Shown in pieces: positions 1 through 60,999 of a DNA stretch of 60,999 bases. The stretch's first letter is position 1. Each line of letters begins with the position of its first letter. Below the pieces are notes generated by a model. It did not search any database and was not told where the DNA came from. It saw only the letters and a program-made list of their open reading frames with translations. Origin of the DNA: a virus; the IMG/VR virus record IMGVR_UViG_3300044568_003707, positions 1 through 60,999 of that record. The stretch is one strand, 5' to 3'. Made by a program: the position numbers and the translations under genes.

Positions 1-1521
1 TGGTTTTTTCTTTGATACACTCAAGTCGTATATATCTGCACTATTGTCATTTATCAATGCAACCTTCATTTTTTTGTAGTCTACCTTAGTTTTTTTAGGT
101 TTCTTTATTTTTGGCGGAAGATAATAAACCTTTTCATATTTAGATGCATTTTCAATTGTGTCCACAACAGTTTGTGGATCTTTGAACTTGAATCTAGGAC
201 CAGAAGACAGAATATTGATGGTGTTCATCACAGAGTTTGTATCTGGATTTATACTCATGATATTTTTTGCTGCGTCTTGAGCATAATCCATAACGTCTTC
301 AAACTTGGCGAACTTGGCGGCTGGTTCGTCATAACGAATGCGAATATTTACCCAAGCCAATGCTTGTAGTTGATATGATGTCAATCCAACCTTTTGTGCT
401 TCTTCGTGTAGAATTTTGACCAAATTCTGACGTATCACATCGCTGCCAAACAGTTTCATCACGATTATATTTACAATACCGTCTTGCTTCTTCTTTAGTT
501 GAGCGGCTTTTTTGGCAATAGCAGCTTCTTCTGGAGAAAGTTTTGGTTTCTTTGGTTTTCCAGTGGCTTCGTCGATTTCTTTACTGGCATTATCTTCGGA
601 ACTGAGATATTCAATCCAATTGGATAAATCTTCTTCTACCATTTTTTGCAACGGCTTGTCGAAAAACACACGTATCATCCAACGATCAACGGTAGCCGGA
701 TCAATTTTGCCATCCCACTTTTTACCGGGAAACACAAGATTCAGAAAGAAAGAGTTTATTTTTGTTCCGCCAATTTTTAAGACTCCGCTTTGCAAATCTT
801 TGTATAGTTTATCTTTATTGATACTTGAACCATTGGCCAGATAATATTTCACAAACAGATTAAAGTTTGGAATTTTTGCATTTGCGACGGTGATTTCACT
901 AAAAATGTCATCTTGACCTTTGCGAGCACCTTGAGTTACTTTACCACCTTTATAGTCTTTCTTTGGAGCCAAAAGGTCAGCATAGTTTGATCCTTTATTT
1001 TGAAACGTCTTGAGATACTCCAAACTCTTGGTATCCATATTATTTTTTACATTGGAAGACAGTTGGTTCAGCATGTCAATACCTTCTGGTGTTTTGGAAT
1101 CTGCGGCCACCGCTTTGTATAACTTGGCAGCTTCTAATATATTTTGGTCCAATGCAGTGTTGGCTGAACAATAAGCACACGCAGCAAGAAATAAACAAGC
1201 ATCTGTTTCTCCCATATTTTGGAAAATCAACTTATTAAAATTGTCATACCAATATGCATATGTGTCTAACTTTTGTTTTAATTCCGGCGGAGCTTTGAGA
1301 TAGTCGTCCACTTCTTTTCTTAGATTGTCCATTTCCAATTTGATTGGAATATCAACTTCTACGGATTTGTTATCAACTTTGAAAGCAACTTTGACTGGAA
1401 ATGTGTCTTTGGACTTGAATTTTGGAGATACAAGTTGATTATAAAATTCTGGGCCAGACATGGCTTCAAGCAGCTGGGCAATTTCAAAGTCATTCAGTTC
1501 AAGCATTTCGTTTAGATTCAT
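1..1521 (-). CDS. hypothetical phage protein, C-terminus outside the window
   Basis: An open frame runs from the ATG at 1519-1521 leftward off the window for 507 codons without a stop. The product starts MNLNEMLELNDFEIAQLL and is hydrophilic. A Lys/Pro-rich stretch lies near residues 315-345 and a second one near residue 470. A segment near residues 255-285 (FFLNLVFPGKKWDGKIDP, then a VDRWMIRV motif) resembles small phage proteins of the DUF7178 type, but I hold this only weakly. It is divergent from the RNA ligase at 1604, with about 80 bp between starts. Function not recognised. Confidence 0.8.
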   Translation of the reverse strand, partial: MNLNEMLELNDFEIAQLLEAMSGPEFYNQLVSPKFKSKDTFPVKVAFKVDNKSVEVDIPIKLEMDNLRKEVDDYLKAPPELKQKLDTYAYWYDNFNKLIFQNMGETDACLFLAACAYCSANTALDQNILEAAKLYKAVAADSKTPEGIDMLNQLSSNVKNNMDTKSLEYLKTFQNKGSNYADLLAPKKDYKGGKVTQGARKGQDDIFSEITVANAKIPNFNLFVKYYLANGSSINKDKLYKDLQSGVLKIGGTKINSFFLNLVFPGKKWDGKIDPATVDRWMIRVFFDKPLQKMVEEDLSNWIEYLSSEDNASKEIDEATGKPKKPKLSPEEAAIAKKAAQLKKKQDGIVNIIVMKLFGSDVIRQNLVKILHEEAQKVGLTSYQLQALAWVNIRIRYDEPAAKFAKFEDVMDYAQDAAKNIMSINPDTNSVMNTINILSSGPRFKFKDPQTVVDTIENASKYEKVYYLPPKIKKPKKTKVDYKKMKVALINDNSADIYDLSVSKKKP

Positions 1522-1565
1522 AAGTTTGTGTATAATAAATATATATCAAACCTAATAAAAAGTCC

Positions 1566-1594
1566 TTGACTTGTTGCTATTTTTTGTTCATAGT
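1566..1594 (+). promoter_or_regulatory. sigma70-like promoter for RNA ligase
   Basis: TTGACT at 1566-1571, 17 bp spacer, CATAGT at 1589-1594. The ATG chosen for the ligase is 10 bases past the -10 element, so the mRNA would be essentially leaderless. Confidence 0.7.
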
Positions 1595-1603
1595 ATGGTC
1601 ATT

Positions 1604-2629
1604 ATGAGTGAACGTAAATTAGCTTCTATACAGAAAATAACGGAAATCCTACCAATTGACGGTGCGGATAAGATTGTGTGTGTAAAAATTCTGGGGTGGC
1701 AATGCGTGGCACTAAAGACTGAATTTAAAGTCAATGACGCTTGTGTTTTTTTTGAAATAGATAGTGTTCTTCCTATCGCACAATGGAATGATCATCTAAG
1801 AAAAGAGCCAAATAAGCCATTGCGTATAAAAACAATACGACTTCGTGGACAATTGAGCCAAGGATTGGCTATGCCAATGTCTATTATTCCAACTGGAGAA
1901 TATGAAGTGGGTCAAGATGTCACTGAACTTGTTGGTGTTACTAAATACGAACCTGTTGTGCCTGCACATCTATCTGGTATGGCCAAAGGAAACTTTCCAG
2001 CATTTTTACATAAAACTGATGAAACTCGTTTACAATCGGAACCAAGAGTGCTTGATGAAGCCATATCCAAAGGTCTTGTGCTCGTTGGCACACTCAAAAT
2101 GGACGGTACAAGTTTTACTGCATATCGAAGAGACGATGAGTTTGGCGTGTGTTCTCGCAACCTTGATTTAAAGGAAACGGAAGATAATGCTCATTGGAGA
2201 ATGGCTCGCAAGTTGAAACTTGAAGAAATTCTTCGCAGCGAACCTAGCAATCTTTCTATTCAAGGTGAAATTGTAGGTCCGTCTATTCAAGCAAATCGTC
2301 TTGGTTTATCGGAATCTAAGTTGTATTTATTCAATCTATTTGATATAGACACAGGGAAATATCTTAGTCACACCGAACTTTCTGCGTTTGCAGAAAAGCA
2401 TGGATTGAAAGTGGTTCCAACTGTGTATCGTCTTGATTTTGGCGGTGTTGTTGGTCCAAGAGATGTCAATCATTTGCTCAATATTGCCAACAATCTGAAC
2501 TATGACAACGGTACACCAGCCGAAGGCATTGTTTGGCGTTCTATGTGTGAAACTCACAGCGATGTTCTCAAAGGTAGATTATCGTTCAAGACAATATCAA
2601 ATAGATATTTGGAAAAATATAAAGAATGA
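1604..2629 (+). CDS. RNA ligase, Rnl5 / DRB0094 family
   Basis: ATP-dependent RNA ligase, 341 aa, expected to seal 3'-OH/5'-phosphate nicks in RNA. The nucleotidyltransferase motif I KMDG has its adenylated Lys at about residue 165. Motif IV is EGIVWRS and the C-terminal motif V region is SFKTISNRYL. The N-terminal module (SERKLASIQKI, GADKI, LGWQCV, FEIDSVLP) is typical of the Deinococcus DRB0094-type family. I prefer the ATG at 1604 to the upstream TTG at 1571 because it follows the promoter -10 directly. With the tRNA array, tmRNA and other RNA-repair genes it suggests repair of cleaved RNA. Confident on family, less so on the substrate. Confidence 0.88.
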   Translation: MSERKLASIQKITEILPIDGADKIVCVKILGWQCVALKTEFKVNDACVFFEIDSVLPIAQWNDHLRKEPNKPLRIKTIRLRGQLSQGLAMPMSIIPTGEYEVGQDVTELVGVTKYEPVVPAHLSGMAKGNFPAFLHKTDETRLQSEPRVLDEAISKGLVLVGTLKMDGTSFTAYRRDDEFGVCSRNLDLKETEDNAHWRMARKLKLEEILRSEPSNLSIQGEIVGPSIQANRLGLSESKLYLFNLFDIDTGKYLSHTELSAFAEKHGLKVVPTVYRLDFGGVVGPRDVNHLLNIANNLNYDNGTPAEGIVWRSMCETHSDVLKGRLSFKTISNRYLEKYKE

Positions 2630-2674
2630 TCGTCATATAGTATATAAGGCTGTATATACATATATAAAAAGTTT

Positions 2675-2702
2675 TTTACAATTTGCGTTGTATATATAAT
2701 AT
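2675..2702 (+). promoter_or_regulatory. promoter of the curli-like operon
   Basis: TTTACA at 2675-2680, 16 bp spacer, TAATAT at 2697-2702. The csgF-like ATG at 2712 lies 10 bases past the -10, so the message is nearly leaderless. Confidence 0.6.
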
Positions 2703-2711
2703 GTATTTGCG

Positions 2712-3173
2712 ATGAAACTCGCAACATATATTATATTATTATTGGCACCATTCTGCCATGTTTATGGCAGTGATATGGTACATTCTTTTAAGAGTTCTTC
2801 GTTCAACGGAGCCAATTTTTCCGCAACTGCAATGACGATTGAGAACTTAGCACGCACTCGCAAACAAACAATAAAAGACATTGCAGTATCAAAAGCCGAA
2901 CAAGCAACAGCACAGGCTCAAAACACACCGTTAAACACATTTATAAACAATTTGCAGGCAAGAATATACTCACAACTGGCTTCGCAAGTTACAGACCAGA
3001 TATTCAATTCTGGTGGAGCAACATTTGGTATAATAAATCTTCAAGGTGGAGCAACTGTTACATGGCAACGCAATGGCGATTTTGCTACACTTTTTATAAA
3101 CGACCCAGCAAGCGGAAGTACCACTCAAATAACCGTTCCAGTCGGTTCATTGACACCGATACCATCAGGATGA
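2712..3173 (+). CDS. csgF: CsgF-like curli assembly protein
   Basis: 153 aa with a signal peptide (residues 1-19, cleavage after VYG). The mature N-terminus has the CsgF-type pattern F-K-S-S-S-F-N-G-A-N, equivalent to the segment that plugs into the CsgG pore in Escherichia coli. The C-terminal half (LQARIYSQLASQVTDQIF, then beta strands ending TTQITVPVG) also matches CsgF in layout. CsgF is known to sit at the CsgG channel exit and couple secretion to nucleation. It heads an operon and overlaps csgG by 4 bp (ATGA). Having csgG next door strongly supports the call. Confidence 0.8.
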   Translation: MKLATYIILLLAPFCHVYGSDMVHSFKSSSFNGANFSATAMTIENLARTRKQTIKDIAVSKAEQATAQAQNTPLNTFINNLQARIYSQLASQVTDQIFNSGGATFGIINLQGGATVTWQRNGDFATLFINDPASGSTTQITVPVGSLTPIPSG

Positions 3174-3973
3174 AGAAATATGTTATTTTTGTTATTTCAT
3201 TGTTATTGTTGAGTGGCTGCGGTTCTATTCCTCGCAATCCAGCAATCCTCGACGTACCAAGAACTCAAACTTCTCCCATGGAGAATGAATTGTTGTCTAT
3301 TCCATCCATTGACGGTCCAAGAATAACCATAGGTGTGTATGGATTTGCAGATAAAACAGGTGCAAGAAAAGTTGCAGACAATTATGCATCATTTTCTGCT
3401 GCCGTGACGCAGGGTGCAGAAAGTTGGCTCATTGATGCTTTACGACAATCTGGTCGCGGAACATGGTTTCAAGTATTAGAACGTGCAAGTTTGGACAATA
3501 TAATCAAAGAGCGACAACTCATTTCACAAACCAGAGAAACATTCCAAGGAAAAAATTCTGAGAAACTAACACCGATGTTATTTGCAGGTATTCTTGCTGA
3601 AGGCGGAATTATTGGATATGATAGCAACATTCTGACTGGTGGTGCGGGTGCGAGTATATTGGGTATATCAACAAATGCTCAATATCGCAAAGACGTGGTG
3701 ACGGTATCACTTCGGTTGATCAGCGTGCATACAGGAGAAATACTTCTGAGCACCGCCGTAACAAAAACAATTTCCAGTGTAGCAGTGTCGGGAAACTTAT
3801 TCAAATTCTATGAACATGGAACATTGTCAATAGAATCTGAATTGGGACTGACCGCAAACGAACCAAATACAATTGCGGTTCGCAGTGCAATAGAAAAAGC
3901 CGTGATAGATATTATTTATCAAGGCGAAAAATTAAACCTCTGGAAGTTTAAAAAACAAAACACAACACCATGA
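3170..3973 (+). CDS. csgG: CsgG-like curli secretion channel lipoprotein
   Basis: 267 aa. Lipoprotein signal with lipobox LSGC (Cys17). The body follows CsgG: ITIGVYGFADKTG, then the WFQVLERASLDNIIKERQ block, a GGIIGYDSN segment, and VVTVSLRLISVHTGEILLS. CsgG forms a nonameric outer-membrane pore that exports curli subunits (type VIII secretion). The ATG at 3170 overlaps the csgF stop, and the stop overlaps the next start, so the genes are translationally coupled. Length is close to the bacterial protein. High confidence on family; the surprise is the phage context. Confidence 0.93.
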   Translation: MKKYVIFVISLLLLSGCGSIPRNPAILDVPRTQTSPMENELLSIPSIDGPRITIGVYGFADKTGARKVADNYASFSAAVTQGAESWLIDALRQSGRGTWFQVLERASLDNIIKERQLISQTRETFQGKNSEKLTPMLFAGILAEGGIIGYDSNILTGGAGASILGISTNAQYRKDVVTVSLRLISVHTGEILLSTAVTKTISSVAVSGNLFKFYEHGTLSIESELGLTANEPNTIAVRSAIEKAVIDIIYQGEKLNLWKFKKQNTTP

Positions 3974-4830
3974 AAATCATGAACACAATAAAGTTTACAA
4001 TATTTACAGCAGTCTTTGGACTTGCTTCGACCATATATGCTCAAACACCCGGTGTTCTTGGTGCCATTGCGGGAAATCCGTCTGGTAATCAAATATATGT
4101 AAATCAAATAACAACTGGAGGAGATACCACGTTAATACAAAATGGAGCATCCAATAGAATCGGATCTTTTGCTCTTCCAAGCAACATCACTGGAGATAAC
4201 ATCTTCATGGAATGGAGACAAATCGGAGATAGTAATAATACCGACTTTTCTATCACTGGAGCCAACAATCTGAAATTATTGTCTGCATTCGCAGGAAACA
4301 ATAACGAGCAGAGAGTTTATTTCAACGGAGCCAATAACAACATGAACTTCAAATTTGATGGTAATGCCAACAAACTTTGGATAAATAATGATGTTACTGT
4401 GTATCGTGACGGTGGAGAAAACACAGCAACAGACAAGGCAACATTGGCAAGTTCCGATTTACAAATCAAATTTGCAGGCAATAATAACTTGTTTGCTTAT
4501 GCCACAACAACTGGTTTAAACAACTATTTGAAGTATGATGTTACTGGCAACAGCAACAACGTCAAGTCCACTCAAATTGGCAGTGCCGGTACCGGAACCC
4601 GTCAATCGGGACACTATCAAGATGTCACTATTCTCGGTGGAGGAAATGACGTTATGATATATCAACAAGGCACCGTTCAACAATACTTCCAATACAGTCT
4701 TATTGGTAGCAATAACACTGTACGTGTTTCACAAACAGCAACAGCTGCTCCAACATTCACAATCAACAACACCAATCAGCTGGCTCCACAAGGTCCGGGC
4801 AGCGCAACAACCGTCATAGGCAATCCGTAA
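3970..4830 (+). CDS. curlin-like secreted repeat protein (CsgA/CsgB type)
   Basis: 286 aa, signal peptide (residues 1-24, cleavage after IYA). The mature part is rich in Asn, Gly, Gln and Thr. It contains repeated strand-turn units such as NQIYVNQI, TTLIQNGASNRIG, IFMEWRQIGDSNN and YSLIGSNNTVRVSQ, recalling the curlin pattern N-x3-I-x-Q-x-G-x2-N. It is longer and less regular than E. coli CsgA (about 151 aa). It sits directly after csgG with a 4 bp overlap, so it is the likely export substrate and possibly an amyloid subunit. The family assignment rests on repeats, signal peptide and position. Confidence 0.72.
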   Translation: MKIMNTIKFTIFTAVFGLASTIYAQTPGVLGAIAGNPSGNQIYVNQITTGGDTTLIQNGASNRIGSFALPSNITGDNIFMEWRQIGDSNNTDFSITGANNLKLLSAFAGNNNEQRVYFNGANNNMNFKFDGNANKLWINNDVTVYRDGGENTATDKATLASSDLQIKFAGNNNLFAYATTTGLNNYLKYDVTGNSNNVKSTQIGSAGTGTRQSGHYQDVTILGGGNDVMIYQQGTVQQYFQYSLIGSNNTVRVSQTATAAPTFTINNTNQLAPQGPGSATTVIGNP

Positions 4831-4832
4831 TA

Positions 4833-6011
4833 ATGAACAAAATTGTTACATTGTTTTTGATGTTCTTTCTGTGGAACAATGTTTATGGTGCTGTGGGTAA
4901 ATTGACAGAGGTGACTGGCCCTACACAAGTTAGTAGGGCCAGTACCAAATTGGATGGTAAGGTTGATGTGGGTATAGAAATAGATGATACCATCGAAACT
5001 TTAAAATCGCGTGTTGGTATAACATTTGAAGATGGTACCAGAGTACAATGCACCGAGTTTAGCAAACTTGTTATAGATACGTTTGTGTATGATCCAAGTA
5101 GTGGAAAAGGAAAGCTTGCAATGAAGGCAACAATGGGAACGGTGAGATATGCTTCTGGATTGATTGCCAAAAATAATAAAGAAGAAGTAAAAGTAAAAAC
5201 TCCCACGGCATCTATATCAGTACGTGGCACAGATTTTTCAATGACAGTTGATGAATTGGGCAGAAGTTTGGTTATTCTTTTACCATCCCAGCCACAATTT
5301 GGACCTTCCGTTGTTGGTCAGATAACAGTGAGTAATGGACTTGGAACAGTTGTATTGACCAAAGCATATCAGGCTACATTTATAGCATCAAGTTCTGTTG
5401 TACCATCTTCTCCAGTGATTTTGAATTTTGACGACGAAAGTAAAGTGAACAATATGTTGTTGATTGATACACCAAAAAATGTCACACAAGCTGCAAAAGA
5501 AGCAAAGAAAGCATCTGTTGGTTCAGAAAAAGAAGATGATGGTGGAGACAAAAACAAAAAGATGGAAAAGAAAGAAACAAAGTCCGAGAGCAAATCCGCT
5601 GGTACATCAGTTGCTCAAGTTGACGGAGGTTCGACTGAGGCTCCAATCGAGGAGACCCACTCAACTGTCAATGTGGTCCAAGAAAATATTACTATAAAGC
5701 TTGATATAAACGCTATAAGTCCAAGCACCAATGTTGCTGTCATGGATGCAATTGCGGCAAAACAATCTATACAATCCGTACAACCGACATCAATAGCACC
5801 AATTATATCCACGCCAACTTCTACAGTAAATAATGGCTTTACAACGAACGGAACGCATGCTATATTGTATATAACCAATGGAAATAATGTGGTGTGGTAT
5901 ACTCTAAAGGCTGATGCCAATGCTATATTCAATATAACTCAAAATACTGAATCAAAGGAATATCCATTGAACTTCGGTTCTAAACTTAAAGTTAATATAA
6001 TTCAAAAATGA
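4833..6011 (+). CDS. FecR-domain periplasmic protein
   Basis: 392 aa, signal peptide of about 19 residues. Residues 20-160 form a FecR-like domain: GKLTEVTG at its start, FEDGTRVQC, a KATMGTVRYASG strand, and TPTASISVRGTDF. Around residues 220-260 comes a Lys/Glu/Ser-rich charged linker, followed by a Thr/Ser-rich stretch and a C-terminal beta segment (NNVVWYTLKADANAIF). FecR domains sense or relay periplasmic signals. It lies 2 bp after the curlin gene and overlaps the cyclase by 4 bp. FecR-domain genes are known next to CHASE2-cyclase genes in bacteria, so a sensor partnership is a fair inference. Confidence 0.82.
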   Translation: MNKIVTLFLMFFLWNNVYGAVGKLTEVTGPTQVSRASTKLDGKVDVGIEIDDTIETLKSRVGITFEDGTRVQCTEFSKLVIDTFVYDPSSGKGKLAMKATMGTVRYASGLIAKNNKEEVKVKTPTASISVRGTDFSMTVDELGRSLVILLPSQPQFGPSVVGQITVSNGLGTVVLTKAYQATFIASSSVVPSSPVILNFDDESKVNNMLLIDTPKNVTQAAKEAKKASVGSEKEDDGGDKNKKMEKKETKSESKSAGTSVAQVDGGSTEAPIEETHSTVNVVQENITIKLDINAISPSTNVAVMDAIAAKQSIQSVQPTSIAPIISTPTSTVNNGFTTNGTHAILYITNGNNVVWYTLKADANAIFNITQNTESKEYPLNFGSKLKVNIIQK

Positions 6012-8068
6012 AATCTCATATTCTTAAACTATTTGGCGTCGGTTTGCTGATATTAACTGCACTTGTTGTGCTACGCATACAAGATTCATATCCAATAGAA
6101 GTAATGAGGCTCAAGGGATTGGACTATTATCAACGCACACAAGACAAAGTAAAAAGTGAAAATATCATCATTGTTGAAATTGATGAAAAAAGTTTAGAAG
6201 AAAAAGGACAATGGCCGTGGCCAAGAAATGAATTGGCAGATGGTATCAAGAAAGCATTTGAAAATGAAGCAGCTACTGTAGTATTGCCAATTATATTTGC
6301 GGAAAAAGATAGAATGGGTGGAGACGCAGCATTTGTGGAAATATTGGGAAAAGCACCCGTAATCACAGCACAATCTGCGGCAGTAAAGGGCAAAGGCGTA
6401 CCAGTATCAAGAGGTATGGCAACGATTGGCGGCAGTGCAGATGGATGGTTGTATGATTATCCCAACGCAATTGGACCGATAAAAGAAATAGGTGAATCGT
6501 CTGCTGGTGTGGGAATGTTATTGACGGCACCTGAACTTGATGGTGTGGTACGTCGCTTGCCGTTGGTTGTGCAAGTAAAAAAAGAAACATATCCAACTTT
6601 ACCTTTGGAAGTGTTGAGAGTGTTTGGAAATGAACCGAGCTATCAAGCAAAAATCAATGAAGCCGGAGTGCAAGCCATAAGAGTAAAAGGCTCTGCTCCA
6701 ATAAATACAGATGCTAGTGGTAGAGTATGGATAAACTTCAAATACAAGTTTGATAATATTTCATATACAGATAAAGATTGGAGCAAAGTCAAAGGTAAGA
6801 TTGTGGTTATAGCATTGACTGCTGAAGGATTAACAAACACGGTGGCAACTCCTGTAGGAACAGCATATGGACACGAAGTTAGTATGCAGACGCTACAAAT
6901 GTTGGTTGATGGAAACAGATTGGAACGCAAAGCGGAGTTTGATTTATATGAGTTGGCAGTTGGAACATTGCTTGGATTGATTCTTGTAACATCCGCTGCA
7001 TATCTTGGCTATGTTTATAATGGAATATTGATAAAAGTATCTGTGTCTATGTGTGTATTTATTGGATTTTATTTGTTCAACAAGCATGGTTATTTGATTG
7101 ATTATACTTGGCCGATTATGGCAGCATTTTTGCCGTGGGTTGGATCAATATTTATGAGATTTGTAATGGAGTTCAAATTGAAGATGCAAATCAAGAAGCA
7201 GTTTGGTACATATTTGTCGCCAGCACTGGTTGAAAAACTACAAAAAAATCCGGGCTTGCTCAAACTTGGTGGCGATGAAAGAGAATTGAGCATCATGTTC
7301 ACAGACGTTCGTGGATTTACATCTATTTCAGAACATTATGGTAAAAATGTACAAGGTCTGACAATGATAATGAACAGATATATGACTGCTATGACAGAAG
7401 CCATTCTAAAAAATGATGGTACTCTAGATAAATATATAGGGGATGCTCAGATGGCATTCTGGAATGCTCCATTGGATGATCCAAATCACGCCAAGAATGC
7501 CGTAAAAACGGCACTGCAAATGCTAAAGAGATTGGATACATTCAATGAAGAAATATCTAAGGAAGGAGTTCCGGCTTTTGGAATGGGATTGGGAATCAAC
7601 ACTGGGGGCGTCGTCGTTGGCAACATGGGTTCTACTCAGCGTTTCGACTATACTTGTCTTGGCGACCATGTAAATCTTGCTTCTAGATTAGAAGGTCAAA
7701 GCAAACCATATGGTGTACGTATTGTTATTGGTACAAGAACATTTGAGCACATCAGAAATGATTATCAATGTTTTGAACTTGATTGTATCGCCGTCAAAGG
7801 TAAAAAAGATGGTACGAGAATTTATACCGTTCTTGAAAAAAACTTGAGTGAAAGCCAGTATAACATAGTTGTATCTGGTCATTTTGCTTTTCTAAATGAT
7901 TACAGAATGCAAAGATGGGATAGTGCAATATCTCATGCCAATGAACTCATGACGCAGAATAAAGAAATGAAGAAGTATTATGAAATGATGATTGAAAGAA
8001 TGTTGGAACTTCGTACCAGCAATATTGACAAACATTGGGACGGTATTTTTAGAGCAACCTCCAAGTAA
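6008..8068 (+). CDS. CHASE2-domain membrane adenylate cyclase
   Basis: 686 aa. An N-terminal membrane anchor (residues 7-24) precedes a periplasmic CHASE2 sensor (about 30-300, with VEIDEKSLEEKGQWPWPR). Several hydrophobic helices follow at about 310-390, then a class III cyclase domain (about 425-600). Catalytic features are visible: the metal Asp in FTDVRGF (D433), the second Asp in KYIGDAQ, the Lys before YIGD expected for ATP use, and transition-state Asn/Arg in GDHVNLASR. It appears catalytically complete and should make cAMP in response to an envelope signal. It ends the overlapping csgF-csgG-curlin-FecR chain. A possible effector lies at 23265. Confidence 0.9.
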   Translation: MKSHILKLFGVGLLILTALVVLRIQDSYPIEVMRLKGLDYYQRTQDKVKSENIIIVEIDEKSLEEKGQWPWPRNELADGIKKAFENEAATVVLPIIFAEKDRMGGDAAFVEILGKAPVITAQSAAVKGKGVPVSRGMATIGGSADGWLYDYPNAIGPIKEIGESSAGVGMLLTAPELDGVVRRLPLVVQVKKETYPTLPLEVLRVFGNEPSYQAKINEAGVQAIRVKGSAPINTDASGRVWINFKYKFDNISYTDKDWSKVKGKIVVIALTAEGLTNTVATPVGTAYGHEVSMQTLQMLVDGNRLERKAEFDLYELAVGTLLGLILVTSAAYLGYVYNGILIKVSVSMCVFIGFYLFNKHGYLIDYTWPIMAAFLPWVGSIFMRFVMEFKLKMQIKKQFGTYLSPALVEKLQKNPGLLKLGGDERELSIMFTDVRGFTSISEHYGKNVQGLTMIMNRYMTAMTEAILKNDGTLDKYIGDAQMAFWNAPLDDPNHAKNAVKTALQMLKRLDTFNEEISKEGVPAFGMGLGINTGGVVVGNMGSTQRFDYTCLGDHVNLASRLEGQSKPYGVRIVIGTRTFEHIRNDYQCFELDCIAVKGKKDGTRIYTVLEKNLSESQYNIVVSGHFAFLNDYRMQRWDSAISHANELMTQNKEMKKYYEMMIERMLELRTSNIDKHWDGIFRATSK

Positions 8069-8099
8069 AATTTTATTATAAAACATAATTATGAAATAT

Positions 8100-8534
8100 A
8101 TGAAAACAAAACTACTATTAGCAATACTTCCGTTGGTGCTATTGACTTCATGTGCCAACTCTCAAGGTGATGTGTTTGGACGCAAAGCAGATGCTGGTGC
8201 CATTATTGGTGGCATGGCTGGAACCGTGATTGGTGCTTATAACGGCAATGCTCTCAAGGGTGCTATTATTGGTGCTGGCGTGGGTTTGGGTGCTGGTGCC
8301 ATTGCAGATACCAATGATGCTCACCAAACTCAAAATAGACCAATGATATATCGCGAACAGCCTGTTCAACAAACAGAAGTTGTTGTGGTTCAACAACCTA
8401 TTGTGATAGAAGAGCGTGTATGGGTCGGCCCGGACCTATGGGTATACTCATATCATGGCTATAGGCACAATGGCAGAATATATTATCGTGGACCGCACGC
8501 ACCATTTCATCGTCGCCCCGCTTTTAGACGCTAA
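8100..8534 (+). CDS. glycine-zipper lipoprotein
   Basis: 144 aa. Lipoprotein signal with lipobox LTSC (Cys18). A glycine-zipper segment follows (DAGAIIGGMAGTVIGA, then GAIIGAGVGLGAGAI). The tail is rich in Gln, Val, Tyr, His and Arg (RHNGRIYYRGP). Glycine-zipper lipoproteins of this layout are common outer-membrane-associated proteins. An in-frame ATG at 8091 is possible, but starting at 8100 gives the cleaner signal. It follows the cyclase by about 30 bp and probably belongs to the same envelope module. Specific function unknown. Confidence 0.75.
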   Translation: MKTKLLLAILPLVLLTSCANSQGDVFGRKADAGAIIGGMAGTVIGAYNGNALKGAIIGAGVGLGAGAIADTNDAHQTQNRPMIYREQPVQQTEVVVVQQPIVIEERVWVGPDLWVYSYHGYRHNGRIYYRGPHAPFHRRPAFRR

Positions 8535-8542
8535 AAAGTACT

Positions 8543-8917
8543 ATGATTTCATTTCCTAAACCAGAGGTGCATCCCAAAGGCTGGGGTGCCGAGACTTGGC
8601 TGATTAATTGCCCTGATTATTGTTCTAAATTTTTAGATTTTAAAAAGGATTCTCGTGGAAGTATGCACTTTCACGACAAGAAGCACGAAACTTGGTACAT
8701 TTTATCCGGACAAATTTCCGTTTCGTGGGTGGACGCACTCAATGCCCAAAAACATTCTCGCATTATTAGCGTGGGAGAAATGGTAGATATTCCTCGCCTT
8801 CAAACGCATCAAGTTCACGCTCTTGAAGATACTCGTATTCTTGAAGTGTCTACTCAGCATTTTGAAGATGACTCTTATCGAGTACTAGCAGGTGATTCTC
8901 AAACACAAATCAAATAG
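8543..8917 (+). CDS. cupin-fold protein
   Basis: 124 aa, a single compact cupin. The first metal motif reads MHFHDKKHETWYILSG (HxH...E), and the second motif carries PRLQTHQVHAL, so the usual His/His/Glu/His metal site looks complete. The layout resembles small sugar-isomerase-like cupins (phosphomannose isomerase type II), but the substrate cannot be read. It sits 8 bp after the lipoprotein gene and ends the envelope operon; an AT-rich hairpin follows. It could modify a surface sugar, which would fit the glycan genes at 45-56 kb. That link is speculation. Confidence 0.7.
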   Translation: MISFPKPEVHPKGWGAETWLINCPDYCSKFLDFKKDSRGSMHFHDKKHETWYILSGQISVSWVDALNAQKHSRIISVGEMVDIPRLQTHQVHALEDTRILEVSTQHFEDDSYRVLAGDSQTQIK

Positions 8918-8946
8918 TTGTTATAATAAGATATTTGCAAAAAATG

Positions 8947-8967
8947 TCACTTTTTTAGAAAAAAGTG
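8947..8967 (+). terminator. AT-rich hairpin after the cupin gene
   Basis: A perfect inverted repeat CACTTTTTT / AAAAAAGTG with a 2-base loop. It lacks a GC core, so it may be a weak terminator or only a cruciform. It directly precedes the next promoter. Confidence 0.35.
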
Positions 8968-8968
8968 T

Positions 8969-8997
8969 TTGACTTTTCATTTTTTCTTCATCATAGT
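8969..8997 (+). promoter_or_regulatory. sigma70-like promoter
   Basis: TTGACT at 8969-8974, 17 bp, CATAGT at 8992-8997. It drives a short transcript carrying a 37-codon ORF and ending at the terminator near 9171-9199. Confidence 0.7.
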
Positions 8998-9017
8998 TCT
9001 ATTTATCAATAACAAAC

Positions 9018-9131
9018 ATGAACTCGTATTCACACAAATCGCTAAATCTCGTCTCCAAGTGGAGCTTGTGCTTTATTACACAACCTACACGTGGAGCCAA
9101 TAAAGGCGATACTACGGAGGGTGTGGCATAA
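9018..9131 (+). CDS. possible 37-aa small protein
   Basis: A short ATG-to-TAA frame encoding MNSYSHKSLNLVSKWSLC and a polar tail ending EGVA. It lies alone between a good promoter (8969-8997) and a terminator (9171-9199), so the segment is a discrete transcription unit of about 190 nt. No homology is recognised. The RNA itself may be the product instead: GTCTCCAAGTGGAGC and ACACGTGGAG give small hairpins. Coding status uncertain. Confidence 0.4.
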   Translation: MNSYSHKSLNLVSKWSLCFITQPTRGANKGDTTEGVA

Positions 9132-9170
9132 TAGGAGTTAAAGTTTAATAACTTTACAAAACCTAAAAAG

Positions 9171-9199
9171 CCCACCCTCCAAAAGAGAGTGGGTTTTTT
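9171..9199 (+). terminator. rho-independent terminator
   Basis: Stem CCCAC...GTGGG extended by CTC/GAG pairs, 4-base A loop region, followed by TTTTTTG and more T. Ends the small transcript starting near 9003. Confidence 0.7.
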
Positions 9200-9229
9200 G
9201 TTTTTGGAGTTTTTAGAAAAAAGTTAGAA

Positions 9230-9362
9230 AAAAAGATTGACAAAATAAAAAAAGTAAGTAGAGTAAATGAAGTTAAATGCGGAAAGTTTTTGAAAGCAAA
9301 GTTTAGAAAAAAGAAAGTAGTAAAAAAGATTGACAAAGTATAAAAAGTAAGTAGAGTAAGAA
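9230..9362 (+). repeat. tandem duplicated promoter segment
   Basis: Two near-identical copies, 93 bp apart, of an AAAAAGATTGACA block ending GTAAGTAGAGTAA. Each holds TTGACA, 16 bp and TAGAGT (9237-9264 and 9330-9357), so they read as two promoters in series. They point toward the structured leader at 9400-9620, the holin and the tRNA array. Confidence 0.65.
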
Positions 9363-9402
9363 GTATCAAATTTAAGTTAGGTTCTTTTAACAATTCAAAT
9401 TT

Positions 9403-9690
9403 TTAGGTTAGGTTAGATGGGTAAAAACGCACCTGTAAGCGCGATAAAATAGCCACCGGCCCATTTAGGGACCGTTCTGTGGGAATCAATATCATTATGT
9501 AGGTCAGAGATAGGTTAGATGAAAACATAATGTGAGGCCGAAGTATATAATGTTATTTATAAAGTTGAAGAAAGAAGCAACAAGACACGTATTTAGCGTG
9601 TTGAGTTTCTTTCTTCATATGTTCTGCGTAATATACAACCTCCTCGTGGTGCAGAGCGGGACAAAATAAAAAAATATTTTGTGCGAATAG
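9403..9690 (+). ncRNA. structured untranslated region upstream of holin/tRNA array
   Basis: No convincing ORF. Inverted repeats are dense: ATGGG/CCCAT enclosing 9415-9465, CATTATG/CATAATG (about 9492-9535), and a strong hairpin at 9565-9618 (TGAAGAAAGAA with TTCTTTCTTCA, inner ACACG/CGTGT). Downstream CTGC/GCAG and ACAAAATA/TATTTTGT stems follow. It could be a leader RNA or small RNA made from the duplicated promoters. Confidence 0.4.
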
Positions 9691-9740
9691 TATAGTTAAA
9701 AGAGTTTTTATATAATATTTATTATTAACATTAAAAAAAT

Positions 9741-10058
9741 ATGGAAGATAAAGATATACTGATGGAGTTTTTAAGAGGCGGATGGATTGTTGCGCTGATT
9801 GGAGCACTGGGTATGTTGGCAAGAACTTTCATGGATGGTGTAAAACGTTCTTTTACAGAACAAATTAAACGAATCATAGCAGCAGCAATATGTTCTACAA
9901 TAGCATGGTTTATTTTAGAACAAGTAGAAGTAAGTAGCTTGACAAAAGCAATTAGTTATGGCATAACTGGTGTGATAAGTCCAGAAATTCTTCAAGGTAT
10001 AACAGTATTATCAAAGAAATTTGCTAAGAAACCAGAAGATTTCTTGAAAAAAAAATAA
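9741..10058 (+). CDS. phage holin (LydA / superfamily III type)
   Basis: 105 aa. Hydrophobic segments lie at about residues 13-30 (WIVALIGALGMLARTF) and 44-60 (RIIAAAICSTIAWFIL), with a third weaker one near 75-92 (ISYGITGVISPEILQGI). The C-terminus is Lys-rich. The GGWIVALIGALGMLAR start and GVISPEIL block match LydA-type holins. Holins permeabilise the inner membrane to time lysis. No endolysin gene is recognised in this window. It precedes the tRNA array by 5 bp, and no terminator lies between, so it is probably co-transcribed with the first tRNAs. Confidence 0.72.
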   Translation: MEDKDILMEFLRGGWIVALIGALGMLARTFMDGVKRSFTEQIKRIIAAAICSTIAWFILEQVEVSSLTKAISYGITGVISPEILQGITVLSKKFAKKPEDFLKKK

Positions 10059-10063
10059 TTTTT

Positions 10064-10138
10064 GCATCGGTAACTCAATGGTAGAGTATCTGTTTTCCAA
10101 ACAGAATGTTGCAGGTTCGAGCCCTGTCCGTTGCACCA
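10064..10138 (+). tRNA. tRNA-Gly(UCC)
   Basis: Acceptor GCATCGG/CCGTTGC (one T-T mismatch), anticodon loop TTTCCAA, T-arm loop TTCGAGC, A73 and encoded CCA. First tRNA of the array. Confidence 0.88.
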
Positions 10139-10258
10139 ATTTGCAAACGCCACGTCATTGGCGAAATTGAGGTTGACTCAAATGACAATTTTTTTGGCCA
10201 AAAAAGGTGAAGAAGTAGTAATTAAGCTTCTTGTGACCAAGCTGAAATGTAATACGTG
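10139..10258 (+). other. spacer with small hairpins
   Basis: No ORF or canonical tRNA. Holds CGCC/GGCG and TTGAG/CTCAA hairpins and a run of seven T, which may act as weak terminators or belong to another structured RNA. Confidence 0.3.
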
Positions 10259-10335
10259 ATTCATTAGCACAGTCCGGTAAAGTGCGCCCTACGTTGAGTA
10301 GGGAGACGTGAGTTCAAATCCCACATGATTCGCCG
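10259..10335 (+). tRNA. degenerate tRNA, possible Gln(UUG)
   Basis: Acceptor GATTCAT/ATGATTC with one T-T mismatch, D-stem GCAC/GTGC, anticodon stem CCCTA/TAGGG, loop CGTTGAG (no T33), T-stem GTGAG/CCCAC with one mismatch, G73. CCA is not encoded (CCG). A better Gln(UUG) gene lies at 15448, so this copy may be decaying. Confidence 0.5.
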
Positions 10336-10406
10336 CGACCTACATTTCTAAAAACTTTATTGTAAATATGTAATGTTTTCGGACTTCAAGTCTATATTTA
10401 TTACAT

Positions 10407-10847
10407 ATGAAACAAAACCATAAGATCAAAGTATCGGACGCAGATGTAATTAAGGCATACAATTCCAAACTAACATTACACAAAGCCGCAAGTTTTCTTG
10501 GTGTAACTGTCATAACCTTATGGAGACGAGCCAAAAAACTCAATCTGGCTTGGAAAGACAAAAATTATAGAGGAACCAACAGTGGAACAAAAATTCCTTT
10601 ACAAGAAATTCTAGAAGGAAAACACCCCGACTATCAAACATTTAAGTTAAAAAACAGACTTATAGCAGATAAAGTAAAAATGAATAAGTGTGAAGTGTGC
10701 AGTATATCGGAATGGAATAATCGAGCATTAATAATGCAGCTTGACCACATAGATGGAGACCCGCATAATCATAGACTTGAAAATTTAAGAATGATTTGTC
10801 CAAACTGTCACTGTCAAACTCCAACTTGGTGCGGTAAAAACAAATAA
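10407..10847 (+). CDS. HNH homing endonuclease
   Basis: 146 aa. The N-terminal half has a helix-turn-helix-like segment (HKAASFLGVTVITLWRRAKK). The C-terminal half carries an HNH nuclease: CEVC zinc pair, LDHIDGDPHNHRLENLR, and CPNCHCQT as the second zinc pair. It is free-standing between tRNA genes and would cut DNA to drive its own spread. A relative lies at 24513. Homing genes beside tRNAs are common in T4-like phages. Confidence 0.88.
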   Translation: MKQNHKIKVSDADVIKAYNSKLTLHKAASFLGVTVITLWRRAKKLNLAWKDKNYRGTNSGTKIPLQEILEGKHPDYQTFKLKNRLIADKVKMNKCEVCSISEWNNRALIMQLDHIDGDPHNHRLENLRMICPNCHCQTPTWCGKNK

Positions 10848-10854
10848 TTTTTAT

Positions 10855-10941
10855 GGGTATGTCGCATAGCGGCAATTGCAACGCACTGTAAATGCGTCGG
10901 CCTAACGGTCTCCGATGGTTCGAGTCCATCCATGCCCACCA
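10855..10941 (+). tRNA. tRNA-Tyr(GUA)
   Basis: Acceptor GGGTATG/CATGCCC, anticodon loop CTGTAAA, long variable arm (class II), TTCGAGT T-loop, A73, CCA encoded. Confidence 0.95.
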
Positions 10942-10953
10942 TTTTTAGAATAC

Positions 10954-11041
10954 GGAAAATTGGCAGAGTGGTCTAACGCAGGACTTTGCTAAAGTCCCGA
11001 TCCGAAAGGGTCCATAGGTTCGAATCCTATATTTTCCGCCA
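10954..11041 (+). tRNA. tRNA-Ser(GCU)
   Basis: Acceptor GGAAAAT/ATTTTCC, anticodon loop TTGCTAA, long variable arm, G73, CCA encoded. Confidence 0.95.
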
Positions 11042-11052
11042 AATTTATATAT

Positions 11053-11127
11053 GCCGAATAAACATAAATGGTAATGTGCTAGTCTTGTAAACTAGATAAG
11101 CGGGTTCGATTCCCGCATTTGGCTCCA
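11053..11127 (+). tRNA. tRNA-Thr(UGU)
   Basis: Acceptor GCCGAAT/ATTTGGC, anticodon loop CTTGTAA, T-loop TTCGATT, T73, CCA encoded. Confidence 0.93.
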
Positions 11128-11135
11128 CGATTTAT

Positions 11136-11211
11136 GCAGTAGTAGTTCAATGGTAGAATGCTTCGTTGCCAACGAAGAGGTCTGCGGGTTCAAGTCCCGC
11201 CTACTGCACCA
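11136..11211 (+). tRNA. tRNA-Gly(GCC)
   Basis: Acceptor GCAGTAG/CTACTGC, anticodon stem CTTCG/CGAAG with loop TTGCCAA, A73, CCA encoded. Confidence 0.95.
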
Positions 11212-11221
11212 TTTTTTAAAT

Positions 11222-11297
11222 GCCGTGTGACATAGCTGGTTGTGATGACCCCTCTGCAAAAGGGAGGAGATTGGTTCGATTCCAATACACGGCTCCA
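11222..11297 (+). tRNA. tRNA-Cys(GCA)
   Basis: Acceptor GCCGTGT/ACACGGC, anticodon loop CTGCAAA, T73 (U73, as in most Cys tRNAs), CCA encoded. Confidence 0.93.
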
Positions 11298-11300
11298 TTT

Positions 11301-11404
11301 TGTTGTGTAGTTCAGAGGTAGATCACTGACGGGATATGATGGTAAAAGACACCGAAAAAGTTCCCTATAAGCAGATGCCGATGGTTCGAGTCCATCCATA
11401 ACAA
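11301..11404 (+). tRNA. tRNA-like gene with enlarged anticodon domain, isotype unclear
   Basis: Acceptor TGTTGTG/CATAACA, D-loop AGAGGTA and a perfect T-arm (GATGG/CCATC, loop TTCGAGT) are present. The anticodon domain is about 50 nt instead of 17. It starts CTG, ends CAG, and contains GGGA/TCCC and GGT/ACC stems. CCA is not encoded. It is either a decayed tRNA or one with an insertion or intron in the anticodon arm. Confidence 0.55.
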
Positions 11405-11414
11405 ATAATTTTAT

Positions 11415-11492
11415 GGCCATGTGACGCAACTGGATAGTCGTGTTACGCTTAGAACGTAAATGTTGGGGGTTCGAGTCCCTCCATGGCTACCA
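11415..11492 (+). tRNA. tRNA-Leu(UAG), short variable loop
   Basis: Acceptor GGCCATG/CATGGCT, anticodon stem TTACG/CGTAA, loop CTTAGAA, T-arm GGGGG/CCCTC, A73, CCA. The variable loop is about 5 nt although bacterial Leu tRNAs carry a long arm. A normal class II Leu(UAG) lies at 23982. Confidence 0.8.
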
Positions 11493-11579
11493 TTTTGTCA
11501 ACGAAAAACGCGGACTGATAGACCGCAAGTAGTTTTAATCTCAAACAGGAAAAACTTATCTCCATGTGAGACGACAAAA
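11493..11579 (+). ncRNA. cloverleaf-like structured RNA, not a canonical tRNA
   Basis: Closed by TTTTGTC/GACAAAA. Inside are GCGG/CCGC (9-nt loop), a long AGTTTT/AAAACT arm and TCTC/GAGA. The shape is a cloverleaf of tRNA size, but the T-loop and anticodon-loop signatures are missing. Confidence 0.45.
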
Positions 11580-11587
11580 AATTTTAT

Positions 11588-11665
11588 GGGCGTGTGACGT
11601 AACTGGATAACCGTGTTTCATTCAAAATGAAAATTTTGTGGGTTCGAGTCCCACTATGCCCACCA
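11588..11665 (+). tRNA. tRNA-Leu(CAA), short variable loop
   Basis: Acceptor GGGCGTG/TATGCCC (G-T pairs), anticodon stem TTTCA/TGAAA, loop TTCAAAA, T-arm GTGGG/CCCAC, A73, CCA. Like 11415 it has a class I variable loop and the same D-arm with one extra base. Confidence 0.8.
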
Positions 11666-11667
11666 TT

Positions 11668-11789
11668 TTTGATAGTGTATGTGTTTTCGTCTCTAAAATC
11701 TTACGGCACATGGAAGACGTGTAACGGGTTCAAAGTCCGACCACTTTGCATTGAGCAGAGTGAGTAAGCCAACCATATACATTATCAAA
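11668..11789 (+). ncRNA. structured RNA with 16-bp closing stem
   Basis: TTTGATAGTGTATGTG pairs with CATATACATTATCAAA through 16 positions with two G-T pairs. Inside are ACTTTGC/GCAGAGT, CGG/CCG, CTTAC/GTAAG and CGTCT/AGACG pairings. Same TTTT-flanked spacing as the tRNAs. Confidence 0.5.
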
Positions 11790-11798
11790 TATTTTTAT

Positions 11799-11874
11799 GG
11801 GAGTTTGGTGAAGGCGGTCCTCACGTCGCACTGAAGATGCGAAGAAGTTGGTTCAATTCCAACAGCTCCCACCA
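11799..11874 (+). tRNA. tRNA-Phe(GAA)
   Basis: Acceptor GGGAGTT/AGCTCCC, D-stem GTGA/TCAC, anticodon loop CTGAAGA, T-loop TTCAATT, A73, CCA encoded. Confidence 0.93.
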
Positions 11875-11880
11875 TTTTAT

Positions 11881-11954
11881 TGAGATATATTGTAGTGGCA
11901 GCAAAAGAGTCTCTGAAACTCATAGCATTGGTTCGATTCCAATTATCTCATCCA
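11881..11954 (+). tRNA. tRNA-Gln(CUG)
   Basis: Acceptor TGAGATA/TATCTCA, anticodon loop CTCTGAA, T-arm ATTGG/CCAAT, T73, CCA encoded. U1-A72 suits Gln; U73 instead of G73 is unusual. Confidence 0.82.
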
Positions 11955-12119
11955 TTTTATTATACAACAACTGCGGAGATAGTAATTCCAAAAAAGTTGT
12001 TACTGTATGAGTAGAAGATATCGTGAGTTAATTACTATATCACGTGAAGCGAAAAATATAGGATAATATAAAGGTGACGCCTCATCTTGAATGGGTTAAA
12101 TTCCCAAAGGCATTTTTAT
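11955..12119 (+). ncRNA. structured spacer
   Basis: About 165 bp without ORF or clear tRNA. It holds AACAACT/AGTTGTT, ATATCGTGA/TATCACG and a GCCT...AGGC arm enclosing GGG/CCC near 12079-12111. Probably another array RNA; ends not defined. Confidence 0.35.
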
Positions 12120-12194
12120 TCCCATCGGGCTGGCATGGTGTTAAGCACGTGACTGTTAATCACGATAAGCGTGGATCGTTACCACGGGTGGGAG
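12120..12194 (+). tRNA. tRNA-Asn(GUU)
   Basis: Acceptor TCCCATC/GGTGGGA, anticodon stem GTGA/TCAC, loop CTGTTAA, T-stem CGTGG/CCACG with atypical loop ATCGTTA, G73 as expected for Asn. CCA is not encoded. Confidence 0.85.
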
Positions 12195-12305
12195 CTTTGG
12201 TGTGAATTGAACATGAAATAATACTGTTAATTCATATCGTTTTGTTCGAGTCCATGCAGATATATACAATCCAATTCATGGTAAATCTTACTGAAAAATT
12301 TATAC
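12195..12305 (+). other. spacer with tRNA-like remnants
   Basis: Contains a CTGTTAA loop flanked by TGAATT/AATTCA and a TTCGAGTCC T-loop-like string, but no complete acceptor stem. Possibly a decayed copy of the preceding Asn tRNA. Confidence 0.3.
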
Positions 12306-12384
12306 GGAAGCCAAGCTACAGTGGACGGGCATTCGACTCTTAATCGAACTATTCGTGTGGGTTCAACTCCCACGGCTTCCACCA
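12306..12384 (+). tRNA. tRNA-Lys(CUU)
   Basis: Acceptor GGAAGCC/GGCTTCC, anticodon stem TTCGA/TCGAA, loop CTCTTAA, T-arm GTGGG/CCCAC, A73, CCA encoded. Confidence 0.94.
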
Positions 12385-12390
12385 ATTTCG

Positions 12391-12465
12391 AGCAAGAAGA
12401 GGCTGTTAAAGTCAGCATGGACATTACAAGATGCTAAATGGTGATAAGTGAATTCACATCTTGCT
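12391..12465 (+). ncRNA. tRNA-sized cloverleaf-like RNA
   Basis: 75 nt closed by AGCAAGA/TCTTGCT. Inside are GCTG/CAGC (7-nt loop TTAAAGT), CATT/AATG and a GTGAATTCAC palindrome or 5-7-5 arm. There is no T-loop consensus and no readable anticodon. Confidence 0.45.
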
Positions 12466-12477
12466 TAAAAAATTTAT

Positions 12478-12561
12478 GGTGTCGTCCCCATAGCGGCGAT
12501 TGGTTCCGGCTTTTAACCGGAAATATAAACATCGTGGGTTCGAGTCCCACCGGCACCACCA
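12478..12561 (+). tRNA. tRNA-Lys(UUU)
   Basis: Acceptor GGTGTCG/CGGCACC, anticodon stem TCCGG/CCGGA, loop CTTTTAA, T-arm GTGGG/CCCAC, A73, CCA. The variable region is about 12 nt, longer than usual for Lys. Confidence 0.9.
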
Positions 12562-12567
12562 TTTTAT

Positions 12568-12650
12568 AGCAGAGACAAGCCAAGGGACGCTAACTGCGCT
12601 CATAACGCAGCCGAAAGGTATGATGTGTTCGATTCACATCTCTGCTTCCA
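12568..12650 (+). tRNA. tRNA with CAU anticodon (Met or lysidine-type Ile)
   Basis: Acceptor AGCAGAG/CTCTGCT, anticodon stem CTGCG/CGCAG, loop CTCATAA, T73, CCA. The variable region has a CC-GAAA-GG mini-hairpin. A second CAU tRNA lies at 22463. Confidence 0.88.
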
Positions 12651-12657
12651 TTTTTAT

Positions 12658-12733
12658 CAGTGTGTGGTGCCAAAGGTTGGCGATTCCGCTTGGAACGGAA
12701 ATTATGTTGGTTCGAGTCCAATCACACTGACCA
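12658..12733 (+). tRNA. tRNA-Pro(UGG)
   Basis: Acceptor CAGTGTG/CACACTG, anticodon stem TTCCG/CGGAA, loop CTTGGAA, A73, CCA. A second Pro(UGG) lies at 16674. Confidence 0.93.
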
Positions 12734-12742
12734 TTTTAACAT

Positions 12743-12788
12743 ACACAGTAGTCCTCTTGATTTATATCAATGACAATAATGGCTGTGT
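12743..12788 (+). ncRNA. short stem-closed RNA element
   Basis: ACACAG/CTGTGT closing stem with an inner TTGAT/ATCAA hairpin; 46 nt between two tRNAs. Confidence 0.35.
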
Positions 12789-12796
12789 GAAACTTT

Positions 12797-12871
12797 GGGG
12801 TGGTAGCTTAATGGTGAAGCACCAGCTTGTCACGCTGTAGATTGCGAGTTCGAATCTCGTCCATCCCGCCA
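12797..12871 (+). tRNA. tRNA-Asp(GUC), copy 1
   Basis: Acceptor GGGGTGG/CCATCCC, anticodon loop TTGTCAC, T-arm GCGAG/CTCGT, G73, CCA. Confidence 0.93.
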
Positions 12872-12906
12872 CTTTTACGATTTGAATATGGACGCATATT
12901 CATTCG

Positions 12907-12983
12907 TCGCGTCTGATTCAAGGTGACTGGCAGTCCTTGTGGCTGGGTTCTAGACTAAGTTGTTTCGACTACAACGGCGCGAC
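12907..12983 (+). tRNA. tRNA-like gene with apparent 8-nt anticodon loop
   Basis: Acceptor TCGCGTC/GGCGCGA and a perfect T-arm (GTTGT/ACAAC, loop TTCGACT). The best anticodon stem is AGTCC/GGGTT with loop TTGTGGCT of eight bases. The D-arm is irregular and CCA is not encoded. A TGAATATG/CATATTCA hairpin precedes it. Isotype unresolved. Confidence 0.5.
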
Positions 12984-12998
12984 ACATTTAAATTTTAC

Positions 12999-13072
12999 GG
13001 GGATATAGTATAAGGGTATTACGCTGCTCTGTCTAAGCAGATATCGGATTTCGATTATCCGTATCCTCGCCA
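12999..13072 (+). tRNA. tRNA-Asp(GUC), copy 2
   Basis: Acceptor GGGGATA/TATCCTC, anticodon stem CTGCT/AGCAG, loop CTGTCTA, T-arm CGGAT/ATCCG, G73, CCA. Divergent from the copy at 12797. Confidence 0.9.
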
Positions 13073-13184
13073 TTTTGCATGTAGTAAAACATGAAATTAT
13101 GATTGGCCAACGAAAGAACTGAAATCATGACAGCGACGGTAAAGCTCCGGGTCGCTATATAAATTCTGGCGCTTACGATTTTAT
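13073..13184 (+). ncRNA. structured spacer
   Basis: Holds ATGATT/AATCAT (about 13099-13129) and AGCGAC/GTCGCT (13132-13156) hairpins. No ORF or canonical tRNA. Confidence 0.35.
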
Positions 13185-13260
13185 GGGAATATAGTGAAAT
13201 TGGACATCACGACGCTTTGCGGAGGCGTTATTCTAGGTTCGAATCCTAGTATTCCCACCA
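13185..13260 (+). tRNA. tRNA-Arg(GCG)
   Basis: Acceptor GGGAATA/TATTCCC, anticodon stem ACGCT/GGCGT, loop TTGCGGA, T-loop TTCGAAT, A73, CCA. Confidence 0.9.
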
Positions 13261-13266
13261 TTTTAT

Positions 13267-13343
13267 GGAGACGCTGGCAAAGTAGAGCCGACCTCGCTTC
13301 GAACGAGTTATAACTATAGGTTAGAGTCCTATCGTCTCCACCA
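13267..13343 (+). tRNA. tRNA-Arg(UCG)
   Basis: Acceptor GGAGACG/CGTCTCC, anticodon stem CTCG/CGAG, loop CTTCGAA, T-stem ATAGG/CCTAT with unusual loop TTAGAGT, A73, CCA. Confidence 0.9.
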
Positions 13344-13347
13344 ATTT

Positions 13348-13502
13348 TTGAGCGGCAGCGTGGAAGGACATGCAGCCTTGAGAAGTTCTATTACGCACAG
13401 TATATTGTACATAAAGCTGTGCCTCTGAAACGAAGCGATGACTACCTAATAGATCGGGTCAGATTCAATGTCATCAATAGGTATCAAACCCTACCCGCTC
13501 AA
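13348..13502 (+). ncRNA. 155-nt stem-closed structured RNA
   Basis: Closed by TTGAGCGG/CCGCTCAA. Contains AAGG/CCTT, GCACAG/CTGTGC and GATGAC/GTCATC hairpins, and a TAGG/CCTA arm with a T-loop-like TATCAAAC loop just before the 3' closing strand. Confidence 0.5.
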
Positions 13503-13509
13503 ATTAATT

Positions 13510-13713
13510 TTGAATAGCAGCTCGGAGTGTAGGAAAGTTTTTTCCTTTCCGGTACGAGCATGGGGTTAAACCATCAGCGGAAAAATAAGCAACGAAAAGC
13601 CTCTAGGTTCATAACAATATGTTAAATGGAAAAATAATAACATGTTGGAATTTATGCGTAACTAAGAAACTCGCTATAGTGTAGCTATATAAAGCAAAAC
13701 TACACCTATTCAA
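13510..13713 (+). ncRNA. 204-nt stem-closed structured RNA
   Basis: Closed by TTGAATAG/CTATTCAA. Contains GCTCG/CGAGC enclosing GGAAAG/CTTTCC, GGTT/AACC and AGTGTAG/CTACAC pairings. Flanked by the same TTTT spacers as the tRNAs. Confidence 0.5.
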
Positions 13714-13769
13714 TTAATTTTATGAGTTATAATAAAGTTTTGATATAATATATACTATATATATTATAT

Positions 13770-14012
13770 ATGAACATATCACCAATACAATCATCGGCTG
13801 AAACAAATAGTTCACCAGTAAACATTCAATCTGCGGCTAAAATATATAGTAAAAATAGCCCAGTATCACTCAGTACAAATGCATCTGGATTTTTTGCAAA
13901 TGCTGAAGCTGACGTTGTGCATGATCTTAAAAAAGCTTTGATGGCTGCAATAAATTGTGGAGATTTTGACAAAGCTATACATATTTTAAAATGTTTAAAA
14001 GAACTGGGATAA
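13770..14012 (+). CDS. hypothetical small protein
   Basis: 80 aa. The first half is Ser/Asn/Ala-rich; the second half is a likely helical pair (ADVVHDLKKALMAAIN, then FDKAIHILKCLKELG). The ATG follows an extremely AT-rich stretch with TATAAT-like strings and no Shine-Dalgarno. It lies inside the tRNA array between structured RNAs. Function not recognised. Confidence 0.6.
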   Translation: MNISPIQSSAETNSSPVNIQSAAKIYSKNSPVSLSTNASGFFANAEADVVHDLKKALMAAINCGDFDKAIHILKCLKELG

Positions 14013-14031
14013 TAATATATAAACAATTTAC

Positions 14032-14111
14032 AGAGAGTAAAGGGTACTGCCACTGGGATTATCGCGGTGGGTTCACGTAGCGTAATAAGCACACATGACC
14101 AAACACTCTCT
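14032..14111 (+). ncRNA. 80-nt stem-closed RNA
   Basis: Closed by AGAGAGT/ACTCTCT with inner CCAC/GTGG and CGC/GCG arms; tRNA-sized, but no anticodon or T-arm can be read. Confidence 0.4.
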
Positions 14112-14117
14112 AATATT

Positions 14118-14214
14118 TGAACAGAAGTCTAGTTGTTTGTAAAACAGGAGTCGGTGTAATCATATTGATGTTTTTCAACAGGCAACCGTGCGCGGAATAA
14201 TCGGGTGCTGTTCA
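14118..14214 (+). ncRNA. 97-nt tRNA-like RNA
   Basis: Closed by TGAACAG/CTGTTCA. It holds a possible anticodon arm with loop TTGTAAA, a TTGA/TCAA arm and a CCG/CGG arm. It could be a strongly decayed class II tRNA. Confidence 0.4.
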
Positions 14215-14221
14215 TTTTTTT

Positions 14222-14296
14222 GGCCCTATAGAATAGAAGTTAGTTCGCCTGACTTTCAATCAGGAGATGTGGGAGCGTTACCCACTGGGGCTACCA
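14222..14296 (+). tRNA. tRNA-Glu(UUC)
   Basis: Acceptor GGCCCTA/TGGGGCT, anticodon stem CCTGA/TCAGG, loop CTTTCAA, T-stem GTGGG/CCCAC with atypical loop AGCGTTA, A73, CCA. Confidence 0.9.
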
Positions 14297-14301
14297 ATTT
14301 T

Positions 14302-14401
14302 TGTTGAGGAGGTTGGCTTAGAGGCAGCAATCCTATAATGAGTAGAGTCCGTACTCCAAGCAAGTAAAAGTGCAGCGATGAATTCTTGAATTCTGCATTT
14401 T
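14302..14401 (+). ncRNA. structured spacer, first part
   Basis: AGGA/TCCT and GAGT/ACTC hairpins and a TGCAG/CTGCA arm enclosing two GAATTC sites. No ORF or tRNA. Confidence 0.3.
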
Positions 14402-14408
14402 CCATTAC

Positions 14409-14512
14409 CAACTATAATGGTTTTGCATGGAGGCAATTCAGACGATTGAACCGATAAGAACTAAGGAATTGACCTTAGCTCGGTGCCGAAAATGTAAGCG
14501 CAAGTATAGTTG
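14409..14512 (+). ncRNA. 104-nt stem-closed RNA
   Basis: Closed by CAACTATA/TATAGTTG. Contains a perfect CTAAGG/CCTTAG hairpin, TTC/GAA and CGG/CCG arms. Confidence 0.45.
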
Positions 14513-14575
14513 TTATATATTTGGCCGCGAAACGGTATCAGCTCTTTTGGCGTAATAGCACACTCTTCAAAATAA

Positions 14576-14645
14576 CCCATGCCTGCACACGCAGGAAAGT
14601 TGGTATTTGGCACGGGAAACCGCCAACCATCTATCCTATCATGGG
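14576..14645 (+). ncRNA. 70-nt stem-closed RNA
   Basis: Closed by CCCATG/CATGGG. Inside are CCTGC-ACAC-GCAGG and GTTGG/CCAAC with a CGG-GAAA-CCG hairpin (GNRA tetraloop). Confidence 0.45.
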
Positions 14646-14656
14646 AACAATTTTAT

Positions 14657-14735
14657 GGCGATATCGTCTATGTTTGAAAAGGACAGGATATTCTCAATAT
14701 TCAGAGGTCGGTTCGACTCCCGACTATCGCCACCA
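14657..14735 (+). tRNA. tRNA-Glu(CUC)
   Basis: Acceptor GGCGATA/TATCGCC, anticodon stem GGATA/TATTC, loop TTCTCAA, T-stem GTCGG/CCGAC with an 8-nt loop, A73, CCA. Confidence 0.87.
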
Positions 14736-14793
14736 TTTTATAATAAATAGTTCAAATTAGTTCAAATTCAAGATTTGAATGATATTTATGTAT

Positions 14794-15441
14794 ATGCACT
14801 ACTTGATATACAAGGTCACTAACAAAGTAAACAATAAAATTTATGTTGGTAAGCATAAAACAAATGACAAGAACGATAGCTATCTAGGGTCCGGCGCAAT
14901 TATTAAGAGGGCCGTTACGAAGTACGGTAAGGATGCTTTCCAAAAAGAAATACTTTACGAATGTGAAAACGAGGATGCGATGAACCGCAGAGAAGCCGAG
15001 ATAGTTGACGAAGAGTTCATAGCTCGTCAAGACACATATAATATAAAGCTCGGCGGTAATGGTGGATGGGACTTTATAAACAAGAATGCCCTTTTCAACG
15101 GAGTAAAACACCGCGCAGCGGCACGAGAAAATATAAAAAAAGCCAGTAAGGGATACAAAATTTGGTTTAAAAGTTTATCTACCGACGAGAGGGAAGAATA
15201 CATGGTAAAAAGGATGTTGGGAATTCGGCTATTTCAAGAGACGCATGGGGGCACTTTCAAAGGAAAGTCACACTCAGATTTAACGAAAGAAAAAATGCGA
15301 AAAGCGAGATTGGGTAAGGTGAGTGGAAAAGATAATCCATCATATGGAACAATGTGGATAACAAATGGTGTTGACAATAAGAAGATACACAGAGATACTA
15401 CGATTGCTGTTGGTTGGAAAAAAGGTAGAATAATAAAATAA
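14794..15441 (+). CDS. GIY-YIG homing endonuclease
   Basis: About 215 aa (in-frame ATGs also at 14779 and 14788). The N-terminal GIY-YIG domain reads YLIYKVTNKVNNKIYVGKH, with YLGSG, the Glu in NRREAEIVDEEFI and the YNIKLGGNGG end. NUMOD-type DNA-binding motifs follow (SDLTKEKMRKARLG, then a MWITNGVDNKKI block and GWKKGR). It is free-standing in the tRNA array and expected to promote its own transfer. Family confidence high. Confidence 0.9.
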   Translation: MHYLIYKVTNKVNNKIYVGKHKTNDKNDSYLGSGAIIKRAVTKYGKDAFQKEILYECENEDAMNRREAEIVDEEFIARQDTYNIKLGGNGGWDFINKNALFNGVKHRAAARENIKKASKGYKIWFKSLSTDEREEYMVKRMLGIRLFQETHGGTFKGKSHSDLTKEKMRKARLGKVSGKDNPSYGTMWITNGVDNKKIHRDTTIAVGWKKGRIIK

Positions 15442-15447
15442 TTTTAT

Positions 15448-15522
15448 TGGGATGTCGTATAAAGGCTATTACCTGCGGCTTTGACCCGCATGATCGTCGT
15501 TCAATTCGACGCATCCCAGCCA
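15448..15522 (+). tRNA. tRNA-Gln(UUG)
   Basis: Acceptor TGGGATG/CATCCCA, anticodon stem TGCGG/CCGCA, loop CTTTGAC, T-loop TTCAATT, G73 as expected for Gln, CCA. Confidence 0.92.
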
Positions 15523-15616
15523 TTATATAGTTGACGGGTTGTAAAAACATATTCGAATTGTGTTTGATAAAACTTCGATACTCTCCATTTTTGTATATTA
15601 GTATACTTATAAAAGT

Positions 15617-15817
15617 ATGAGCGACATGACATCAAATAATTTGATTATACGCAGAATGATTGATAAGAAAACATCTTATACAGCAATTTTTTTAAAAGGA
15701 GAACAACCAAGAATTTTCCCTACAGATGATTATGAACATGCTCGTATTTTACAGATATACAAGCAAGATAGAAAATATGAAGGTATAATAAACGATTTTA
15801 CAGATTTTGATTTATAA
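15617..15817 (+). CDS. hypothetical small protein
   Basis: 66 aa, start MSDMTSNNLIIRRMIDK, mixed charge, no membrane segment. The stop codon is only 3 bp from the tRNA-Ile that follows, so the gene is embedded in the array. No domain recognised. Confidence 0.6.
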   Translation: MSDMTSNNLIIRRMIDKKTSYTAIFLKGEQPRIFPTDDYEHARILQIYKQDRKYEGIINDFTDFDL

Positions 15818-15820
15818 AAT

Positions 15821-15898
15821 GGTAGAGAAGCACAAGTAGTTATATGCTCTCGTTTGATAGACGAAGGACAGTGAGTGCAAGTCTCACCTCTACCACCA
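15821..15898 (+). tRNA. tRNA-Ile(GAU)
   Basis: Acceptor GGTAGAG/CTCTACC, anticodon stem TCGT/ACGA, loop TTGATAG, T-stem GTGAG/CTCAC with loop TGCAAGT (G in place of T55), A73, CCA. Confidence 0.88.
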
Positions 15899-16002
15899 AT
15901 TTTCTTCACCCGAGACCGCCTATCTCATGTAAAAATGATGATGGACTCAATCTGAAACTACAGATGATGACATATGACGATATGTATAGGGCAATCTTTT
16001 AT

Positions 16003-16031
16003 ACGTTGACAAAACCATATTTTGTATTGTA
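16003..16031 (+). promoter_or_regulatory. possible promoter for HNH-like gene
   Basis: TTGACA near 16004-16009, 16 bp, TGTATA. The ATG at 16043 follows by about 11 bases. Confidence 0.45.
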
Positions 16032-16042
16032 TATGTATACAA

Positions 16043-16327
16043 ATGTTATCCGTATATAAAAAATATAAAATAGAATGCCAGTTTAGATTTGTAATAAAAA
16101 ATTATCCAAACGAATTTGATTTTGCATTGGTAGAAAAACATGGATGGTATTCACCAAAAAATCACGGCAATAATCCATTTGGAGTAAGCAGAGATCATAT
16201 CATGTCAGTAAAGTGGGGATTTGATAATGATATTGATCCGAAATATATTCGCCACCCCGCAAACTGTCAGTTATTGAAACACAACGACAATGTAAGAAAA
16301 GGAAAAAAAAGAATCAATAACACTTGA
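16043..16327 (+). CDS. HNH-like endonuclease, small
   Basis: 94 aa. The C-terminal half, VSRDHIMSVKWGFDN then HPANCQLLKHNDNVRKG, reads as an HNH-type nuclease core (DHI, then N and H). The usual zinc CxxC pairs are missing. The N-terminus is short (MLSVYKKYKIECQFRF). The ATG at 16043 was chosen over 16022 because it directly follows the promoter. Embedded in the tRNA array, as homing genes often are. Could be a truncated family member. Confidence 0.65.
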   Translation: MLSVYKKYKIECQFRFVIKNYPNEFDFALVEKHGWYSPKNHGNNPFGVSRDHIMSVKWGFDNDIDPKYIRHPANCQLLKHNDNVRKGKKRINNT

Positions 16328-16351
16328 CATTTTATTAGAAAAGATTAGAGT
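16324..16351 (+). promoter_or_regulatory. promoter for the 16.4-16.9 kb tRNAs
   Basis: TTGACA at 16324-16329, 16 bp, TAGAGT at 16346-16351, 22 bp before tRNA-Ala. The -35 overlaps the stop of the HNH-like gene. Confidence 0.6.
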
Positions 16352-16372
16352 TTGGGATAGTAAATATTTTAT

Positions 16373-16444
16373 GGGCTTATAGTGATAATGGCAGCACAGT
16401 TGATTTGCATTCAACAGGTTGGGATTCGATTTCCCATAGGTCCA
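16373..16444 (+). tRNA. tRNA-Ala(UGC)
   Basis: Acceptor GGGCTTA/TAGGTCC, anticodon stem GTTGA/TCAAC, loop TTTGCAT, T-arm TGGGA/TCCCA, A73. CCA is not encoded. Its 3' end can also pair into the hairpin at 16442-16484. Confidence 0.85.
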
Positions 16445-16484
16445 GGTCCGAGTATAATCATAACCTCCACGCGGTTCGGACTGG
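16442..16484 (+). ncRNA. hairpin overlapping the tRNA-Ala 3' end
   Basis: CCAGGTCCGA pairs with TCGGACTGG (one bulge). Followed by AAGTATA/ATACTT. It may guide 3' processing or act as an attenuator. Confidence 0.4.
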
Positions 16485-16524
16485 AACAAGTATATTATAC
16501 TTGTACTAATAATGATTATTTTAC

Positions 16525-16603
16525 ACCAGGGTCGTCTAGCGGCTATGACAACTGCTTTACATGCAGTCTATAATCGGGGGTTCGAGTCCCTCCCTTGGTA
16601 CCA
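16525..16603 (+). tRNA. tRNA-Val(UAC)
   Basis: Acceptor ACCAGGG/CCTTGGT, anticodon stem ACTGC/GCAGT, loop TTTACAT, A73, CCA. Confidence 0.93.
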
Positions 16604-16673
16604 TTTAGCATATTGAGGGTAGCCCCTTGGTGGTGACGATATACCTTATCACGTCAAATTTTTAGAGTTTTTT

Positions 16674-16748
16674 CGGTGTGTAGCCTAGAGGACAGGCACC
16701 TGTTTTGGGAACAGGACCACGTGTGTTCGATCCACATCGCACCGACCA
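16674..16748 (+). tRNA. tRNA-Pro(UGG), copy 2
   Basis: Acceptor CGGTGTG/CGCACCG, anticodon stem CCTGT/ACAGG, loop TTTGGGA, A73, CCA. Confidence 0.93.
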
Positions 16749-16758
16749 ATTTTTTTAT

Positions 16759-16834
16759 GGCGTTTATAGTGTAGTGGTTCGCACACAAGTTTGTGAAACT
16801 TGAAGGACGATTTCGAATATCGTTGGACGCCCCA
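16759..16834 (+). tRNA. tRNA-His(GUG)
   Basis: Encoded G-1 opposite C73, the His identity pair. Acceptor GCGTTTA/TGGACGC, anticodon stem CAAGT/ACTTG, loop TTGTGAA, CCA encoded. Confidence 0.95.
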
Positions 16835-16845
16835 ATTTGATTTAT

Positions 16846-16922
16846 AGGTGGGTCGCATAATTGGTATTGCAGCAGTCTCCAAAACTGCCACCCTGTGGGT
16901 TCGAGTCCCACCCCACCTGCCA
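16846..16922 (+). tRNA. tRNA-Trp(CCA)
   Basis: Acceptor AGGTGGG/CCCACCT, anticodon stem GCAGT/ACTGC, loop CTCCAAA, G73, CCA encoded. Confidence 0.95.
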
Positions 16923-16986
16923 TTTATGTCAATACACAATAATTTATTGGCATAATAATTGCAATGATGTGTATATATTTAAAGAT

Positions 16987-17130
16987 ATGTCAAAGAAAAA
17001 AACATCAAAGAAAATTAAACGAGTATCAATGAAAGAAATTGTTGACGCATTTTATTCAGGAATTTCACCCAGTAAAATAGGTAAAATGGCAAAACAACTT
17101 GTAAAGCAACAAGATACCAGAAATTATTAA
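16987..17130 (+). CDS. small basic protein
   Basis: 47 aa, Lys-rich (MSKKKTSKKIKRVSMKEI), with a C-terminal helix (SPSKIGKMAKQLVKQQ). It follows the last tRNA of the dense array by 64 bp and precedes the Ala-rich gene. Likely nucleic-acid binding from its charge, but no family is recognised. Confidence 0.5.
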   Translation: MSKKKTSKKIKRVSMKEIVDAFYSGISPSKIGKMAKQLVKQQDTRNY

Positions 17131-17211
17131 TTTTAGTTTTTATAACAAACGAATAAAAGTTTTAGAAGATAGTTATGTTGTGTATATACACACCAACCAA
17201 AATAAAATCAT

Positions 17212-18282
17212 ATGAGCAAAATCACTATTCAAAATCTAGCCGAAAGATTGTCGGCAGTTGAAGCAAAATTAGCCACGCTTTCTGACCTGCAAGTCAGCGG
17301 CGTTGATGCATCAAGCATCCAAGAACTGGACATTCGTTTGTCCATCGTTGAACGTACCGTAGATGAACTGATCGCAAAACCTGCCGCTGACGCAGTTGCT
17401 GCATTGGTAGCTGCACCGGCGGATGAAGCACCAACAGCTGTAGCAAGTGTTGTGGCATTGAGTCCATCAGCCACAGTTCCAGACGCCGCTGCAATTGTAT
17501 CTGAAGTTATAGCAGCACAAGCTGCTGTTGACGCGCCAGAATCGCAAGAAGTTAATGATGTTGTTGTCGCTGCAATTACTGCAATTCTTACTGCTCCTGC
17601 TGATGTTGTAACAGACACAGAAGCTCTGATTGAAGCCATCACCGACGCTGTTGCCGAAGTTGCAACAATTGCTGATGCAACAGTAGCACAATCCGCTGCT
17701 GACGCAGTTGCTCAAATCATTGAAACCGCAACAGGTGAAGCACCAACAGCAGATGTGATTGAACAAATCACAGATGCTGTAGCATCTTGCCCAGTTGAAG
17801 CCGCTGTATCCGAAGTTATTACATCCGAAGCAGCACCAGATGCCGTGGTGGATACGCTCGTTGAAAATATTGTTGCTGACAGCCCAAGCGCCGATGTATC
17901 AGCCGCAGCCGATATCGTGAGTTTGGTCGTTGAATCTGTTGTCACAGCTGATGCCGAAACACAACCAGACGTTGTTGCAGCAGTTGCCGCAGCCGTTGCC
18001 GCAGTTGTTAATGCCGAACCAGAAGTGGTGCAAGACGCAGAAGCCATCACAGAAGCAATCACAGCCGCTGTTGCCGAATTGTCAGCACCAGAATCAGCTG
18101 ATGTGCAAGCCGACGTAGCGGATGCAGTTGCTCAAATTATTGCCACCGCAACCAACGTAGAAGAAGTTACGGATGCAGTTCAAGCTCAAATCGAAGAAGC
18201 CGTTGCCGCTGATCCAGAACTAGAAGTTATCAATAGCCGTTTGACGGAGGTTGAAGAAAAAGTTGGTCTGCTGGGAAAATAG
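17212..18282 (+). CDS. Ala/Val/Asp-rich repetitive protein
   Basis: 356 aa. Short coiled-coil ends (NLAERLSAVEAKLATL at the N-terminus, SRLTEVEEKVGLLGK at the C-terminus) flank about 270 residues of acidic Ala/Val-rich sequence. Units of the type DAEAITEAITAAVAEL and AADAVAQIIETAT recur at roughly 90-residue spacing. Base composition is clearly richer in GC than its neighbours. The periodicity suggests stacked helices or a fibrous rod, perhaps structural. No family recognised. Confidence 0.7.
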   Translation: MSKITIQNLAERLSAVEAKLATLSDLQVSGVDASSIQELDIRLSIVERTVDELIAKPAADAVAALVAAPADEAPTAVASVVALSPSATVPDAAAIVSEVIAAQAAVDAPESQEVNDVVVAAITAILTAPADVVTDTEALIEAITDAVAEVATIADATVAQSAADAVAQIIETATGEAPTADVIEQITDAVASCPVEAAVSEVITSEAAPDAVVDTLVENIVADSPSADVSAAADIVSLVVESVVTADAETQPDVVAAVAAAVAAVVNAEPEVVQDAEAITEAITAAVAELSAPESADVQADVADAVAQIIATATNVEEVTDAVQAQIEEAVAADPELEVINSRLTEVEEKVGLLGK

Positions 18283-18285
18283 GTT

Positions 18286-18335
18286 CCAGCGTAGGACAGA
18301 TGACAGAGAATATAATGTCCACTGTCAAACGCTGG
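18286..18335 (+). ncRNA. stem-closed element after the Ala-rich gene
   Basis: CCAGCG/CGCTGG closing stem with inner GACAG/CTGTC; lies between the stop codon and the terminator. Confidence 0.35.
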
Positions 18336-18365
18336 TTTAAAAACTGGTCAGTGTAATCAAAACTC

Positions 18366-18393
18366 AAAGGCTCCAGAAATGGAGCCTTTTTTT
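18366..18393 (+). terminator. rho-independent terminator
   Basis: AAAGGCTCC / GGAGCCTTT stem with 6-nt loop, then a T run. Ends the transcript of the Ala-rich gene. Confidence 0.88.
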
Positions 18394-18420
18394 ATTTACT
18401 ATATGTATATTTATCTATAT

Positions 18421-18675
18421 ATGCAAAGCAATGAATTTTCAAAAATGACTCATCGTGAATTTGACCAAACCGGAACTGGTTGGAGAAAATTTGGTGATGA
18501 TCATAAAGCTTCTATCAAAGCTATTTTTCAATTTGCTTTATACATATGTTTATACGGAAGCGTGGGTGAGTGGATAAAAATCGCCTGTCTTGAAAACAGG
18601 AATCGGTTAATAGCCGGTCGCAGGTTCGAATCCTGCCGCTTCCGCCAATTTTTGCAGCATAAACATAAATGGTGA
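18421..18675 (+). CDS. doubtful ORF overlapping tRNA-Ser
   Basis: Starts MQSNEFSKMTHREFDQTG and looks protein-like for about 44 residues. It then runs through the tRNA-Ser gene (18556-18647) and into tRNA-Thr. The first part may be the remnant of a gene cut by tRNA insertion, or a true small gene overlapping the tRNA. No family recognised. Confidence 0.35.
   Translation: MQSNEFSKMTHREFDQTGTGWRKFGDDHKASIKAIFQFALYICLYGSVGEWIKIACLENRNRLIAGRRFESCRFRQFLQHKHKW
18556..18647 (+). tRNA. tRNA-Ser(UGA)
   Basis: Acceptor GGAAGCG/CGCTTCC, anticodon stem CCTGT/ACAGG, loop CTTGAAA, long variable arm, G73, CCA. Confidence 0.96.
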
Positions 18676-18728
18676 TGTGCAAGTTTCGTAAACTTGAAAA
18701 CCGAGTTCGATTCTCGGATGCTGCTCCA
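18654..18728 (+). tRNA. tRNA-Thr(CGU)
   Basis: Acceptor GCAGCAT/ATGCTGC, anticodon stem CAAGT/ACTTG, loop TTCGTAA, T73, CCA. Its D-arm is the same as in Thr(UGU) at 11053. Confidence 0.93.
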
Positions 18729-18773
18729 TATTGGTATATTATAAGTTCATATATACTATACTTATTGGTAGCT

Positions 18774-19448
18774 ATGGCTACTAATAATATAACACTAAAC
18801 GGTCAGACATTCAACAAATCTGACTCATTCAATCCAAACACAGAAAATCTACAAACAGATGGTCTTTCTGTGCTTTGTTTCAGTCAAAATGATGATTCTA
18901 AAGTAAATGACTGTATCATAGATGGTCAAGATGCACGCTGGGGAGGCAAAGCCTCATTAACATTTGGTCTTGAATATAATAGATGCACATTCAAGAATGG
19001 CACTGCACGAGCATTTGATATGGTGCGTGGTGGCAATGTTACATTTACTGAATGTATATTTGAAAATACTGTACGCAAGCCTGTAGCATCACAGTATACT
19101 ATAGCAGAACAATGCGACATTGGTATAAAAGGTGGTGTACATGATGTAACATTTCACAGTTGCATATTCAATGATATTTTAATAGGTGATTATAGCATAT
19201 ATGATCAACAAGATCGTCCAAAAGCTCGTCGCTTTACTTTCATCAATTGTAAAAATAAAGATGGTGGACCAATCATTATTCGTGGCAAATATGTTGATAA
19301 AGATTCTATTAATCTTGTTGGTACACAAGCAAAAATGTGGGTTTGGCCGTCATTTTTAACCAAACTATATTGGATGTTTAATCGCAAGTTTGGTGACACT
19401 CGCAAACCAGATGGTTGGAATGTATATGATCATAGAGAGTTGGACTAA
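18774..19448 (+). CDS. beta-helix-like protein
   Basis: 224 aa. Repeated short strands of the kind VTFTECIFEN, VTFHSCIFND and FTFINCKNKDGG suggest a right-handed parallel beta-helix, as in tail spikes and pectate-lyase-like proteins. No signal peptide. The C-terminus is Trp-rich and basic (MWVWPSF, GDTRKPDGW). The ATG at 18774 (MATNNITLNG) was chosen because the longer frame would overlap the tRNA-Thr. Possibly a virion adhesin or sugar-binding protein; function inferred from fold only. Confidence 0.65.
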   Translation: MATNNITLNGQTFNKSDSFNPNTENLQTDGLSVLCFSQNDDSKVNDCIIDGQDARWGGKASLTFGLEYNRCTFKNGTARAFDMVRGGNVTFTECIFENTVRKPVASQYTIAEQCDIGIKGGVHDVTFHSCIFNDILIGDYSIYDQQDRPKARRFTFINCKNKDGGPIIIRGKYVDKDSINLVGTQAKMWVWPSFLTKLYWMFNRKFGDTRKPDGWNVYDHRELD

Positions 19449-19554
19449 AACATAACATCGCAGTTTTTATATAAAAATTTAACTTGCCAAATTGGTAAGC
19501 GTGTATCATATTTATCGGTTCAAACGTCTAAAGACGAAAACTAAATAATAAAAT

Positions 19555-21528
19555 ATGAAATATAATAACACACAAAATAACTCGCTGCTTGTGAAGCTCT
19601 TTGCTTCTATGATGCTGTTTGTGGTCGCTGTGACCAGTGTATTTGCCATTCCGGGCATTACATCCACAAACCTACAAACAACGGCGGGTGTAACAGTTAC
19701 AGGTGCAGGTACTACTCTTAGTATCGTCGCCCCAAACAAGTCTGTGCTTACATGGCAGAACTTTGGAAGTGGCACGGATACTATTGCTATTGGAGATGCA
19801 CTAAACTATACACTTCCTTCCAATAATGCATCCGTACTAAACATTGTTGCTGGTGGAGCATCTTCAACCATCAACGGTACACTTTCCTCTAACGGTAATG
19901 TATATGTTCTGAATCCAAATGGCATTTTGATTGGTGGCAGTGCCCGAATTGATGTCAACCGTTTGGGCTTGAGCACATCCGACAATCCATCATTTGCTAG
20001 TTTTTATTTCCAGCAAAATGGATTTCTTCCGTCCCAAGACGGACTGGTTCCTGTTGCTGGTAATACAACCATCAACAATGGTGCAATCATCTCAGTAAGC
20101 GAAAACATTACTCTTGTTTCCAAGAACGTCACAATCAATGGTGTATTGTCTCAAGGAAATCTTGTGCTCAATGCTGATGGTAATGTTACTGTGGGTTCTG
20201 CTGGTATGGCTTATATCGCTGGCAATTTGACTATCAATAATCCAACTGGAACAACTACAATTGGTTCTGCTGGCAACAACACAATTATCACCAATAACCT
20301 AGTGGTCAATGGAAATTCTACAAGTGCGTTTTCTTCGGTTGCTACTGGCACAATACAAGCCAAGACGCTGAACGTCACGGCTGGAACAATTCTAGCCGAT
20401 CGTATCAGCACAAGCAACACAACCGTAACTGGCACAAACGTCACTGTTAATGTTGGTTCTGGTGCTGGTACGCCTTCTGTTACCGCAGTTGGTAATGGCA
20501 CAGTACAAATATCCGCTCCCGCATCTCTTGCCGTAAATGTCACCAATTCTGGTGTTGGTGCAACTAGCGTATCTGCTGGTGGCAATTTGATATTGGGCAA
20601 GGTGCAAGTTGAAGGTTTGGCTGGTGCTTCTTTTACTGGTGCCGCCGTGACTGACACTTCGTCCAGAATATTTGTTTATGGTGGTGCTGCGTTCACTGCA
20701 ACTGCTGGGAATGTCAATATCGACAAAGGACAACACAGTTTTGGTCCAGTTAGCGTATCCGCTACTGGCGAAGCCTTGATCTTTGAAGACGCTGCCACAC
20801 AGCTGAACGTTGTCAACACTCCAAAGCTAACATTGCGTTCCGCTGATTATGTTTTTCAAACTCCGACAACTGGTGTAGTTAATAGTGCATTGGTGTCTGT
20901 TGTGGGTGCTGGAAATATAACACTTGGTGCAGCCACAAACTCCGTTGGAAATTACACAATCACCGGAAACGATGTTGTGGTTGCCAACAACGGCGCATTG
21001 TCTATCTCCACGACTGCAACTGGTAACGCCTCCGTTACATCAACGGGTGCAGTAAATCTCGGTGGAACAACCGCAGGTGGCACACTAACAGTTACTTCTG
21101 CTGGAGCAATCACTCAAGCAGTTGATACCAAAGTCAGTTCGTTTGGATCTGTTCGTTTTGTTGGAACTGGATTGACACTATCAAATGCTGGCAACGGCTT
21201 TGGTGGCATCACAGTTGATGTTGGTACTGCCGGTACTGCCACACTCACAGAAGAAACAACTCTAAACCTCGTTTCTCTTCGCGCTGCTAATGCAACGGTG
21301 AAAAGTACATTTGATGTTATCACTACTGGTACATTGCCAGTAGTCGCTGATACATTCAATGTTGTTGTTGGTGGGGATTTTGTTCCTGCTGCAAACTTCC
21401 GCGCTGTCAATGGTATTACAGTATTGTCTGGTGGAAATGTTGACTTGAGCAATTTGAGTTTGATCACAAACTTGAATAACAAGAGCCCAAGCATCATTGC
21501 CAAGGGATACAAGGCTCCACAGCCATAA
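19555..21528 (+). CDS. filamentous haemagglutinin-like (TpsA) secreted protein
   Basis: 657 aa. A long signal peptide (about residues 1-36, ending VFA) is followed by a TPS-type N-terminal domain. Key strings are SVLTWQNFGSG, STINGTLSSNGNVYVLNPNG and ILIGGSARIDVNRLGLSTS. The rest is repetitive beta-strand sequence rich in Gly, Thr, Val and Asn (NLTINNPTGTTTIGSAGN and similar), typical of FHA beta-helices. Such proteins are normally exported by a TpsB pore, and none is seen here. No Cys. Followed by a terminator. Probably a surface or exported adhesin encoded by the phage. Confidence 0.82.
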   Translation: MKYNNTQNNSLLVKLFASMMLFVVAVTSVFAIPGITSTNLQTTAGVTVTGAGTTLSIVAPNKSVLTWQNFGSGTDTIAIGDALNYTLPSNNASVLNIVAGGASSTINGTLSSNGNVYVLNPNGILIGGSARIDVNRLGLSTSDNPSFASFYFQQNGFLPSQDGLVPVAGNTTINNGAIISVSENITLVSKNVTINGVLSQGNLVLNADGNVTVGSAGMAYIAGNLTINNPTGTTTIGSAGNNTIITNNLVVNGNSTSAFSSVATGTIQAKTLNVTAGTILADRISTSNTTVTGTNVTVNVGSGAGTPSVTAVGNGTVQISAPASLAVNVTNSGVGATSVSAGGNLILGKVQVEGLAGASFTGAAVTDTSSRIFVYGGAAFTATAGNVNIDKGQHSFGPVSVSATGEALIFEDAATQLNVVNTPKLTLRSADYVFQTPTTGVVNSALVSVVGAGNITLGAATNSVGNYTITGNDVVVANNGALSISTTATGNASVTSTGAVNLGGTTAGGTLTVTSAGAITQAVDTKVSSFGSVRFVGTGLTLSNAGNGFGGITVDVGTAGTATLTEETTLNLVSLRAANATVKSTFDVITTGTLPVVADTFNVVVGGDFVPAANFRAVNGITVLSGGNVDLSNLSLITNLNNKSPSIIAKGYKAPQP

Positions 21529-21554
21529 TAGATATTATAAAGTGTATACTTCAA

Positions 21555-21584
21555 AAACCCAACCGTAAATGGTTGGGTTTTTTG
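21555..21584 (+). terminator. rho-independent terminator
   Basis: AAACCCAACC / GGTTGGGTTT with a 6-nt loop and a T run; ends the FHA-like gene. Confidence 0.9.
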
Positions 21585-21612
21585 TTATGTTCATATATAT
21601 TTATAATAACTT

Positions 21613-21864
21613 ATGAAGAAATCAGAACTCAAAAATCTTATCAAAGAAGTGATGGATGAAGTAGTAGAACTTAATCCAGAAAAGCAAGAACAAATGACAA
21701 CCACACAGTTGAATGGGTTGAATCAAAAATCTGAAAAAATGCTAGAAATAATGAAATCAAGTGATGTTAAGTTGGAACCTTGGATGATTGATCTTATCAG
21801 TCAAGCATATCACAACATTGATGCTGTTGCCAACAAACTGATGTTTGGTGATAAAAAAGATTAA
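21613..21864 (+). CDS. hypothetical small helical protein
   Basis: 83 aa, highly charged and likely all-helical (KKSELKNLIKEVMDEVVEL at the start; EPWMIDLISQAYHNIDAV near the end). The layout resembles small T4-like phage proteins of unknown role. No membrane segment. It starts shortly after a terminator, so it has its own promoter. Confidence 0.6.
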   Translation: MKKSELKNLIKEVMDEVVELNPEKQEQMTTTQLNGLNQKSEKMLEIMKSSDVKLEPWMIDLISQAYHNIDAVANKLMFGDKKD

Positions 21865-21872
21865 GAAAGTTA

Positions 21873-21900
21873 TTGACTTTAGATAAAATTCTGCCACGAT
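21873..21900 (+). promoter_or_regulatory. weak promoter before tRNA-Ile(UAU)
   Basis: TTGACT at 21873-21878, 16 bp, CACGAT. The -10 is poor, so support is limited. Confidence 0.3.
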
Positions 21901-21914
21901 CTTAATCAAGAAAA

Positions 21915-22015
21915 GGGTGGAGTGAAAATGACTCCACGGTGGGACGGCTTGAATCCACCGAAGGACACGAACCGCAATATGTGCCTTCCTCTAGCTTCTT
22001 TTGTTTTTTGAAAGT
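21915..22015 (+). ncRNA. structured RNA upstream of tRNA-Ile(UAU)
   Basis: Three consecutive stems: GTGGAGT/ACTCCAC (7-nt loop), GGTGG/CCACC, and GAAGG...CCTTC with inner CAC/GTG. No ORF. Confidence 0.45.
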
Positions 22016-22026
22016 ATTTAGTTTTT

Positions 22027-22102
22027 CCTCTTGTAGCTCAATGGTTAGAGCGGGTGCTTTATAGGCGCAGGGTTGTGGGTTCAAGTCCTACCAGGAGGAC
22101 CA
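22027..22102 (+). tRNA. tRNA-Ile(UAU)
   Basis: Acceptor CCTCTTG/CAGGAGG, D-stem GCTC/GAGC, anticodon loop TTTATAG, T-loop TTCAAGT, A73, CCA. UAU reads AUA without lysidine. Confidence 0.9.
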
Positions 22103-22104
22103 AT

Positions 22105-22362
22105 TTTGAGAATAAAAAAGGCACTTGGCCCGATGATAATTGTGACGCTTGCAACCTCGCTAGAGGGAACTTAGTAAGCAAGCTGCGTCAGTCCGAAAGG
22201 GTTGGTCGTCTAACTACGAGGTAATGCTCATCTTAGATGTAGATGTACAAGCACATCGTATAATAGCAGAGTTTCAGCACAGCCAAGAGGTAGAATGTCT
22301 GGCGGTTGATAGACACCTACTGAAACATCATCATTCTAGGTTAGCAACTAGGTATTCTCAAA
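22105..22362 (+). ncRNA. 258-nt stem-closed structured RNA
   Basis: Closed by TTTGAGAATA/TATTCTCAAA (10 bp). Holds a long TGACGC-TTGC...GCAAG-GCGTCA arm and a CC-GAAA-GG hairpin. A nested 56-nt unit at 22271-22326 is closed by GTTTCAG/CTGAAAC, with a D-loop-like AAGAGGTAGA and a TGTCT/AGACA arm. No ORF. Confidence 0.5.
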
Positions 22363-22389
22363 TATTTTATTAGATTTTTAGCAAAGAGT

Positions 22390-22447
22390 AACTAGTATAG
22401 TATTCAACTTGATTCCAAACCAAGCCAAAATATTGTGTGAACTAGTT
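22390..22447 (+). ncRNA. 58-nt stem-closed element
   Basis: AACTAGT/ACTAGTT closing stem with an inner CTTG/CAAG hairpin (loop ATTCCAAAC). Lies between the 258-nt RNA and tRNA-Met. Confidence 0.35.
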
Positions 22448-22462
22448 TACTCGGCTATTTAT

Positions 22463-22538
22463 GGTAGTGAGGTCGATTGGTTAAGGCAGCGGTTTCATAC
22501 GCCGTTCTATGTGGGTTCAATTCCCACCACTACTTCCA
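22463..22538 (+). tRNA. tRNA-Met(CAU)
   Basis: Acceptor GGTAGTG/CACTACT, anticodon stem GCGGT/GCCGT, loop TTCATAC, T-arm GTGGG/CCCAC, T73, CCA. Confidence 0.9.
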
Positions 22539-22546
22539 TTTTTAAT

Positions 22547-22622
22547 GCCGCCGAAGTTCATATGGGTGAACAATTCATTGGTAATGAATAAGAAGTTGGT
22601 CCGATTCCAACCGGTGGCTCCA
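22547..22622 (+). tRNA. tRNA-Thr(GGU)
   Basis: Acceptor GCCGCCG/CGGTGGC, D-stem GTTC/GAAC, anticodon stem ATTCA/TGAAT, loop TTGGTAA, T73, CCA. Confidence 0.92.
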
Positions 22623-22633
22623 TTTATTGTATA

Positions 22634-22661
22634 TTGACACATATGTATTATTGAGTAATAT
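22634..22661 (+). promoter_or_regulatory. sigma70-like promoter
   Basis: TTGACA at 22634-22639, 16 bp, TAATAT at 22656-22661; start codon at 22678, so a leader of about 10 nt. Confidence 0.6.
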
Positions 22662-22677
22662 AATCACAATATTAAAA

Positions 22678-22842
22678 ATGAGTGAACTAGATCTACTAAG
22701 AATTCTTCCAAAAGAACAATTTACAGAATATAAAGGAAAATGTATACAGGTTCGTGATCTAATAAAGATACTTGAAAAACAGAATGAAAAAAATACTAAT
22801 AATGGGATTACCCGGCGCAGGAAAAACAACACTGGCAACTGA
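22678..22842 (+). CDS. small charged protein upstream of the P-loop kinase
   Basis: 54 aa, MSELDLLRILPKEQFTEYKG, with a Lys/Asn/Arg-rich tail. It overlaps the kinase gene by 59 bp in another frame. The start was chosen because it follows the promoter. The protein-like N-terminus suggests a real gene; the tail may simply be the price of the overlap. Function unknown. Confidence 0.5.
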   Translation: MSELDLLRILPKEQFTEYKGKCIQVRDLIKILEKQNEKNTNNGITRRRKNNTGN

Positions 22843-23209
22843 GTTAGCAAGTACATTAAATGCAGTTCATTTTAACGCTGACGAAATTCGTAAAGAAATC
22901 AATAAAGATTTGACGTTTAGTATACAAGATAGAATAGAACAAGCACGTCGTATGAAAGTGTTGTGTGATATTGTTGTTAGGTCTGGAAATTATGCTATAG
23001 CAGATTTTGTATGTCCAACAAAACAAGCACAAGATGTATTTATAACAGAAGATACATATGTTGTTTGGGTTGATAGAACAAAGGTTGGTAGATATGAAGA
23101 CACCAACAAACTGTTTCATCCTCCAGAGAATTTTGATATGATAGTCAATGAATATGGATCTCCAAAATTTTGGTCGCTATTGATTGCTGACGAACTGCAA
23201 GCACACTAA
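22784..23209 (+). CDS. P-loop kinase (adenylylsulfate kinase-like fold)
   Basis: 141 aa. Walker A GLPGAGKTTLA sits at the N-terminus. HFNADEIRKEIN provides the Asp/Arg typical of adenylylsulfate-kinase and polynucleotide-kinase-like P-loop enzymes; VVWVDRT lies downstream. Small kinases of this type phosphorylate nucleotides or RNA/DNA 5' ends. A 5'-OH RNA kinase role would suit the RNA-repair genes nearby, but the substrate cannot be read. The ATG at 22784 is preferred to the TTG at 22772. Confidence 0.75.
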   Translation: MKKILIMGLPGAGKTTLATELASTLNAVHFNADEIRKEINKDLTFSIQDRIEQARRMKVLCDIVVRSGNYAIADFVCPTKQAQDVFITEDTYVVWVDRTKVGRYEDTNKLFHPPENFDMIVNEYGSPKFWSLLIADELQAH

Positions 23210-23264
23210 TTGATATATATTATATCTTTTGGGCATATATATTATATGTATTTCTATATAATAT

Positions 23265-23921
23265 ATGGCAAAAAAGATCAAAGTTAAACCGACTGATATA
23301 ATAAATAGTCCTCTGTTTGCTGGAGTGCCGCCGAAATTTGTAAAAAAAGCGGCTACTTTTTGTGAAGTAAAAGAGTATAGTGCTGGTTCATTTATAATAA
23401 ATGAAGGTGAAAAAGGAGACTTTATGTTTATTATACTTGAAGGCGAAGTAAATGTGCTAAAAGGACCAAAGAAGATGAAATTAGCCACACTTGGCAAAGG
23501 TGTATTTTTGGGAGAAGGTGCATTGGTTAGTAGATCACCAAGAAATGCAAGTATTGTAGCAAATAGCAGTGTTAAACTTGCTGTATTTGATCAAAATGGA
23601 TTTGATAAATTATCTGTTATGCATCCATGTATTCCTGTAACAATGATGAATATACACAATGAGCGATGCAAAGACACAGTGCGTAAACTCAATATAGTAA
23701 AATCAAAAGAATTTATATTGATGGCAGCAGTTGGATTGGTGTTGCTTGTAAAAAATTCACATAGTATACTTCCAATGAATCTACATGATATTGCAGATCA
23801 AATTGCAAGCTATATTCCAGATCAAGTTATGGCATTGGGTGGTCCAGCAGCAGCAGCAATTGGATTGAAATTAAAACAAATGGAAATGGGTGACATTGTT
23901 TCTAAATTAGATAAGATTTGA
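23265..23921 (+). CDS. cyclic-nucleotide-binding protein
   Basis: 218 aa. The N-terminal cNMP-binding domain (about residues 15-125) has the beta-roll pattern SAGSFIINEGEKGDFMFIILEGEV (quoted in parts: GSFIINEGEKGD, FIILEGEV). The phosphate-binding cassette GEGALVSRSPRNAS has Glu84 and Arg93 in the usual ligand-contact positions. After a helical linker, a hydrophobic segment (ILMAAVGLVLLV, about 145-156) and an amphipathic C-terminus suggest membrane attachment. There is no helix-turn-helix, so it is not a CRP regulator. It is a candidate effector for cAMP made by the cyclase at 6008. Confidence 0.85.
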   Translation: MAKKIKVKPTDIINSPLFAGVPPKFVKKAATFCEVKEYSAGSFIINEGEKGDFMFIILEGEVNVLKGPKKMKLATLGKGVFLGEGALVSRSPRNASIVANSSVKLAVFDQNGFDKLSVMHPCIPVTMMNIHNERCKDTVRKLNIVKSKEFILMAAVGLVLLVKNSHSILPMNLHDIADQIASYIPDQVMALGGPAAAAIGLKLKQMEMGDIVSKLDKI

Positions 23922-23981
23922 TAGTTTGTAGTTGACCAGAACAATATAATGTGTATAGTTATGTTTGTTCTTTTGAAATAT

Positions 23982-24065
23982 GGTCGGGTGATGGAATGGC
24001 AGACATGAAAGTCTTAGAAGCTTTTGCCGCAAGGCGTATGGGTTCAAGTCCCTTCTCGACCACCA
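23982..24065 (+). tRNA. tRNA-Leu(UAG), class II
   Basis: Acceptor GGTCGGG/CTCGACC, anticodon stem AAAGT/GCTTT, loop CTTAGAA, variable arm GCC-GCAA-GGC, A73, CCA. Confidence 0.92.
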
Positions 24066-24124
24066 ATTTAAATACTTTTTTCTGGTAGTAAATTCTTTGA
24101 GGTTCGTCGCCTCATTTACTGGCT

Positions 24125-24239
24125 GATATACAATGACAAAATCGTGGTTATTATTGATTGAAATGAAACGACTTCCGACACGCGGGTCTGATATAATAGT
24201 TAGATTAGAGTCCTTGAGGTAATAACTTGATTGTATATC
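24125..24239 (+). ncRNA. 115-nt stem-closed structured RNA
   Basis: GATATACAAT/ATTGTATATC closing stem of 10 bp. No ORF. Preceded by a GAGG/CCTC hairpin at about 24099-24114. Confidence 0.45.
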
Positions 24240-24252
24240 AAAGGAGAGCATA

Positions 24253-24294
24253 ACTGCGGTGCCATAACTTGGGATGACCAACCCAACGCGCAGT
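24253..24294 (+). ncRNA. 42-nt hairpin element
   Basis: ACTGCG/CGCAGT outer stem and TTGGG/CCCAA inner stem. Confidence 0.4.
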
Positions 24295-24306
24295 CAGAAA
24301 AAAAAT

Positions 24307-24382
24307 AAGTGCTGACATTGGGGATGACTCACCTGCTGATGAACCAATGGCGCGGAGACGCAGGTCACTACCGCCAGCACTT
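24307..24382 (+). ncRNA. stem-closed RNA with H-type pseudoknot
   Basis: Outer stem AAGTGCTG (24307-24314) / CAGCACTT (24375-24382). Inside, CATTGG (24316-24321) pairs CCAATG (24344-24349). ACCTGC (24331-24336) pairs GCAGGT (24360-24365), which crosses the first helix. All three helices are perfect. Confidence 0.6.
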
Positions 24383-24390
24383 CACTTTAT

Positions 24391-24509
24391 GGCAGAGTGG
24401 CGCAATTGGCTGACGCGGTTGACTCTTTCCAGTTATTGTGAATAACGATGACTGGCAAAAATCAACTGTCTTAACGACACTGTGGGTTCGAACCCCACCT
24501 CTGCTACCA
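24391..24509 (+). tRNA. class II tRNA (Leu-like) with insertion in the anticodon loop
   Basis: Acceptor GGCAGAG/CTCTGCT, T-arm GTGGG/CCCAC with loop TTCGAAC, variable arm TGTC/GACA, A73 and CCA are all normal. The anticodon stem GTTGA/TCAAC encloses 38 nt instead of 7: an inserted CCAGT/ACTGG plus GTTATT/AATAAC hairpin. A73 and the variable arm suggest Leu, perhaps CAA or CUU-like after removal. 119 nt in total. Confidence 0.75.
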
Positions 24510-24512
24510 AAA

Positions 24513-25199
24513 ATGAATTACACCAATGAACAAATTTTTCTATATGGTTCTACAATTGGAACAAGTACTCTGAGAAAGAGAATTATACAGCATAAACTCA
24601 AAGAATATCAATGTGAGATATGTAAGATAGATGATTGGAACAACAATTCAATCAGTTTACAACTTGACCACAAAGATGGTGATAGAAAAAACAACATATT
24701 AGATAATCTTAGATGGCTCTGTCCAAATTGCCATTCCCAAACTCCAACATTTTGTTCAAAAAATATTAAAGTTAAACGTTTCTCGGATGAACAAATATTG
24801 GAAGAGTGTAAGAAACAAAAAAATATTAGGGGTGTTGTATTGGCGATTGGGTGTAATGTTCGTTTGTATGGTAGAATAAAAAGAATTGCGGATGAAAATG
24901 GAATAGCATTTGAACAACCATATGGTACAGGTAGAATTTCCAGAGAGAGAAAAGTTCCAATTGGATTTGATGCAAAAAACAAATCTAAAGAATGGAAAGC
25001 AAAGATTGGATATTCTAATAGAAGAACAACTTGGCCAACAAAAGAAGTATTGACAAATCTCGTTGATTCTGTTCCAATTGAAACCATCGGAAATCAATAT
25101 GGAGTATCTGGAAATGCTGTTAAAAAGTGGTGTAATTTCTACGAAATAGAAACCAAACCGTCTGGATACTGGCAGAAGAAAAAATTTGGAAAAATTTAA
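24513..25199 (+). CDS. HNH homing endonuclease with C-terminal HTH repeats
   Basis: 228 aa. The HNH core CEICKIDDWNNN, LDHKDGDRKNNILDNLR, CPNCHSQT is close to that of the 10407 gene. Two helix-turn-helix-like segments follow: FSDEQILEECKKQKNIRGV and IETIGNQYGVSGNAVKKW. The ATG at 24513 is 3 bp after the tRNA CCA; longer frames would run into the tRNA. It probably homes into or beside tRNA genes. Confidence 0.88.
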   Translation: MNYTNEQIFLYGSTIGTSTLRKRIIQHKLKEYQCEICKIDDWNNNSISLQLDHKDGDRKNNILDNLRWLCPNCHSQTPTFCSKNIKVKRFSDEQILEECKKQKNIRGVVLAIGCNVRLYGRIKRIADENGIAFEQPYGTGRISRERKVPIGFDAKNKSKEWKAKIGYSNRRTTWPTKEVLTNLVDSVPIETIGNQYGVSGNAVKKWCNFYEIETKPSGYWQKKKFGKI

Positions 25200-25212
25200 T
25201 TATAATAATTCA

Positions 25213-25389
25213 ATGAAAACTAAACTACCAAAACAAATCATTCGTATTGATGACGGTGAAGTATTTTCATTGAATGAAAATGGAACATATTCGCTTGAAA
25301 TGATGAAACAAAAATTCCCCAATCATTTGTACAATGAATACACATATGAAGTTTTGATGGAAAATTTCAAAGGATGCTTTAGACACTAA
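25213..25389 (+). CDS. hypothetical small protein
   Basis: 58 aa (MKTKLPKQIIRIDDGEVFSL, ending FKGCFRH). Soluble, mixed alpha/beta appearance. It sits in a run of very small genes between tRNAs, each preceded by a TTTTATG or AATATG-type start without a clear Shine-Dalgarno. Function unknown. Confidence 0.55.
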   Translation: MKTKLPKQIIRIDDGEVFSLNENGTYSLEMMKQKFPNHLYNEYTYEVLMENFKGCFRH

Positions 25390-25396
25390 TAATTTT

Positions 25397-25570
25397 ATGG
25401 ATATTCAAAACACAACAAACTATGATGCTGGAAAAATTGCAAAGCGTGAAGCAATGCGTAAAGAATTAAAACGTATGAAGATGCAACATATGATTGAACT
25501 AAATCAAACTATCGGTGAAAAAGCTGATGTTGTTGCAAAAAGATGGATTGCTGAGTTGAAACAAAAATAA
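25397..25570 (+). CDS. hypothetical small helical protein
   Basis: 57 aa, MDIQNTTNYDAGKIAKREAM then a Lys/Met-rich helix and a VVAKRWIAELKQK end. It starts 8 bp after the previous stop and ends 10 bp before tRNA-Leu(UAA). Probably a real small gene from codon regularity and spacing. Function unknown. Confidence 0.5.
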   Translation: MDIQNTTNYDAGKIAKREAMRKELKRMKMQHMIELNQTIGEKADVVAKRWIAELKQK

Positions 25571-25580
25571 TTTTAGATAT

Positions 25581-25666
25581 GGGCATATGGCGTAATGGTA
25601 GCCGCAGCAGACTTAAAATCTGTTTCTCGTAAGAGAGTATCGGTTCGAGTCCGATTATGCCCACCA
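25581..25666 (+). tRNA. tRNA-Leu(UAA)
   Basis: Acceptor GGGCATA/TATGCCC, anticodon stem GCAGA/TCTGT, loop CTTAAAA, class II variable arm (CTC/GAG), A73, CCA. Confidence 0.95.
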
Positions 25667-25675
25667 ATTTATAAT

Positions 25676-25873
25676 ATGAAAACTTTAAAAGTTAAGAAAA
25701 AAGAATTTAAAAAAGCACTCAATGAATTGTGCCATAAACATAACGTCATTATTGATGACTCATTTACTATTGTATATACACGAAAAAAATATTGGGACGT
25801 TTCTCGCGTTGAAGTAAATACTCATCCATATAAAAGTGTATCGGATGTTGGAATGAAACTTTTACATAAATAA
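25676..25873 (+). CDS. hypothetical small basic protein
   Basis: 65 aa, MKTLKVKKKEFKKALNELCH at the start and VSDVGMKLLHK at the end. Basic, soluble. Starts 9 bp after tRNA-Leu. No family recognised. Confidence 0.55.
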   Translation: MKTLKVKKKEFKKALNELCHKHNVIIDDSFTIVYTRKKYWDVSRVEVNTHPYKSVSDVGMKLLHK

Positions 25874-25881
25874 TTTATAAT

Positions 25882-26046
25882 ATGAAAACATTATGGAGAA
25901 TATGGGCAAAAGCCCTTGGTGAAAAAGCAAGTGAAAATGACTGCGAAGCAGATCGTGTTGCATTTATTCGCACACTTATTGTGCTTTGTTATGTTATAAC
26001 AAACATATTCATTGTTGCAGGAGTAATAAAGCATTGGCATGACTAA
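25882..26046 (+). CDS. small single-pass membrane protein, T4-like phage type
   Basis: 54 aa. MKTLWRIWAKALGEKASEND leads to a transmembrane segment (FIRTLIVLCYVITNIFIVAGVI in parts: LIVLCYVITNIFIVAG). Similar short proteins with a RIWAKALGEK start occur, as I recall, in cyanophages and other aquatic T4-like phages; role unknown. The stop overlaps the next start. It supports a T4-like affiliation. Confidence 0.65.
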   Translation: MKTLWRIWAKALGEKASENDCEADRVAFIRTLIVLCYVITNIFIVAGVIKHWHD

Positions 26047-26491
26047 AGAGATTTATATTGAAAGCGGCAATCATTGGATAAATGCTCCATATCCATTGAA
26101 GCCAAATGATACTGAAGTAAAAATGTATCAACAACATCTATTGACCGGCACTACATTGTTACTAGGTTCTACAGTTCCTTTATTACCTTTGTGTGATGAA
26201 GCAATTGACTTGACTCCAAGAATACAAGATCCAAAAATAATCAAGGGAGATTGGAATAACATAGAAAAATTTTATGATAATATTATTGGCGACGGAGTTC
26301 TAAATTTAGAAGGAGAAAAGATGATTGAAAATCTTCGTCCCAAGTGTCATAGATTTATAAGCAGAGTATTTTCCAGAAAATTCTCATATATGAAATACGC
26401 TACATTTTTTTATAAAGATTTTCATAACGCAACAAAAATAGCAGAAATAAATGAATCATGTCCGATTTTCATCTGGAAGTTTACAAACTAG
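26039..26491 (+). CDS. methyltransferase-like protein
   Basis: 150 aa. A Rossmann-type stretch is visible: LLTGTTLLLGSTVPLLPLCD (glycine loop), AIDLTPRI, IIKGDWNN and FYDNIIGDGVLNL. This matches the order of SAM-binding motifs I, II and IV in small methyltransferases, though shorter than usual. The ATG overlaps the previous gene by 8 bp and the next start lies inside its end. The pairing with an AMP-ligase-like gene suggests they act on the same small molecule. Substrate unknown. Confidence 0.5.
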   Translation: MTKEIYIESGNHWINAPYPLKPNDTEVKMYQQHLLTGTTLLLGSTVPLLPLCDEAIDLTPRIQDPKIIKGDWNNIEKFYDNIIGDGVLNLEGEKMIENLRPKCHRFISRVFSRKFSYMKYATFFYKDFHNATKIAEINESCPIFIWKFTN

Positions 26492-27477
26492 TCAAGGCGT
26501 TGGAAGAAAACCAATATACACAACGCGATGTATCATTATTGATACCAAATCTTGATATATTGACAAGAGCGGAGTTGCAGAAAATACCTATAGACAAATC
26601 CAAACCATTTTCATCCACCAGTGGAGCAACTGGTCAACCAGTATTTGTTCAAAAGTATATGGCTCAAAATATTTGGTATTGGGCAACCAATATGCGTGAA
26701 CTAATTTGGAGAAAATGGGATACATCATTGAATTTGGCGGTAATCAACGCACCAGTTTCAGAAGAAAAAATAATACCTTGGCCGACAAATCCGTATTTAT
26801 TTACAAAAGGAGTTGGTAAGTGTTATATGCATCCAACACGAGGAGATTTGCAAGGTTGGCTATATAGAATTCAGCCAGATTATTTACACACATATCCATC
26901 TATCATCGCCACACTTGATACATCTAAACTAAAAGATGTAAAATCAACAAGTGAAAGAGGCGGAACCAATTATAGTTCAGAAGAAGTTGGTACAATTGGA
27001 TTAGAATGCCCAGACAATCCAGATGTATATCATATCATGGAGAACATTGTTATAGAAATCGTAGATGACAATGACATCCTCGTTACAGACCTCACACATC
27101 CATATATCAAGCGATACAAAATTGGAGATAAAGGAGAGTTTGATACTTGCAGCTGTGGAAGAAAATTACAAACCATCAATCGTAATGTTCTTGGTAGAAT
27201 TCGTAATATGATAAAGTATCAGGATGGCACAACTGCGTGGCCATTGTTTGGTAGCAATACCATAAGAAATGCATGTGATACAATAAAAAGATTTCAATGT
27301 GTGCAAGAGTCATACTCAGACATCACGCTGAAGATTCAAGGAACTATACCAGAAGATAAAATTGAAGATGTAAAGAAATTGGTATTGAAAAGACTCAATC
27401 ATCCATTCAATTTAAAGATAGAGTTTGTAGAATCTTTTCCAGAAGGAAAATTTGAAGAGTTTGTTTGTAAGATATAA
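26458..27477 (+). CDS. PaaK/CapK-like adenylate-forming enzyme
   Basis: 339 aa. The ATP-binding loop SSTSGATGQPV matches the phenylacetate-CoA ligase (PaaK) and CapK families. The later blocks YSSEEVGTIGLECPDNPDVYH, TDLTHPYIKRYKIGDKGEF, CSCGRKLQTI and GRIRNMI (quoted separately) follow the same family order; the CSCGR pair suggests a metal site. These enzymes adenylate carboxylates, sometimes for CoA thioesters or capsule assembly. It overlaps the methyltransferase-like gene by 34 bp. The natural substrate is unknown; a phage copy is unusual. Confidence 0.75.
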   Translation: MSDFHLEVYKLVKALEENQYTQRDVSLLIPNLDILTRAELQKIPIDKSKPFSSTSGATGQPVFVQKYMAQNIWYWATNMRELIWRKWDTSLNLAVINAPVSEEKIIPWPTNPYLFTKGVGKCYMHPTRGDLQGWLYRIQPDYLHTYPSIIATLDTSKLKDVKSTSERGGTNYSSEEVGTIGLECPDNPDVYHIMENIVIEIVDDNDILVTDLTHPYIKRYKIGDKGEFDTCSCGRKLQTINRNVLGRIRNMIKYQDGTTAWPLFGSNTIRNACDTIKRFQCVQESYSDITLKIQGTIPEDKIEDVKKLVLKRLNHPFNLKIEFVESFPEGKFEEFVCKI

Positions 27478-27479
27478 AT

Positions 27480-27556
27480 GCATCTGTCGGCAATTGGATA
27501 GTCAACGTGGTTTCTACCCACATTTAGTGTCAGTTCGAATCTGACCAGATGCACCA
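27480..27556 (+). tRNA. tRNA-Arg(UCU)
   Basis: Acceptor GCATCTG/CAGATGC, anticodon stem CGTGG/CCACA, loop TTTCTAC, T-loop TTCGAAT, A73, CCA. Last tRNA of the region. Confidence 0.93.
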
Positions 27557-27606
27557 TTCTTCAACTTTATAAAAACATTATATAATAAGTATTTAATAAC
27601 AAACAC

Positions 27607-27635
27607 TTGACTTTTTATAAAAACTGGTTCATAGT
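27607..27635 (+). promoter_or_regulatory. sigma70-like promoter
   Basis: TTGACT 27607-27612, 17 bp, CATAGT 27630-27635; drives a short transcript ending at the terminator at 27797-27824. Confidence 0.75.
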
Positions 27636-27705
27636 TATGGTTGTTGGGGTTAGAATAGTCATATAACCTACGGGTCTGTGACTTTTATATGAAAGGATAC
27701 ATACT

Positions 27706-27780
27706 ATGCTCATTGCTATAGCATGTTACGCTGTTCTTGGCTTAATTGTCATTGCGGACAGCGATTATAACAGACAGTAA
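27706..27780 (+). CDS. 24-aa hydrophobic peptide
   Basis: MLIAIACYAVLGLIVIADSD followed by YNRQ: one membrane helix with a polar tail. It is preceded by AAAGGA at good Shine-Dalgarno distance and a leader of about 64 nt. It sits alone between a strong promoter and a strong terminator, which argues for a real product. Possible roles are a small membrane regulator or lysis-accessory peptide; no family recognised. Confidence 0.55.
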   Translation: MLIAIACYAVLGLIVIADSDYNRQ

Positions 27781-27796
27781 AACAGAAAATCATAAA

Positions 27797-27824
27797 GAGG
27801 GTGGAATTTCCACCCTCTTTTTTT
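27797..27824 (+). terminator. rho-independent terminator
   Basis: GAGGGTGG/CCACCCTC with a 5-nt loop and T7. Confidence 0.92.
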
Positions 27825-27844
27825 GTGCTCGTATATTTATAAGT

Positions 27845-28699
27845 GTGATCAAACTGAAAGACATATTAGCAGAAGCCAAACTATACTCTTATTCTATAAA
27901 AGAAGTATTAGACAAGTTTCTACAGTTTGATGGAAAAACAATGATACTGTTTGATACAGAAACAGTTGGTTTGGAGCCAAATACTTCATATATTCAACTT
28001 ACACATATTGCTGCAATTGCATATGAAGGTTCTTCACTAAAAGAAATTGGAGAGTTTTCCAAAAAGGTAAATATTGGTTCCGCTTTGAACAATGCACTGA
28101 ATGATCCAAATAGTACAGAAGCAAAGCAGTTGGATAAAGAAATGAATAGAAGATTGAAAAAATATGGCAAGCCAGACTTGCATCCAAGAGATGCACTAAA
28201 AATGACTGGTTATGAAAATCCAAATGCAGAAAAGTTGGATGAAAAAGAAGCATTGATTCAATTTGAAAAATTTTTGAGTCAATTTGAAAATGTTGTGATA
28301 CTTGCTCACAATGCTACATTTGATATGAAATTTATTGAGGCTCGTAGAAAGTTAAATGGATTGCCGCCAACAAAAAGATATCCAGTATTAGACACAGTAA
28401 ACATATCACGATTTTTCTTTATACCAGCAATGCAAGCACTTGAAACAATACCAGAAGTTAAAACTATATTGGATGGTTTGCTTGCCAAGACAAAATATAA
28501 AAGTTATAGTTCAAGTCTTGGAAAACTTGGTGCGGTGTTGGGAGTTAAAGTTGATGGTTGGCACGATGCTAAAGAAGATGTAAAAATGCTTATGCAAGTG
28601 CTTCAAAAAATGATTGAATTTCTGAAAGCAAACTCAACAACAGATATTAAAAAATATATAGCACCAGCAGCAAAAAGATTTCGTAAATCAAAATTCTAA
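27845..28699 (+). CDS. DEDDh 3'-5' exonuclease
   Basis: 284 aa from a GTG start placed after the terminator. An in-frame upstream start at 27746 would read through the terminator hairpin. Exo motif I is FDTETVGLE, Exo II LAHNATFDMKF, and Exo III is GWHDAKEDVKML with the His of the DEDDh type. The region between motifs I and II is longer than in DnaQ and Lys/Glu-rich. It likely trims DNA or RNA 3' ends, as a proofreading or repair exonuclease. Confidence 0.85.
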   Translation: MIKLKDILAEAKLYSYSIKEVLDKFLQFDGKTMILFDTETVGLEPNTSYIQLTHIAAIAYEGSSLKEIGEFSKKVNIGSALNNALNDPNSTEAKQLDKEMNRRLKKYGKPDLHPRDALKMTGYENPNAEKLDEKEALIQFEKFLSQFENVVILAHNATFDMKFIEARRKLNGLPPTKRYPVLDTVNISRFFFIPAMQALETIPEVKTILDGLLAKTKYKSYSSSLGKLGAVLGVKVDGWHDAKEDVKMLMQVLQKMIEFLKANSTTDIKKYIAPAAKRFRKSKF

Positions 28700-28710
28700 A
28701 TATAAATATT

Positions 28711-29049
28711 ATGGCTAATAACAATACATACACATGGCAGTTTCCAGCATTGGAAGTAACAAAACAACAAGGCGATTATACAGACGTAGTTTACACTATT
28801 CACTGGCGTCTAAACGGGGCAGATCAAACATCATCACATTCTATAGAATTATATGGCGTGCAATCTGTTGCGCCATATAGTCCAGATAGTGGTTCTTTTA
28901 TAGCATATAATCAACTGACCAAAGAAACCGTCATCGGTTGGGTTATTGGTGCAATGGGTGAAAGATATGGTCAACTAACATCCAGCATTGATACATCAAT
29001 AGATGTAATGATAAATCCAACGACACAACAACTGGCTCCACCTTGGTAA
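28711..29049 (+). CDS. small phage protein, possible virion component
   Basis: 112 aa, beta-rich (YTWQFPALEV, then DVVYTIHWRLNGADQT and TKETVIGWVIGAMGERYG). It resembles small proteins of aquatic T4-like phages (DUF7936-like pattern of TIHW and a late WV motif), held with moderate confidence. Followed by a bidirectional terminator. Function unknown. Confidence 0.6.
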   Translation: MANNNTYTWQFPALEVTKQQGDYTDVVYTIHWRLNGADQTSSHSIELYGVQSVAPYSPDSGSFIAYNQLTKETVIGWVIGAMGERYGQLTSSIDTSIDVMINPTTQQLAPPW

Positions 29050-29074
29050 TAACAACCAATTGATTTCAATAAAA

Positions 29075-29100
29075 AACCCACCAAAAGGTGGGTTTTGTTT
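29075..29100. terminator. bidirectional terminator
   Basis: AACCCACC-AAAA-GGTGGGTT with T-rich flank on the plus side and A-rich flank on the left; lies between convergent genes. The same stem-loop recurs at 31641-31660. Confidence 0.88.
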
Positions 29101-29101
29101 T

Positions 29102-29815
29102 TTACATTAGATGCGGCAGATATGCTCTGCGAAGAACATCATTTGCATATTTATGATCAAACTCATAATTGAATTTACGATCTTCATATGCTTTCTTCAA
29201 TTCTATTTCATAATTGTCGGCAAGAAAGTTTAGCTGTTCCACTGTGTATGTTTCTGGTTGAGTTTTTACCAGCATTAGAAAAGCATGAACATTTGTGTCA
29301 TATTGCTTCATATTGACAGGAAAATAACCTTTTTCAAACAATGCTTTGCCGCAATTGGCCAATCTGAACAATTGCGTAAAATTTTTTGGACTAAAACCAT
29401 ACTTATCGAGGTGAGCCTTGCGTTTACTGCCAAGCTGACCTGTGCGTTCACCGTTGGCAAGACGCCGTTCACCCTGCATATAACCAAGCAAGCATCTAAA
29501 CATCTTGTCTGTGTCAACAAACTTTAACTTGTTTGTTTGTATTTCTTCAAATACATCACTTGTTTCAAGTAAGTTGTCAGAGAAAAGTATTTCAAGCGCA
29601 CCTGTGTTGCCATTGCGAAGAAGTTCAAAAAACTTACGAACTTCATAATAAACTATGTCGTCGGTTTCTTGCTTTTGAACATGATCCATACGCTCCAATC
29701 CAAGTATTTTGGATGGATCTGTATTTATGAATACACCTCTGTAATCAAGGTCGGACTCGGGAGTGTTGAGTCCATACGCTGTGCTGCCTCCCAAAGCTTT
29801 TACTAGCATTTTCAT
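29102..29815 (-). CDS. RlaP-like nucleotidyltransferase (RNA-repair associated)
   Basis: 237 aa. The DNA polymerase beta-superfamily signature GGSTAYGLNTPESDLDYRGV has the GGS loop and the DxD metal pair. VYYEVRKFFELLRNGNTGAL and LANGERTGQLGSKRK follow, as in the YcgL/RlaP family, which is known from RNA-repair operons. It would add or transfer nucleotides. Three in-frame ATGs lie at 29821, 29815 and 29809. The promoter TSS falls near 29816, favouring 29815. It belongs to a set of minus-strand RNA-processing genes here. Confidence 0.8.
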   Translation of the reverse strand: MKMLVKALGGSTAYGLNTPESDLDYRGVFINTDPSKILGLERMDHVQKQETDDIVYYEVRKFFELLRNGNTGALEILFSDNLLETSDVFEEIQTNKLKFVDTDKMFRCLLGYMQGERRLANGERTGQLGSKRKAHLDKYGFSPKNFTQLFRLANCGKALFEKGYFPVNMKQYDTNVHAFLMLVKTQPETYTVEQLNFLADNYEIELKKAYEDRKFNYEFDHKYANDVLRRAYLPHLM

Positions 29816-29822
29816 GATCATA

Positions 29823-29850
29823 TATTCAATAAAAAGTGGAGTTTTGTCAA
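29823..29850 (-). promoter_or_regulatory. promoter of RlaP-like gene
   Basis: On the minus strand TTGACA (29850-29845), 16 bp, TGAATA (29828-29823). Start codon within about 8 bases of the -10. Confidence 0.55.
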
Positions 29851-29892
29851 GAGCATTCTATATTTATAGATGAACTTATTATATAAAAAATT

Positions 29893-30558
29893 ATGGCAAC
29901 TACATTTACATTCCTATCAAGCGGAACATTTACACTAACCGGTTCCCATGTCGGGCAATCTGTAACAATCAAGTGTTACGGTGCCGGTGGACGCGGTTCT
30001 AACACAGGCAACGGTGGCTCTGGAGGAGCTTACTCGAAGATCATAAAAGTGCTTCCAACTGGATCTTATTCGGTTGGAGTTGGCCAGAATGACTATAATG
30101 GATATGGCAATGGTGGAGATACATGGTTCAAGTCTGGTAGTGCCAATGTCGTTGTTTGCCAAGCCGGTGGTGGCAACCAAGATGGTACAATAGACAACCA
30201 ACTAACGTCTGCAACTGGAAGTACGGTATATTATGGCGGTCATGGATGCCCAGACTTCCAAGGATATTCCAGCTACAATGGTTCTGGTGGCGGTGGCGGC
30301 GCGGGTGAAACCGCGAACGGAGAAAATGGTCAAAGTGCATTTTATTCCACCGACCTCGCAGCGGCATCTGGTGGATATAGCGTAGCTGGTGGCACAGGTG
30401 GTGCCGGTGGTTTCTATTATGCCGGTGCAGCAACCAACCGAATATTTGCTCCAAAAGAAGGAAAATTTCCAGGCGGCGGCGGTGGTGGCTCATATGACTA
30501 TGGCAATGCTTATGAAACAATTGGTGGAAGCGGTGTTTGCTATATAACCGTACCATAA
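29893..30558 (+). CDS. glycine-rich fibre or adhesin protein
   Basis: 221 aa. It begins with a beta segment (FTFLSSGTFTLTGS, then QSVTIKCYGAGG). Gly-rich stretches follow (GGRGSNTGNGGSGGAYSK, NGSGGGGGAGE, GGGGGGSYDYG), ending GGSGVCYITVP. This layout matches glycine-rich tail-fibre-tip domains and the poly-Gly adhesins of some T4-like phages, which contact the host receptor. It is flanked by terminators and interleaved with minus-strand genes. A receptor-binding role is inferred. Confidence 0.75.
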   Translation: MATTFTFLSSGTFTLTGSHVGQSVTIKCYGAGGRGSNTGNGGSGGAYSKIIKVLPTGSYSVGVGQNDYNGYGNGGDTWFKSGSANVVVCQAGGGNQDGTIDNQLTSATGSTVYYGGHGCPDFQGYSSYNGSGGGGGAGETANGENGQSAFYSTDLAAASGGYSVAGGTGGAGGFYYAGAATNRIFAPKEGKFPGGGGGGSYDYGNAYETIGGSGVCYITVP

Positions 30559-30580
30559 TATAAAGTTTAGTTTTTACAAA

Positions 30581-30610
30581 AAACCCCGCTATTTGCGGGG
30601 TTTCTTTTTT
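30581..30610 (+). terminator. rho-independent terminator
   Basis: AAACCCCGC/GCGGGGTTT with 5-nt loop and T run. Confidence 0.92.
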
Positions 30611-31106
30611 AGTTCATATCAAGGCGATATACTATTACATCGTTGGGATAATCATCAAATGCTACTTCAATGAGTCTAGAGACAATGTCCCAATTTCCAC
30701 CTCCGCGAAAACTGCCCATTTGAAATGGAAATCCAACAGATGGAACAGGAAGGCTCATATCATTTTCTATCAAATCATGCGCCATGCCTTCTAGCGCACT
30801 ATACAAAGCATCATAGTTGGTTTGTCTTGTACCTTTACCATAAAGATTTTGACCATACAAGTTATAGATACGAGAAATAGAACTGATATTGTTATCTGTT
30901 GGAATATAACCTACGGAAAAATTACCAAGAGTGTTCACGTTTACCCTTGCGGCACTGCAATCTGCTTCATATGCAACTGGATACATTTCTCTAATGCTGC
31001 GAGCAATGCCACTACCAAATGTGTTTTGACAATTTGCTTGGTGTCCAATTACTGCAACATCTTTAGCAAGCAATAGATTACCCTCTCTATAAATTAGTTT
31101 TTTCAT
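30609..31106 (-). CDS. macro-domain protein (ADP-ribose / Appr-1"-p processing type)
   Basis: 165 aa. Macro-domain features: VAVIGHQANCQNTFGSGIAR (ligand loop with the catalytic-type Asn and GSGIA), then IYNLYGQNLYGKG and LPVPSVGFPFQMGSFRGGG. Such domains bind or hydrolyse ADP-ribose derivatives, including ADP-ribose 1"-phosphate from tRNA splicing or repair and ADP-ribosylated nucleic acids. The ATG at 31106 coincides with the predicted TSS. Its neighbours support an RNA-repair role, though removal of host ADP-ribosylation is an alternative. Confidence 0.85.
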   Translation of the reverse strand: MKKLIYREGNLLLAKDVAVIGHQANCQNTFGSGIARSIREMYPVAYEADCSAARVNVNTLGNFSVGYIPTDNNISSISRIYNLYGQNLYGKGTRQTNYDALYSALEGMAHDLIENDMSLPVPSVGFPFQMGSFRGGGNWDIVSRLIEVAFDDYPNDVIVYRLDMN

Positions 31107-31112
31107 CACAAC

Positions 31113-31140
31113 ATTCTTGCTAAAAAAATAAAAAAGTCAA
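31113..31140 (-). promoter_or_regulatory. promoter of macro-domain gene
   Basis: Minus-strand TTGACT (31140-31135), 16 bp, AAGAAT (31118-31113). The start codon at 31106 falls at the expected TSS. Confidence 0.5.
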
Positions 31141-31182
31141 GACTTTTTTTATAGCACTTTTGTTAGATTTTATAATACTTAT

Positions 31183-31635
31183 ATGTATATGACAATGATA
31201 CCCGGCCCAAACAATGAAATGATGACAGCATCAATCGCACCTGCTTATGGCAGTACTGCAAACTATTATCAAGGTACACAAGGTAAAAAAACAATAGCTA
31301 CCGGAGGTACATTTCCAAAGACTGTTGTAAGTGGCAGCATCACTACATACGGCAATCCTGTATTGATTATATGCTCAGGTGATGCAAATCCATCCGCCGT
31401 TGGCACGTATGGTATTATTCAATTATACAGAGACACAACGGCATTATGCCAAACTATTCAATATGAAAGCTCTGATGCAAACGAGAATGTTCCATATAAC
31501 ATCAGTTGCATAGATCCCGTTTCAGCCGGTACATATACATATTATATGAAAGTAAATGCAATGGGTGGTGGAAACACCGATTTTGGAGAAGCCTCCAGCC
31601 CAAACTTTATCTTGACTGAATTGAGTCGAGTATAA
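31183..31635 (+). CDS. probable virion or fibre-like protein
   Basis: 150 aa, beta-rich, with no signal peptide (MYMTMIPGPNNEMMTASIAP). The later part TFPKTVVSGSITTYGNPVLI and AGTYTYYMKVNAMGGG resembles phage structural beta-sandwich modules. It ends at a terminator identical in stem and loop to that at 29075. Function inferred only from neighbourhood and composition. Confidence 0.55.
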   Translation: MYMTMIPGPNNEMMTASIAPAYGSTANYYQGTQGKKTIATGGTFPKTVVSGSITTYGNPVLIICSGDANPSAVGTYGIIQLYRDTTALCQTIQYESSDANENVPYNISCIDPVSAGTYTYYMKVNAMGGGNTDFGEASSPNFILTELSRV

Positions 31636-31640
31636 CAAAA

Positions 31641-31664
31641 AACCCACCAAAAGGTGGGTTTTCT
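31641..31664. terminator. bidirectional terminator
   Basis: AACCCACC-AAAA-GGTGGGTT between convergent genes, same hairpin as at 29075. Confidence 0.88.
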
Positions 31665-31665
31665 T

Positions 31666-32316
31666 TTATGTATCTTTGCCGTGATGATCTGGCGCAATTG
31701 TGCTGCGCGGACTCAATTCGCGCACAATTTCATTCCATTCAACTGGACGACGTTTCCACTCCCAACCAACATCCAATCTTTGTAGGGTTGTATCTTCTTT
31801 TAGATTGCGGTGACAATGACCGTGAATATGATACGCGCCTTTGCTGATATGATTCCATGAAGCAATTGGATAATGAGTCAACACAACTACTCTGCCATCA
31901 ATTGTAATTTCTGCATAATGACCAAGAAATGTGAATGGACTGTTTGGATAATTCAATGGATACATTTCTATATCATCTGCCAACAATCCAATGTCTTTGC
32001 GGCAGTCATCATATAATTGATGAATACCAGCATTATGATTGCCCCAAATAAAATATTGATGCTTGCAAGGCAGATGCACAATGCGTTTAGCATATTCCAT
32101 AGAATTTGGTCCAGCACCAATCACGGCATCGCCAAGATTGAACACAATATCATTTGGTCCAATATGCTCATTCAACATTTGATGTGTATGAGAATATGCT
32201 TCACTAACATTTGTATATTTACGAGGACCGAGAATAAATGGTTTGTCATGACCCAAATGCAGATCACTCACAAACCAAATCTTTTGGTCAATTGATTTTA
32301 AACTAATTTTCTTCAT
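31666..32316 (-). CDS. calcineurin-like metallophosphoesterase
   Basis: 216 aa. Metal-site motifs in order: FVSDLHLGHD (DxH), NLGDAVIG (GD), IWGNHNAG (GNH), LTHYPIASW and HIHGHCHRN (GHxH). This is a complete metallophosphoesterase set. Enzymes of this type remove phosphates or open cyclic phosphates on nucleotides or RNA. Its start overlaps the cREC stop by 4 bp, so the two are translationally coupled, suggesting joint RNA-end processing. Confidence 0.88.
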   Translation of the reverse strand: MKKISLKSIDQKIWFVSDLHLGHDKPFILGPRKYTNVSEAYSHTHQMLNEHIGPNDIVFNLGDAVIGAGPNSMEYAKRIVHLPCKHQYFIWGNHNAGIHQLYDDCRKDIGLLADDIEMYPLNYPNSPFTFLGHYAEITIDGRVVVLTHYPIASWNHISKGAYHIHGHCHRNLKEDTTLQRLDVGWEWKRRPVEWNEIVRELSPRSTIAPDHHGKDT

Positions 32317-32675
32317 TTTCTGCTTTTCTTGTATGATTCAATATAACTACGAATGTTCTCTCTGCCAATAGGATTCATACTGTGAACTTGATAATCGGGA
32401 AATTCAAGATTATTGTTCATACAATATTCTACCAACCATTTGGCACAATCATACCCCGTTTTTTCTTTATATTCGTTATATTTTGGAGCACCAACAATAT
32501 AATGTTCAATTCCCAAATCATGGTCAAAACTCACAAACGACGGCAACCCATTTTGCATGATATATTTTACAAAATCATCATAATTTCTTGCTATAATCCA
32601 AGGACCAAGTGGCATTTCTACCCAATTAACATTTTTTGGCAGACGTTCATCATCAATAAATAATTTATACATCAT
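32313..32675 (-). CDS. cyclic-phosphate-processing receiver-domain (cREC-like) protein
   Basis: 120 aa. FIDDERLPKN at the start, IARNYDDFVKYI, PSFVSFDHDLG in the middle, then GYDCAKWLVEYC and VHSMNPIGRENI. This pattern fits the receiver-like family predicted to process cyclic phosphate ends of RNA. The Asp residues of a receiver fold are present. There are two possible ATGs, 32675 and 32672; the second matches the TSS. Coupled to the phosphoesterase downstream. Family call is good, the reaction is predicted rather than proven. Confidence 0.75.
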   Translation of the reverse strand: MMYKLFIDDERLPKNVNWVEMPLGPWIIARNYDDFVKYIMQNGLPSFVSFDHDLGIEHYIVGAPKYNEYKEKTGYDCAKWLVEYCMNNNLEFPDYQVHSMNPIGRENIRSYIESYKKSRK

Positions 32676-32678
32676 TTC

Positions 32679-32706
32679 ATTGTATATAAATTCTATACAA
32701 TGTCAA
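32679..32706 (-). promoter_or_regulatory. promoter of cREC-phosphoesterase pair
   Basis: Minus-strand TTGACA (32706-32701), 16 bp, TACAAT (32684-32679). The predicted TSS is at the second ATG of the cREC gene. Confidence 0.68.
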
Positions 32707-32710
32707 GAGT

Positions 32711-32881
32711 TTATATGATTGCGTCGTTGTAAATATCCAAGTATTTGTCTATCATCAGATTTGCTACTCTTGTACCAGCTTTATTATTGGTCTTCTCAAA
32801 GTGCTCTTTCTTTTTACTCCAATACTCCAAATCTTTTTTGATTTGTTCTTTGGTATAAGATATAGTGTTATCTGTTTCCAT
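32711..32881 (-). CDS. small charged protein
   Basis: 56 aa, METDNTISYTKEQIKKDLEY with a basic middle and VANLMIDKYLDIYNDAII end; likely helical. Its start overlaps the end of the upstream minus gene (32868-33350) by 14 bp, so it belongs to the same operon. Function unknown. Confidence 0.55.
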   Translation of the reverse strand: METDNTISYTKEQIKKDLEYWSKKKEHFEKTNNKAGTRVANLMIDKYLDIYNDAII

Positions 32882-33350
32882 TGATAATAGGGTTTTGATA
32901 AATCAGTGCATGTACAAGTTGACTTTCATACTGATATAAATCTTTCAAGTTGCCTCGCAAAATATCATGAATCTTAAAAAAGCCAACTGGACCAAGATAT
33001 TTGAACTCGCGATCATAACTATACGAAACCCAAAGGTCGCCTCGCCAAAAATCTGGACCACCGCAGTTGTCCCAATACCAACCAAAATGAAGATATGGAT
33101 GAGCAGCCTTGTTGTCAGCTACAATTCCAGTTGGTTTGCGAAAGTTGAGCACATAACCATGTTCCACGATACACCCACCTTCGGTGAAGGTCCAACCATT
33201 CTTGTTCAAGAATTTGGCAACTTTGTTGTTTGCCTTCACTCTGGCAATCGCGTCTTTTCGCGACATGTTGTGTTTCAACATGTCCATATAAGTGGTCACA
33301 TTGTTTGTTTCTGCCCAAGTGGGCAATTTAAATGTTTTCATTGTTTTCAT
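32868..33350 (-). CDS. hypothetical protein
   Basis: 160 aa (start MKTMKTFKLPTWAETNN; an internal ATG at 33341 is possible). Rich in aromatic residues: HPYLHFGWYWDNCGG and DFWRGDLWVSYSYD. No signal peptide and no known motif. Its start overlaps the stop of the zinc-ribbon gene, so it is the second gene of a three-gene operon. Function not recognised. Confidence 0.6.
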   Translation of the reverse strand: MKTMKTFKLPTWAETNNVTTYMDMLKHNMSRKDAIARVKANNKVAKFLNKNGWTFTEGGCIVEHGYVLNFRKPTGIVADNKAAHPYLHFGWYWDNCGGPDFWRGDLWVSYSYDREFKYLGPVGFFKIHDILRGNLKDLYQYESQLVHALIYQNPIINGNR

Positions 33351-33625
33351 TGTAGTCTTCCTCCACCAACCAATACATTTCTAAGTGTGCTAGACTGTCC
33401 CTTGCGGGATGTCTTGGCTTTAAAATCGGCAAATGTGTCTGGTAACATAACTTGCAGAAATCCAGCCGTTTTGTGCTCATATACTTGAGCACCCATATAT
33501 TTTGACTGAGATACACCTCGTTTAGCACATCGCAAACATACTCGCAAACCAAGTTCGGCACGAGCATCTTCAATAGATTCAGAGCAGCAACTGCAAGGAT
33601 TTTTATATAGAGTAAAACCATTCAT
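33347..33625 (-). CDS. small zinc-ribbon-like protein
   Basis: 92 aa. CSCCSE at residues 11-16 and CLRCAKRG at about 30-37 form two CxxC-type knuckles, suggesting one bound zinc. The rest is basic (EHKTAGFLQVML, KAKTSRKGQSS). First gene of the minus operon, with its ATG about 10 bases past the -10. Probably nucleic-acid binding; no family name is certain. Confidence 0.6.
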   Translation of the reverse strand: MNGFTLYKNPCSCCSESIEDARAELGLRVCLRCAKRGVSQSKYMGAQVYEHKTAGFLQVMLPDTFADFKAKTSRKGQSSTLRNVLVGGGRLQ

Positions 33626-33634
33626 ATACCGAAA

Positions 33635-33662
33635 ATAATAGAGTAAGTATATAAAAAGTCAA
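33635..33662 (-). promoter_or_regulatory. promoter of the zinc-ribbon operon
   Basis: Minus-strand TTGACT (33662-33657), 16 bp, TATTAT (33640-33635). Start codon at 33625, nearly leaderless. Confidence 0.65.
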
Positions 33663-33704
33663 GTGAAAAAGACATTTTTTAAAAATTGTTTAAAATAAAA
33701 AACA

Positions 33705-33732
33705 TTGACAACGGCATATAATGTGATACTTA
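33705..33732 (+). promoter_or_regulatory. promoter for structured RNA and tmRNA
   Basis: TTGACA 33705-33710, 16 bp, TACTTA. A TATAGT at 33731-33736 would give a 20 bp spacer, so the exact -10 is uncertain. Confidence 0.45.
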
Positions 33733-33760
33733 TAGTAGCAGTTCTTTGATATCAATTTTG

Positions 33761-33932
33761 AAACATGTAGGGTAGTTTAAAGGACCGCTGTTTAAGAAAC
33801 TCGCGGTCATTCTTCCAAGACAACATAGTAGGCATCAAGTTTCTTGTTTAAAAGCCGAAGTCGTGAAGATAGGACGAATTCCCCGAATGGAACTCCGGTA
33901 TCAGATGCCCGAACTCTGGTCCCTACATGTTT
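33761..33932 (+). ncRNA. 172-nt structured RNA upstream of tmRNA
   Basis: Closed by a perfect 12-bp helix AAACATGTAGGG/CCCTACATGTTT. Inside are GACCGC/GCGGTC (33781-33810 region) and CAAG/CTTG hairpins. No supported ORF. It ends 9 bp before the tmRNA, so it is probably processed from the same transcript. Confidence 0.55.
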
Positions 33933-33941
33933 TCTTTTCAT

Positions 33942-34333
33942 GGGCTCGTTTTTAGATTCTACTCTATGAAATGAGTACAAGCCGCAAGCACAGAGTCTAA
34001 TGTCTCTGTATAATACCCGTTGGAAAACATAAATGCTAAGAGAAATCTTGCAAAGGTGTCTTTTCTTTCTGTTCGCAAGAACAGCGGAGCCGAGACACTT
34101 GTCGCAGCCTAATAAAATAGGCTGTCCGTTGTCCTTGTGACACAGATAACAAGTCAACAACGTTCATCATCTGGCCGTTTGTGCGAGATAGAAGATGGTA
34201 GCACAAATCAAATACTAAACTTCAACTTCAATGTGGTGCTCTACCAAACATTGATGTATTATAAGAGATAAGCTTGTATATGTTTGTAAGCTTTTTATAT
34301 AGCACCCGGATGCAACTTCCGGCGAGTCCACCA
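33942..34333 (+). ncRNA. ssrA: tmRNA (one-piece), phage-encoded
   Basis: The 5' end GGGCTCG pairs with CGAGTCC at the 3' end (34323-34329), followed by A73 and encoded CCA. A T-arm CCGGA/TCCGG with loop TGCAACT lies at 34306-34322. After the 5' acceptor comes TTTTTAGATTCTAC, like the conserved tmRNA D-domain. TACAAGC near the 5' side pairs with GCTTGTA near the 3' side (helix P2). A reading frame from about GCT 34035 ends ...GAETLVAA then TAA TAA (34110-34115), the typical hydrophobic VAA tag end. CTGTTC-GCAA-GAACAG and CAGCCTA/TAGGCTG helices lie inside. tmRNA rescues stalled ribosomes. Confidence 0.82.
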
Positions 34334-34363
34334 TTTTATAACATATATACGTAGGAAATTTTC

Positions 34364-34391
34364 TTGACCGAAAGCTTTTCTGGTGTATAGT
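34364..34391 (+). promoter_or_regulatory. promoter of outer-membrane barrel gene
   Basis: TTGACC 34364-34369, 16 bp, TATAGT 34386-34391. This gene has a 5' leader of about 38 nt. Confidence 0.68.
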
Positions 34392-34435
34392 TATTCGTAC
34401 TTTACAAACTGTGAAGTATTAAAACAATAATATAT

Positions 34436-35149
34436 ATGACAAAGAAAATACTATTAATGATTACGGCAGCATGTGCCGCACTCACACTAACTGCATCGCC
34501 TGTGACCGTCACAGCGGACGCAACATATTACACCAAGTTTTTGGACCGTGGTGTTGTTGCATATAATGACGTTGCAGTCGTTGGTGCAAATGTTGAGGTT
34601 GCAGGTTTCGTATTGGGTGCAAGCACCTTCAATACTATTCAAGCAAATGCTGTGGGAAAGAACGTAGTAAGTTCTGGACTACTAAAGCGAATTGACACAA
34701 CCGTTGGTTATAAGTTTACCGCTCCTTTGGCAAACTTGACCTTGGGTTCGGTTTATTCCTCTTATAGCAAGAGCATTTCCAACATTGCCAGCACAAACGA
34801 ACCATTTGTTAAGCTAGATGGTAAGTTGTGGAAGAATAGTGTATGGGATATTACAGGTCGTTCAGATCTGAAGCTACACACCAATAATGTAGAAACAAAT
34901 GTTAAACTTCCTTTTGGTTTTCAACACCTAAAGATTGTTCCTTCCGTTGGATACGGATTCAATGATCCCGGTGCCGCCACAATTGCTGCATTGAAGAATG
35001 CAAAGCAATATGCATTGGTTGGAGTTGGTGTTGGATATTACACCAAATATGCCACATTGAATATTGGTGTATATCAATCCCGTGACACGCTATTTACTGC
35101 CGGAAATACCAGCAGTGGAGTGTCTGGTGGTTTGGCTGTAAAGTTCTAA
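34436..35149 (+). CDS. outer-membrane beta-barrel protein
   Basis: 237 aa. A signal peptide (about residues 1-20, cleavage near LTASP) is followed by alternating amphipathic strands: YYTKFLDRGVVAYNDV, VEVAGFVLGAS, TVGYKFTAPLANLTLG and YALVGVGVGYYTKYATLNIGVY. It ends GGLAVKF, with the terminal Phe typical of Bam-assembled barrels. Similar to small porin-like proteins. It may change phage receptors or permeability, like other phage-encoded outer-membrane proteins. Its own promoter and terminator bracket it. Confidence 0.78.
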   Translation: MTKKILLMITAACAALTLTASPVTVTADATYYTKFLDRGVVAYNDVAVVGANVEVAGFVLGASTFNTIQANAVGKNVVSSGLLKRIDTTVGYKFTAPLANLTLGSVYSSYSKSISNIASTNEPFVKLDGKLWKNSVWDITGRSDLKLHTNNVETNVKLPFGFQHLKIVPSVGYGFNDPGAATIAALKNAKQYALVGVGVGYYTKYATLNIGVYQSRDTLFTAGNTSSGVSGGLAVKF

Positions 35150-35170
35150 TAATCAGTTAGTTTTTATCAA

Positions 35171-35203
35171 AAAAGGACACCGTAAATGGTGTCCTTTTTT
35201 TAT
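35171..35203 (+). terminator. rho-independent terminator
   Basis: AAAAGGACACC/GGTGTCCTTTT, 6-nt loop, T run. Confidence 0.92.
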
Positions 35204-35210
35204 TGTATTG

Positions 35211-35238
35211 TTGACAAACATCAACATATGTGTAATAT
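35211..35238 (+). promoter_or_regulatory. promoter of UV endonuclease gene
   Basis: TTGACA 35211-35216, 16 bp, TAATAT 35233-35238. The start codon at 35246 is at the expected TSS. Confidence 0.72.
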
Positions 35239-35245
35239 CACTATT

Positions 35246-36196
35246 ATGATTCTATCACATAATATAGTTCCTTCACTTTGTTGTATTCACAATGGTCTAA
35301 AAGACCAAGGTGTTAAATTCAACACCATGACTTATGCTCAATACAAGAAATTGGGCAAGGACACAGCAATGAAGATTCTAGCAGACCGCTCGTTCAATAA
35401 TATCAAGACCATTCACTCTATTATAAAAGAGTGTGCCAAAAACAAATGGAATTATAGAATTGGCAGCAATGTGTTTCCATTGATGACACATCCCGATTTG
35501 AAATTTGGCATAGATGATTTTTATAATTTCTCAGATATTATATCAGAGTTTAGCGCATGTGCTACTACTATTAAACAAAACAAAGTGCGTTGCAGTATGC
35601 ACCCAGACCAGTTTGTGGTTCCTGCAAGTCCAAAAAATGGTGTTGCTGAAAACTCTATTCGCGACCTTGAACAACATGCTATAATTATGGATTTACTTCA
35701 ACTACCACAATCATATGAAGCACCAATCAATATTCACATGAATTGTTATAATGATGGCAATTTTAGTGAAGTTATTGATAGATTGGAAAAAGTTATCAAA
35801 CGCATGTCAAAATCTGTAACAAGCAGATTGGTCTTCGAGTGCGAAGATAAACTAAAGAGTTGGACTGTATATAATCTACACGAGTATCTCCACGAGCGTA
35901 CAGGTATTCCAATCACTTATGACAATTTGCACCATAAATGCAATCCCGGAAATCTAACTGAACAACAAGCATTTGATTTATCTGTATCTACTTGGCCAGA
36001 TAATATTGTTCCATTGTTTCATTTCAGCGAATCACTTGCTGGTAAAAATCCTCGTGCTCATGCCGACTTTCCTACATTTGTACCTATGGTATATTCTACA
36101 TATACAAAAGATTTGCATCTTGATTTTGAGTTTAAGCATAAAGAATCTGCTATAAATAAGATTTCTCGTCAAAACTTATTGACATTTGATAAATAA
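35246..36196 (+). CDS. uvsE: UV damage endonuclease (UvdE/UvsE family)
   Basis: 316 aa TIM-barrel nuclease. Family blocks: YRIGSNVFPLMTHP, RCSMHPDQFVVP, INIHMNCYNDGNF, RLVFECEDKLKSW and ITYDNLHHKCNPG, followed by FHFSESLAGKNPRAHADF. His, Glu and Asp metal ligands are in the expected places. UvdE nicks 5' to UV photoproducts, starting alternative excision repair. Close to the usual bacterial length of about 300 aa. The ATG at 35246 is preferred because of the promoter geometry; the longer frame would start before it. Confidence 0.9.
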   Translation: MILSHNIVPSLCCIHNGLKDQGVKFNTMTYAQYKKLGKDTAMKILADRSFNNIKTIHSIIKECAKNKWNYRIGSNVFPLMTHPDLKFGIDDFYNFSDIISEFSACATTIKQNKVRCSMHPDQFVVPASPKNGVAENSIRDLEQHAIIMDLLQLPQSYEAPINIHMNCYNDGNFSEVIDRLEKVIKRMSKSVTSRLVFECEDKLKSWTVYNLHEYLHERTGIPITYDNLHHKCNPGNLTEQQAFDLSVSTWPDNIVPLFHFSESLAGKNPRAHADFPTFVPMVYSTYTKDLHLDFEFKHKESAINKISRQNLLTFDK

Positions 36197-36246
36197 TTGA
36201 CATACTAACTGTGTAATAAAAATTACATTAACAAATAACAACTAAT

Positions 36247-36462
36247 ATGACTAAGACAAATAAAACAAACAATGGCCGCAAGGTCTCCACACTCGTCAAG
36301 GGTTCTACTTATGAACTTTCTTTTTCTCGTCCCGTCAAGGGCGTCAAGAGCGAAAGCACTCATCTAAATGTTACGGGATTCAATCCTACCACTGGTGAAG
36401 TCAACAAGGTTCGCCTTGATGGACGTGCCGTTGCCAACCTTCGCAAGATTCTTGCTAAATAA
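36247..36462 (+). CDS. hypothetical small protein
   Basis: 71 aa, basic, beta-rich (LVKGSTYELSFSRPVKGVKS, then HLNVTGFNPTTGEVNKVRLDG). Codon use is richer in C and G at third positions than its neighbours, as in highly expressed genes. Its own terminator follows. Possible nucleic-acid-binding beta-barrel; not recognised. Confidence 0.6.
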   Translation: MTKTNKTNNGRKVSTLVKGSTYELSFSRPVKGVKSESTHLNVTGFNPTTGEVNKVRLDGRAVANLRKILAK

Positions 36463-36490
36463 TAACTAGCAATCAAAGGTTATAAATCAA

Positions 36491-36519
36491 AATCCCACGC
36501 TAAACCCGTGGGATTTTTT
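36491..36519 (+). terminator. rho-independent terminator
   Basis: AATCCCACG/CGTGGGATT with 7-nt loop and T run. Confidence 0.9.
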
Positions 36520-36523
36520 CTAT

Positions 36524-36730
36524 ATGAAAAATAAACCACTTACAAAAAAACAACGCAAAGATTTGATTAATGCTTGGGCAGGAATGCATAGTTTATGTGC
36601 ATATCTAAAAGATTACAAGACGAAGCCTGAAAATTTCGGTGTTAAATTTGACCCACATAGTTATGCCAAAGACATATATGAACTCCTTGATTCGGTTATA
36701 AAGAACGTTGATGACTCCGATTTGTGTTAA
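36524..36730 (+). CDS. hypothetical small protein
   Basis: 68 aa, helical, MKNKPLTKKQRKDLINAWAG to the acidic end VIKNVDDSDLC. It begins right after a terminator without an obvious promoter, so its expression is unclear. Function unknown. Confidence 0.5.
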   Translation: MKNKPLTKKQRKDLINAWAGMHSLCAYLKDYKTKPENFGVKFDPHSYAKDIYELLDSVIKNVDDSDLC

Positions 36731-36736
36731 TAATCC

Positions 36737-36764
36737 TTGACATTTTATAAAAAAGTTTCATACT
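36737..36764 (+). promoter_or_regulatory. promoter of T4-type RNA ligase gene
   Basis: TTGACA 36737-36742, 16 bp, CATACT 36759-36764; the GTG start at 36771 falls at the expected TSS. Confidence 0.7.
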
Positions 36765-36770
36765 AAAGTA

Positions 36771-37886
36771 GTGAAAATTGACTTACAATCCATCGACAAA
36801 GAGTCGTTTATGGTTCATCAACACTTTGTTGGTGGACATGAATGTTTTTTGGTTCAGCCAATTCATATTGGTGCTACTTGGAATAAAGAGAACCTTATTT
36901 ATCGTTCTTCATTGTGGGATAAAGATGGACATCCTGTTTCACTGTCGTTCAAGAAATTTTTCAATTATGATGAAAAGCCTGATATTTTTCCAGCACCTTC
37001 TGATCTAAAAAATGCGAAGTTGATGGAAAAGTTGGACGGTTCTACTTTAATCTTTTCTCGCTATAAGGGTCATACTGTTATTCGTACACGCGGAACTGTT
37101 GATGCTCGTAAGCAAGCAAATGGGTATGAGATTGACTATTTGCTTCAAAAGTATCCAAAGTTTGCAGATATGTTGAATCAAGCCGACACATACGATCAAT
37201 CGTTTATATGTGAGTGGTTGAGTCCGACAAATAGAATTGTACTAAATTATGGCGATGAACCAGAAATGAAGTTGATTGCTGCAATCGGACACGCAGATTA
37301 TACACTTACTCCGCAGAGTGTATTGGACTTGTATGCAAAGAGTTGGGATTTACCACGTCCCCGCACATTCTCTTACAACTCTGTTGAAGAAATGAAGTCG
37401 GCGGTTGAAGTGTTGAAAGACCAAGAAGGTTTGTGTGTATATTATGGAAACGAACAACAAATTCGTAAAGTAAAAGCCGCAAGCTATCTTTTTTTACATC
37501 GTGCAAAAAGTGAAATTTCTAGCATAGAAAAAATAATTGATGTGTATATTGATTGGTTTATACCACGTAACACATTATCACACGAACCAACTGGTTATGT
37601 AGAATTCTTTGAGTATCTTACCGAAAAGTTTGACTTTGAGATTGCTACAATGGCAACTGGACACGCTTCGCGCATCTGTGATGCTATGAAAGAAGTTCAC
37701 AAGATCATGACTGCACTGTTTGAGTTTGCGTCTGAGCGTATGAACATTGCTCGTAATATTGCCGCCAAAGAAATCTTACAAGCATATGGCAGCACGGGCA
37801 GAAGTGCAATTATATTCAAGATGCTAGATCGCAAGACCATCAGCACTGATGATTATAAAAAACTGCTATATCAAGTATTGAAGTAA
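36771..37886 (+). CDS. rnlA: T4 RnlA-like RNA ligase 1
   Basis: 371 aa from a GTG start. Nucleotidyltransferase motif I KLDGS has its Lys at residue 87; IFSRYKGHTVIRTRGT is motif Ia, FICEWLSPTNRIVL motif III-like, EGLCVYY motif IV and RKVKAASYLFLHRAK motif V. The C-terminal helical region matches the Rnl1-specific domain. T4 Rnl1 reseals tRNA cut by host anticodon nuclease. With the Rnl5-type ligase at 1604 the phage has two RNA ligases. Leaderless GTG start inferred from the promoter. Confidence 0.87.
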   Translation: MKIDLQSIDKESFMVHQHFVGGHECFLVQPIHIGATWNKENLIYRSSLWDKDGHPVSLSFKKFFNYDEKPDIFPAPSDLKNAKLMEKLDGSTLIFSRYKGHTVIRTRGTVDARKQANGYEIDYLLQKYPKFADMLNQADTYDQSFICEWLSPTNRIVLNYGDEPEMKLIAAIGHADYTLTPQSVLDLYAKSWDLPRPRTFSYNSVEEMKSAVEVLKDQEGLCVYYGNEQQIRKVKAASYLFLHRAKSEISSIEKIIDVYIDWFIPRNTLSHEPTGYVEFFEYLTEKFDFEIATMATGHASRICDAMKEVHKIMTALFEFASERMNIARNIAAKEILQAYGSTGRSAIIFKMLDRKTISTDDYKKLLYQVLK

Positions 37887-37890
37887 AAAC

Positions 37891-37926
37891 ATAGGGCTTG
37901 ACTTTATATAGTTCAAGCCCTATACT
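37891..37926 (+). promoter_or_regulatory. promoter overlapping an inverted repeat
   Basis: TTGACT 37898-37903, 17 bp, TATACT 37921-37926. An 11-bp perfect inverted repeat, ATAGGGCTTGA (37891-37901) / TCAAGCCCTAT (37913-37923), covers the -35 and reaches into the -10. It may be an operator or a terminator without a T run. Confidence 0.55.
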
Positions 37927-37956
37927 ATTGCATATTGGAAATATACTTATTAATAT

Positions 37957-38466
37957 ATGATTAAACTACTAAGAGAGAAATATGAATTGCTAAGAGAAAG
38001 TAAATTGTTTTCTGAACTGAAGGCAGTGGCTTCACATAAGACAGATCTTCTTACATCCAAAATGTGGATTTTACCAGATGGCAAGCCTGTGTCTTTGGAT
38101 CAATGGCATTACAGATGGTTGCAAAACAATCCAAAAATTGCATTGAAACATGGATTGGATGTTAAGTCGTTGCCAGATGAAGAACAACCTGTGCGCGTTG
38201 CCGCATTGAAGAAAGGATTTTTTCGCGTCAATTATGAATACAATAGTGGGACTATTACCATTGAAGGATTGTCCTCAAAGTTTCATAAAAAAATCAAAGA
38301 TGCTATATTTGTAATTGCGATTGACAATATTAGATCAATTGATCGCATGAAATTGACACTAATGAATGAAACACTAACAAAAATTATTAGAGCGGAAGAA
38401 GTCACATTGTTCACATACAGAAGTGAAGAAGAAAAACTCGCCGCAGTTGAAGATATTATAAAATAA
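37957..38466 (+). CDS. hypothetical protein
   Basis: 169 aa, soluble. MIKLLREKYELLRESKLFSE is a helical start; ILPDGKPVSLDQWHYRWLQN and a conserved-looking RVAALKKGFFRVNYEYNSG follow; the C-terminus is charged and helical. No motif recognised. Preceded by a promoter with an overlapping inverted repeat. Function unknown. Confidence 0.6.
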   Translation: MIKLLREKYELLRESKLFSELKAVASHKTDLLTSKMWILPDGKPVSLDQWHYRWLQNNPKIALKHGLDVKSLPDEEQPVRVAALKKGFFRVNYEYNSGTITIEGLSSKFHKKIKDAIFVIAIDNIRSIDRMKLTLMNETLTKIIRAEEVTLFTYRSEEEKLAAVEDIIK

Positions 38467-38473
38467 ACAATAT

Positions 38474-38668
38474 ATGACAAAAACAAAAAATTACATTGAA
38501 AAAGCAGCAAAGCGATTGGTGATCGGAGACAAAGTGTTGAGTGCGTCGGGCAAAACACTGATAGTATCACTTGTTGTGAATAAAGGAAATAAAACTATTA
38601 TTCTGTTTGACGGCGATATGGAAGTTGATGTTGATCCGTATCTTCAACTCAAAGTTGTTGTATCTTGA
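38474..38668 (+). CDS. hypothetical small protein
   Basis: 64 aa, beta-rich second half (LVIGDKVLSASGKTLIVSL, then IILFDGDMEVDVDP). It starts 7 bp after the previous gene and ends 2 bp before the putative restriction gene. Looks like a small SH3- or KOW-like barrel; not identified. Confidence 0.5.
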   Translation: MTKTKNYIEKAAKRLVIGDKVLSASGKTLIVSLVVNKGNKTIILFDGDMEVDVDPYLQLKVVVS

Positions 38669-38670
38669 GT

Positions 38671-39351
38671 ATGCAAACAACCAATATAACCACATTAGAA
38701 GATCAAATCAAACTTGTGGTAAAAACCAAGTTGAACAAACTCACTGCTACTCTTCAAGCAGATGAAGCATCCGACAGAAGCCAAAACCCTTTTCTGTCTG
38801 GATTTTCTCCCAACGTCACGAAGGTGATGAGCTTGGAAAGAAGTCTAATGTCTAAGCTAGGCTTTACTTGTGAGGACATTATTTGCGGCACTATTAAAAT
38901 TTTACATCCTTCTAGAAACTTCTTTGGCAGAATATATGACCAAAAGTTGGGAAAAAACGGAAAAGTCTTAAAAGAAAAGAAAGATAACGACTGTTGCTAT
39001 GAATGCATTGAAGATAATATTTCAAAAATTTATGTGTTCGAGATGAAGACGGGCGGAAAATTGGATAAAAATAAAGCTAAAAAGGATATTGAAGCGTTGA
39101 TGGAAAAATCCTTAGAATTGAAACGAAAACACCCAAACTCAAATATCATTCCCGCCGCAGTCGTACTATTCCCAGATAAGAAACACACGGGTTTATCTAA
39201 TATAAAAAATAACTGTAAAAACCATAATATTCCTTGTTATTTGGGGGAAGAGGCATTTACACAATTTGGTATACCTAATAACTATAGAGAAATCATATTT
39301 GAGAGTATAAAAGTTTGGTCTGCGGAATACAACAAAATTATATCGACTTGA
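38671..39351 (+). CDS. probable type II restriction endonuclease
   Basis: 226 aa. A PD-(D/E)XK-like core is suggested by an Asp/Glu-rich lead, then KIYVFEMKTGGKLDKNKAKK, where EMK fits the (D/E)xK pair. NPFLSGFSPN and MSLERSLMSKLGF recall TdeIII-like restriction enzymes, a weak resemblance. Next to a D12-class adenine methylase in the same orientation, so a restriction-modification pair is likely. The ATG at 38671 is preferred to a TTG at 38665. Recognition site unknown. Confidence 0.6.
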   Translation: MQTTNITTLEDQIKLVVKTKLNKLTATLQADEASDRSQNPFLSGFSPNVTKVMSLERSLMSKLGFTCEDIICGTIKILHPSRNFFGRIYDQKLGKNGKVLKEKKDNDCCYECIEDNISKIYVFEMKTGGKLDKNKAKKDIEALMEKSLELKRKHPNSNIIPAAVVLFPDKKHTGLSNIKNNCKNHNIPCYLGEEAFTQFGIPNNYREIIFESIKVWSAEYNKIIST

Positions 39352-39384
39352 CATTTGATGCTTATACTCTAGCATAGATATCTT

Positions 39385-40212
39385 ATGAAATTGAAACCGA
39401 TGTTTAAGTGGGCCGGATCTAAGAATTCAGAAATACCTTTATTTTCTGAATACTTTCCAACTAAATTTGACAAATATATTGAACCATTCGTGGGTGGAGG
39501 ATCTGTATTTTTTCATATAAACAAGGCTGGGTCTGTTATTTGCGACAATAATATTGAACTTATCAATTTTTATAAACAATTGGCGGACGGGAACGCCGAA
39601 GAAATAGTAAAACTCTGCAAATCGTTTGGTGAAACGGAAGATAATTATTATCATATGCGAGACGATTATGTTCCCAAGAATGACTTGGAGAGATCTGCTA
39701 AATACTTTTACATTCTGAAGACCTGTTATAGAGGAATGACGCGATATAACAAGAAAGGAAAGTTTAATATCCCCTGGGGAAGATATAAAAACGTTAATTT
39801 TCAAGACATTATTTCTCCAGATCACGCAAATCTGCTCAAATCAAGCACTATAATTTCTGGAGATTATACAAAAGCAATGGAATTAGCAACCGATGACAGT
39901 TTTGCATTCTTTGATCCTCCATATGATTCCGAGTTCAAAAACTATTATTTGCCGTTTGGCAGAGAAGAGCATACAAAACTAGCCGAAACTTTCAAGACAA
40001 GCAAGTGCAGCTGTATGATGGTGATCGCAAAGACTGATTTTATTACCTCCTTGTACGAAGGATGCATCACTCACGAGTATGATAAAGCTTATAGGTTCAG
40101 AATAACAAAACAGAGAGTGTCAAAACAACAACTGGAAGTAAAACATTTGGTTATATCAAATTATACTCTACAGGCAAAACTTGCAGAAAACCACTCATTT
40201 TTCTTGAATTAA
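39385..40212 (+). CDS. DNA adenine methyltransferase, D12 class
   Basis: 275 aa. SAM motif FKWAGSKNSEI is at the N-terminus. IEPFVGGGSVFFHI and the following VICDNNIELINFY block match Dam-like D12 enzymes, and FAFFDPPY is the catalytic DPPY motif. Adds a methyl group to N6 of adenine in a specific site. It follows the putative restriction gene by 33 bp, with a possible own promoter (TTGACA at 39348). It may protect phage DNA or form a full R-M system. Confidence 0.9.
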   Translation: MKLKPMFKWAGSKNSEIPLFSEYFPTKFDKYIEPFVGGGSVFFHINKAGSVICDNNIELINFYKQLADGNAEEIVKLCKSFGETEDNYYHMRDDYVPKNDLERSAKYFYILKTCYRGMTRYNKKGKFNIPWGRYKNVNFQDIISPDHANLLKSSTIISGDYTKAMELATDDSFAFFDPPYDSEFKNYYLPFGREEHTKLAETFKTSKCSCMMVIAKTDFITSLYEGCITHEYDKAYRFRITKQRVSKQQLEVKHLVISNYTLQAKLAENHSFFLN

Positions 40213-40215
40213 GTA

Positions 40216-40244
40216 TTGACTTTTTATAAAAAGCATATCATAGT
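40216..40244 (+). promoter_or_regulatory. sigma70-like promoter
   Basis: TTGACT 40216-40221, 17 bp, CATAGT 40239-40244; drives the HNH-domain gene at 40272 with a leader of about 21 nt. Confidence 0.72.
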
Positions 40245-40271
40245 TATAGGTATATAAAGAATGTTATAAAA

Positions 40272-40928
40272 ATGAATGTTATAAACCAACCAGTATTATG
40301 TCTAAACGGCGTTTGGCAAGCCCTCGGTACTAAAACCGTGAAAGAATCTCTTATATCTATGCTAGGCGGAGAAAGGGGAAATTCTCCCGCTGCTATGGCT
40401 ATTGACATGGTATTTCCAATTGATGATGACGGAAATGTTGATTGGAACAGCCCCGAATACACCCAACCTGTTGGCTGGGAGGAATGGCGAAAGCTGCCAG
40501 TTAGGGACTATGACTTGGCGATTCACACCTCCAACATGGTTATTCGTGCTCCACGGGTTATTATTCAGCCCAACTATAGCAAGATGCCGACCGTGCAACC
40601 TCGTCCAACCAAGGAAGCAATCCGAAAGCGTGACGGCGGCATTTGTCAATACACTGGTCAAGTTTTGTCTTGGAAAGAAGGTAATATTGACCATGTTACT
40701 CCTCGTGCTCAAGGTGGCAGAAACACATTTGAAAACATGGTGTGGTGTCATAAAGATATCAACAGCAAAAAGGCAGACAAGACACCAAAGCAAGCAGGTT
40801 TGACACTTATTCGTAAGCCATTTGCTCCCAAATCATTGCCCATCAGTTCCACAATCAATGTAGCACATCATCCAAGTTGGGTACACTTCTTGGACAATGT
40901 AACGCATGTGAAAGAAGTTGTAGCATAG
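40272..40928 (+). CDS. HNH endonuclease-domain protein
   Basis: 218 aa. The N-terminal half, with VWQALGTKTVKESLISML, is unlike the small homing HNH genes. The HNH core in the C-terminal half reads RDGGICQYTG, then GNIDHVTPRAQGGRNTFENM and WCHKDINSKKADKTP. It resembles phage-encoded HNH proteins of T4-like aquatic phages. GC-richer codons than its neighbours hint at separate origin or higher expression. Could be homing or a phage DNA-processing nuclease. Confidence 0.82.
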   Translation: MNVINQPVLCLNGVWQALGTKTVKESLISMLGGERGNSPAAMAIDMVFPIDDDGNVDWNSPEYTQPVGWEEWRKLPVRDYDLAIHTSNMVIRAPRVIIQPNYSKMPTVQPRPTKEAIRKRDGGICQYTGQVLSWKEGNIDHVTPRAQGGRNTFENMVWCHKDINSKKADKTPKQAGLTLIRKPFAPKSLPISSTINVAHHPSWVHFLDNVTHVKEVVA

Positions 40929-40935
40929 AACAGCA

Positions 40936-40979
40936 TTGACAAACATAAGGATGTATCATAATCTGATACATCCTTTTAT
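40936..40979 (+). terminator. terminator containing a promoter-like -35/-10
   Basis: AAGGATGTATC (40947-40957) / GATACATCCTT (40965-40975), then TTTTATTT. TTGACA at 40936 and CATAAT at 40957-40962 (15 bp spacing) overlap the hairpin, so the promoter reading is weaker than the terminator reading. Confidence 0.7.
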
Positions 40980-40981
40980 TT

Positions 40982-41335
40982 ATGGACTATTTTACATTGA
41001 CACTATGCGCTTTGCTGATTGCATATTCCGTTCGTTCTTATTATCAAATAAAGAAATTGCAGCAAAAAATAATTGAACAAGATGCAAAAATAATTGAACA
41101 AGATGCTACACATAAAAGAGCACTTGCAACAGCAGGAAATGCAATCACAGATACACTAAAAGTTGCATTTGAGCAACTAAAGAAAAATAACTCAGACCAC
41201 GTTAAAATAAATAGTAAATTGACGGAATATAACTCAAGAATACATCGTTTAGAGCAAAACATGAACCGATCTGTGAAAGACGGTTTAAAACAAAAGATGA
41301 ATTTACAATATACAGAAGAAAATGAAAACAAATAA
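40982..41335 (+). CDS. membrane-anchored coiled-coil protein
   Basis: 117 aa. An N-terminal membrane helix (LTLCALLIAYSVRSYY) is followed by a long coiled coil rich in Lys, Gln, Glu and Ile, with a repeated KIIEQDA heptad-like unit. It resembles Rz/spanin-like or membrane-tethered accessory proteins in layout only. Overlaps the next gene by 14 bp. Function unknown. Confidence 0.6.
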   Translation: MDYFTLTLCALLIAYSVRSYYQIKKLQQKIIEQDAKIIEQDATHKRALATAGNAITDTLKVAFEQLKKNNSDHVKINSKLTEYNSRIHRLEQNMNRSVKDGLKQKMNLQYTEENENK

Positions 41336-41537
41336 TGAAGGACCGCGTATGGTAGAATTTGGCAAGTTGGAACTTGGAAACAAGTTTTTTCTTGGAAACC
41401 CAGATATACTAACTGAAAACGCTGCATACACAAAAATAGTCAGCCAAAAGAACAATGAAGGTAAATGGGCCAATGCCAAGAACGCATTTGGTCTTGTTAC
41501 ATTCGTACAATACGACAAAAGGGTATGGAAGAAATAA
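41322..41537 (+). CDS. hypothetical small protein
   Basis: 71 aa (MKTNNEGPRMVEFGKLELGN; an internal ATG at 41349 is also possible). Contains KFFLGNPDILTENAAYTKI and a basic end. Overlapping starts with both neighbours suggest one operon of small genes from 40982 to 42322. Function unknown. Confidence 0.5.
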   Translation: MKTNNEGPRMVEFGKLELGNKFFLGNPDILTENAAYTKIVSQKNNEGKWANAKNAFGLVTFVQYDKRVWKK

Positions 41538-41538
41538 A

Positions 41539-41838
41539 ATGAAAAAGTTTGTGCTAAAACGTGAATATATTTCTGATGTGACAGACACCAAATACATGAC
41601 ATTGAATATGTATGATGGTTCTACCATATCTGGAATGTCGCATGGCACAATTGATCACCCAGAGTTCACAAAGTTGCGTGATATGTTGGAACAACAAGGC
41701 TATATTAGCACAGAAAGAAGTTGGGTCAACGGTGACAAAGTGCTCAAACCATTTAGTTTAAATACATTTAAGTTCAAAATTGGGGAACAATTTCCTTGTG
41801 CTGCTGCGTTGGATGTTCGCTTATCTATAAAAAAATGA
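41539..41838 (+). CDS. hypothetical protein
   Basis: 99 aa from the ATG at 41539 (MKKFVLKREYISDVTDTKYM); the longer frame upstream lies inside the previous gene. Beta-rich, with HPEFTKLRDMLEQQGYI. Stop overlaps the next start. No family recognised. Confidence 0.55.
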   Translation: MKKFVLKREYISDVTDTKYMTLNMYDGSTISGMSHGTIDHPEFTKLRDMLEQQGYISTERSWVNGDKVLKPFSLNTFKFKIGEQFPCAAALDVRLSIKK

Positions 41839-42110
41839 AAATTATAATCAATACTTGTTATGGTGGCTTTGGGCTTTCTAAAGAAGCTCTTGCTCTGTTT
41901 AATGAACGATCTGGTACAGTCAATACATATGAGCGTGACATCGAGCGAAACAATCCTATTCTAGTAGAAATTGTGGAGCAACTAGGAGAAGCTGCTGACG
42001 GGGGCTTTGCCGAACTTAAAGTTGTAGATATTCCTGATGATGTTCAATGGCAGATTGAAGAATATGATGGTAATGAATGGGTGGCTGAAAAACACAGAAA
42101 GTGGGATTAA
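41835..42110 (+). CDS. small conserved-looking phage protein
   Basis: 91 aa. MKIIINTCYGGFGLSKEALA at the start, RDIERNNPILVEIVEQLGE in the middle and VPDDVQWQIEEYDG-like end. The CYGGFGLS start is one I associate with small phage-conserved proteins of unknown function. ATGA overlap with the previous gene. Confidence 0.6.
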   Translation: MKIIINTCYGGFGLSKEALALFNERSGTVNTYERDIERNNPILVEIVEQLGEAADGGFAELKVVDIPDDVQWQIEEYDGNEWVAEKHRKWD

Positions 42111-42115
42111 AATAT

Positions 42116-42322
42116 ATGAAGCAAATGGGCGTAACTCAACTTGATTTAGACAAAGCAACATTTGAAGAAGCTCAACAAGCATATGATAATCATATGATAA
42201 TGGAGTATGCTTCAACTGCTACTGTGGAAGATTATTTAAAAATTAAAGAAGAAGCTTTAGAAAAAGCCGCCAACATTATTTTAAAAAATCGTATAAACGA
42301 CGGGTTTACTAAAATTGTATGA
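42116..42322 (+). CDS. hypothetical small helical protein
   Basis: 68 aa, MKQMGVTQLDLDKATFEEAQ then YLKIKEEALEKAANIILKNR; strongly helical. Starts 5 bp after the previous stop; ATG at 42116 preferred to GTG at 42101. Function unknown. Confidence 0.5.
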   Translation: MKQMGVTQLDLDKATFEEAQQAYDNHMIMEYASTATVEDYLKIKEEALEKAANIILKNRINDGFTKIV

Positions 42323-42327
42323 TGTTG

Positions 42328-42355
42328 TTGACATATATCCATACTATTGTATAGT
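42328..42355 (+). promoter_or_regulatory. sigma70-like promoter
   Basis: TTGACA 42328-42333, 16 bp, TATAGT 42350-42355; start codon at 42367, leader of about 5 nt. Confidence 0.72.
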
Positions 42356-42366
42356 TAAAAACTAAC

Positions 42367-42840
42367 ATGGCAAAAATAAAAAACGAAGTTGATAAAAAGC
42401 CAAAGACTAAAAGTTTATTTGATCACATCAATGAAGTGCGTGTGGGAAAAAATCCTAAATACTTTGATACATTGTCTGATGCGGATAAAAAGACTTGGAG
42501 TAATTATATGGTATGCAGATTTTTGAGTATGCAGATGGACTTTGTTGACAGCATCAATGATTTACAATATTATCAAGATAAACTAACTCCAGAGCAGTTT
42601 TATAGAGTTTGTATTGACATTGTACCAAAAGCCAAAGTATTTGTGCCATATATAAAAAACAGCGGAGAGAAATATAATAAAACTTTGTTGACTTTGTTGT
42701 GTATGCATTTCAAAGACAGTGAACGCAATGTTGTTGAATATATGAGTATCATGACCAACGATGACATTCGCAGTATTGTGCAAAATTATGGGTATGACAC
42801 AGAGCAAATTGAAGAGTTATTGGAAAAGAGTAAACGATAA
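42367..42840 (+). CDS. clamp-loader small-subunit-like protein (T4 gp62 type)
   Basis: 157 aa. SLFDHINEVRVGKNPKYFD, then KKTWSNYMVCRFLSMQMDFV, the LTPEQFYRVCIDIVPKAK block and FVPYIKN resemble gp62 of T4-like phages (NxFMVNRxLS, then xPK, then YIK). In T4, gp62 with gp44 loads the sliding clamp gp45. The dNMP kinase gene follows 3 bp later, consistent with a replication-metabolism operon. No ATPase subunit is seen in this window. Moderate confidence. Confidence 0.55.
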   Translation: MAKIKNEVDKKPKTKSLFDHINEVRVGKNPKYFDTLSDADKKTWSNYMVCRFLSMQMDFVDSINDLQYYQDKLTPEQFYRVCIDIVPKAKVFVPYIKNSGEKYNKTLLTLLCMHFKDSERNVVEYMSIMTNDDIRSIVQNYGYDTEQIEELLEKSKR

Positions 42841-42843
42841 AAT

Positions 42844-43473
42844 ATGCAAACATCAAATAAAAAAGTGGTGGGGCTAAGTGGCGTGGCAAGATCGGGTAAA
42901 GATACATTTGCTTCCATTCTTACATATAAACTTCAACAGGCGGGTAAATCTGTAAAAAGAATTGCACTGGCTGATCCATTAAAAGCGGATGTTGATAATT
43001 TCTTGATGAAGAATCTTGGCATTTCTGCATTCACAACTATTCCAGAAGAAAAATTAATTATTCGTCCCATGCTTGTATGGTATGGCGATGCTCAACGCAA
43101 GCGCACAGATGGTAGATATTGGGTTGATATTGCCAAGAAGACCATTGATGAAACCAATTATGATTATTATATCATCACAGATATTCGCTATGATGTATAT
43201 GAAAAAGACGAGCTATACTTTTTAAAGAATGAAGTAAATGGAGTATTGTGTCATATCAGCAAATATACTTGGGATATTCAATGGGGACACAAAGTATTTG
43301 TTAAACCCGCCAATGAACATGAACAAGAAAATGATCCAAAGATTGAAGCTGCTGCACATCGTGCCATTAAATGGGAACATGTAGAATGCAAACTACCAGA
43401 AGATTTGTTGCTTGACACTCAACTAAATGCTCACGTAGACAAGTTTATGAATATTTGGGTTCAGAACTTCTGA
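42844..43473 (+). CDS. deoxynucleoside monophosphate kinase (T4 gp1-like)
   Basis: 209 aa. P-loop GVARSGKDTFA (about residues 13-23). ALADPLKADVDNFL and WYGDAQRKRTDGRYWVD follow the phage dNMP kinase family, with YYIITDIRYDVY as the later strand. It phosphorylates dNMPs to dNDPs, including modified nucleotides in T4. Its 3' end overlaps the convergent minus gene by 13 bp. Confidence 0.87.
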   Translation: MQTSNKKVVGLSGVARSGKDTFASILTYKLQQAGKSVKRIALADPLKADVDNFLMKNLGISAFTTIPEEKLIIRPMLVWYGDAQRKRTDGRYWVDIAKKTIDETNYDYYIITDIRYDVYEKDELYFLKNEVNGVLCHISKYTWDIQWGHKVFVKPANEHEQENDPKIEAAAHRAIKWEHVECKLPEDLLLDTQLNAHVDKFMNIWVQNF

Positions 43474-43934
43474 CTTTCTTCATCATCTTCGTCGCCATCA
43501 TCATCATCATCATCATCGTCTTCGTCATCATCAGTTTGATTTTCCAATTCTTTTTTTAGAGTAATAAAATCTTCTTGTGTCAACCCAAGTTCATTGATGA
43601 TTGCCGAAATCAAAAATGCAAGTTCTCGCTTGCTAAATTTTTGAGTTTTTATTCCTTTGCAAAATTTTGTGGTGATGGCAACCAATAATTTTTTTCTATC
43701 ATCATCTGGTACAGGATAAATGATGCCAGGTATTGGATTGCTTTGGTCATGCATATTGGAGATTTTAGACATTTCTTCCTTCAACATTTTTTTATATTCA
43801 TTTTCATCCGAAGCCACGCTTTTTACCAATGCTTTTAGCTCGTCGATGTCTTGTTTCTTGACAATTTTTGCAACTGTGAATGTTTTTAGCACACCCGTTT
43901 TTTGTAATATGTGCGTGAAAGATTTATTTTGCAT
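43461..43934 (-). CDS. hypothetical protein with acidic tail
   Basis: 157 aa from the ATG at 43934 (MQNKSFTHILQKTGVLKTF). Helical, with a KRELAFLISAIINELGLTQE segment. The C-terminal tail of about 20 residues is nearly all Asp and Glu, a DNA-mimic-like or chaperone-like feature. Convergent with the dNMP kinase, overlapping by 13 bp. No family recognised. Confidence 0.6.
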   Translation of the reverse strand: MQNKSFTHILQKTGVLKTFTVAKIVKKQDIDELKALVKSVASDENEYKKMLKEEMSKISNMHDQSNPIPGIIYPVPDDDRKKLLVAITTKFCKGIKTQKFSKRELAFLISAIINELGLTQEDFITLKKELENQTDDDEDDDDDDDDGDEDDEESQKF

Positions 43935-43963
43935 CGTTATTAATAAATATACAGTCATTAACA

Positions 43964-43991
43964 TTGACAGATAGTTTTTTTTATGTATAGT
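43964..43991 (+). promoter_or_regulatory. promoter of PD-(D/E)XK nuclease gene
   Basis: TTGACA 43964-43969, 16 bp, TATAGT 43986-43991; start codon at 44000, leader about 2 nt. Confidence 0.75.
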
Positions 43992-43999
43992 AGTATTAT

Positions 44000-45013
44000 A
44001 TGTCCAATCAATTTCTTGTAGAAACTCCCGATCCTGTGTCGGTTATAACCGAACCCACTCAGCCAGTAAAAAAACTCAAGAATGTGAGTTTCAGTCAATA
44101 TAGCAAATGGCTAAAATGTCCAATGGATTGGAAACTTTCATATATTGACAAGTTGGCTCCATATGAAGCAAGCATACATACCACATTTGGTACAGCTATT
44201 CATGCTGCATTACAAGAATATCTTCGGTTGTTATATACAGTAGGAACTGCCGAAGCAGATGCTTTGGATGCATTTGGTTTGTTCAAGAAAGAATATGAAG
44301 AAGGCTTAAAAGACCTCAAGATTGCTACAGATGAACAGCTCAAGTTGACTGAAGATGAAAGAGATGTATTGGGCTTGATTACTCAAGATACAGTCAAAGA
44401 GTTTGAGAATGATGGTAAAGTTATTCTGGATCATACATTAGCATATGCTCAACGCAGCAAGCATTTTCCAAGTAAAAAATATGAACTTGTTGGTATTGAA
44501 CTGCCATTGGAAATTCCATTAAAAGGCGGCACAATATTATACAAAGGCTTTCTTGACATTGTGCTAAAAGACAAACTGACCAAGAAGGTACTTATTTTAG
44601 ATTTCAAGACATCAACCAGAGGCTGGGGTAAATGGGGAAAGCAAGACCGAACCAAGATTGATCAACTCATTCTGTATAAACGATTTTATAATCAAATGTT
44701 CAAGGTTCCTATGAGTGATATTGAAATTGAGTTTTTTATTATGAAGAGGAAACTCTTGGAAGACGTGAGTTTTCCGCAAAGTAGGATTGAAAGATTTAGT
44801 CCCGCTGATGGAAAAATGAGTGTCAAGGAAGTTGAAACTTCATTTTTAGAATTTATAAATAACGGATTTACTGCTAGTGGGGAGTATAATACAAGTGGAG
44901 TTTTTCTAAAAACTCCAGGTAAAAATAAAAAATCATGCAAATATTGTCAATTTAAAACTATGAAAGATCCAAACGGTAATTTGTATTGTAATGGAAAAGA
45001 AGATAAAATATAA
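44000..45013 (+). CDS. PD-(D/E)XK nuclease, Cas4/RecB-like
   Basis: 337 aa. VSFSQYSKWLKCPMDWKLSY gives the N-terminal Cys typical of RecB/Cas4 nucleases; TTFGTAIHAALQEYL carries the His of motif I. FLDIVLKDKLTKKVLILDFK has the D...DxK core. CKYCQF near the C-terminus with another late Cys could complete an Fe-S site. Such nucleases act in phage recombination and DNA processing. No CRISPR array or Cas gene lies nearby. Confidence 0.85.
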   Translation: MSNQFLVETPDPVSVITEPTQPVKKLKNVSFSQYSKWLKCPMDWKLSYIDKLAPYEASIHTTFGTAIHAALQEYLRLLYTVGTAEADALDAFGLFKKEYEEGLKDLKIATDEQLKLTEDERDVLGLITQDTVKEFENDGKVILDHTLAYAQRSKHFPSKKYELVGIELPLEIPLKGGTILYKGFLDIVLKDKLTKKVLILDFKTSTRGWGKWGKQDRTKIDQLILYKRFYNQMFKVPMSDIEIEFFIMKRKLLEDVSFPQSRIERFSPADGKMSVKEVETSFLEFINNGFTASGEYNTSGVFLKTPGKNKKSCKYCQFKTMKDPNGNLYCNGKEDKI

Positions 45014-45098
45014 AAAGTAGTTTTTATATATTAATTTGATTTCTTATATATACGGAATGTTATTTTCATATATATGTATATAGGAAAAACAACAACAT

Positions 45099-45308
45099 AT
45101 GAAACTAAAATCAAATCACGAAACATCTTTTACCTCAATTCACATTTTTAAAGACAAATATACTTCATTCAAAGAAGCTGGTGTAAGTAGCGGCATGACA
45201 CTGCAAAAGTTAGTCAATCGTTGTGTATATCTATACACCAATGATGCTGATTTCAAAAAGAAAATTGACGACACAAATGCTTTACAAATTAGCGGCAGTG
45301 CATTTTAA
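45099..45308 (+). CDS. small ribbon-helix-helix-like protein
   Basis: 69 aa. A short beta segment (TSFTSIHIFKDKY) is followed by two helices (TSFKEAGVSSGMTLQKLVNR, then CVYLYTNDADFKKKI), the order of an RHH DNA-binding fold. Resembles the small ORF at 46765. Possibly a regulator. Function inferred. Confidence 0.5.
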   Translation: MKLKSNHETSFTSIHIFKDKYTSFKEAGVSSGMTLQKLVNRCVYLYTNDADFKKKIDDTNALQISGSAF

Positions 45309-45351
45309 TAATTTGACAATAATCAAATTTAAAACATACTAAATTTTATAT

Positions 45352-45927
45352 ATGAATAATGGTTATATTCCTCAAAAAGACAGAAAGAAAATTATACTAC
45401 TTTGCGATGATTTGCGTATGCATTCGGGTGTGGCCACCGTTGCACGTGAGTTCGTGACGGGATTAGCTGGTAAGTATAATTGGGTTCAAATCGCTGGCTC
45501 TGTTCAACATCCAGAAAAGGGAAAGATAATAAATTTGGACGGTGCAGTAAATAACAGTGCTGGTATCAGCGATGCATATGTTCGTTTATATCCAGTGGAT
45601 GGCTATGGCAATCCCGAAATATTGAACGAAGTCATCAAACTTGAAAAGCCAGATGCATTGATGCATTTTACTGATCCTCGTTTTTGGGGCTGGTTGTATC
45701 AAATGGAACGTGAGCTTCGTCAAAAGATGCCAATCGCATACCTAAATATATGGGATGACGTACCATACCCAATGTATAATAGAGCATTTTATGAATCGTG
45801 CGATTTGCTGATGGCCATCAGCAAGCAGACATATAACATAAATAAATGGGTAATGGGACCGGAAAATTGTCGCACGGTTGACGGAGAATTTCTAAAAGAC
45901 GGCACATTTGTTCAATATAAAAAGTAA
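45352..45927 (+). CDS. glycosyltransferase, N-terminal fragment
   Basis: 191 aa. IILLCDDLRMHSGVATVARE is the N-terminal Rossmann entry of a GT-B enzyme; KPDALMHFTDPRFWGW and IAYLNIWDDVPYPMYNR follow. It stops at FVQYKK, where an endonuclease block begins. The C-terminal half continues at 46920 (IHYVPHGINTKTF). Together about 510 aa, the length of an intact enzyme, so the gene is split by insertion. Whether the halves still work together is unknown. Confidence 0.82.
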   Translation: MNNGYIPQKDRKKIILLCDDLRMHSGVATVAREFVTGLAGKYNWVQIAGSVQHPEKGKIINLDGAVNNSAGISDAYVRLYPVDGYGNPEILNEVIKLEKPDALMHFTDPRFWGWLYQMERELRQKMPIAYLNIWDDVPYPMYNRAFYESCDLLMAISKQTYNINKWVMGPENCRTVDGEFLKDGTFVQYKK

Positions 45928-45930
45928 ATT

Positions 45931-45965
45931 ATTCATTTTTATTCATTTTTATTCATTTTTATTCA
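45931..45965 (+). repeat. short tandem repeat at the insertion boundary
   Basis: ATTCATTTTT repeated three times plus ATTCA, directly after the split point and before the endonuclease start. Confidence 0.8.
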
Positions 45966-45986
45966 CATTGTTTCATATTTATTTGT

Positions 45987-46784
45987 ATGAAAAGACGACC
46001 AAAATTTGACGAAGATATTAAAACCGAATTTTTTAAATCATGTCCATCTTGTGGCAAACGTATAAATTATAGAAAAAAATTAACATTATATTGTTCTCAT
46101 AAACAAAATTCTAAATGTAAAAAATGTAGAACTCTGCAAATGGCGGAAAAAATAAAAGGTAGAACTTGGAGTTGGTCGCGAGATGAATCTAAAAAAAAAT
46201 GTGCAGAATCTCACAAAAAATCGGAAGTATGGATCAGTTCTATGAACACTGTGGAATACAAGAATCGTCAAAGTGAAACAAAATCTGGAAAAAATAATTA
46301 TATGTTTGGAAAAAAACATGACGAACTGTCGTTGGAAAAAATAAGAGTTGCTACCAAAAATAGAATGAAAGATCCAAACCAACGAGAAAATCTGAGAAAC
46401 CACAGACTTGGTCAATTGGAAAAATCAAACACCTATCCCGCATATAATAAAACTGCTTGTGAGTTTTTTAACATTCTTAATGAAAAATTAAACATGACTG
46501 GAAAACACGCACTAAACGGAGGAGAGTTGCGTATATGCGGTTACTCGGTTGATTATTACGATACTTCAAAAAATTTAGTAATTGAATGGGATGAAGAAAA
46601 ACACTATAAAGCGGGTAATCTAATTGATAAGGATATAAAACGACAAACTCGAATCATGGAAGAAATAAACTGTAAATTTTACAGAATTCGTCAAAAAACA
46701 AAAAGTGTATCAAAAATTGATACGTTACCTGAAAATTTTACAAATGAAATAGGAGATATTCTAAATGAAAACTATAAAAAGTGA
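45987..46784 (+). CDS. homing endonuclease with zinc ribbon, NUMOD3-like and Vsr/EDxHD-like domain
   Basis: 265 aa. The N-terminal zinc ribbon uses CPSCGK and CKKC. The middle has NUMOD3-like motifs (KNNYMFGKKHDELSLEKIR). The C-terminal part, GYSVDYYDTSKNLVIEWDE then KRQTRIMEEINCKFYRIR, resembles Vsr-like and other PD-(D/E)XK-derived homing nucleases. It interrupts the glycosyltransferase gene, its likely homing target. Lower GC and more Lys than the surrounding genes. Confidence 0.78.
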   Translation: MKRRPKFDEDIKTEFFKSCPSCGKRINYRKKLTLYCSHKQNSKCKKCRTLQMAEKIKGRTWSWSRDESKKKCAESHKKSEVWISSMNTVEYKNRQSETKSGKNNYMFGKKHDELSLEKIRVATKNRMKDPNQRENLRNHRLGQLEKSNTYPAYNKTACEFFNILNEKLNMTGKHALNGGELRICGYSVDYYDTSKNLVIEWDEEKHYKAGNLIDKDIKRQTRIMEEINCKFYRIRQKTKSVSKIDTLPENFTNEIGDILNENYKK

Positions 46785-46923
46785 ACGGCGGGTTGTAAAT
46801 ATACCCCATGATGAATTCAATATCATAAAAAAATATTGTCAAGAAAATGCTTTAAATATGCCAAAATGGTTGACAAAACTTGCAATTGATTTCATAATAA
46901 AAGAATCCAAATATACAAAATGA
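46765..46923 (+). CDS. small RHH-like protein linked to the endonuclease
   Basis: 52 aa, MKTIKSERRVVNIPHDEFNI then NALNMPKWLTKLAIDFIIK: beta strand plus two helices, as in ribbon-helix-helix regulators. Overlaps the endonuclease end by 20 bp and the next start by 4 bp. Probably carried with the homing element; may regulate it. Confidence 0.5.
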   Translation: MKTIKSERRVVNIPHDEFNIIKKYCQENALNMPKWLTKLAIDFIIKESKYTK

Positions 46924-47879
46924 CTAAAACTCTAATACACTATGTGCCACATGGCATCAATACAAAAACGTTCAAGCCATTGACAAGTGAGTCTGAACTA
47001 AAAGAACTGAATGTGGTAAAAAAGCAATTATTCAAGAAAGATTATAACTATGTTATTTTTTATAACAATCGTAACATTCGTCGCAAGCAAACCAGCACAA
47101 TCATGCTTGCTTATAGAAACTTCTGCGATAATTTAACCAAAGAAGAAGCATCCAAATGTGTATTGTTTATGCATACTCCTCCACTGGATGATGCGGGTAC
47201 CGACTTGTTGGCATGTAAGACCGCTTTCTGTCCCGATTATGATGTCGTTTTCAGTACTGACAAGATCATGCCAGATCGTCTAAATCAGTACTATAATATT
47301 TCCGATGTTACAATCAATCTTTCTGATAATGAGGGATTTGGACTTGGAACGGCGGAAAGTATCGCCGCTGGCACACCCATTATCGTAACAGTAACCGGCG
47401 GTTTGCAAGATCAATGTGGATTTACAGATGAAAATGGTAATCCTGTGGAGTTTGATACAAACTGGGGAACCAATGCGGATGGTAGATACAAGAACCACGG
47501 AACTTGGGTTACTCCAATATTTCCCGGTGCAAGAATGGTACAAGGCAGTATTCCAACTCCATATATTCTCGCAGATTATGCTCGTTGGGAAGATGCTGCT
47601 GTAGCAATGATGCACTGGTATGAAGTTGGTCGTGAAAATCGCAAAGATCGTGGTCTCAAAGGTCGTGAATGGCTCATGAGTCCAGAAGGATTGAGTTCCG
47701 ATAGAATGTGTGAAACTATGGCAGTTGGTATCGACAATATGTTGTCAAACTGGAAAGGCAGAGAACGCTTCAACATTCATCGCCAAGATGAATATGTTGG
47801 GCACAACATGCCAAACAAGAGTCTTGGATTCATTCTACCAAAGATTGACAGAACAGAAGCAAAAAATAAATTCAACTAA
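46920..47879 (+). CDS. glycosyltransferase, C-terminal fragment (GT4-like)
   Basis: 319 aa. It starts MTKTLIHYVPHGINTKTFKP, mid-domain for a GT-B enzyme. VIFYNNRNIRRKQTSTIMLA and SDNEGFGLGTAESIAAGTPI carry the nucleotide-sugar-binding Glu (EGFGLGTAES). It is the continuation of the fragment at 45352. The new ATG arises at the insertion edge by ATGA overlap with the small RHH-like gene. Confidence 0.85.
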   Translation: MTKTLIHYVPHGINTKTFKPLTSESELKELNVVKKQLFKKDYNYVIFYNNRNIRRKQTSTIMLAYRNFCDNLTKEEASKCVLFMHTPPLDDAGTDLLACKTAFCPDYDVVFSTDKIMPDRLNQYYNISDVTINLSDNEGFGLGTAESIAAGTPIIVTVTGGLQDQCGFTDENGNPVEFDTNWGTNADGRYKNHGTWVTPIFPGARMVQGSIPTPYILADYARWEDAAVAMMHWYEVGRENRKDRGLKGREWLMSPEGLSSDRMCETMAVGIDNMLSNWKGRERFNIHRQDEYVGHNMPNKSLGFILPKIDRTEAKNKFN

Positions 47880-47892
47880 ACTAAAAAATATT

Positions 47893-48084
47893 ATGGCTAA
47901 ACCACTAACTAAAGAAGAAGCAAAAGCAAAAGTATACGAGCTAACAAAACAGCTCGCTGAAATCAAGAAGGAGAAGAAGTCTGCAAATGTTGATTTCAAA
48001 GACCGCATCAATGATGTAGAAAATGAAATTGAAGCAATCATTGCTGAACAAGAAGACCAGAATACGGCTGGAACAACTCCGTAA
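47893..48084 (+). CDS. small coiled-coil protein
   Basis: 63 aa, MAKPLTKEEAKAKVYELTKQ with heptad-like Leu/Ile/Val spacing and an acidic end. Lies between two glycosyltransferase genes. Possibly a partner or chaperone; not recognised. Confidence 0.55.
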   Translation: MAKPLTKEEAKAKVYELTKQLAEIKKEKKSANVDFKDRINDVENEIEAIIAEQEDQNTAGTTP

Positions 48085-48105
48085 TAATAAAATAAAGGTT
48101 ATATA

Positions 48106-49407
48106 ATGAGTAATGAAATAAAACCTGTATGTGTAATCCAAGGACCAGTAGCATCTCGAAGTGGCTATGGCGATCACATGAGACAAATTTGTGATGCACT
48201 AATCAACAGTAACAAGTTTGATGTAAAGATCATTCCTATGCGTTGGGGTGTATGTCCAAACACCATGCTTGATGATGAAAATGCTCCAATGGTGAAAGAA
48301 ATCAAGAGCAGAATAATCAATCAACTATCAGCACAGCCAGAGTTGTTTATTCAAGTATCTATTCCCAATGAATTCAGACCAATTGGTAAGTATAATATTG
48401 GCGTAACTGCTGGTATTGAAAGTACAATTCCAAAGGCTGAATGGATTGAAGGAATGAACAGAATGAATCTAAACATTGTTCCATCCAACTTCGCCAAAGA
48501 AGGTTTTGTGAAGGCAAATTATACAAAGAAACATGAAAATGGTACAGAAGAAAAGGTTGTACTAAACAAGCCAATCGAAGTTGCGTTTGAGGGTGTTGAT
48601 GTAAATATCTACAAAAAGACAAGCGAACCTTCCGCTGAAATTGACACTGCCATTGATGCCATTGCAGAAGACTTCTGTTATTTGTTTGTTGGTCATTGGC
48701 TACAAGGAGACTTGGGTGCGGATCGTAAAGATGTTGGAATGCTTATAAAAGTATTCAGTGAAGTGTTCAAGAACAAGAAAAAGAAGCCTGCTCTTATTCT
48801 CAAGACCAGTGGTGCAACATTCAGCAAGATGGATAAAACTGACTTGTTGAAGAAAATCAATGAAATCAGAACTCCATTGACTGGAGACTTGCCAAACATT
48901 TATCTTGTGCATGGTGAGTTGGAACCAAAGGAATTGAATAGACTATACAACCATCCAAAAGTCAAAGCACATGTAAGCTTTACTCACGGTGAAGGATTTG
49001 GTCGTCCATTGCTTGAAGCAACACTGAGCGGAAAGCCATTGCTCACCAGTGGTTGGAGCGGTCATGTTGACTTTTTGTCAGCCGATCTTGCAAACCTGTT
49101 GCCCGGCACATTGGTCAATATTCCACCAAGTGCATGCAACGATTGGCTAATCAAAGAAGCACAATGGTTCAATGTAAACTACAGTGTTGCTGCTCAAAAA
49201 CTGGAAGATATTTTTGATAACTATATCAAGTATATTCCAAATGCAGAAAAACTGCGTCAGCAAAACAGCGAAAAGTTCACACTTGAAGCGGGAAATAAAG
49301 TGTTCATGGACATATTGGACAAGAACTTGCCAGTGTTTGAAAAGAAAGTGGCAATCACTCTACCAAAGTTCAAGAAGATAACAGCACCAACACCGGTCGC
49401 AGGATGA
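48106..49407 (+). CDS. GT4-family glycosyltransferase
   Basis: 433 aa GT-B enzyme. CVIQGPVASRSGYGDHMRQI at the N-terminus, GIESTIPKAEWIEGMNRMN in the middle, and VSFTHGEGFGRPLLEATLSG near residue 285-305 with the EGFGRP motif that binds the sugar nucleotide. Transfers a sugar onto a cell-surface or phage acceptor. The stop overlaps the next start. AAAGG 7 bp before the ATG may serve as a Shine-Dalgarno. Confidence 0.85.
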   Translation: MSNEIKPVCVIQGPVASRSGYGDHMRQICDALINSNKFDVKIIPMRWGVCPNTMLDDENAPMVKEIKSRIINQLSAQPELFIQVSIPNEFRPIGKYNIGVTAGIESTIPKAEWIEGMNRMNLNIVPSNFAKEGFVKANYTKKHENGTEEKVVLNKPIEVAFEGVDVNIYKKTSEPSAEIDTAIDAIAEDFCYLFVGHWLQGDLGADRKDVGMLIKVFSEVFKNKKKKPALILKTSGATFSKMDKTDLLKKINEIRTPLTGDLPNIYLVHGELEPKELNRLYNHPKVKAHVSFTHGEGFGRPLLEATLSGKPLLTSGWSGHVDFLSADLANLLPGTLVNIPPSACNDWLIKEAQWFNVNYSVAAQKLEDIFDNYIKYIPNAEKLRQQNSEKFTLEAGNKVFMDILDKNLPVFEKKVAITLPKFKKITAPTPVAG

Positions 49408-50084
49408 AAATCAGTTATTTAGTAACTTGCAAGAATGAGACACTTGAGCTTCTGCAACTGATTGAGAAGCTCAAGACTCATATAGATTTTGTTGCCCCAA
49501 ACGATGAAGTTGTTGTATTGGACGATTTTTCGGATAATGAAGACACCAAGAAAATTCTTGCCAAAGCAAAAAGTTATGGGTTCACTGTTGTTCAACATGC
49601 ACTAAACAAAAATTTTGCTGAACATAAAAATTATGGCAGCAAGCGTTGTGTGGGCGACTTCGTATGTCAAATCGACGCTGATGAATATTTGTTTCCAAAT
49701 CTGTTGAACAATATGCACGAAATCATTGATTCAAATCCAACGGTTGAATTGTATAGAGTTCCAAGAGTCAATATTGTACGAGGTGCCACAGACAATGATG
49801 CCAGAAACTGGGGATGGCATATATCAAAATTACCGGAATTTGGTGACTTGCCTATTATAAATTGGAATTCAGGAGATTATCAATCTCGTATTTATAAAAA
49901 TAGTTTAAGAATACAATGGCACAAGCCATTGCACGAAACAATCATAGGAGCATCTATTGTGGCACATCTTCCAAAAGAAGTTGATTATGCCATTATTCAT
50001 GACAAAACGATTGACAGGCAGAGAGCACAAAATATTAGATATAATACAGAGTGGAGCGAAAAAGAAAATCGTGGGATTGGCTAA
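49404..50084 (+). CDS. GT2-family glycosyltransferase
   Basis: 226 aa GT-A enzyme. SYLVTCKNETLELLQLIEKL, DEVVVLDDFSDNEDT and VCQIDADEYLFPNLLNNM, whose DAD is the metal-binding DxD. Short for the family and lacking extra C-terminal domains. It ends near the homing pair at 50126-51257. Probably modifies a glycan with its neighbours. Confidence 0.83.
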   Translation: MKISYLVTCKNETLELLQLIEKLKTHIDFVAPNDEVVVLDDFSDNEDTKKILAKAKSYGFTVVQHALNKNFAEHKNYGSKRCVGDFVCQIDADEYLFPNLLNNMHEIIDSNPTVELYRVPRVNIVRGATDNDARNWGWHISKLPEFGDLPIINWNSGDYQSRIYKNSLRIQWHKPLHETIIGASIVAHLPKEVDYAIIHDKTIDRQRAQNIRYNTEWSEKENRGIG

Positions 50085-50125
50085 AATAGTTTATCGTTTG
50101 GTGTTTATCGTTTATATTTATTGAT

Positions 50126-50275
50126 ATGGGCAGAAAATCATTAAATAGAACATATGGGCAGGTTCTTGAAATTAAGAGACAATTGGCTCTTTCTTACTAC
50201 AAGAATAATAGAGATGTTATCAACGAAAAACGCAGAAAGAAATATCAACAATTAAAAATGGAATCGCTGAAATAA
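50126..50275 (+). CDS. small basic MGRK-type protein preceding a GIY-YIG gene
   Basis: 49 aa, MGRKSLNRTYGQVLEIKRQL then YYKNNRDVINEKRRKKY. It closely matches the 46-aa ORF at 56691 (MGRKKLNRT, YYYKNREEINKLRMQKY), which also precedes an endonuclease. Probably a DNA-binding or NUMOD-like partner that travels with homing endonucleases. Stop is 1 bp before the next ATG. Confidence 0.6.
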   Translation: MGRKSLNRTYGQVLEIKRQLALSYYKNNRDVINEKRRKKYQQLKMESLK

Positions 50276-50276
50276 T

Positions 50277-51257
50277 ATGAACATATGCTCATTTAATTCT
50301 ATCCCCTGTTTTGACGGCGATAAGTTTTGTGGTAACGCTGAAAGAAACGTTGTATATTTGTGGACGTGTTTAGACAATCCATGTTACGTTGGAATAACAA
50401 AAAATCTTATCCATGAAAGAATAAATGATCATTTAACAACGTGTATTCCAAAATTATTCCTGTTTCAAGAAAAATTACGAAATAATCCTGTAAACTTCAA
50501 ATGTTATATTATAGATAAGAATGACGATTATAGCGAATTATTACGACTGGAAACGTTCTACATCAAAAAATATAATACATTGGTTGACACAAACCCCGAG
50601 TGGGGATATAACCTAACCGTAGGTGGGCAGGGAGCAAATGTTTCCGAACAGACAAAGGAAAAAATATCAAAGTCTCGCAAGAAAAGGTTTGAGTCGGTAA
50701 CGGGAGATTTGGAAAGAGAAAAAATGTCAAATACGGCATTGAAGTTTTTTGCAAGTGACCGTGGGAGAGTGGCAAAAGAAAAAATATCCAATGCATCTAA
50801 AGGAAGAAAATTGCCGATTGCTCAGTGTGAACTTATATCACAATCAAAAAAACATTTATTTGCTACTGACGAAGGAGATGAGACTAGAAAAAAATTATCA
50901 ATCGCAAACACCGGAAAAACGCATAGTAAAGAAACACGCATAAAATTATCAATTATAAATACGGGAAAGAAACGTTCAAATGAAACTAAATCTAAAATGT
51001 CAGTCTCCCGATTAGGAAAGAGACTTCCAGACGAATGGAAAACAAATATATCTAATGGAAGAACGGGAATGTCATTTAATGATGATCATAAAAAATCTTT
51101 GTCAACCGCTACAACATTATTCTGGAAAAAGGAAAAAGGAAAATATAAAAACGAAGAAGACTGTCGGGAAGCAATGAGAATTAGGATGACCAAAGTGTCA
51201 GCCGCGCGATGGGGAAACAAAAATTGGTCAATAAAAGCCAATATGGGACAAGGATAA
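50277..51257 (+). CDS. GIY-YIG homing endonuclease with NUMOD3 repeats
   Basis: 326 aa. The GIY-YIG core is VVYLWTCLDNPCYVGITKN with Arg in HERINDH, Glu in LRLETFYI and GYNLTVGGQG. At least five NUMOD3-type units follow (EQTKEKISKSRKK, SKETRIKLSIINTGK, SNETKSKMSVSRLGK and others). Inserted between two glycosyltransferase genes with the small MGRK-type gene. High family confidence. Confidence 0.9.
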   Translation: MNICSFNSIPCFDGDKFCGNAERNVVYLWTCLDNPCYVGITKNLIHERINDHLTTCIPKLFLFQEKLRNNPVNFKCYIIDKNDDYSELLRLETFYIKKYNTLVDTNPEWGYNLTVGGQGANVSEQTKEKISKSRKKRFESVTGDLEREKMSNTALKFFASDRGRVAKEKISNASKGRKLPIAQCELISQSKKHLFATDEGDETRKKLSIANTGKTHSKETRIKLSIINTGKKRSNETKSKMSVSRLGKRLPDEWKTNISNGRTGMSFNDDHKKSLSTATTLFWKKEKGKYKNEEDCREAMRIRMTKVSAARWGNKNWSIKANMGQG

Positions 51258-52198
51258 TGAAAATTGGACTGCACGCACCAGCAATAGATGACCGTGGCAA
51301 TGGTACTGTAATGTATGATTATGCGCATGCACTGAGAAATGTGTTGGGGTACGAACCCGTAATAATAAGTTCAGCGGCAAAATCCACACACGTAGAATCT
51401 AGATTTTCCGAATTTAAATGTTGTCTATATGAAAATATGTCGGCGGAAATACCGAACATAGTAGACAAAGAAAAGATTGATGTACTTTACATGACTCGTG
51501 CCGGTGGAAATGAATTTTTTCCCACCAACTGTAAAACCGCAATACATTGTGTGTTTAGTATGCAGGAACCGCATGGAACAGTGTATGCAGGAGTGAGCGA
51601 ATGGTTGGCTAAATATTTCAAAAAGGAACTGTGGGTTCCTCATATCATAAATCTACCAAAAACAAATGAAACTCTACATGATGATTTAGGTGTACCTAAA
51701 AGTGCCTTTGTGATTGGTAGAGTGGGCGGTTATAATCAATTCGATGTGAAAGATGCGCAGGTGGCGGTTCAGCGCGCACTCGTCGCCAGAAATGATTTGT
51801 GGGCAATTTTCTTAAATACCAAGCCATTTGTGGAACATCCACGCGCATTATTCATACCATTCAATCCAAGTAATTTATACAAAAGTAAGTTTATCAACAC
51901 ATGCGATGCCATGATACACGCACGTTCGGACGGAGAAACTTTTGGATTGGCGATTGGAGAATTTTCATCATTCAACAAGCCTGTATTCACTTATGATGCA
52001 CCATATTGGTGGTATATGCGAGCACACATTGATATGCTCGGAGACAAGGCTTTGACATATAAAAATAAAGAAGAGCTGCTTTCGTATTTATTACAAATTG
52101 ACAAACAGTATGTCAATGATGTAGACTGGGATTGTTATTCAATCAAATTCTCACCACAGAATGTTATAAACAAATTCGACGCGGTGTATATAAAATAA
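51257..52198 (+). CDS. glycosyltransferase (GT4-like)
   Basis: 313 aa. MKIGLHAPAIDDRGNGTVMY opens a Rossmann fold; VIGRVGGYNQFDVKDAQVAV and MIHARSDGETFGLAIGEFSS carry the expected GT-B acceptor/donor elements (ETFGLAIGE). The C-terminus ends FDAVYIK. ATG at 51257 overlaps the endonuclease stop (TAATG). Part of the glycan operon. Confidence 0.8.
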   Translation: MKIGLHAPAIDDRGNGTVMYDYAHALRNVLGYEPVIISSAAKSTHVESRFSEFKCCLYENMSAEIPNIVDKEKIDVLYMTRAGGNEFFPTNCKTAIHCVFSMQEPHGTVYAGVSEWLAKYFKKELWVPHIINLPKTNETLHDDLGVPKSAFVIGRVGGYNQFDVKDAQVAVQRALVARNDLWAIFLNTKPFVEHPRALFIPFNPSNLYKSKFINTCDAMIHARSDGETFGLAIGEFSSFNKPVFTYDAPYWWYMRAHIDMLGDKALTYKNKEELLSYLLQIDKQYVNDVDWDCYSIKFSPQNVINKFDAVYIK

Positions 52199-53011
52199 AT
52201 GCCAAATATAATAGAAGCAAAACATGGAAAATTCTTAGTGCTTCCCAACGACTCACTGGGCAAAGCTTTGATTGAAAATCGTGACTTTGAACCTCACTTT
52301 TACAATGTGGTCAAGAATATAGTGAAAGACGGAGACACTTGTTTGGATTGTGGAGCCAATCTTGGATATCATACCGTGACATTGTCAAAGTTAGTTGGGC
52401 GTACTGGAAAAGTAATTTCGTTTGAGCCATTGAGAATAATTTATCAACAATTGAATGGTAATGTGTTTTTGAACGATTTGAGAAATGTATATTGCCTCAA
52501 TGCGGCTGTTGGTAACGAGCGAAAGTTGATTCAGATGGATTATGTGGATGTGGATGCCACGCAAATAAACATTGGAGCAACAAAAGTTGGTGTTGGTGGC
52601 GACGTTGTTGAAATGGTACGGATTGATGACATAATATCAAATGGCGTATCATTCATGAAAGTTGATGTACAAGGTTCCGAATTACTATTGTTGGCTGGTG
52701 CGGAAACTTTGATCAAGAATTCAAGACCAATAATGTTTGTTGAGGTAGAGAATAATTGGTTGCGTTGCTTCAACGAAAGCTCAGAAAGCTTGTTGAACAA
52801 GCTATTGTCTCTGGACTACATTCTGGCCAGAATCAATACCGATTATCCTTGCGATCATGTTGCTATTCCCAGAGAAAAAAAGCACATGCTTGATATCATC
52901 ATGAAAGATGCTGGATATCCAATTGATATCATAGATGGAAAATCCATACAAATACACTTCAACAGACAATCCCACTCCAACATACTTTATGGAAGCTACA
53001 CAGTAAATTAA
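52199..53011 (+). CDS. FkbM-family methyltransferase
   Basis: 270 aa. SAM-binding loop TCLDCGANLGYHTVTLSKLV, then KVISFEPLRIIYQQL and AAVGNERK. The FkbM-typical VRIDDIISNGVSFMKVDVQG and SELLLLAGAETLI follow. Such enzymes O-methylate sugars or peptides. It starts directly after the previous stop and lies among glycosyltransferases, so sugar methylation is the likely role. Confidence 0.88.
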   Translation: MPNIIEAKHGKFLVLPNDSLGKALIENRDFEPHFYNVVKNIVKDGDTCLDCGANLGYHTVTLSKLVGRTGKVISFEPLRIIYQQLNGNVFLNDLRNVYCLNAAVGNERKLIQMDYVDVDATQINIGATKVGVGGDVVEMVRIDDIISNGVSFMKVDVQGSELLLLAGAETLIKNSRPIMFVEVENNWLRCFNESSESLLNKLLSLDYILARINTDYPCDHVAIPREKKHMLDIIMKDAGYPIDIIDGKSIQIHFNRQSHSNILYGSYTVN

Positions 53012-53013
53012 AT

Positions 53014-53784
53014 ATGAAGAAAATTACTACCATCATAAACTATTGTACGAATGATTATATCTTTTTGAAGTCTTGCATTGACAATGTTCGACCATTTTCA
53101 CATGAAATAATCATACCATACTGCGACCATTTTCATGATGGCACAGAAGAAAACAAGGCACTGCAAGAAAAGTCTGTGCTGGAAAACACAGGTGTTCAAT
53201 TTGTAGAATTTGCTTATGACAGCACCAAGTCTTCGCGTTGGCATTGTAACATTTCTCGTAAAATTGGTATTGAGTTGGCACCAACAGACACAGAGTATTT
53301 TCTTTTTCTGGACACTGATGAAATCGTTGAGTCCAACAAGTTTATTGATTGGGTTAATGAAGAAGAAAAATCGGGTATGCTAGATAGTTATAAAATTGCC
53401 CATTACTGGTATTTCAGAGACTTTAAGTTTCGCAGCCGAACATGGGAAGACAACACGGTGTTTGTGAAGAAGGGTCCAATCACAGAAAATGACGACTTTA
53501 TCTTTCATCAAGAAGAACGCAAAGGAATGTTTTGGTTTGTGCCAATGAATCGTCGCAGGGCAATGACAACATACAATGGTAGTCCATTTGTACATCATTA
53601 CTCATGGGTGCGTTCAAAAGAAGCAATGCTAAAAAAAGTCAGTTGTTGGAGTCACAACAAAGACAAGGACTGGATTTCTTTGGTTCATAAAGAATTTGAG
53701 TTGCCATTCAGAGGAAAAGATGTAATATTTTCAGATAGAGAATATGATATTGTGGAGCCGTATATAAATCTAAAAACAAATTAA
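53014..53784 (+). CDS. GT-A glycosyltransferase-like protein
   Basis: 256 aa. It starts KKITTIINYCTNDYIFLKSC; TEYFLFLDTDEIVESNKFI carries DTDE as the DxD metal motif. The later WVRSKEAMLKKVSCWSHN block is common in GT2-like phage and capsule enzymes. No membrane segment. Starts 3 bp after the FkbM gene; same operon. Sugar specificity unknown. Confidence 0.75.
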   Translation: MKKITTIINYCTNDYIFLKSCIDNVRPFSHEIIIPYCDHFHDGTEENKALQEKSVLENTGVQFVEFAYDSTKSSRWHCNISRKIGIELAPTDTEYFLFLDTDEIVESNKFIDWVNEEEKSGMLDSYKIAHYWYFRDFKFRSRTWEDNTVFVKKGPITENDDFIFHQEERKGMFWFVPMNRRRAMTTYNGSPFVHHYSWVRSKEAMLKKVSCWSHNKDKDWISLVHKEFELPFRGKDVIFSDREYDIVEPYINLKTN

Positions 53785-53787
53785 ACT

Positions 53788-54393
53788 ATGGAGAAAGTGT
53801 ATGTATCATTAGGAGCGGACTGTGGTGGGGCCGGTGCATTGCGAGAGGCTGGCAATAAAACGTTTTCGTTTCCGTTCGATTGGTTGGTGTGCTTTCATTC
53901 TGCACATCTGCCATTTCAACACAACTTTAAGGGATTTTTGGCGGATAGAGTAATGGTGCGATCTCACGAAGTAAATCCAAAGTATGCTATAAAATTTTTC
54001 CACCGAGAACTAATAAAGGACTACGATGTGACTCTGCAAAGAAGAGTTGATAGACTGCTCAAATTTCTCGAAGACTCGGATAAAGAACTGATATTCATCA
54101 GAAGATCGCACGGCGAAGAACATCACATGGAAATGGCAAACTGCGGATGCCTTCCAATGGAAGACATCGACGATGTCAAGGACATCATGTTACTTAAAGA
54201 TATTCTTATTTCAAAGTATCCGAATTTAAAGTTTCGGATAAATTTATTTTTACAGTGCCCTCACTGTAATAAGAATCAACAAGATTTTAACGACGAGCAC
54301 GTCAGCATAAAGGTGTCAACTCAGAAGCATATTAAAGGATTAAACTTGGAGCCTTGGGCCAGAGAGTTCGTCAATTGGGTAAAAACATTATAA
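53788..54393 (+). CDS. DUF1796 papain-like protein
   Basis: 201 aa. VYVSLGADCGGAGALREAGN and FSFPFDWLVCFHSAH match the DUF1796 pattern (SLGxxCxxAxxLRE, then PFDW), predicted as a papain-like cysteine peptidase or related enzyme. The later part, IFIRRSHGEEHHMEMANCGC, has conserved-looking His. These proteins are often found in capsule or lipopolysaccharide clusters. The reaction is unknown. Confidence 0.78.
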   Translation: MEKVYVSLGADCGGAGALREAGNKTFSFPFDWLVCFHSAHLPFQHNFKGFLADRVMVRSHEVNPKYAIKFFHRELIKDYDVTLQRRVDRLLKFLEDSDKELIFIRRSHGEEHHMEMANCGCLPMEDIDDVKDIMLLKDILISKYPNLKFRINLFLQCPHCNKNQQDFNDEHVSIKVSTQKHIKGLNLEPWAREFVNWVKTL

Positions 54394-54398
54394 AAATT

Positions 54399-55709
54399 AT
54401 GGAAACAAATTACGCACAAGATATAAAAGAATTCATTGATAAAATGACAAGCAAGTACGGTGTATTACCAAAGTTTGCTCACAACATGGTTGGAAAAGAC
54501 CCAAAGAAAGTATACTACTCCGGTCCATATTTTGATGGCAGTGAAATATCGGCTGCGATTGAAACATTGCTGTTTGGCAAATGGTCTTCTTCTGGTGAAG
54601 TTTGTGCAAAATTTGAGCGTGAATTTGGTAAGCACATCAACACTAAAAATTCATTCTTCTGTAACAGCGGTTCAAGTGCAAACTTGTTGCTCATTGCTGC
54701 ATGCAAAGAATATTTCAAGTGGCAAGATGGCGATGAAGTGATTGTATCCGCTGTAGGATTTCCAACCACGGTATCAGCATTGGTTCAGAATGGACTGGTG
54801 CCAGTGTTTATTGACATTGAATGGGAAACTCTCAACTTTGATTTGTCTGCCATAGAACAAAAGATTACCAGCAAAACAAAAGCAGTATTTTTGAGTCCGG
54901 TTCTTGGGAATCCACCAGATATGGATGAAATGCTTGCGATTGTAAAGAAGCATGATATAAGATTGTTGCTCGACAACTGCGACTCGCTTGGATCAAAATG
55001 GAGAGGAAAATTTCTAAATGAATACTCTATCGCATCCAGTTGTTCTTTTTATCCTGCTCATGAAATCACCACACTGGAAGGTGGTATGGTGTCATCCGAC
55101 ATACAAGAAATCGTTGATTTGGCCAGAAGTTATGGCACATGGGGCAGAGATTGTTATTGTGTTGGAGCAGCCAATCTATTGTGTAATGGTTCGTGTAGCA
55201 AACGATTCTCTAACTGGATTCCGGAGTTTCCCGACCTTATTATTGACCACAAGTATGTGTTCAATCGTATTGGATACAATTTGAAACCATTGGATTTGCA
55301 AGGAGCCATTGGATTGGAGCAGCTAAAGAAACTCAAATTCATTTGCAGCACCAGAAGTAAAAATCAAGCTGCTATTTCAACATTGTTTTTCCAAAATGTG
55401 GATGGTGTGAAGTTTCCCAAAGTGTATGAACATTGTGAATGGGTTCCATTTGGTGTTCCAGTGATTTGTAAAGACAAGCAACAAAAACGTCGTTTGGTTG
55501 ATTTCTTGGAAAAGAATGGAATACAAACACGAAACTATTTTGCTGGCAATCTACTCATGCATCGTGGATACAAACATTTGGGCAATTACTTGGATTATCC
55601 AGAGTCAAACAAAGTGTTGGACCTTGTGTTCTTTGTGGGATGTGCTCCAACAATCAGCAAAGAAAACCTTCAATATATCGAAGAGGTTCTAAAAACATGG
55701 GTAAATTAA
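54399..55709 (+). CDS. rfbH: RfbH-like CDP-4-keto-6-deoxyglucose-3-dehydrase
   Basis: 436 aa, DegT/DnrJ/EryC1/StrS aminotransferase fold. The position of the usual PLP Lys is His221 in SFYPAHEITTLEGG, the hallmark of the PMP-dependent E1/RfbH type. RDCYCVGAANLLCNGSCSKR has the Cys cluster expected for a [2Fe-2S] centre. The enzyme removes the C3 hydroxyl to make 3,6-dideoxyhexoses such as abequose or tyvelose. The next gene is an SDR reductase, as in known pathways. CDP-sugar synthesis would be supplied by the host or by genes outside the window. Confidence 0.88.
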   Translation: METNYAQDIKEFIDKMTSKYGVLPKFAHNMVGKDPKKVYYSGPYFDGSEISAAIETLLFGKWSSSGEVCAKFEREFGKHINTKNSFFCNSGSSANLLLIAACKEYFKWQDGDEVIVSAVGFPTTVSALVQNGLVPVFIDIEWETLNFDLSAIEQKITSKTKAVFLSPVLGNPPDMDEMLAIVKKHDIRLLLDNCDSLGSKWRGKFLNEYSIASSCSFYPAHEITTLEGGMVSSDIQEIVDLARSYGTWGRDCYCVGAANLLCNGSCSKRFSNWIPEFPDLIIDHKYVFNRIGYNLKPLDLQGAIGLEQLKKLKFICSTRSKNQAAISTLFFQNVDGVKFPKVYEHCEWVPFGVPVICKDKQQKRRLVDFLEKNGIQTRNYFAGNLLMHRGYKHLGNYLDYPESNKVLDLVFFVGCAPTISKENLQYIEEVLKTWVN

Positions 55710-56527
55710 GCATATTTGGCGGAACTGGGTTTGTGGGCAGTAACTTTGTGAAGTTGTATTCAAACAAATGTAATGTCATAGAACGAGAGAATAATGTTCC
55801 AGTTGATCGTGATGTGTTGTATTTGATAAGTACAACTCACAACTATCATGTATTCAGCGATGTTCATCTTGATGTAAATACGAACCTAACCAAGTTGCTG
55901 AATGTATTGCCCAATACAAAAGGCACATTCAATTTTATTTCTAGTTGGTTTGCTTATGGAGATGGTTATGGTACAAACTCCACACCAGCCTTTGAACATT
56001 CTGATTGCCGACCACAGGGATTTTATTCCATAACAAAGAAAGCCGCTGAAGATTTGATGGTGTCATATTGCAAAACATTCAACAAAGAATATCGCATACT
56101 GCGTTTGTGTAATGTAATTGGCGGCGATGTTGATGCTGGTAAAAAGAAAAACGCATTGGAGTTTTTGATTGGTAAGATCATAAACAACGAACCGATTGAT
56201 ATATACAAAGGAGACAACTATAGAAACTTTCTGCATGTCGAAGATGTGTGTGAAGCAATCAATCTGGTCACATCCAATGGAAATATAAACGAAATTTATA
56301 ATATCGGAGCACAGAACAGCCATAAGCTCATTGATGTTGTAAATCATGTTATGAAGCTAACAAAGTCCAAGAGCAAAATAAACCATGTGGATGTGCCAAC
56401 CTTTCATAGTATTGTTCAAGCTCCCAATTTTTTCATGAACTGTCAAAAGCTGTATGACTTGGGATTTAAACCAAAGTATGATATATACAATGCAGTTGAA
56501 CTTATCGTAGCCAATAACCTATTATAG
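55697..56527 (+). CDS. NAD-dependent epimerase/dehydratase (SDR)
   Basis: 276 aa. The nucleotide-binding loop SIFGGTGFVGSNFVKL is at the N-terminus. The Ser-Tyr-x3-Lys catalytic set is represented by ISSWFAYGDG and FYSITKKAAEDL; YRNFLHVEDVCEAI follows. Acting after RfbH, it could be the reductase or epimerase that completes a dideoxy sugar. It overlaps the rfbH end by 13 bp. Confidence 0.87.
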   Translation: MGKLSIFGGTGFVGSNFVKLYSNKCNVIERENNVPVDRDVLYLISTTHNYHVFSDVHLDVNTNLTKLLNVLPNTKGTFNFISSWFAYGDGYGTNSTPAFEHSDCRPQGFYSITKKAAEDLMVSYCKTFNKEYRILRLCNVIGGDVDAGKKKNALEFLIGKIINNEPIDIYKGDNYRNFLHVEDVCEAINLVTSNGNINEIYNIGAQNSHKLIDVVNHVMKLTKSKSKINHVDVPTFHSIVQAPNFFMNCQKLYDLGFKPKYDIYNAVELIVANNLL

Positions 56528-56528
56528 T

Positions 56529-56556
56529 TTGACTGTTTGGTAAAAATGTTCATAGT
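56529..56556 (+). promoter_or_regulatory. sigma70-like promoter
   Basis: TTGACT 56529-56534, 16 bp, CATAGT 56551-56556; precedes a 20-codon ORF at 56569. Confidence 0.7.
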
Positions 56557-56568
56557 ATCTTTTCTACT

Positions 56569-56631
56569 ATGGCAAAAATAACCAACGCCCTGTTCACCAG
56601 TTTCAAAGAACTGAATGAGTATAAAAAGTAA
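56569..56631 (+). pseudogene. 20-codon ORF, possible severed 5' end of the helicase gene
   Basis: MAKITNALFTSFKELNEYKK then TAA. It lies at a strong promoter and resembles the start of the helicase at 57763 (MAKLEKALLGKF...PEWK). A homing element sits between the two. It ends at TATAAAAAGTAA, the same string that ends the glycosyltransferase fragment at 45927. It may be the old helicase start left behind by the insertion, or a true short peptide. Confidence 0.45.
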
Positions 56632-56682
56632 AGATATTGATTTTGTATGATGTTTTATCGTATGATGATATATTTATAGGAA

Positions 56683-57738
56683 ATGAACATATGGGAAGAA
56701 AAAAACTCAATAGAACCAAGGAAGAATTGCTCGGACAACACAAAGAGCGACAGCGAAGATATTACTATAAAAATAGAGAAGAAATCAATAAACTCCGAAT
56801 GCAAAAGTATTGGAAAGACAAAAACAACTGAACAATTTATTGTGGACGCCAGAGCAAGACATGGGCATAGATATGACTATTCCAATTCTCTCTATAAGAG
56901 AAGTAATATCAAAATAGAGATAATTTGCTCAAAGCATGGTTCATTCTGGCAGGAACCGAGCAAACATATTGGAGGACAGGGATGTATGGGGTGTAGGCAA
57001 ACTTCGACTATAGAAGATTTTATCTTAAAAGCGAACATAGTACATGGACAATTATACGATTATTCCAGAGTAATATACTCCAAATCTAAAACAAAAATAG
57101 ATATAGTCTGTAAATTACATGGTTCATTTTGGCAAACACCTGTAGCACATATTAGCGGAAAGGGATGTTATATGTGCGCAAACAATAGGAGAAAAACATT
57201 ACCTAATTTTGTAAAGTCGGCAAAAGAAGTTCACGGGGAAAAATATGATTACTCCGATGTAATTTATAAAAATAACAACACCTTGATAAAAATTATCTGC
57301 AAAAAACATGGAGATTTTTATCAAACTCCAAAAAAACATTTACAAAAAAATGGTTGTGAGAAATGTGGGCATCATATTTCTCTGTTAGAAACCGAATTTT
57401 TGGACTATCTGTCTATAAAAAATAGAGGAACGAGAGTAGATGCTTGGAAAAATAAAGCCGTGGATGGTTACGATAAACAAACCAATACAATGTATGAATT
57501 TTTGGGAGATTATTGGCACGGAAATCCTCTTGTTTATGACAAAAACGAAAAACATCCGGTTGTAAAAATGACTTATGGAGAGCTGTATAAAAAGACGTTT
57601 GATAATCTGAACAAACTTATGTCTCTTGGGTATACCGTAAAATATATCTGGGAGAGAGATTGGAAAAACTATAAAGCGGGAATTGATAAGACTCCGAATA
57701 TAATAACACACATCCAAAGTGATTTATTGACAGGATGA
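56683..57738 (+). CDS. DUF723-repeat endonuclease
   Basis: Up to 351 aa in this frame. Three DUF723-type repeats are clear: DARARHGHRYDYSNSLY, KANIVHGQLYDYSRVIY and SAKEVHGEKYDYSDVIY, each followed by an I-C-x-x-H-G-x-F-x-Q block and a CxxC. The C-terminal part, NTMYEFLGDYWHGNP and YTVKYIWERDWKNY, looks like a Vsr-like nuclease. The N-terminal 45 residues overlap the MGRK ORF in another frame and look less protein-like. The true start may be GTG 56842 or come from a frameshift. Confidence 0.7.
   Translation: MNIWEEKNSIEPRKNCSDNTKSDSEDITIKIEKKSINSECKSIGKTKTTEQFIVDARARHGHRYDYSNSLYKRSNIKIEIICSKHGSFWQEPSKHIGGQGCMGCRQTSTIEDFILKANIVHGQLYDYSRVIYSKSKTKIDIVCKLHGSFWQTPVAHISGKGCYMCANNRRKTLPNFVKSAKEVHGEKYDYSDVIYKNNNTLIKIICKKHGDFYQTPKKHLQKNGCEKCGHHISLLETEFLDYLSIKNRGTRVDAWKNKAVDGYDKQTNTMYEFLGDYWHGNPLVYDKNEKHPVVKMTYGELYKKTFDNLNKLMSLGYTVKYIWERDWKNYKAGIDKTPNIITHIQSDLLTG
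56691..56831 (+). CDS. small basic MGRK-type protein, endonuclease partner
   Basis: 46 aa, MGRKKLNRTKEELLGQHKER then YYYKNREEINKLRMQKYWKD. Same type as the ORF at 50126. It overlaps the 5' part of the next frame. Fusing it by a +1 shift near its stop to the endonuclease would give a continuous product, so a frameshift (programmed, or a sequence error) is possible. Confidence 0.5.
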   Translation: MGRKKLNRTKEELLGQHKERQRRYYYKNREEINKLRMQKYWKDKNN

Positions 57739-57754
57739 TGATAGTCTGTATCAT
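57727..57754 (+). promoter_or_regulatory. promoter of helicase gene
   Basis: TTGACA 57727-57732, 16 bp, TATCAT 57749-57754; ATG at 57763, leader 1-2 nt. Confidence 0.62.
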
Positions 57755-57762
57755 ATTCAAAT

Positions 57763-60396
57763 ATGGCTAAATTAGAAAAAGCATTGCTTGGAAAGTTTAT
57801 ACAATATCCGGAATGGAAAACCTTGACCAAAGGACAAAAAAAGTTTTTCAAGGATTTTTTCTCCGGAAGAAATATATTCTTGACTGGTGCCGCCGGTGTT
57901 GGAAAGTCCCATGCTGTATCCGTGTTATTCAAGTTCCTTGATTTGAATGGAATTTTTTATGCAAAAACTGCAACAACTGGCGTAGCTGCACTGAATATAG
58001 GTGGAGTAACTTTGCATTCATGGTCTGGTATGGGATTGGCCGAAGAACATGGTATGGAACTGCTGGATAAAGTATCTGAAAATAACAAGGCAGTCAATCG
58101 TATCAAGCACAGTAAAGTGCTTATCATAGATGAAATATCAATGGCCAAGAGTGATTTGGTTGATAAACTGGACATTGTTTGTCAATATATCAGAAACAAA
58201 GACAAACCTTTTGGTGGTATTCAAGTGGTGTTTGTGGGTGATTTCATGCAATTACCACCCGTATTCAAGAACTTTGATGAAGAAAAGTTTGCTTTTGATT
58301 CTCAAGCATGGCGCGATGCTAAAGTAAAAACAATTCATTTGACTGAAATTGTAAGACAGCATGACGAACCTCATTTTGCCAAGTTGCTCAATGAAATACG
58401 AATGGGGAAAGCTAAAGATTATACACTACTTACAGATTGTATAAACAGAAAGTTTCCAGATGATGGCATCAAACCAGTAAAGCTGTTTTGTAAAAATATT
58501 GATGTAAGCAAATATAACCACGACGAGTTGTATAAAATAAAAAATCAAAGTAAGTTTTATCATTCATCTGATTCAGGTGGTGACACGTGGCGTCAATTTT
58601 TTGATAAGAATTGTCCTGCTCCAACTACACTAGAACTGCGTAAAGGTGCTCAAGTTATTTTGCTGGTCAATCTGGATACAAAACTTGGATTGGTCAATGG
58701 CAGTGTTGGCACAGTGACCGAGGTATATGATACATATGTTGATATAAAATTTGCTTGTGGTGCTCAAATTATTGAAACATATAAATGGGAAATAAAGCAA
58801 AACGAGTATGATGCATTGACTGGTAATATGAAAAAGGTTGTATTGGCTTCACGTTCTCAATTTCCATTGAAACTTGCATGGGCTTTGACTGTTCATAAGT
58901 GTTTAGAAGAAAACTCGGTTATACATCTAAAAAATTCATCAAAATTGATAAAAAACGTGGGCAATGACTATACTTATAGTGTGAAGAACTCACACAATAA
59001 AATAGAAAAAGTCCATAATATGAAAAACCAAGATGCTATAAAAATCACTCTCCATTCGGGTAAAGAAATAATATGCTCTCCTAATCACAAAATTGCCATA
59101 GCATATTCACTAACTCAAATTGCATTTGAAGAAGCCTTCTCTATAAAAGAGGGAGATTTTATATTATCAAAAAAAGGATTTCCCACACCCGAAAAGTCTC
59201 CCATATCAACCGAACTTTGTTGGCTTCTCGGCGCTCTTGTCGGAGATGGAAGTTACTCTCAATACAATATAGACCGTTGCGATTATAGAGTTGATTTTAC
59301 AAATATACCAACAGAATGTGGTAATATTTATAAAAAGTTGGCAGAATCATTGCTTGGAGTTAAAATATCCATCACAACGCCTAGAAATAACAAAGCAAAA
59401 ACTTATTATTTTCATAATAAGGCGGTTAGAGAATACCTGTCGTCGATTGGACTGACCCCCGCAATTCGTGCTAATAAACAAGTACCAAAAATAATTTTTG
59501 AATGTAGTAGAGAGGGTATTGCCAATTTTATTTGCGGACTTATAGATTCCGACGGGCATATAAACCGACGAAATATTGTAATCACAAATGTGGCCAAGCA
59601 AATGTTGTTGGAAGTTCAAAGTTTGTTGGAAATTTTGGGATTTAGGTCATTCTTGGCACCAGCGGGGTGCCCAAAAAAAAATCAAAACCAAGCGTTTCAG
59701 TTGCAAATATATTCTTATGAGGCGAGAAGATTTTTGCGAGAATTTTCTGGTTATTTAAAAGCGGTTGATAAATATAAACATTTACCGACGTTGATGAAAT
59801 ATCCATACAAGAAAATAAAAGTACAAATAAACGACTTGCCATTGACCGAAGACGAAATTGAGTGCTTGCGGTTGGAATTGAGGCCAAAGTTTGGAAAGCC
59901 GCATGGAAAATCGTATCGCTTACATTTGCCGAGTGGGTTGAGCGATTTCTTAACCACAAATAGAAACGGACTAGACCGTTTTGTTTTGGAGCGAATGACG
60001 AGAGAAATTCCGAACTTTTCGGAACTCGGACCTACCACGAAGATAATAGATTCAGCCGTTACTGCCAATTTATTCGTGGACACTGTAGTATCGGTTGAGC
60101 CTGTATTTGATAAGACGCTGGTGGACGTTACGCTTGACAGAGAACATACATATTTTGCCAATGGAGTATTTCATCACAATTGCCAAGGCAGTACACTTGA
60201 TAGAGCAGAAATTGATATAAGTGAAGCATTTGCGGATGGGCAATGTTACGTGGCATTGAGCAGAGTGCGTAGTTTATCTTCACTTAGTATAAAGTCTTTT
60301 TCTCCACACAAAATCAAAACAAATAAAAAGTGTTTAGATTTTTATAACTCGCAAATTGATGAAAAAGAGATAGAGTTCTTTGTTGACGAGGACTGA
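57763..60396 (+). CDS. Pif1/Dda-like superfamily 1 helicase with intein
   Basis: 877 aa precursor. Walker A TGAAGVGKS (about 41-49), ATTGVAALNIGGVTLHSWSG (motif Ia), VLIIDEISM (Walker B), VVFVGDFMQLPPV (motif III) and LTEIVRQ (motif IV). Motif V-VI is interrupted by an intein: it breaks at HK and resumes CQGSTLDRAEID...YVALSRV. After splicing the enzyme would be about 450 aa, close to T4 Dda and small Pif1-like helicases. It unwinds DNA 5'-3' in replication and recombination. The gene has a leaderless-type promoter. Confidence 0.92.
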   Translation: MAKLEKALLGKFIQYPEWKTLTKGQKKFFKDFFSGRNIFLTGAAGVGKSHAVSVLFKFLDLNGIFYAKTATTGVAALNIGGVTLHSWSGMGLAEEHGMELLDKVSENNKAVNRIKHSKVLIIDEISMAKSDLVDKLDIVCQYIRNKDKPFGGIQVVFVGDFMQLPPVFKNFDEEKFAFDSQAWRDAKVKTIHLTEIVRQHDEPHFAKLLNEIRMGKAKDYTLLTDCINRKFPDDGIKPVKLFCKNIDVSKYNHDELYKIKNQSKFYHSSDSGGDTWRQFFDKNCPAPTTLELRKGAQVILLVNLDTKLGLVNGSVGTVTEVYDTYVDIKFACGAQIIETYKWEIKQNEYDALTGNMKKVVLASRSQFPLKLAWALTVHKCLEENSVIHLKNSSKLIKNVGNDYTYSVKNSHNKIEKVHNMKNQDAIKITLHSGKEIICSPNHKIAIAYSLTQIAFEEAFSIKEGDFILSKKGFPTPEKSPISTELCWLLGALVGDGSYSQYNIDRCDYRVDFTNIPTECGNIYKKLAESLLGVKISITTPRNNKAKTYYFHNKAVREYLSSIGLTPAIRANKQVPKIIFECSREGIANFICGLIDSDGHINRRNIVITNVAKQMLLEVQSLLEILGFRSFLAPAGCPKKNQNQAFQLQIYSYEARRFLREFSGYLKAVDKYKHLPTLMKYPYKKIKVQINDLPLTEDEIECLRLELRPKFGKPHGKSYRLHLPSGLSDFLTTNRNGLDRFVLERMTREIPNFSELGPTTKIIDSAVTANLFVDTVVSVEPVFDKTLVDVTLDREHTYFANGVFHHNCQGSTLDRAEIDISEAFADGQCYVALSRVRSLSSLSIKSFSPHKIKTNKKCLDFYNSQIDEKEIEFFVDED
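58900..60180 (+). mobile_element. intein with LAGLIDADG endonuclease
   Basis: Residues 380-806 of the helicase (427 aa). Starts with Cys1 (CLEENSVIHLKN) and ends FHHN with Asn, followed by Cys+1 (CQGSTLD), the standard splicing residues. Block B is CSPNHKIAIA. LLGALVGDGSY and FICGLIDSDGHI are the two LAGLIDADG motifs; YFANGVFHHN is block F/G. It sits in a conserved helicase motif, a typical intein site. Confidence 0.92.
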
Positions 60397-60404
60397 AAAC
60401 AATT

Positions 60405-60839
60405 ATGACTACTTATAAAAAAGGTTTGTATTATTATCTGATGTGCGCTTTTGCCATTATTGGCTTTCCACTTGCATTGGGCGGATTGCTTGCACTAAAA
60501 GCACAATGGATGAATGAAACGCTATGGTCTGACATGTTAAAGACCGCATCAAATTCTATTATGATTCTCGCAGAAATGATTTGGTTGGGAGAAGTATTCA
60601 GACATGATGCTGGATATACTATCATAACAACCACTGAATATAAACTGTTCAAGTGTAAAGAAAGTGGCAAAGAAGAAGCATTTATGATGTTTGCTGACAG
60701 CATAGAAGAACTGGAACACTTTTTTGAAGTATCAGAACCAACCAAAAAGATTTATATAGAAGAAGCAGAAATGACTGGTAAAAGTATTCAAATGAAAGTA
60801 TTCAATGGAGACAAAGAAGACGTGGAGGGCGACAAATGA
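60405..60839 (+). CDS. hypothetical membrane protein
   Basis: 144 aa. Two possible hydrophobic helices near the N-terminus (YYYLMCAFAIIGFPLALGGL and SNSIMILAEMIWLG), then a soluble acidic domain (EEAFMMFADSIEELEHFF). Starts 9 bp after the helicase. Stop overlaps the next start. Function unknown. Confidence 0.6.
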   Translation: MTTYKKGLYYYLMCAFAIIGFPLALGGLLALKAQWMNETLWSDMLKTASNSIMILAEMIWLGEVFRHDAGYTIITTTEYKLFKCKESGKEEAFMMFADSIEELEHFFEVSEPTKKIYIEEAEMTGKSIQMKVFNGDKEDVEGDK

Positions 60840-60999
60840 AAACCAAAACAGCGGCGTTTATATTAAATCACAATCTACCTGATTATACAGACATGTTGTA
60901 TGAGTCGCTAAAGCCATATGAGCGAACTGACTATGACTTGTTTGTTATAGACAATGCTTCATCAACTGAAGGAAAAAGCAAGCATACTTCATTTGAGTT
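60836..60999 (+). CDS. glycosyltransferase (GT2-like), partial
   Basis: The first 54 codons run off the window. KTAAFILNHNLPDYTDMLYE and DLFVIDNASSTEG follow the GT2 start (strand, nucleotide contact, then D-N-x-S). It would extend the glycan-modification cluster. Family call is tentative because only the N-terminus is visible. Confidence 0.65.
   Translation, partial: MKTKTAAFILNHNLPDYTDMLYESLKPYERTDYDLFVIDNASSTEGKSKHTSFE

Follow-up and report, generated by a model that had tools for sequence, protein, structure and literature searches.

Small introns in the tRNA genes of Lak megaphages have been reported as enigmatic (Devoto et al. 2019, PMC6784885; PMC8346664), a published precedent (PMC6784885) that the initial annotation of the DNA studied here did not mention. 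The three Lak inserts dissected in this work (L170:14838-15024(-), L205:2564-2723, and L171:5504-5668(-)) measure 87–114 nt and lie at 35/36 or 36/37, namely 114 nt at 36/37 in tRNA-Thr(UGU), whose exons are 100% identical in the uninterrupted gene of Lak-C1, 87 nt in tRNA-Gly(UCC), and 93 nt at 35/36 in tRNA-Asn(GUU). As read by eye from these three sequences, they form a family with an (A/T)TACA start, a small hairpin, a AAATTAAACT core, a nested tRNA-like domain, and a terminal C, and their 3' boundary, directly after a discriminator-like C, coincides with the expected cleavage site of RNase Z. Archaeal and eukaryotic introns of the EndA/bulge–helix–bulge type (PMC4090602) are also short inserts in the anticodon loop of otherwise normal tRNAs, with a canonical position at 37/38. 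Phage tRNAs with anticodon loops altered to resist nucleases have been proposed as well (PMC10264068), and jumbo phages use a set of RNA-repair enzymes like the one encoded here against tRNA cleavage (PMC7824862).

The window analysed, a stretch of 60,999 nt of viral DNA (IMG/VR record IMGVR_UViG_3300044568_003707), contains a complete class II tRNA gene at 24391–24509, running from G1 through an encoded CCA on inspection of the sequence, and these are exactly the coordinates at which the initial annotation had recognized a class II tRNA that is normal outside its anticodon loop. This locus is confirmed as a real tRNA gene split by a hairpin in that loop. Rfam RF00005 matches positions 24391–24506 with 37.8 bits (gathering score 29) and places the surplus sequence in the anticodon loop, while the RNA folds with an MFE of -43.7 kcal/mol (z = -4.4 versus 200 shuffles). 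ARAGORN does not detect the gene without an intron model; with introns allowed, it places a 32-nt insert behind position 35 and labels the gene Phe(AAA). The loop closed by the anticodon stem (GUUGA/UCAAC) measures 39 nt, instead of the 38 nt first counted, and the hairpin-bearing insertion, estimated at about 31 nt, comprises 32 nt. Outside the insert, all stems are paired and the conserved positions, A73, and CCA are intact; damage beyond the insert, as in a pseudogene, was not found in this tRNA, a state that is still compatible with a recent event.

The identity of the gene is established by its surroundings in 11 loci fetched by means of a shared downstream protein (26458–27477 in the window). 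The DNA upstream of the tRNA is 99–100% identical in L122, L123, and L124 and 85–92% identical in more distant members, and an uninterrupted tRNA-Leu(CAA) with the loop CUCAAAA or CUCAAAC stands directly at the same spot in L122, L123, L124, and L130, with another uninterrupted Leu(CAA) in the neighbourhood in L140, L142, and L129. In an alignment with the uninterrupted syntenic genes, the insert begins directly after C34 and ends directly before A35. Its removal restores the loop CUCAAAA with no exon base duplicated or lost (CUC^32 nt^AAAA), ARAGORN then calls the sequence Leu(CAA), and the predicted spliced junction reads ...GUUGACUC|AAAAUCAAC... versus ...GUUGACUCUUUCCAG... in the unspliced form. 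On the basis of sequence and synteny (class II body, A73, CCA, and CAA after excision), the gene is therefore taken to be a tRNA-Leu(CAA), and synteny, the class II body, and A73 rule out the label Phe(AAA). Alternative excisions that leave a 7-nt loop would yield CUA (amber), CUU (Lys), or AAA, and the locus fits only CAA. The body of this Leu(CAA) differs from that of the uninterrupted genes at the same locus in relatives; near-identical exon pairs with and without an insert are limited to the Gln case described below and Lak Thr. The features of the window on which the analysis relies are collected in Table 1.

Table 1. Features of the interrupted tRNA locus and of the related genes in the window.
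Feature	Positions	Strand	Evidence
tRNA-Leu(CAA), 5' half, positions 1–34 (acceptor strand, D arm, GUUGA 5' anticodon stem 24418–24422, C32 U33 C34)	24391..24425	+	Rfam RF00005, fold, alignment with uninterrupted Leu(CAA) genes
32-nt insert between C34 and A35	24426..24457	+	MAFFT alignment with relatives; fold z = -6.3
tRNA-Leu(CAA), 3' half (A35 A36 A37 A38, UCAAC 3' anticodon stem 24462–24466, variable arm, T arm, A73, CCA)	24458..24509	+	Rfam RF00005, sequence
HNH endonuclease-like gene	24513..25199	+	Weak Pfam HNH_3; ATG one codon past the tRNA
tRNA-Leu(UAG), upstream syntenic neighbour	23982..24065	+	ARAGORN
tRNA-Leu(UAA), syntenic neighbour	25581..25666	+	ARAGORN, Rfam 59.8 bits
Second uninterrupted tRNA with anticodon CAA, without long variable arm	11588..11665	+	ARAGORN, Rfam 53.5 bits
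RNA ligase, DRB0094 type	1571..2629	+	Pfam PF09414 2.7e-27, PF21189
T4 Rnl1-like RNA ligase	36771..37886	+	Pfam PF09511 5.6e-12
RlaP RNA-repair nucleotidyltransferase	29102..29821	-	Pfam PF10127 2.3e-16
cREC cyclic-phosphate-processing domain protein	32313..32675	-	Pfam PF20274 2.4e-23
P-loop kinase (APS-kinase/AAA_33 type)	22772..23209	+	Pfam PF01583 7.9e-14, PF13671

The insert itself (UUU-CCAGUUAUUGU-GAAUA-ACGAUGACUGG-CA) forms a hairpin of 11 bp with arms at 24429–24439 and 24445–24455. Folded alone, it reaches -14.3 kcal/mol, and since its z-score is -6.3 and 0/200 shuffles fold equally well, the hairpin is not a product of chance. Both the MFE and the centroid structures have a 6x6 internal loop where the anticodon stem meets the hairpin of the insert. 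The same allele is present in a second IMG/VR record (3300042291_001403), with one mismatch to the window over ~25 kb, and thus the insertion, reproducible as an identical allele, is not an artefact of a single assembly. Pattern scans of IMG/VR for a Leu(CAA) with the insert returned, among the matches listed, only this second record of the same strain, and a pattern search of IMG/VR found no other copies of the insert hairpin; in a genome collection, the sole match to the hairpin pattern lies in a Macrococcoides genome, outside any tRNA. Moreover, no sequence or motif common to the window insert and the other phage inserts was found. The insert thus appears to be a feature of a single strain, which weakens any claim of function and leaves no conservation or covariation to be read for it. 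Two G-U pairs in its stem were considered as a sign of selection at the RNA level and dropped, as the changes are too few.

The window insert shares several features with the Lak introns: it interrupts a phage tRNA within the anticodon loop and its removal leaves a normal 7-nt loop, it is identical in independent assemblies, and it belongs to a huge phage rich in tRNAs and RNA ligases. Its presence also seems to vary among close relatives, whose tRNA body differs from that of the window gene. However, it consists of a 32-nt hairpin alone, located at 34/35, without the (A/T)TACA start, core, and nested tRNA-like domain of the Lak inserts. Excision by RNase P and RNase Z, attractive for the Lak family, was rejected here, given that the window insert carries no such nested domain. 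In cyanobacterial tRNA-Leu(UAA), the group I intron is inserted at 34/35, so that tRNA-Leu and the site after wobble position 34 are common to both, but the window insert has neither a catalytic core nor an Rfam match. The likeness to archaeal and eukaryotic protein-spliced introns suggested in the initial annotation is not supported beyond size: the insert is not at 37/38, and the fold of 24391–24509 contains no bulge–helix–bulge (two 3-nt bulges, 4-bp helix) but the 6x6 internal loop instead. The EndA tRNA-splicing endonuclease domain (PF01974) occurs in 0/10 related or huge-phage records, with four archaea as positive controls and the window's own genome known only as a 61-kb fragment. As for the tRNAs of PMC10264068, an altered anticodon loop and a phage with tRNA-repair genes are shared with the window; they carry point changes and still decode, whereas the present insert abolishes decoding unless removed, and neither "insertion" nor "intron" occurs in the text of that paper. 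The insert is filed as one that would work like the Lak tRNA introns, and as neither an archaeal-type nor a group I intron.

Comparable inserts occur in other phage tRNAs. In the same phage group, a tRNA-Gln(UUG) carries a 47-nt insert in its anticodon loop (L132/L137/L138/L158/L175), while the uninterrupted Gln(UUG) of L147 matches it with 100% identity 5' of the insert and 95% identity 3' of it, and an intact second Gln(UUG) copy exists in the same genome as the interrupted one. The sister insert (L132, L137, L158, L175) thus has in common with that of the window the anticodon loop, a redundant isoacceptor, and an uninterrupted allele in a relative. It may also occupy the 34/35 position (CUU^UGAC), although 35/36 fits as well. 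Unlike the window insert, it contains a T-arm-like hairpin (GAAGGUUCGAUUCCUUC) and as a whole has a weak fold signal (z = -1.4), and there is no sequence similarity between the two. Phage LR756501 carries related 45- and 68-nt inserts in tRNA-Arg(UCU) and tRNA-Met (L216:13096-13214(-) and L215:4819-4958(-)), both between positions 29 and 30 as the stems are read by eye, with the common sequence CGTAATTTG...AAATTAC..ACAGCAANACAAA. In LR756502, the D loop of a tRNA-Glu(UUC) (L179:13040-13156) holds a 43-nt insert with two hairpins, an uninterrupted relative being located 1 kb away, and a Met/Thr insert case is ambiguous. Among the inserts paired with an uncut copy by a split search blind to position within the tRNA, three of four are in the anticodon loop (Gln, Lak Thr, and Lak Gly) and one is in the D loop. 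A strict preference for 34/35 across phages was rejected on account of the Lak sites at 35/36 and 36/37, the 29/30 site of LR756501, and the D-loop case of LR756502. In addition, two diverged phages encode a tRNA-like RNA that lacks CCA and whose anticodon arm is long and irregular (L158:2374-2478 and L174:1725-1829(-)), between which an A-U pair of the arm becomes C-G (TCAC/GTGA to TCCC/GGGA).

The explanation that we tentatively prefer, with a probability somewhat short of even, is that the gene gives rise to a tRNA-Leu(CAA) precursor with an intron, from which the insert would be removed by cutting and sealing. The transcript would fold as a normal cloverleaf with the hairpin stacked beyond the open 6x6 internal loop, a putative nuclease of phage or host origin would cut both strands of this loop, and phage repair proteins would heal the cut ends. 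One of the phage ligases (ATP-dependent) would then seal C34 to A35, and the sealed product would be a tRNA reading UUG, which is used more often than any other Leu codon in the sampled genes (228/565 Leu codons in 16 larger ORFs). The ligases and end-healing enzymes announced in the initial annotation are indeed present by Pfam, and the P-loop kinase is possibly the 5' end-healing kinase, a role assigned by inference; RtcB was detected only in LR756501 among the records searched. A phage-encoded tmRNA (33942–34333; 68 bits with Rfam RF00023) is also found in the window, together with cargo unusual for a phage, assigned by eye (4833–8068, 19555–21528, and 57763–60396), that includes putative proteins resembling FecR, adenylate cyclase, and haemagglutinin, as well as a helicase with an apparent intein.

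The cut-and-seal intron is favoured by the clean insertion at 34/35, the intact exons, the stability of the hairpin, the repair genes, and the presence of inserts in related and other huge phages. Against it stand the missing nuclease candidate in the ten records searched for PF01974 and the absent bulge–helix–bulge, the occurrence in one strain only with an insert sequence shared with no other phage insert, and the fact that the ligases are found too in relatives without inserts. Moreover, a second Leu(CAA) and the Leu(UAA) render the spliced product dispensable. Among the alternatives, the cut-and-seal intron comes first, followed closely by inactivation of a spare gene, with a non-decoding function third.

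According to the second explanation, which we consider plausible at about one chance in three, a recent insertion inactivated a spare Leu(CAA) in a recombination-prone tRNA/HNH cassette, and the gene no longer decodes and is being lost. The redundancy of this Leu(CAA), a circumstance absent from the initial annotation, makes plain inactivation a serious rival. The CAA tRNA at 11588 is intact, as is the Leu(UAA) at 25581, whose anticodon can pair with UUG as well through wobble. In the sister clade (L125/L132, L158, and L175), the class II Leu(CAA) survives as a remnant, at this very locus in contigs L125/L132, while the sister-clade genome (L158, L175) keeps the 11588-type CAA tRNA with its short variable arm. 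Furthermore, among the records read across their whole tRNA cluster, damage to or absence of the class II gene is confined to those that have the other CAA tRNA, and the interrupted Gln(UUG) is likewise backed by its intact second copy. The tRNAs at 11415–11492 (UAG) and 11588–11665 (CAA) bear Leu anticodons, but lack the long variable arm that a tRNA-Leu should have.

The cassette is apparent from the breaks in homology, which ends at 24393 and resumes at 25213 versus L123 (L159), and ends at 24395 and resumes at 25392 versus L147. Hence, the tRNA and the HNH gene are read as one unit of ~820 bp that replaces the usual tRNA, and this joint replacement, together with the restriction of the insert to one strain, speaks for inactivation. 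A longer relative of the HNH protein (296 aa, 59% identity) is encoded beside an uninterrupted Leu(CAA) in L142/L143, and in comparison with L142 the window protein lacks ~60 N-terminal residues, the truncation falling exactly at the 3' end of the tRNA. Just upstream of the tRNA (24255–24385) are two conserved structured non-coding elements, with a core (TTGGGGATGACTCACCTGCTGATGAACC...GAGACGCAGG) nearly invariant in eight relatives and outer stems that change together, for which Rfam gives no match at E < 1. A random insert, however, would not be expected to form a hairpin of this stability, nor to be placed exactly in the anticodon loop with every other position undamaged, and the fixed-position insert families of other huge phages are unlike random damage.

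A less probable explanation, to which we give a low chance, is a deliberately non-decoding tRNA-like RNA, acting as a decoy or titrator of anticodon nucleases or as a chargeable Leu-tRNA that the ribosome cannot use. E. coli LeuRS does not read the anticodon, and the exons retain A73 and the long variable arm, both features of tRNA-Leu. GlnRS does read the anticodon, and charging independent of the anticodon cannot explain the Gln case. The stable hairpin, the exposure to anticodon nucleases that the repair set implies (PMC7824862), and the nuclease-resistant phage anticodon loops already proposed (PMC10264068) would agree with such an RNA; nevertheless, a lure for these nucleases should retain the anticodon loop, which is here destroyed, the changes in PMC10264068 are point changes in decoding tRNAs and not inserts, and the insert is not conserved.

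That the insert is what remains of a larger, self-splicing intron of group I is very improbable. The site after position 34 is the classic one in tRNA-Leu and an HNH gene adjoins the tRNA, but a group I core cannot fit in 32 nt and no Rfam intron match appears in the region even at E < 1. The HNH relative beside an uninterrupted Leu(CAA) indicates that this gene goes with the locus and not with the insert, which rules it out as the homing endonuclease of an intron. Finally, although palindromes can be mis-assembled, the identical allele in the second record leaves an assembly or sequencing artefact hardly any probability.

The nature of phage tRNA inserts as introns has been in question since the enigmatic introns of Lak were reported in 2019, and the window adds a very small and cleanly placed case with uninterrupted syntenic counterparts, beside the Gln case with its near-identical exons. 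A more general proposal, which we regard as unlikely on present grounds, is that huge phages possess their own route for splicing tRNAs, one that depends neither on self-splicing RNA nor on an archaeal EndA, in which a nuclease would excise several unrelated families of inserts (the bare hairpin, the T-arm-bearing insert, the nested tRNA-like elements, and the 29/30 elements) and the ATP-dependent RNA-repair set would seal the halves. If the insert is spliced, phages would have a way of removing tRNA introns by cutting and sealing that belongs to neither the group I nor the EndA type, and RNA-repair genes, commonly interpreted as counter-defence, would gain a constructive role. Otherwise, the locus illustrates the loss of redundant tRNAs in phages.
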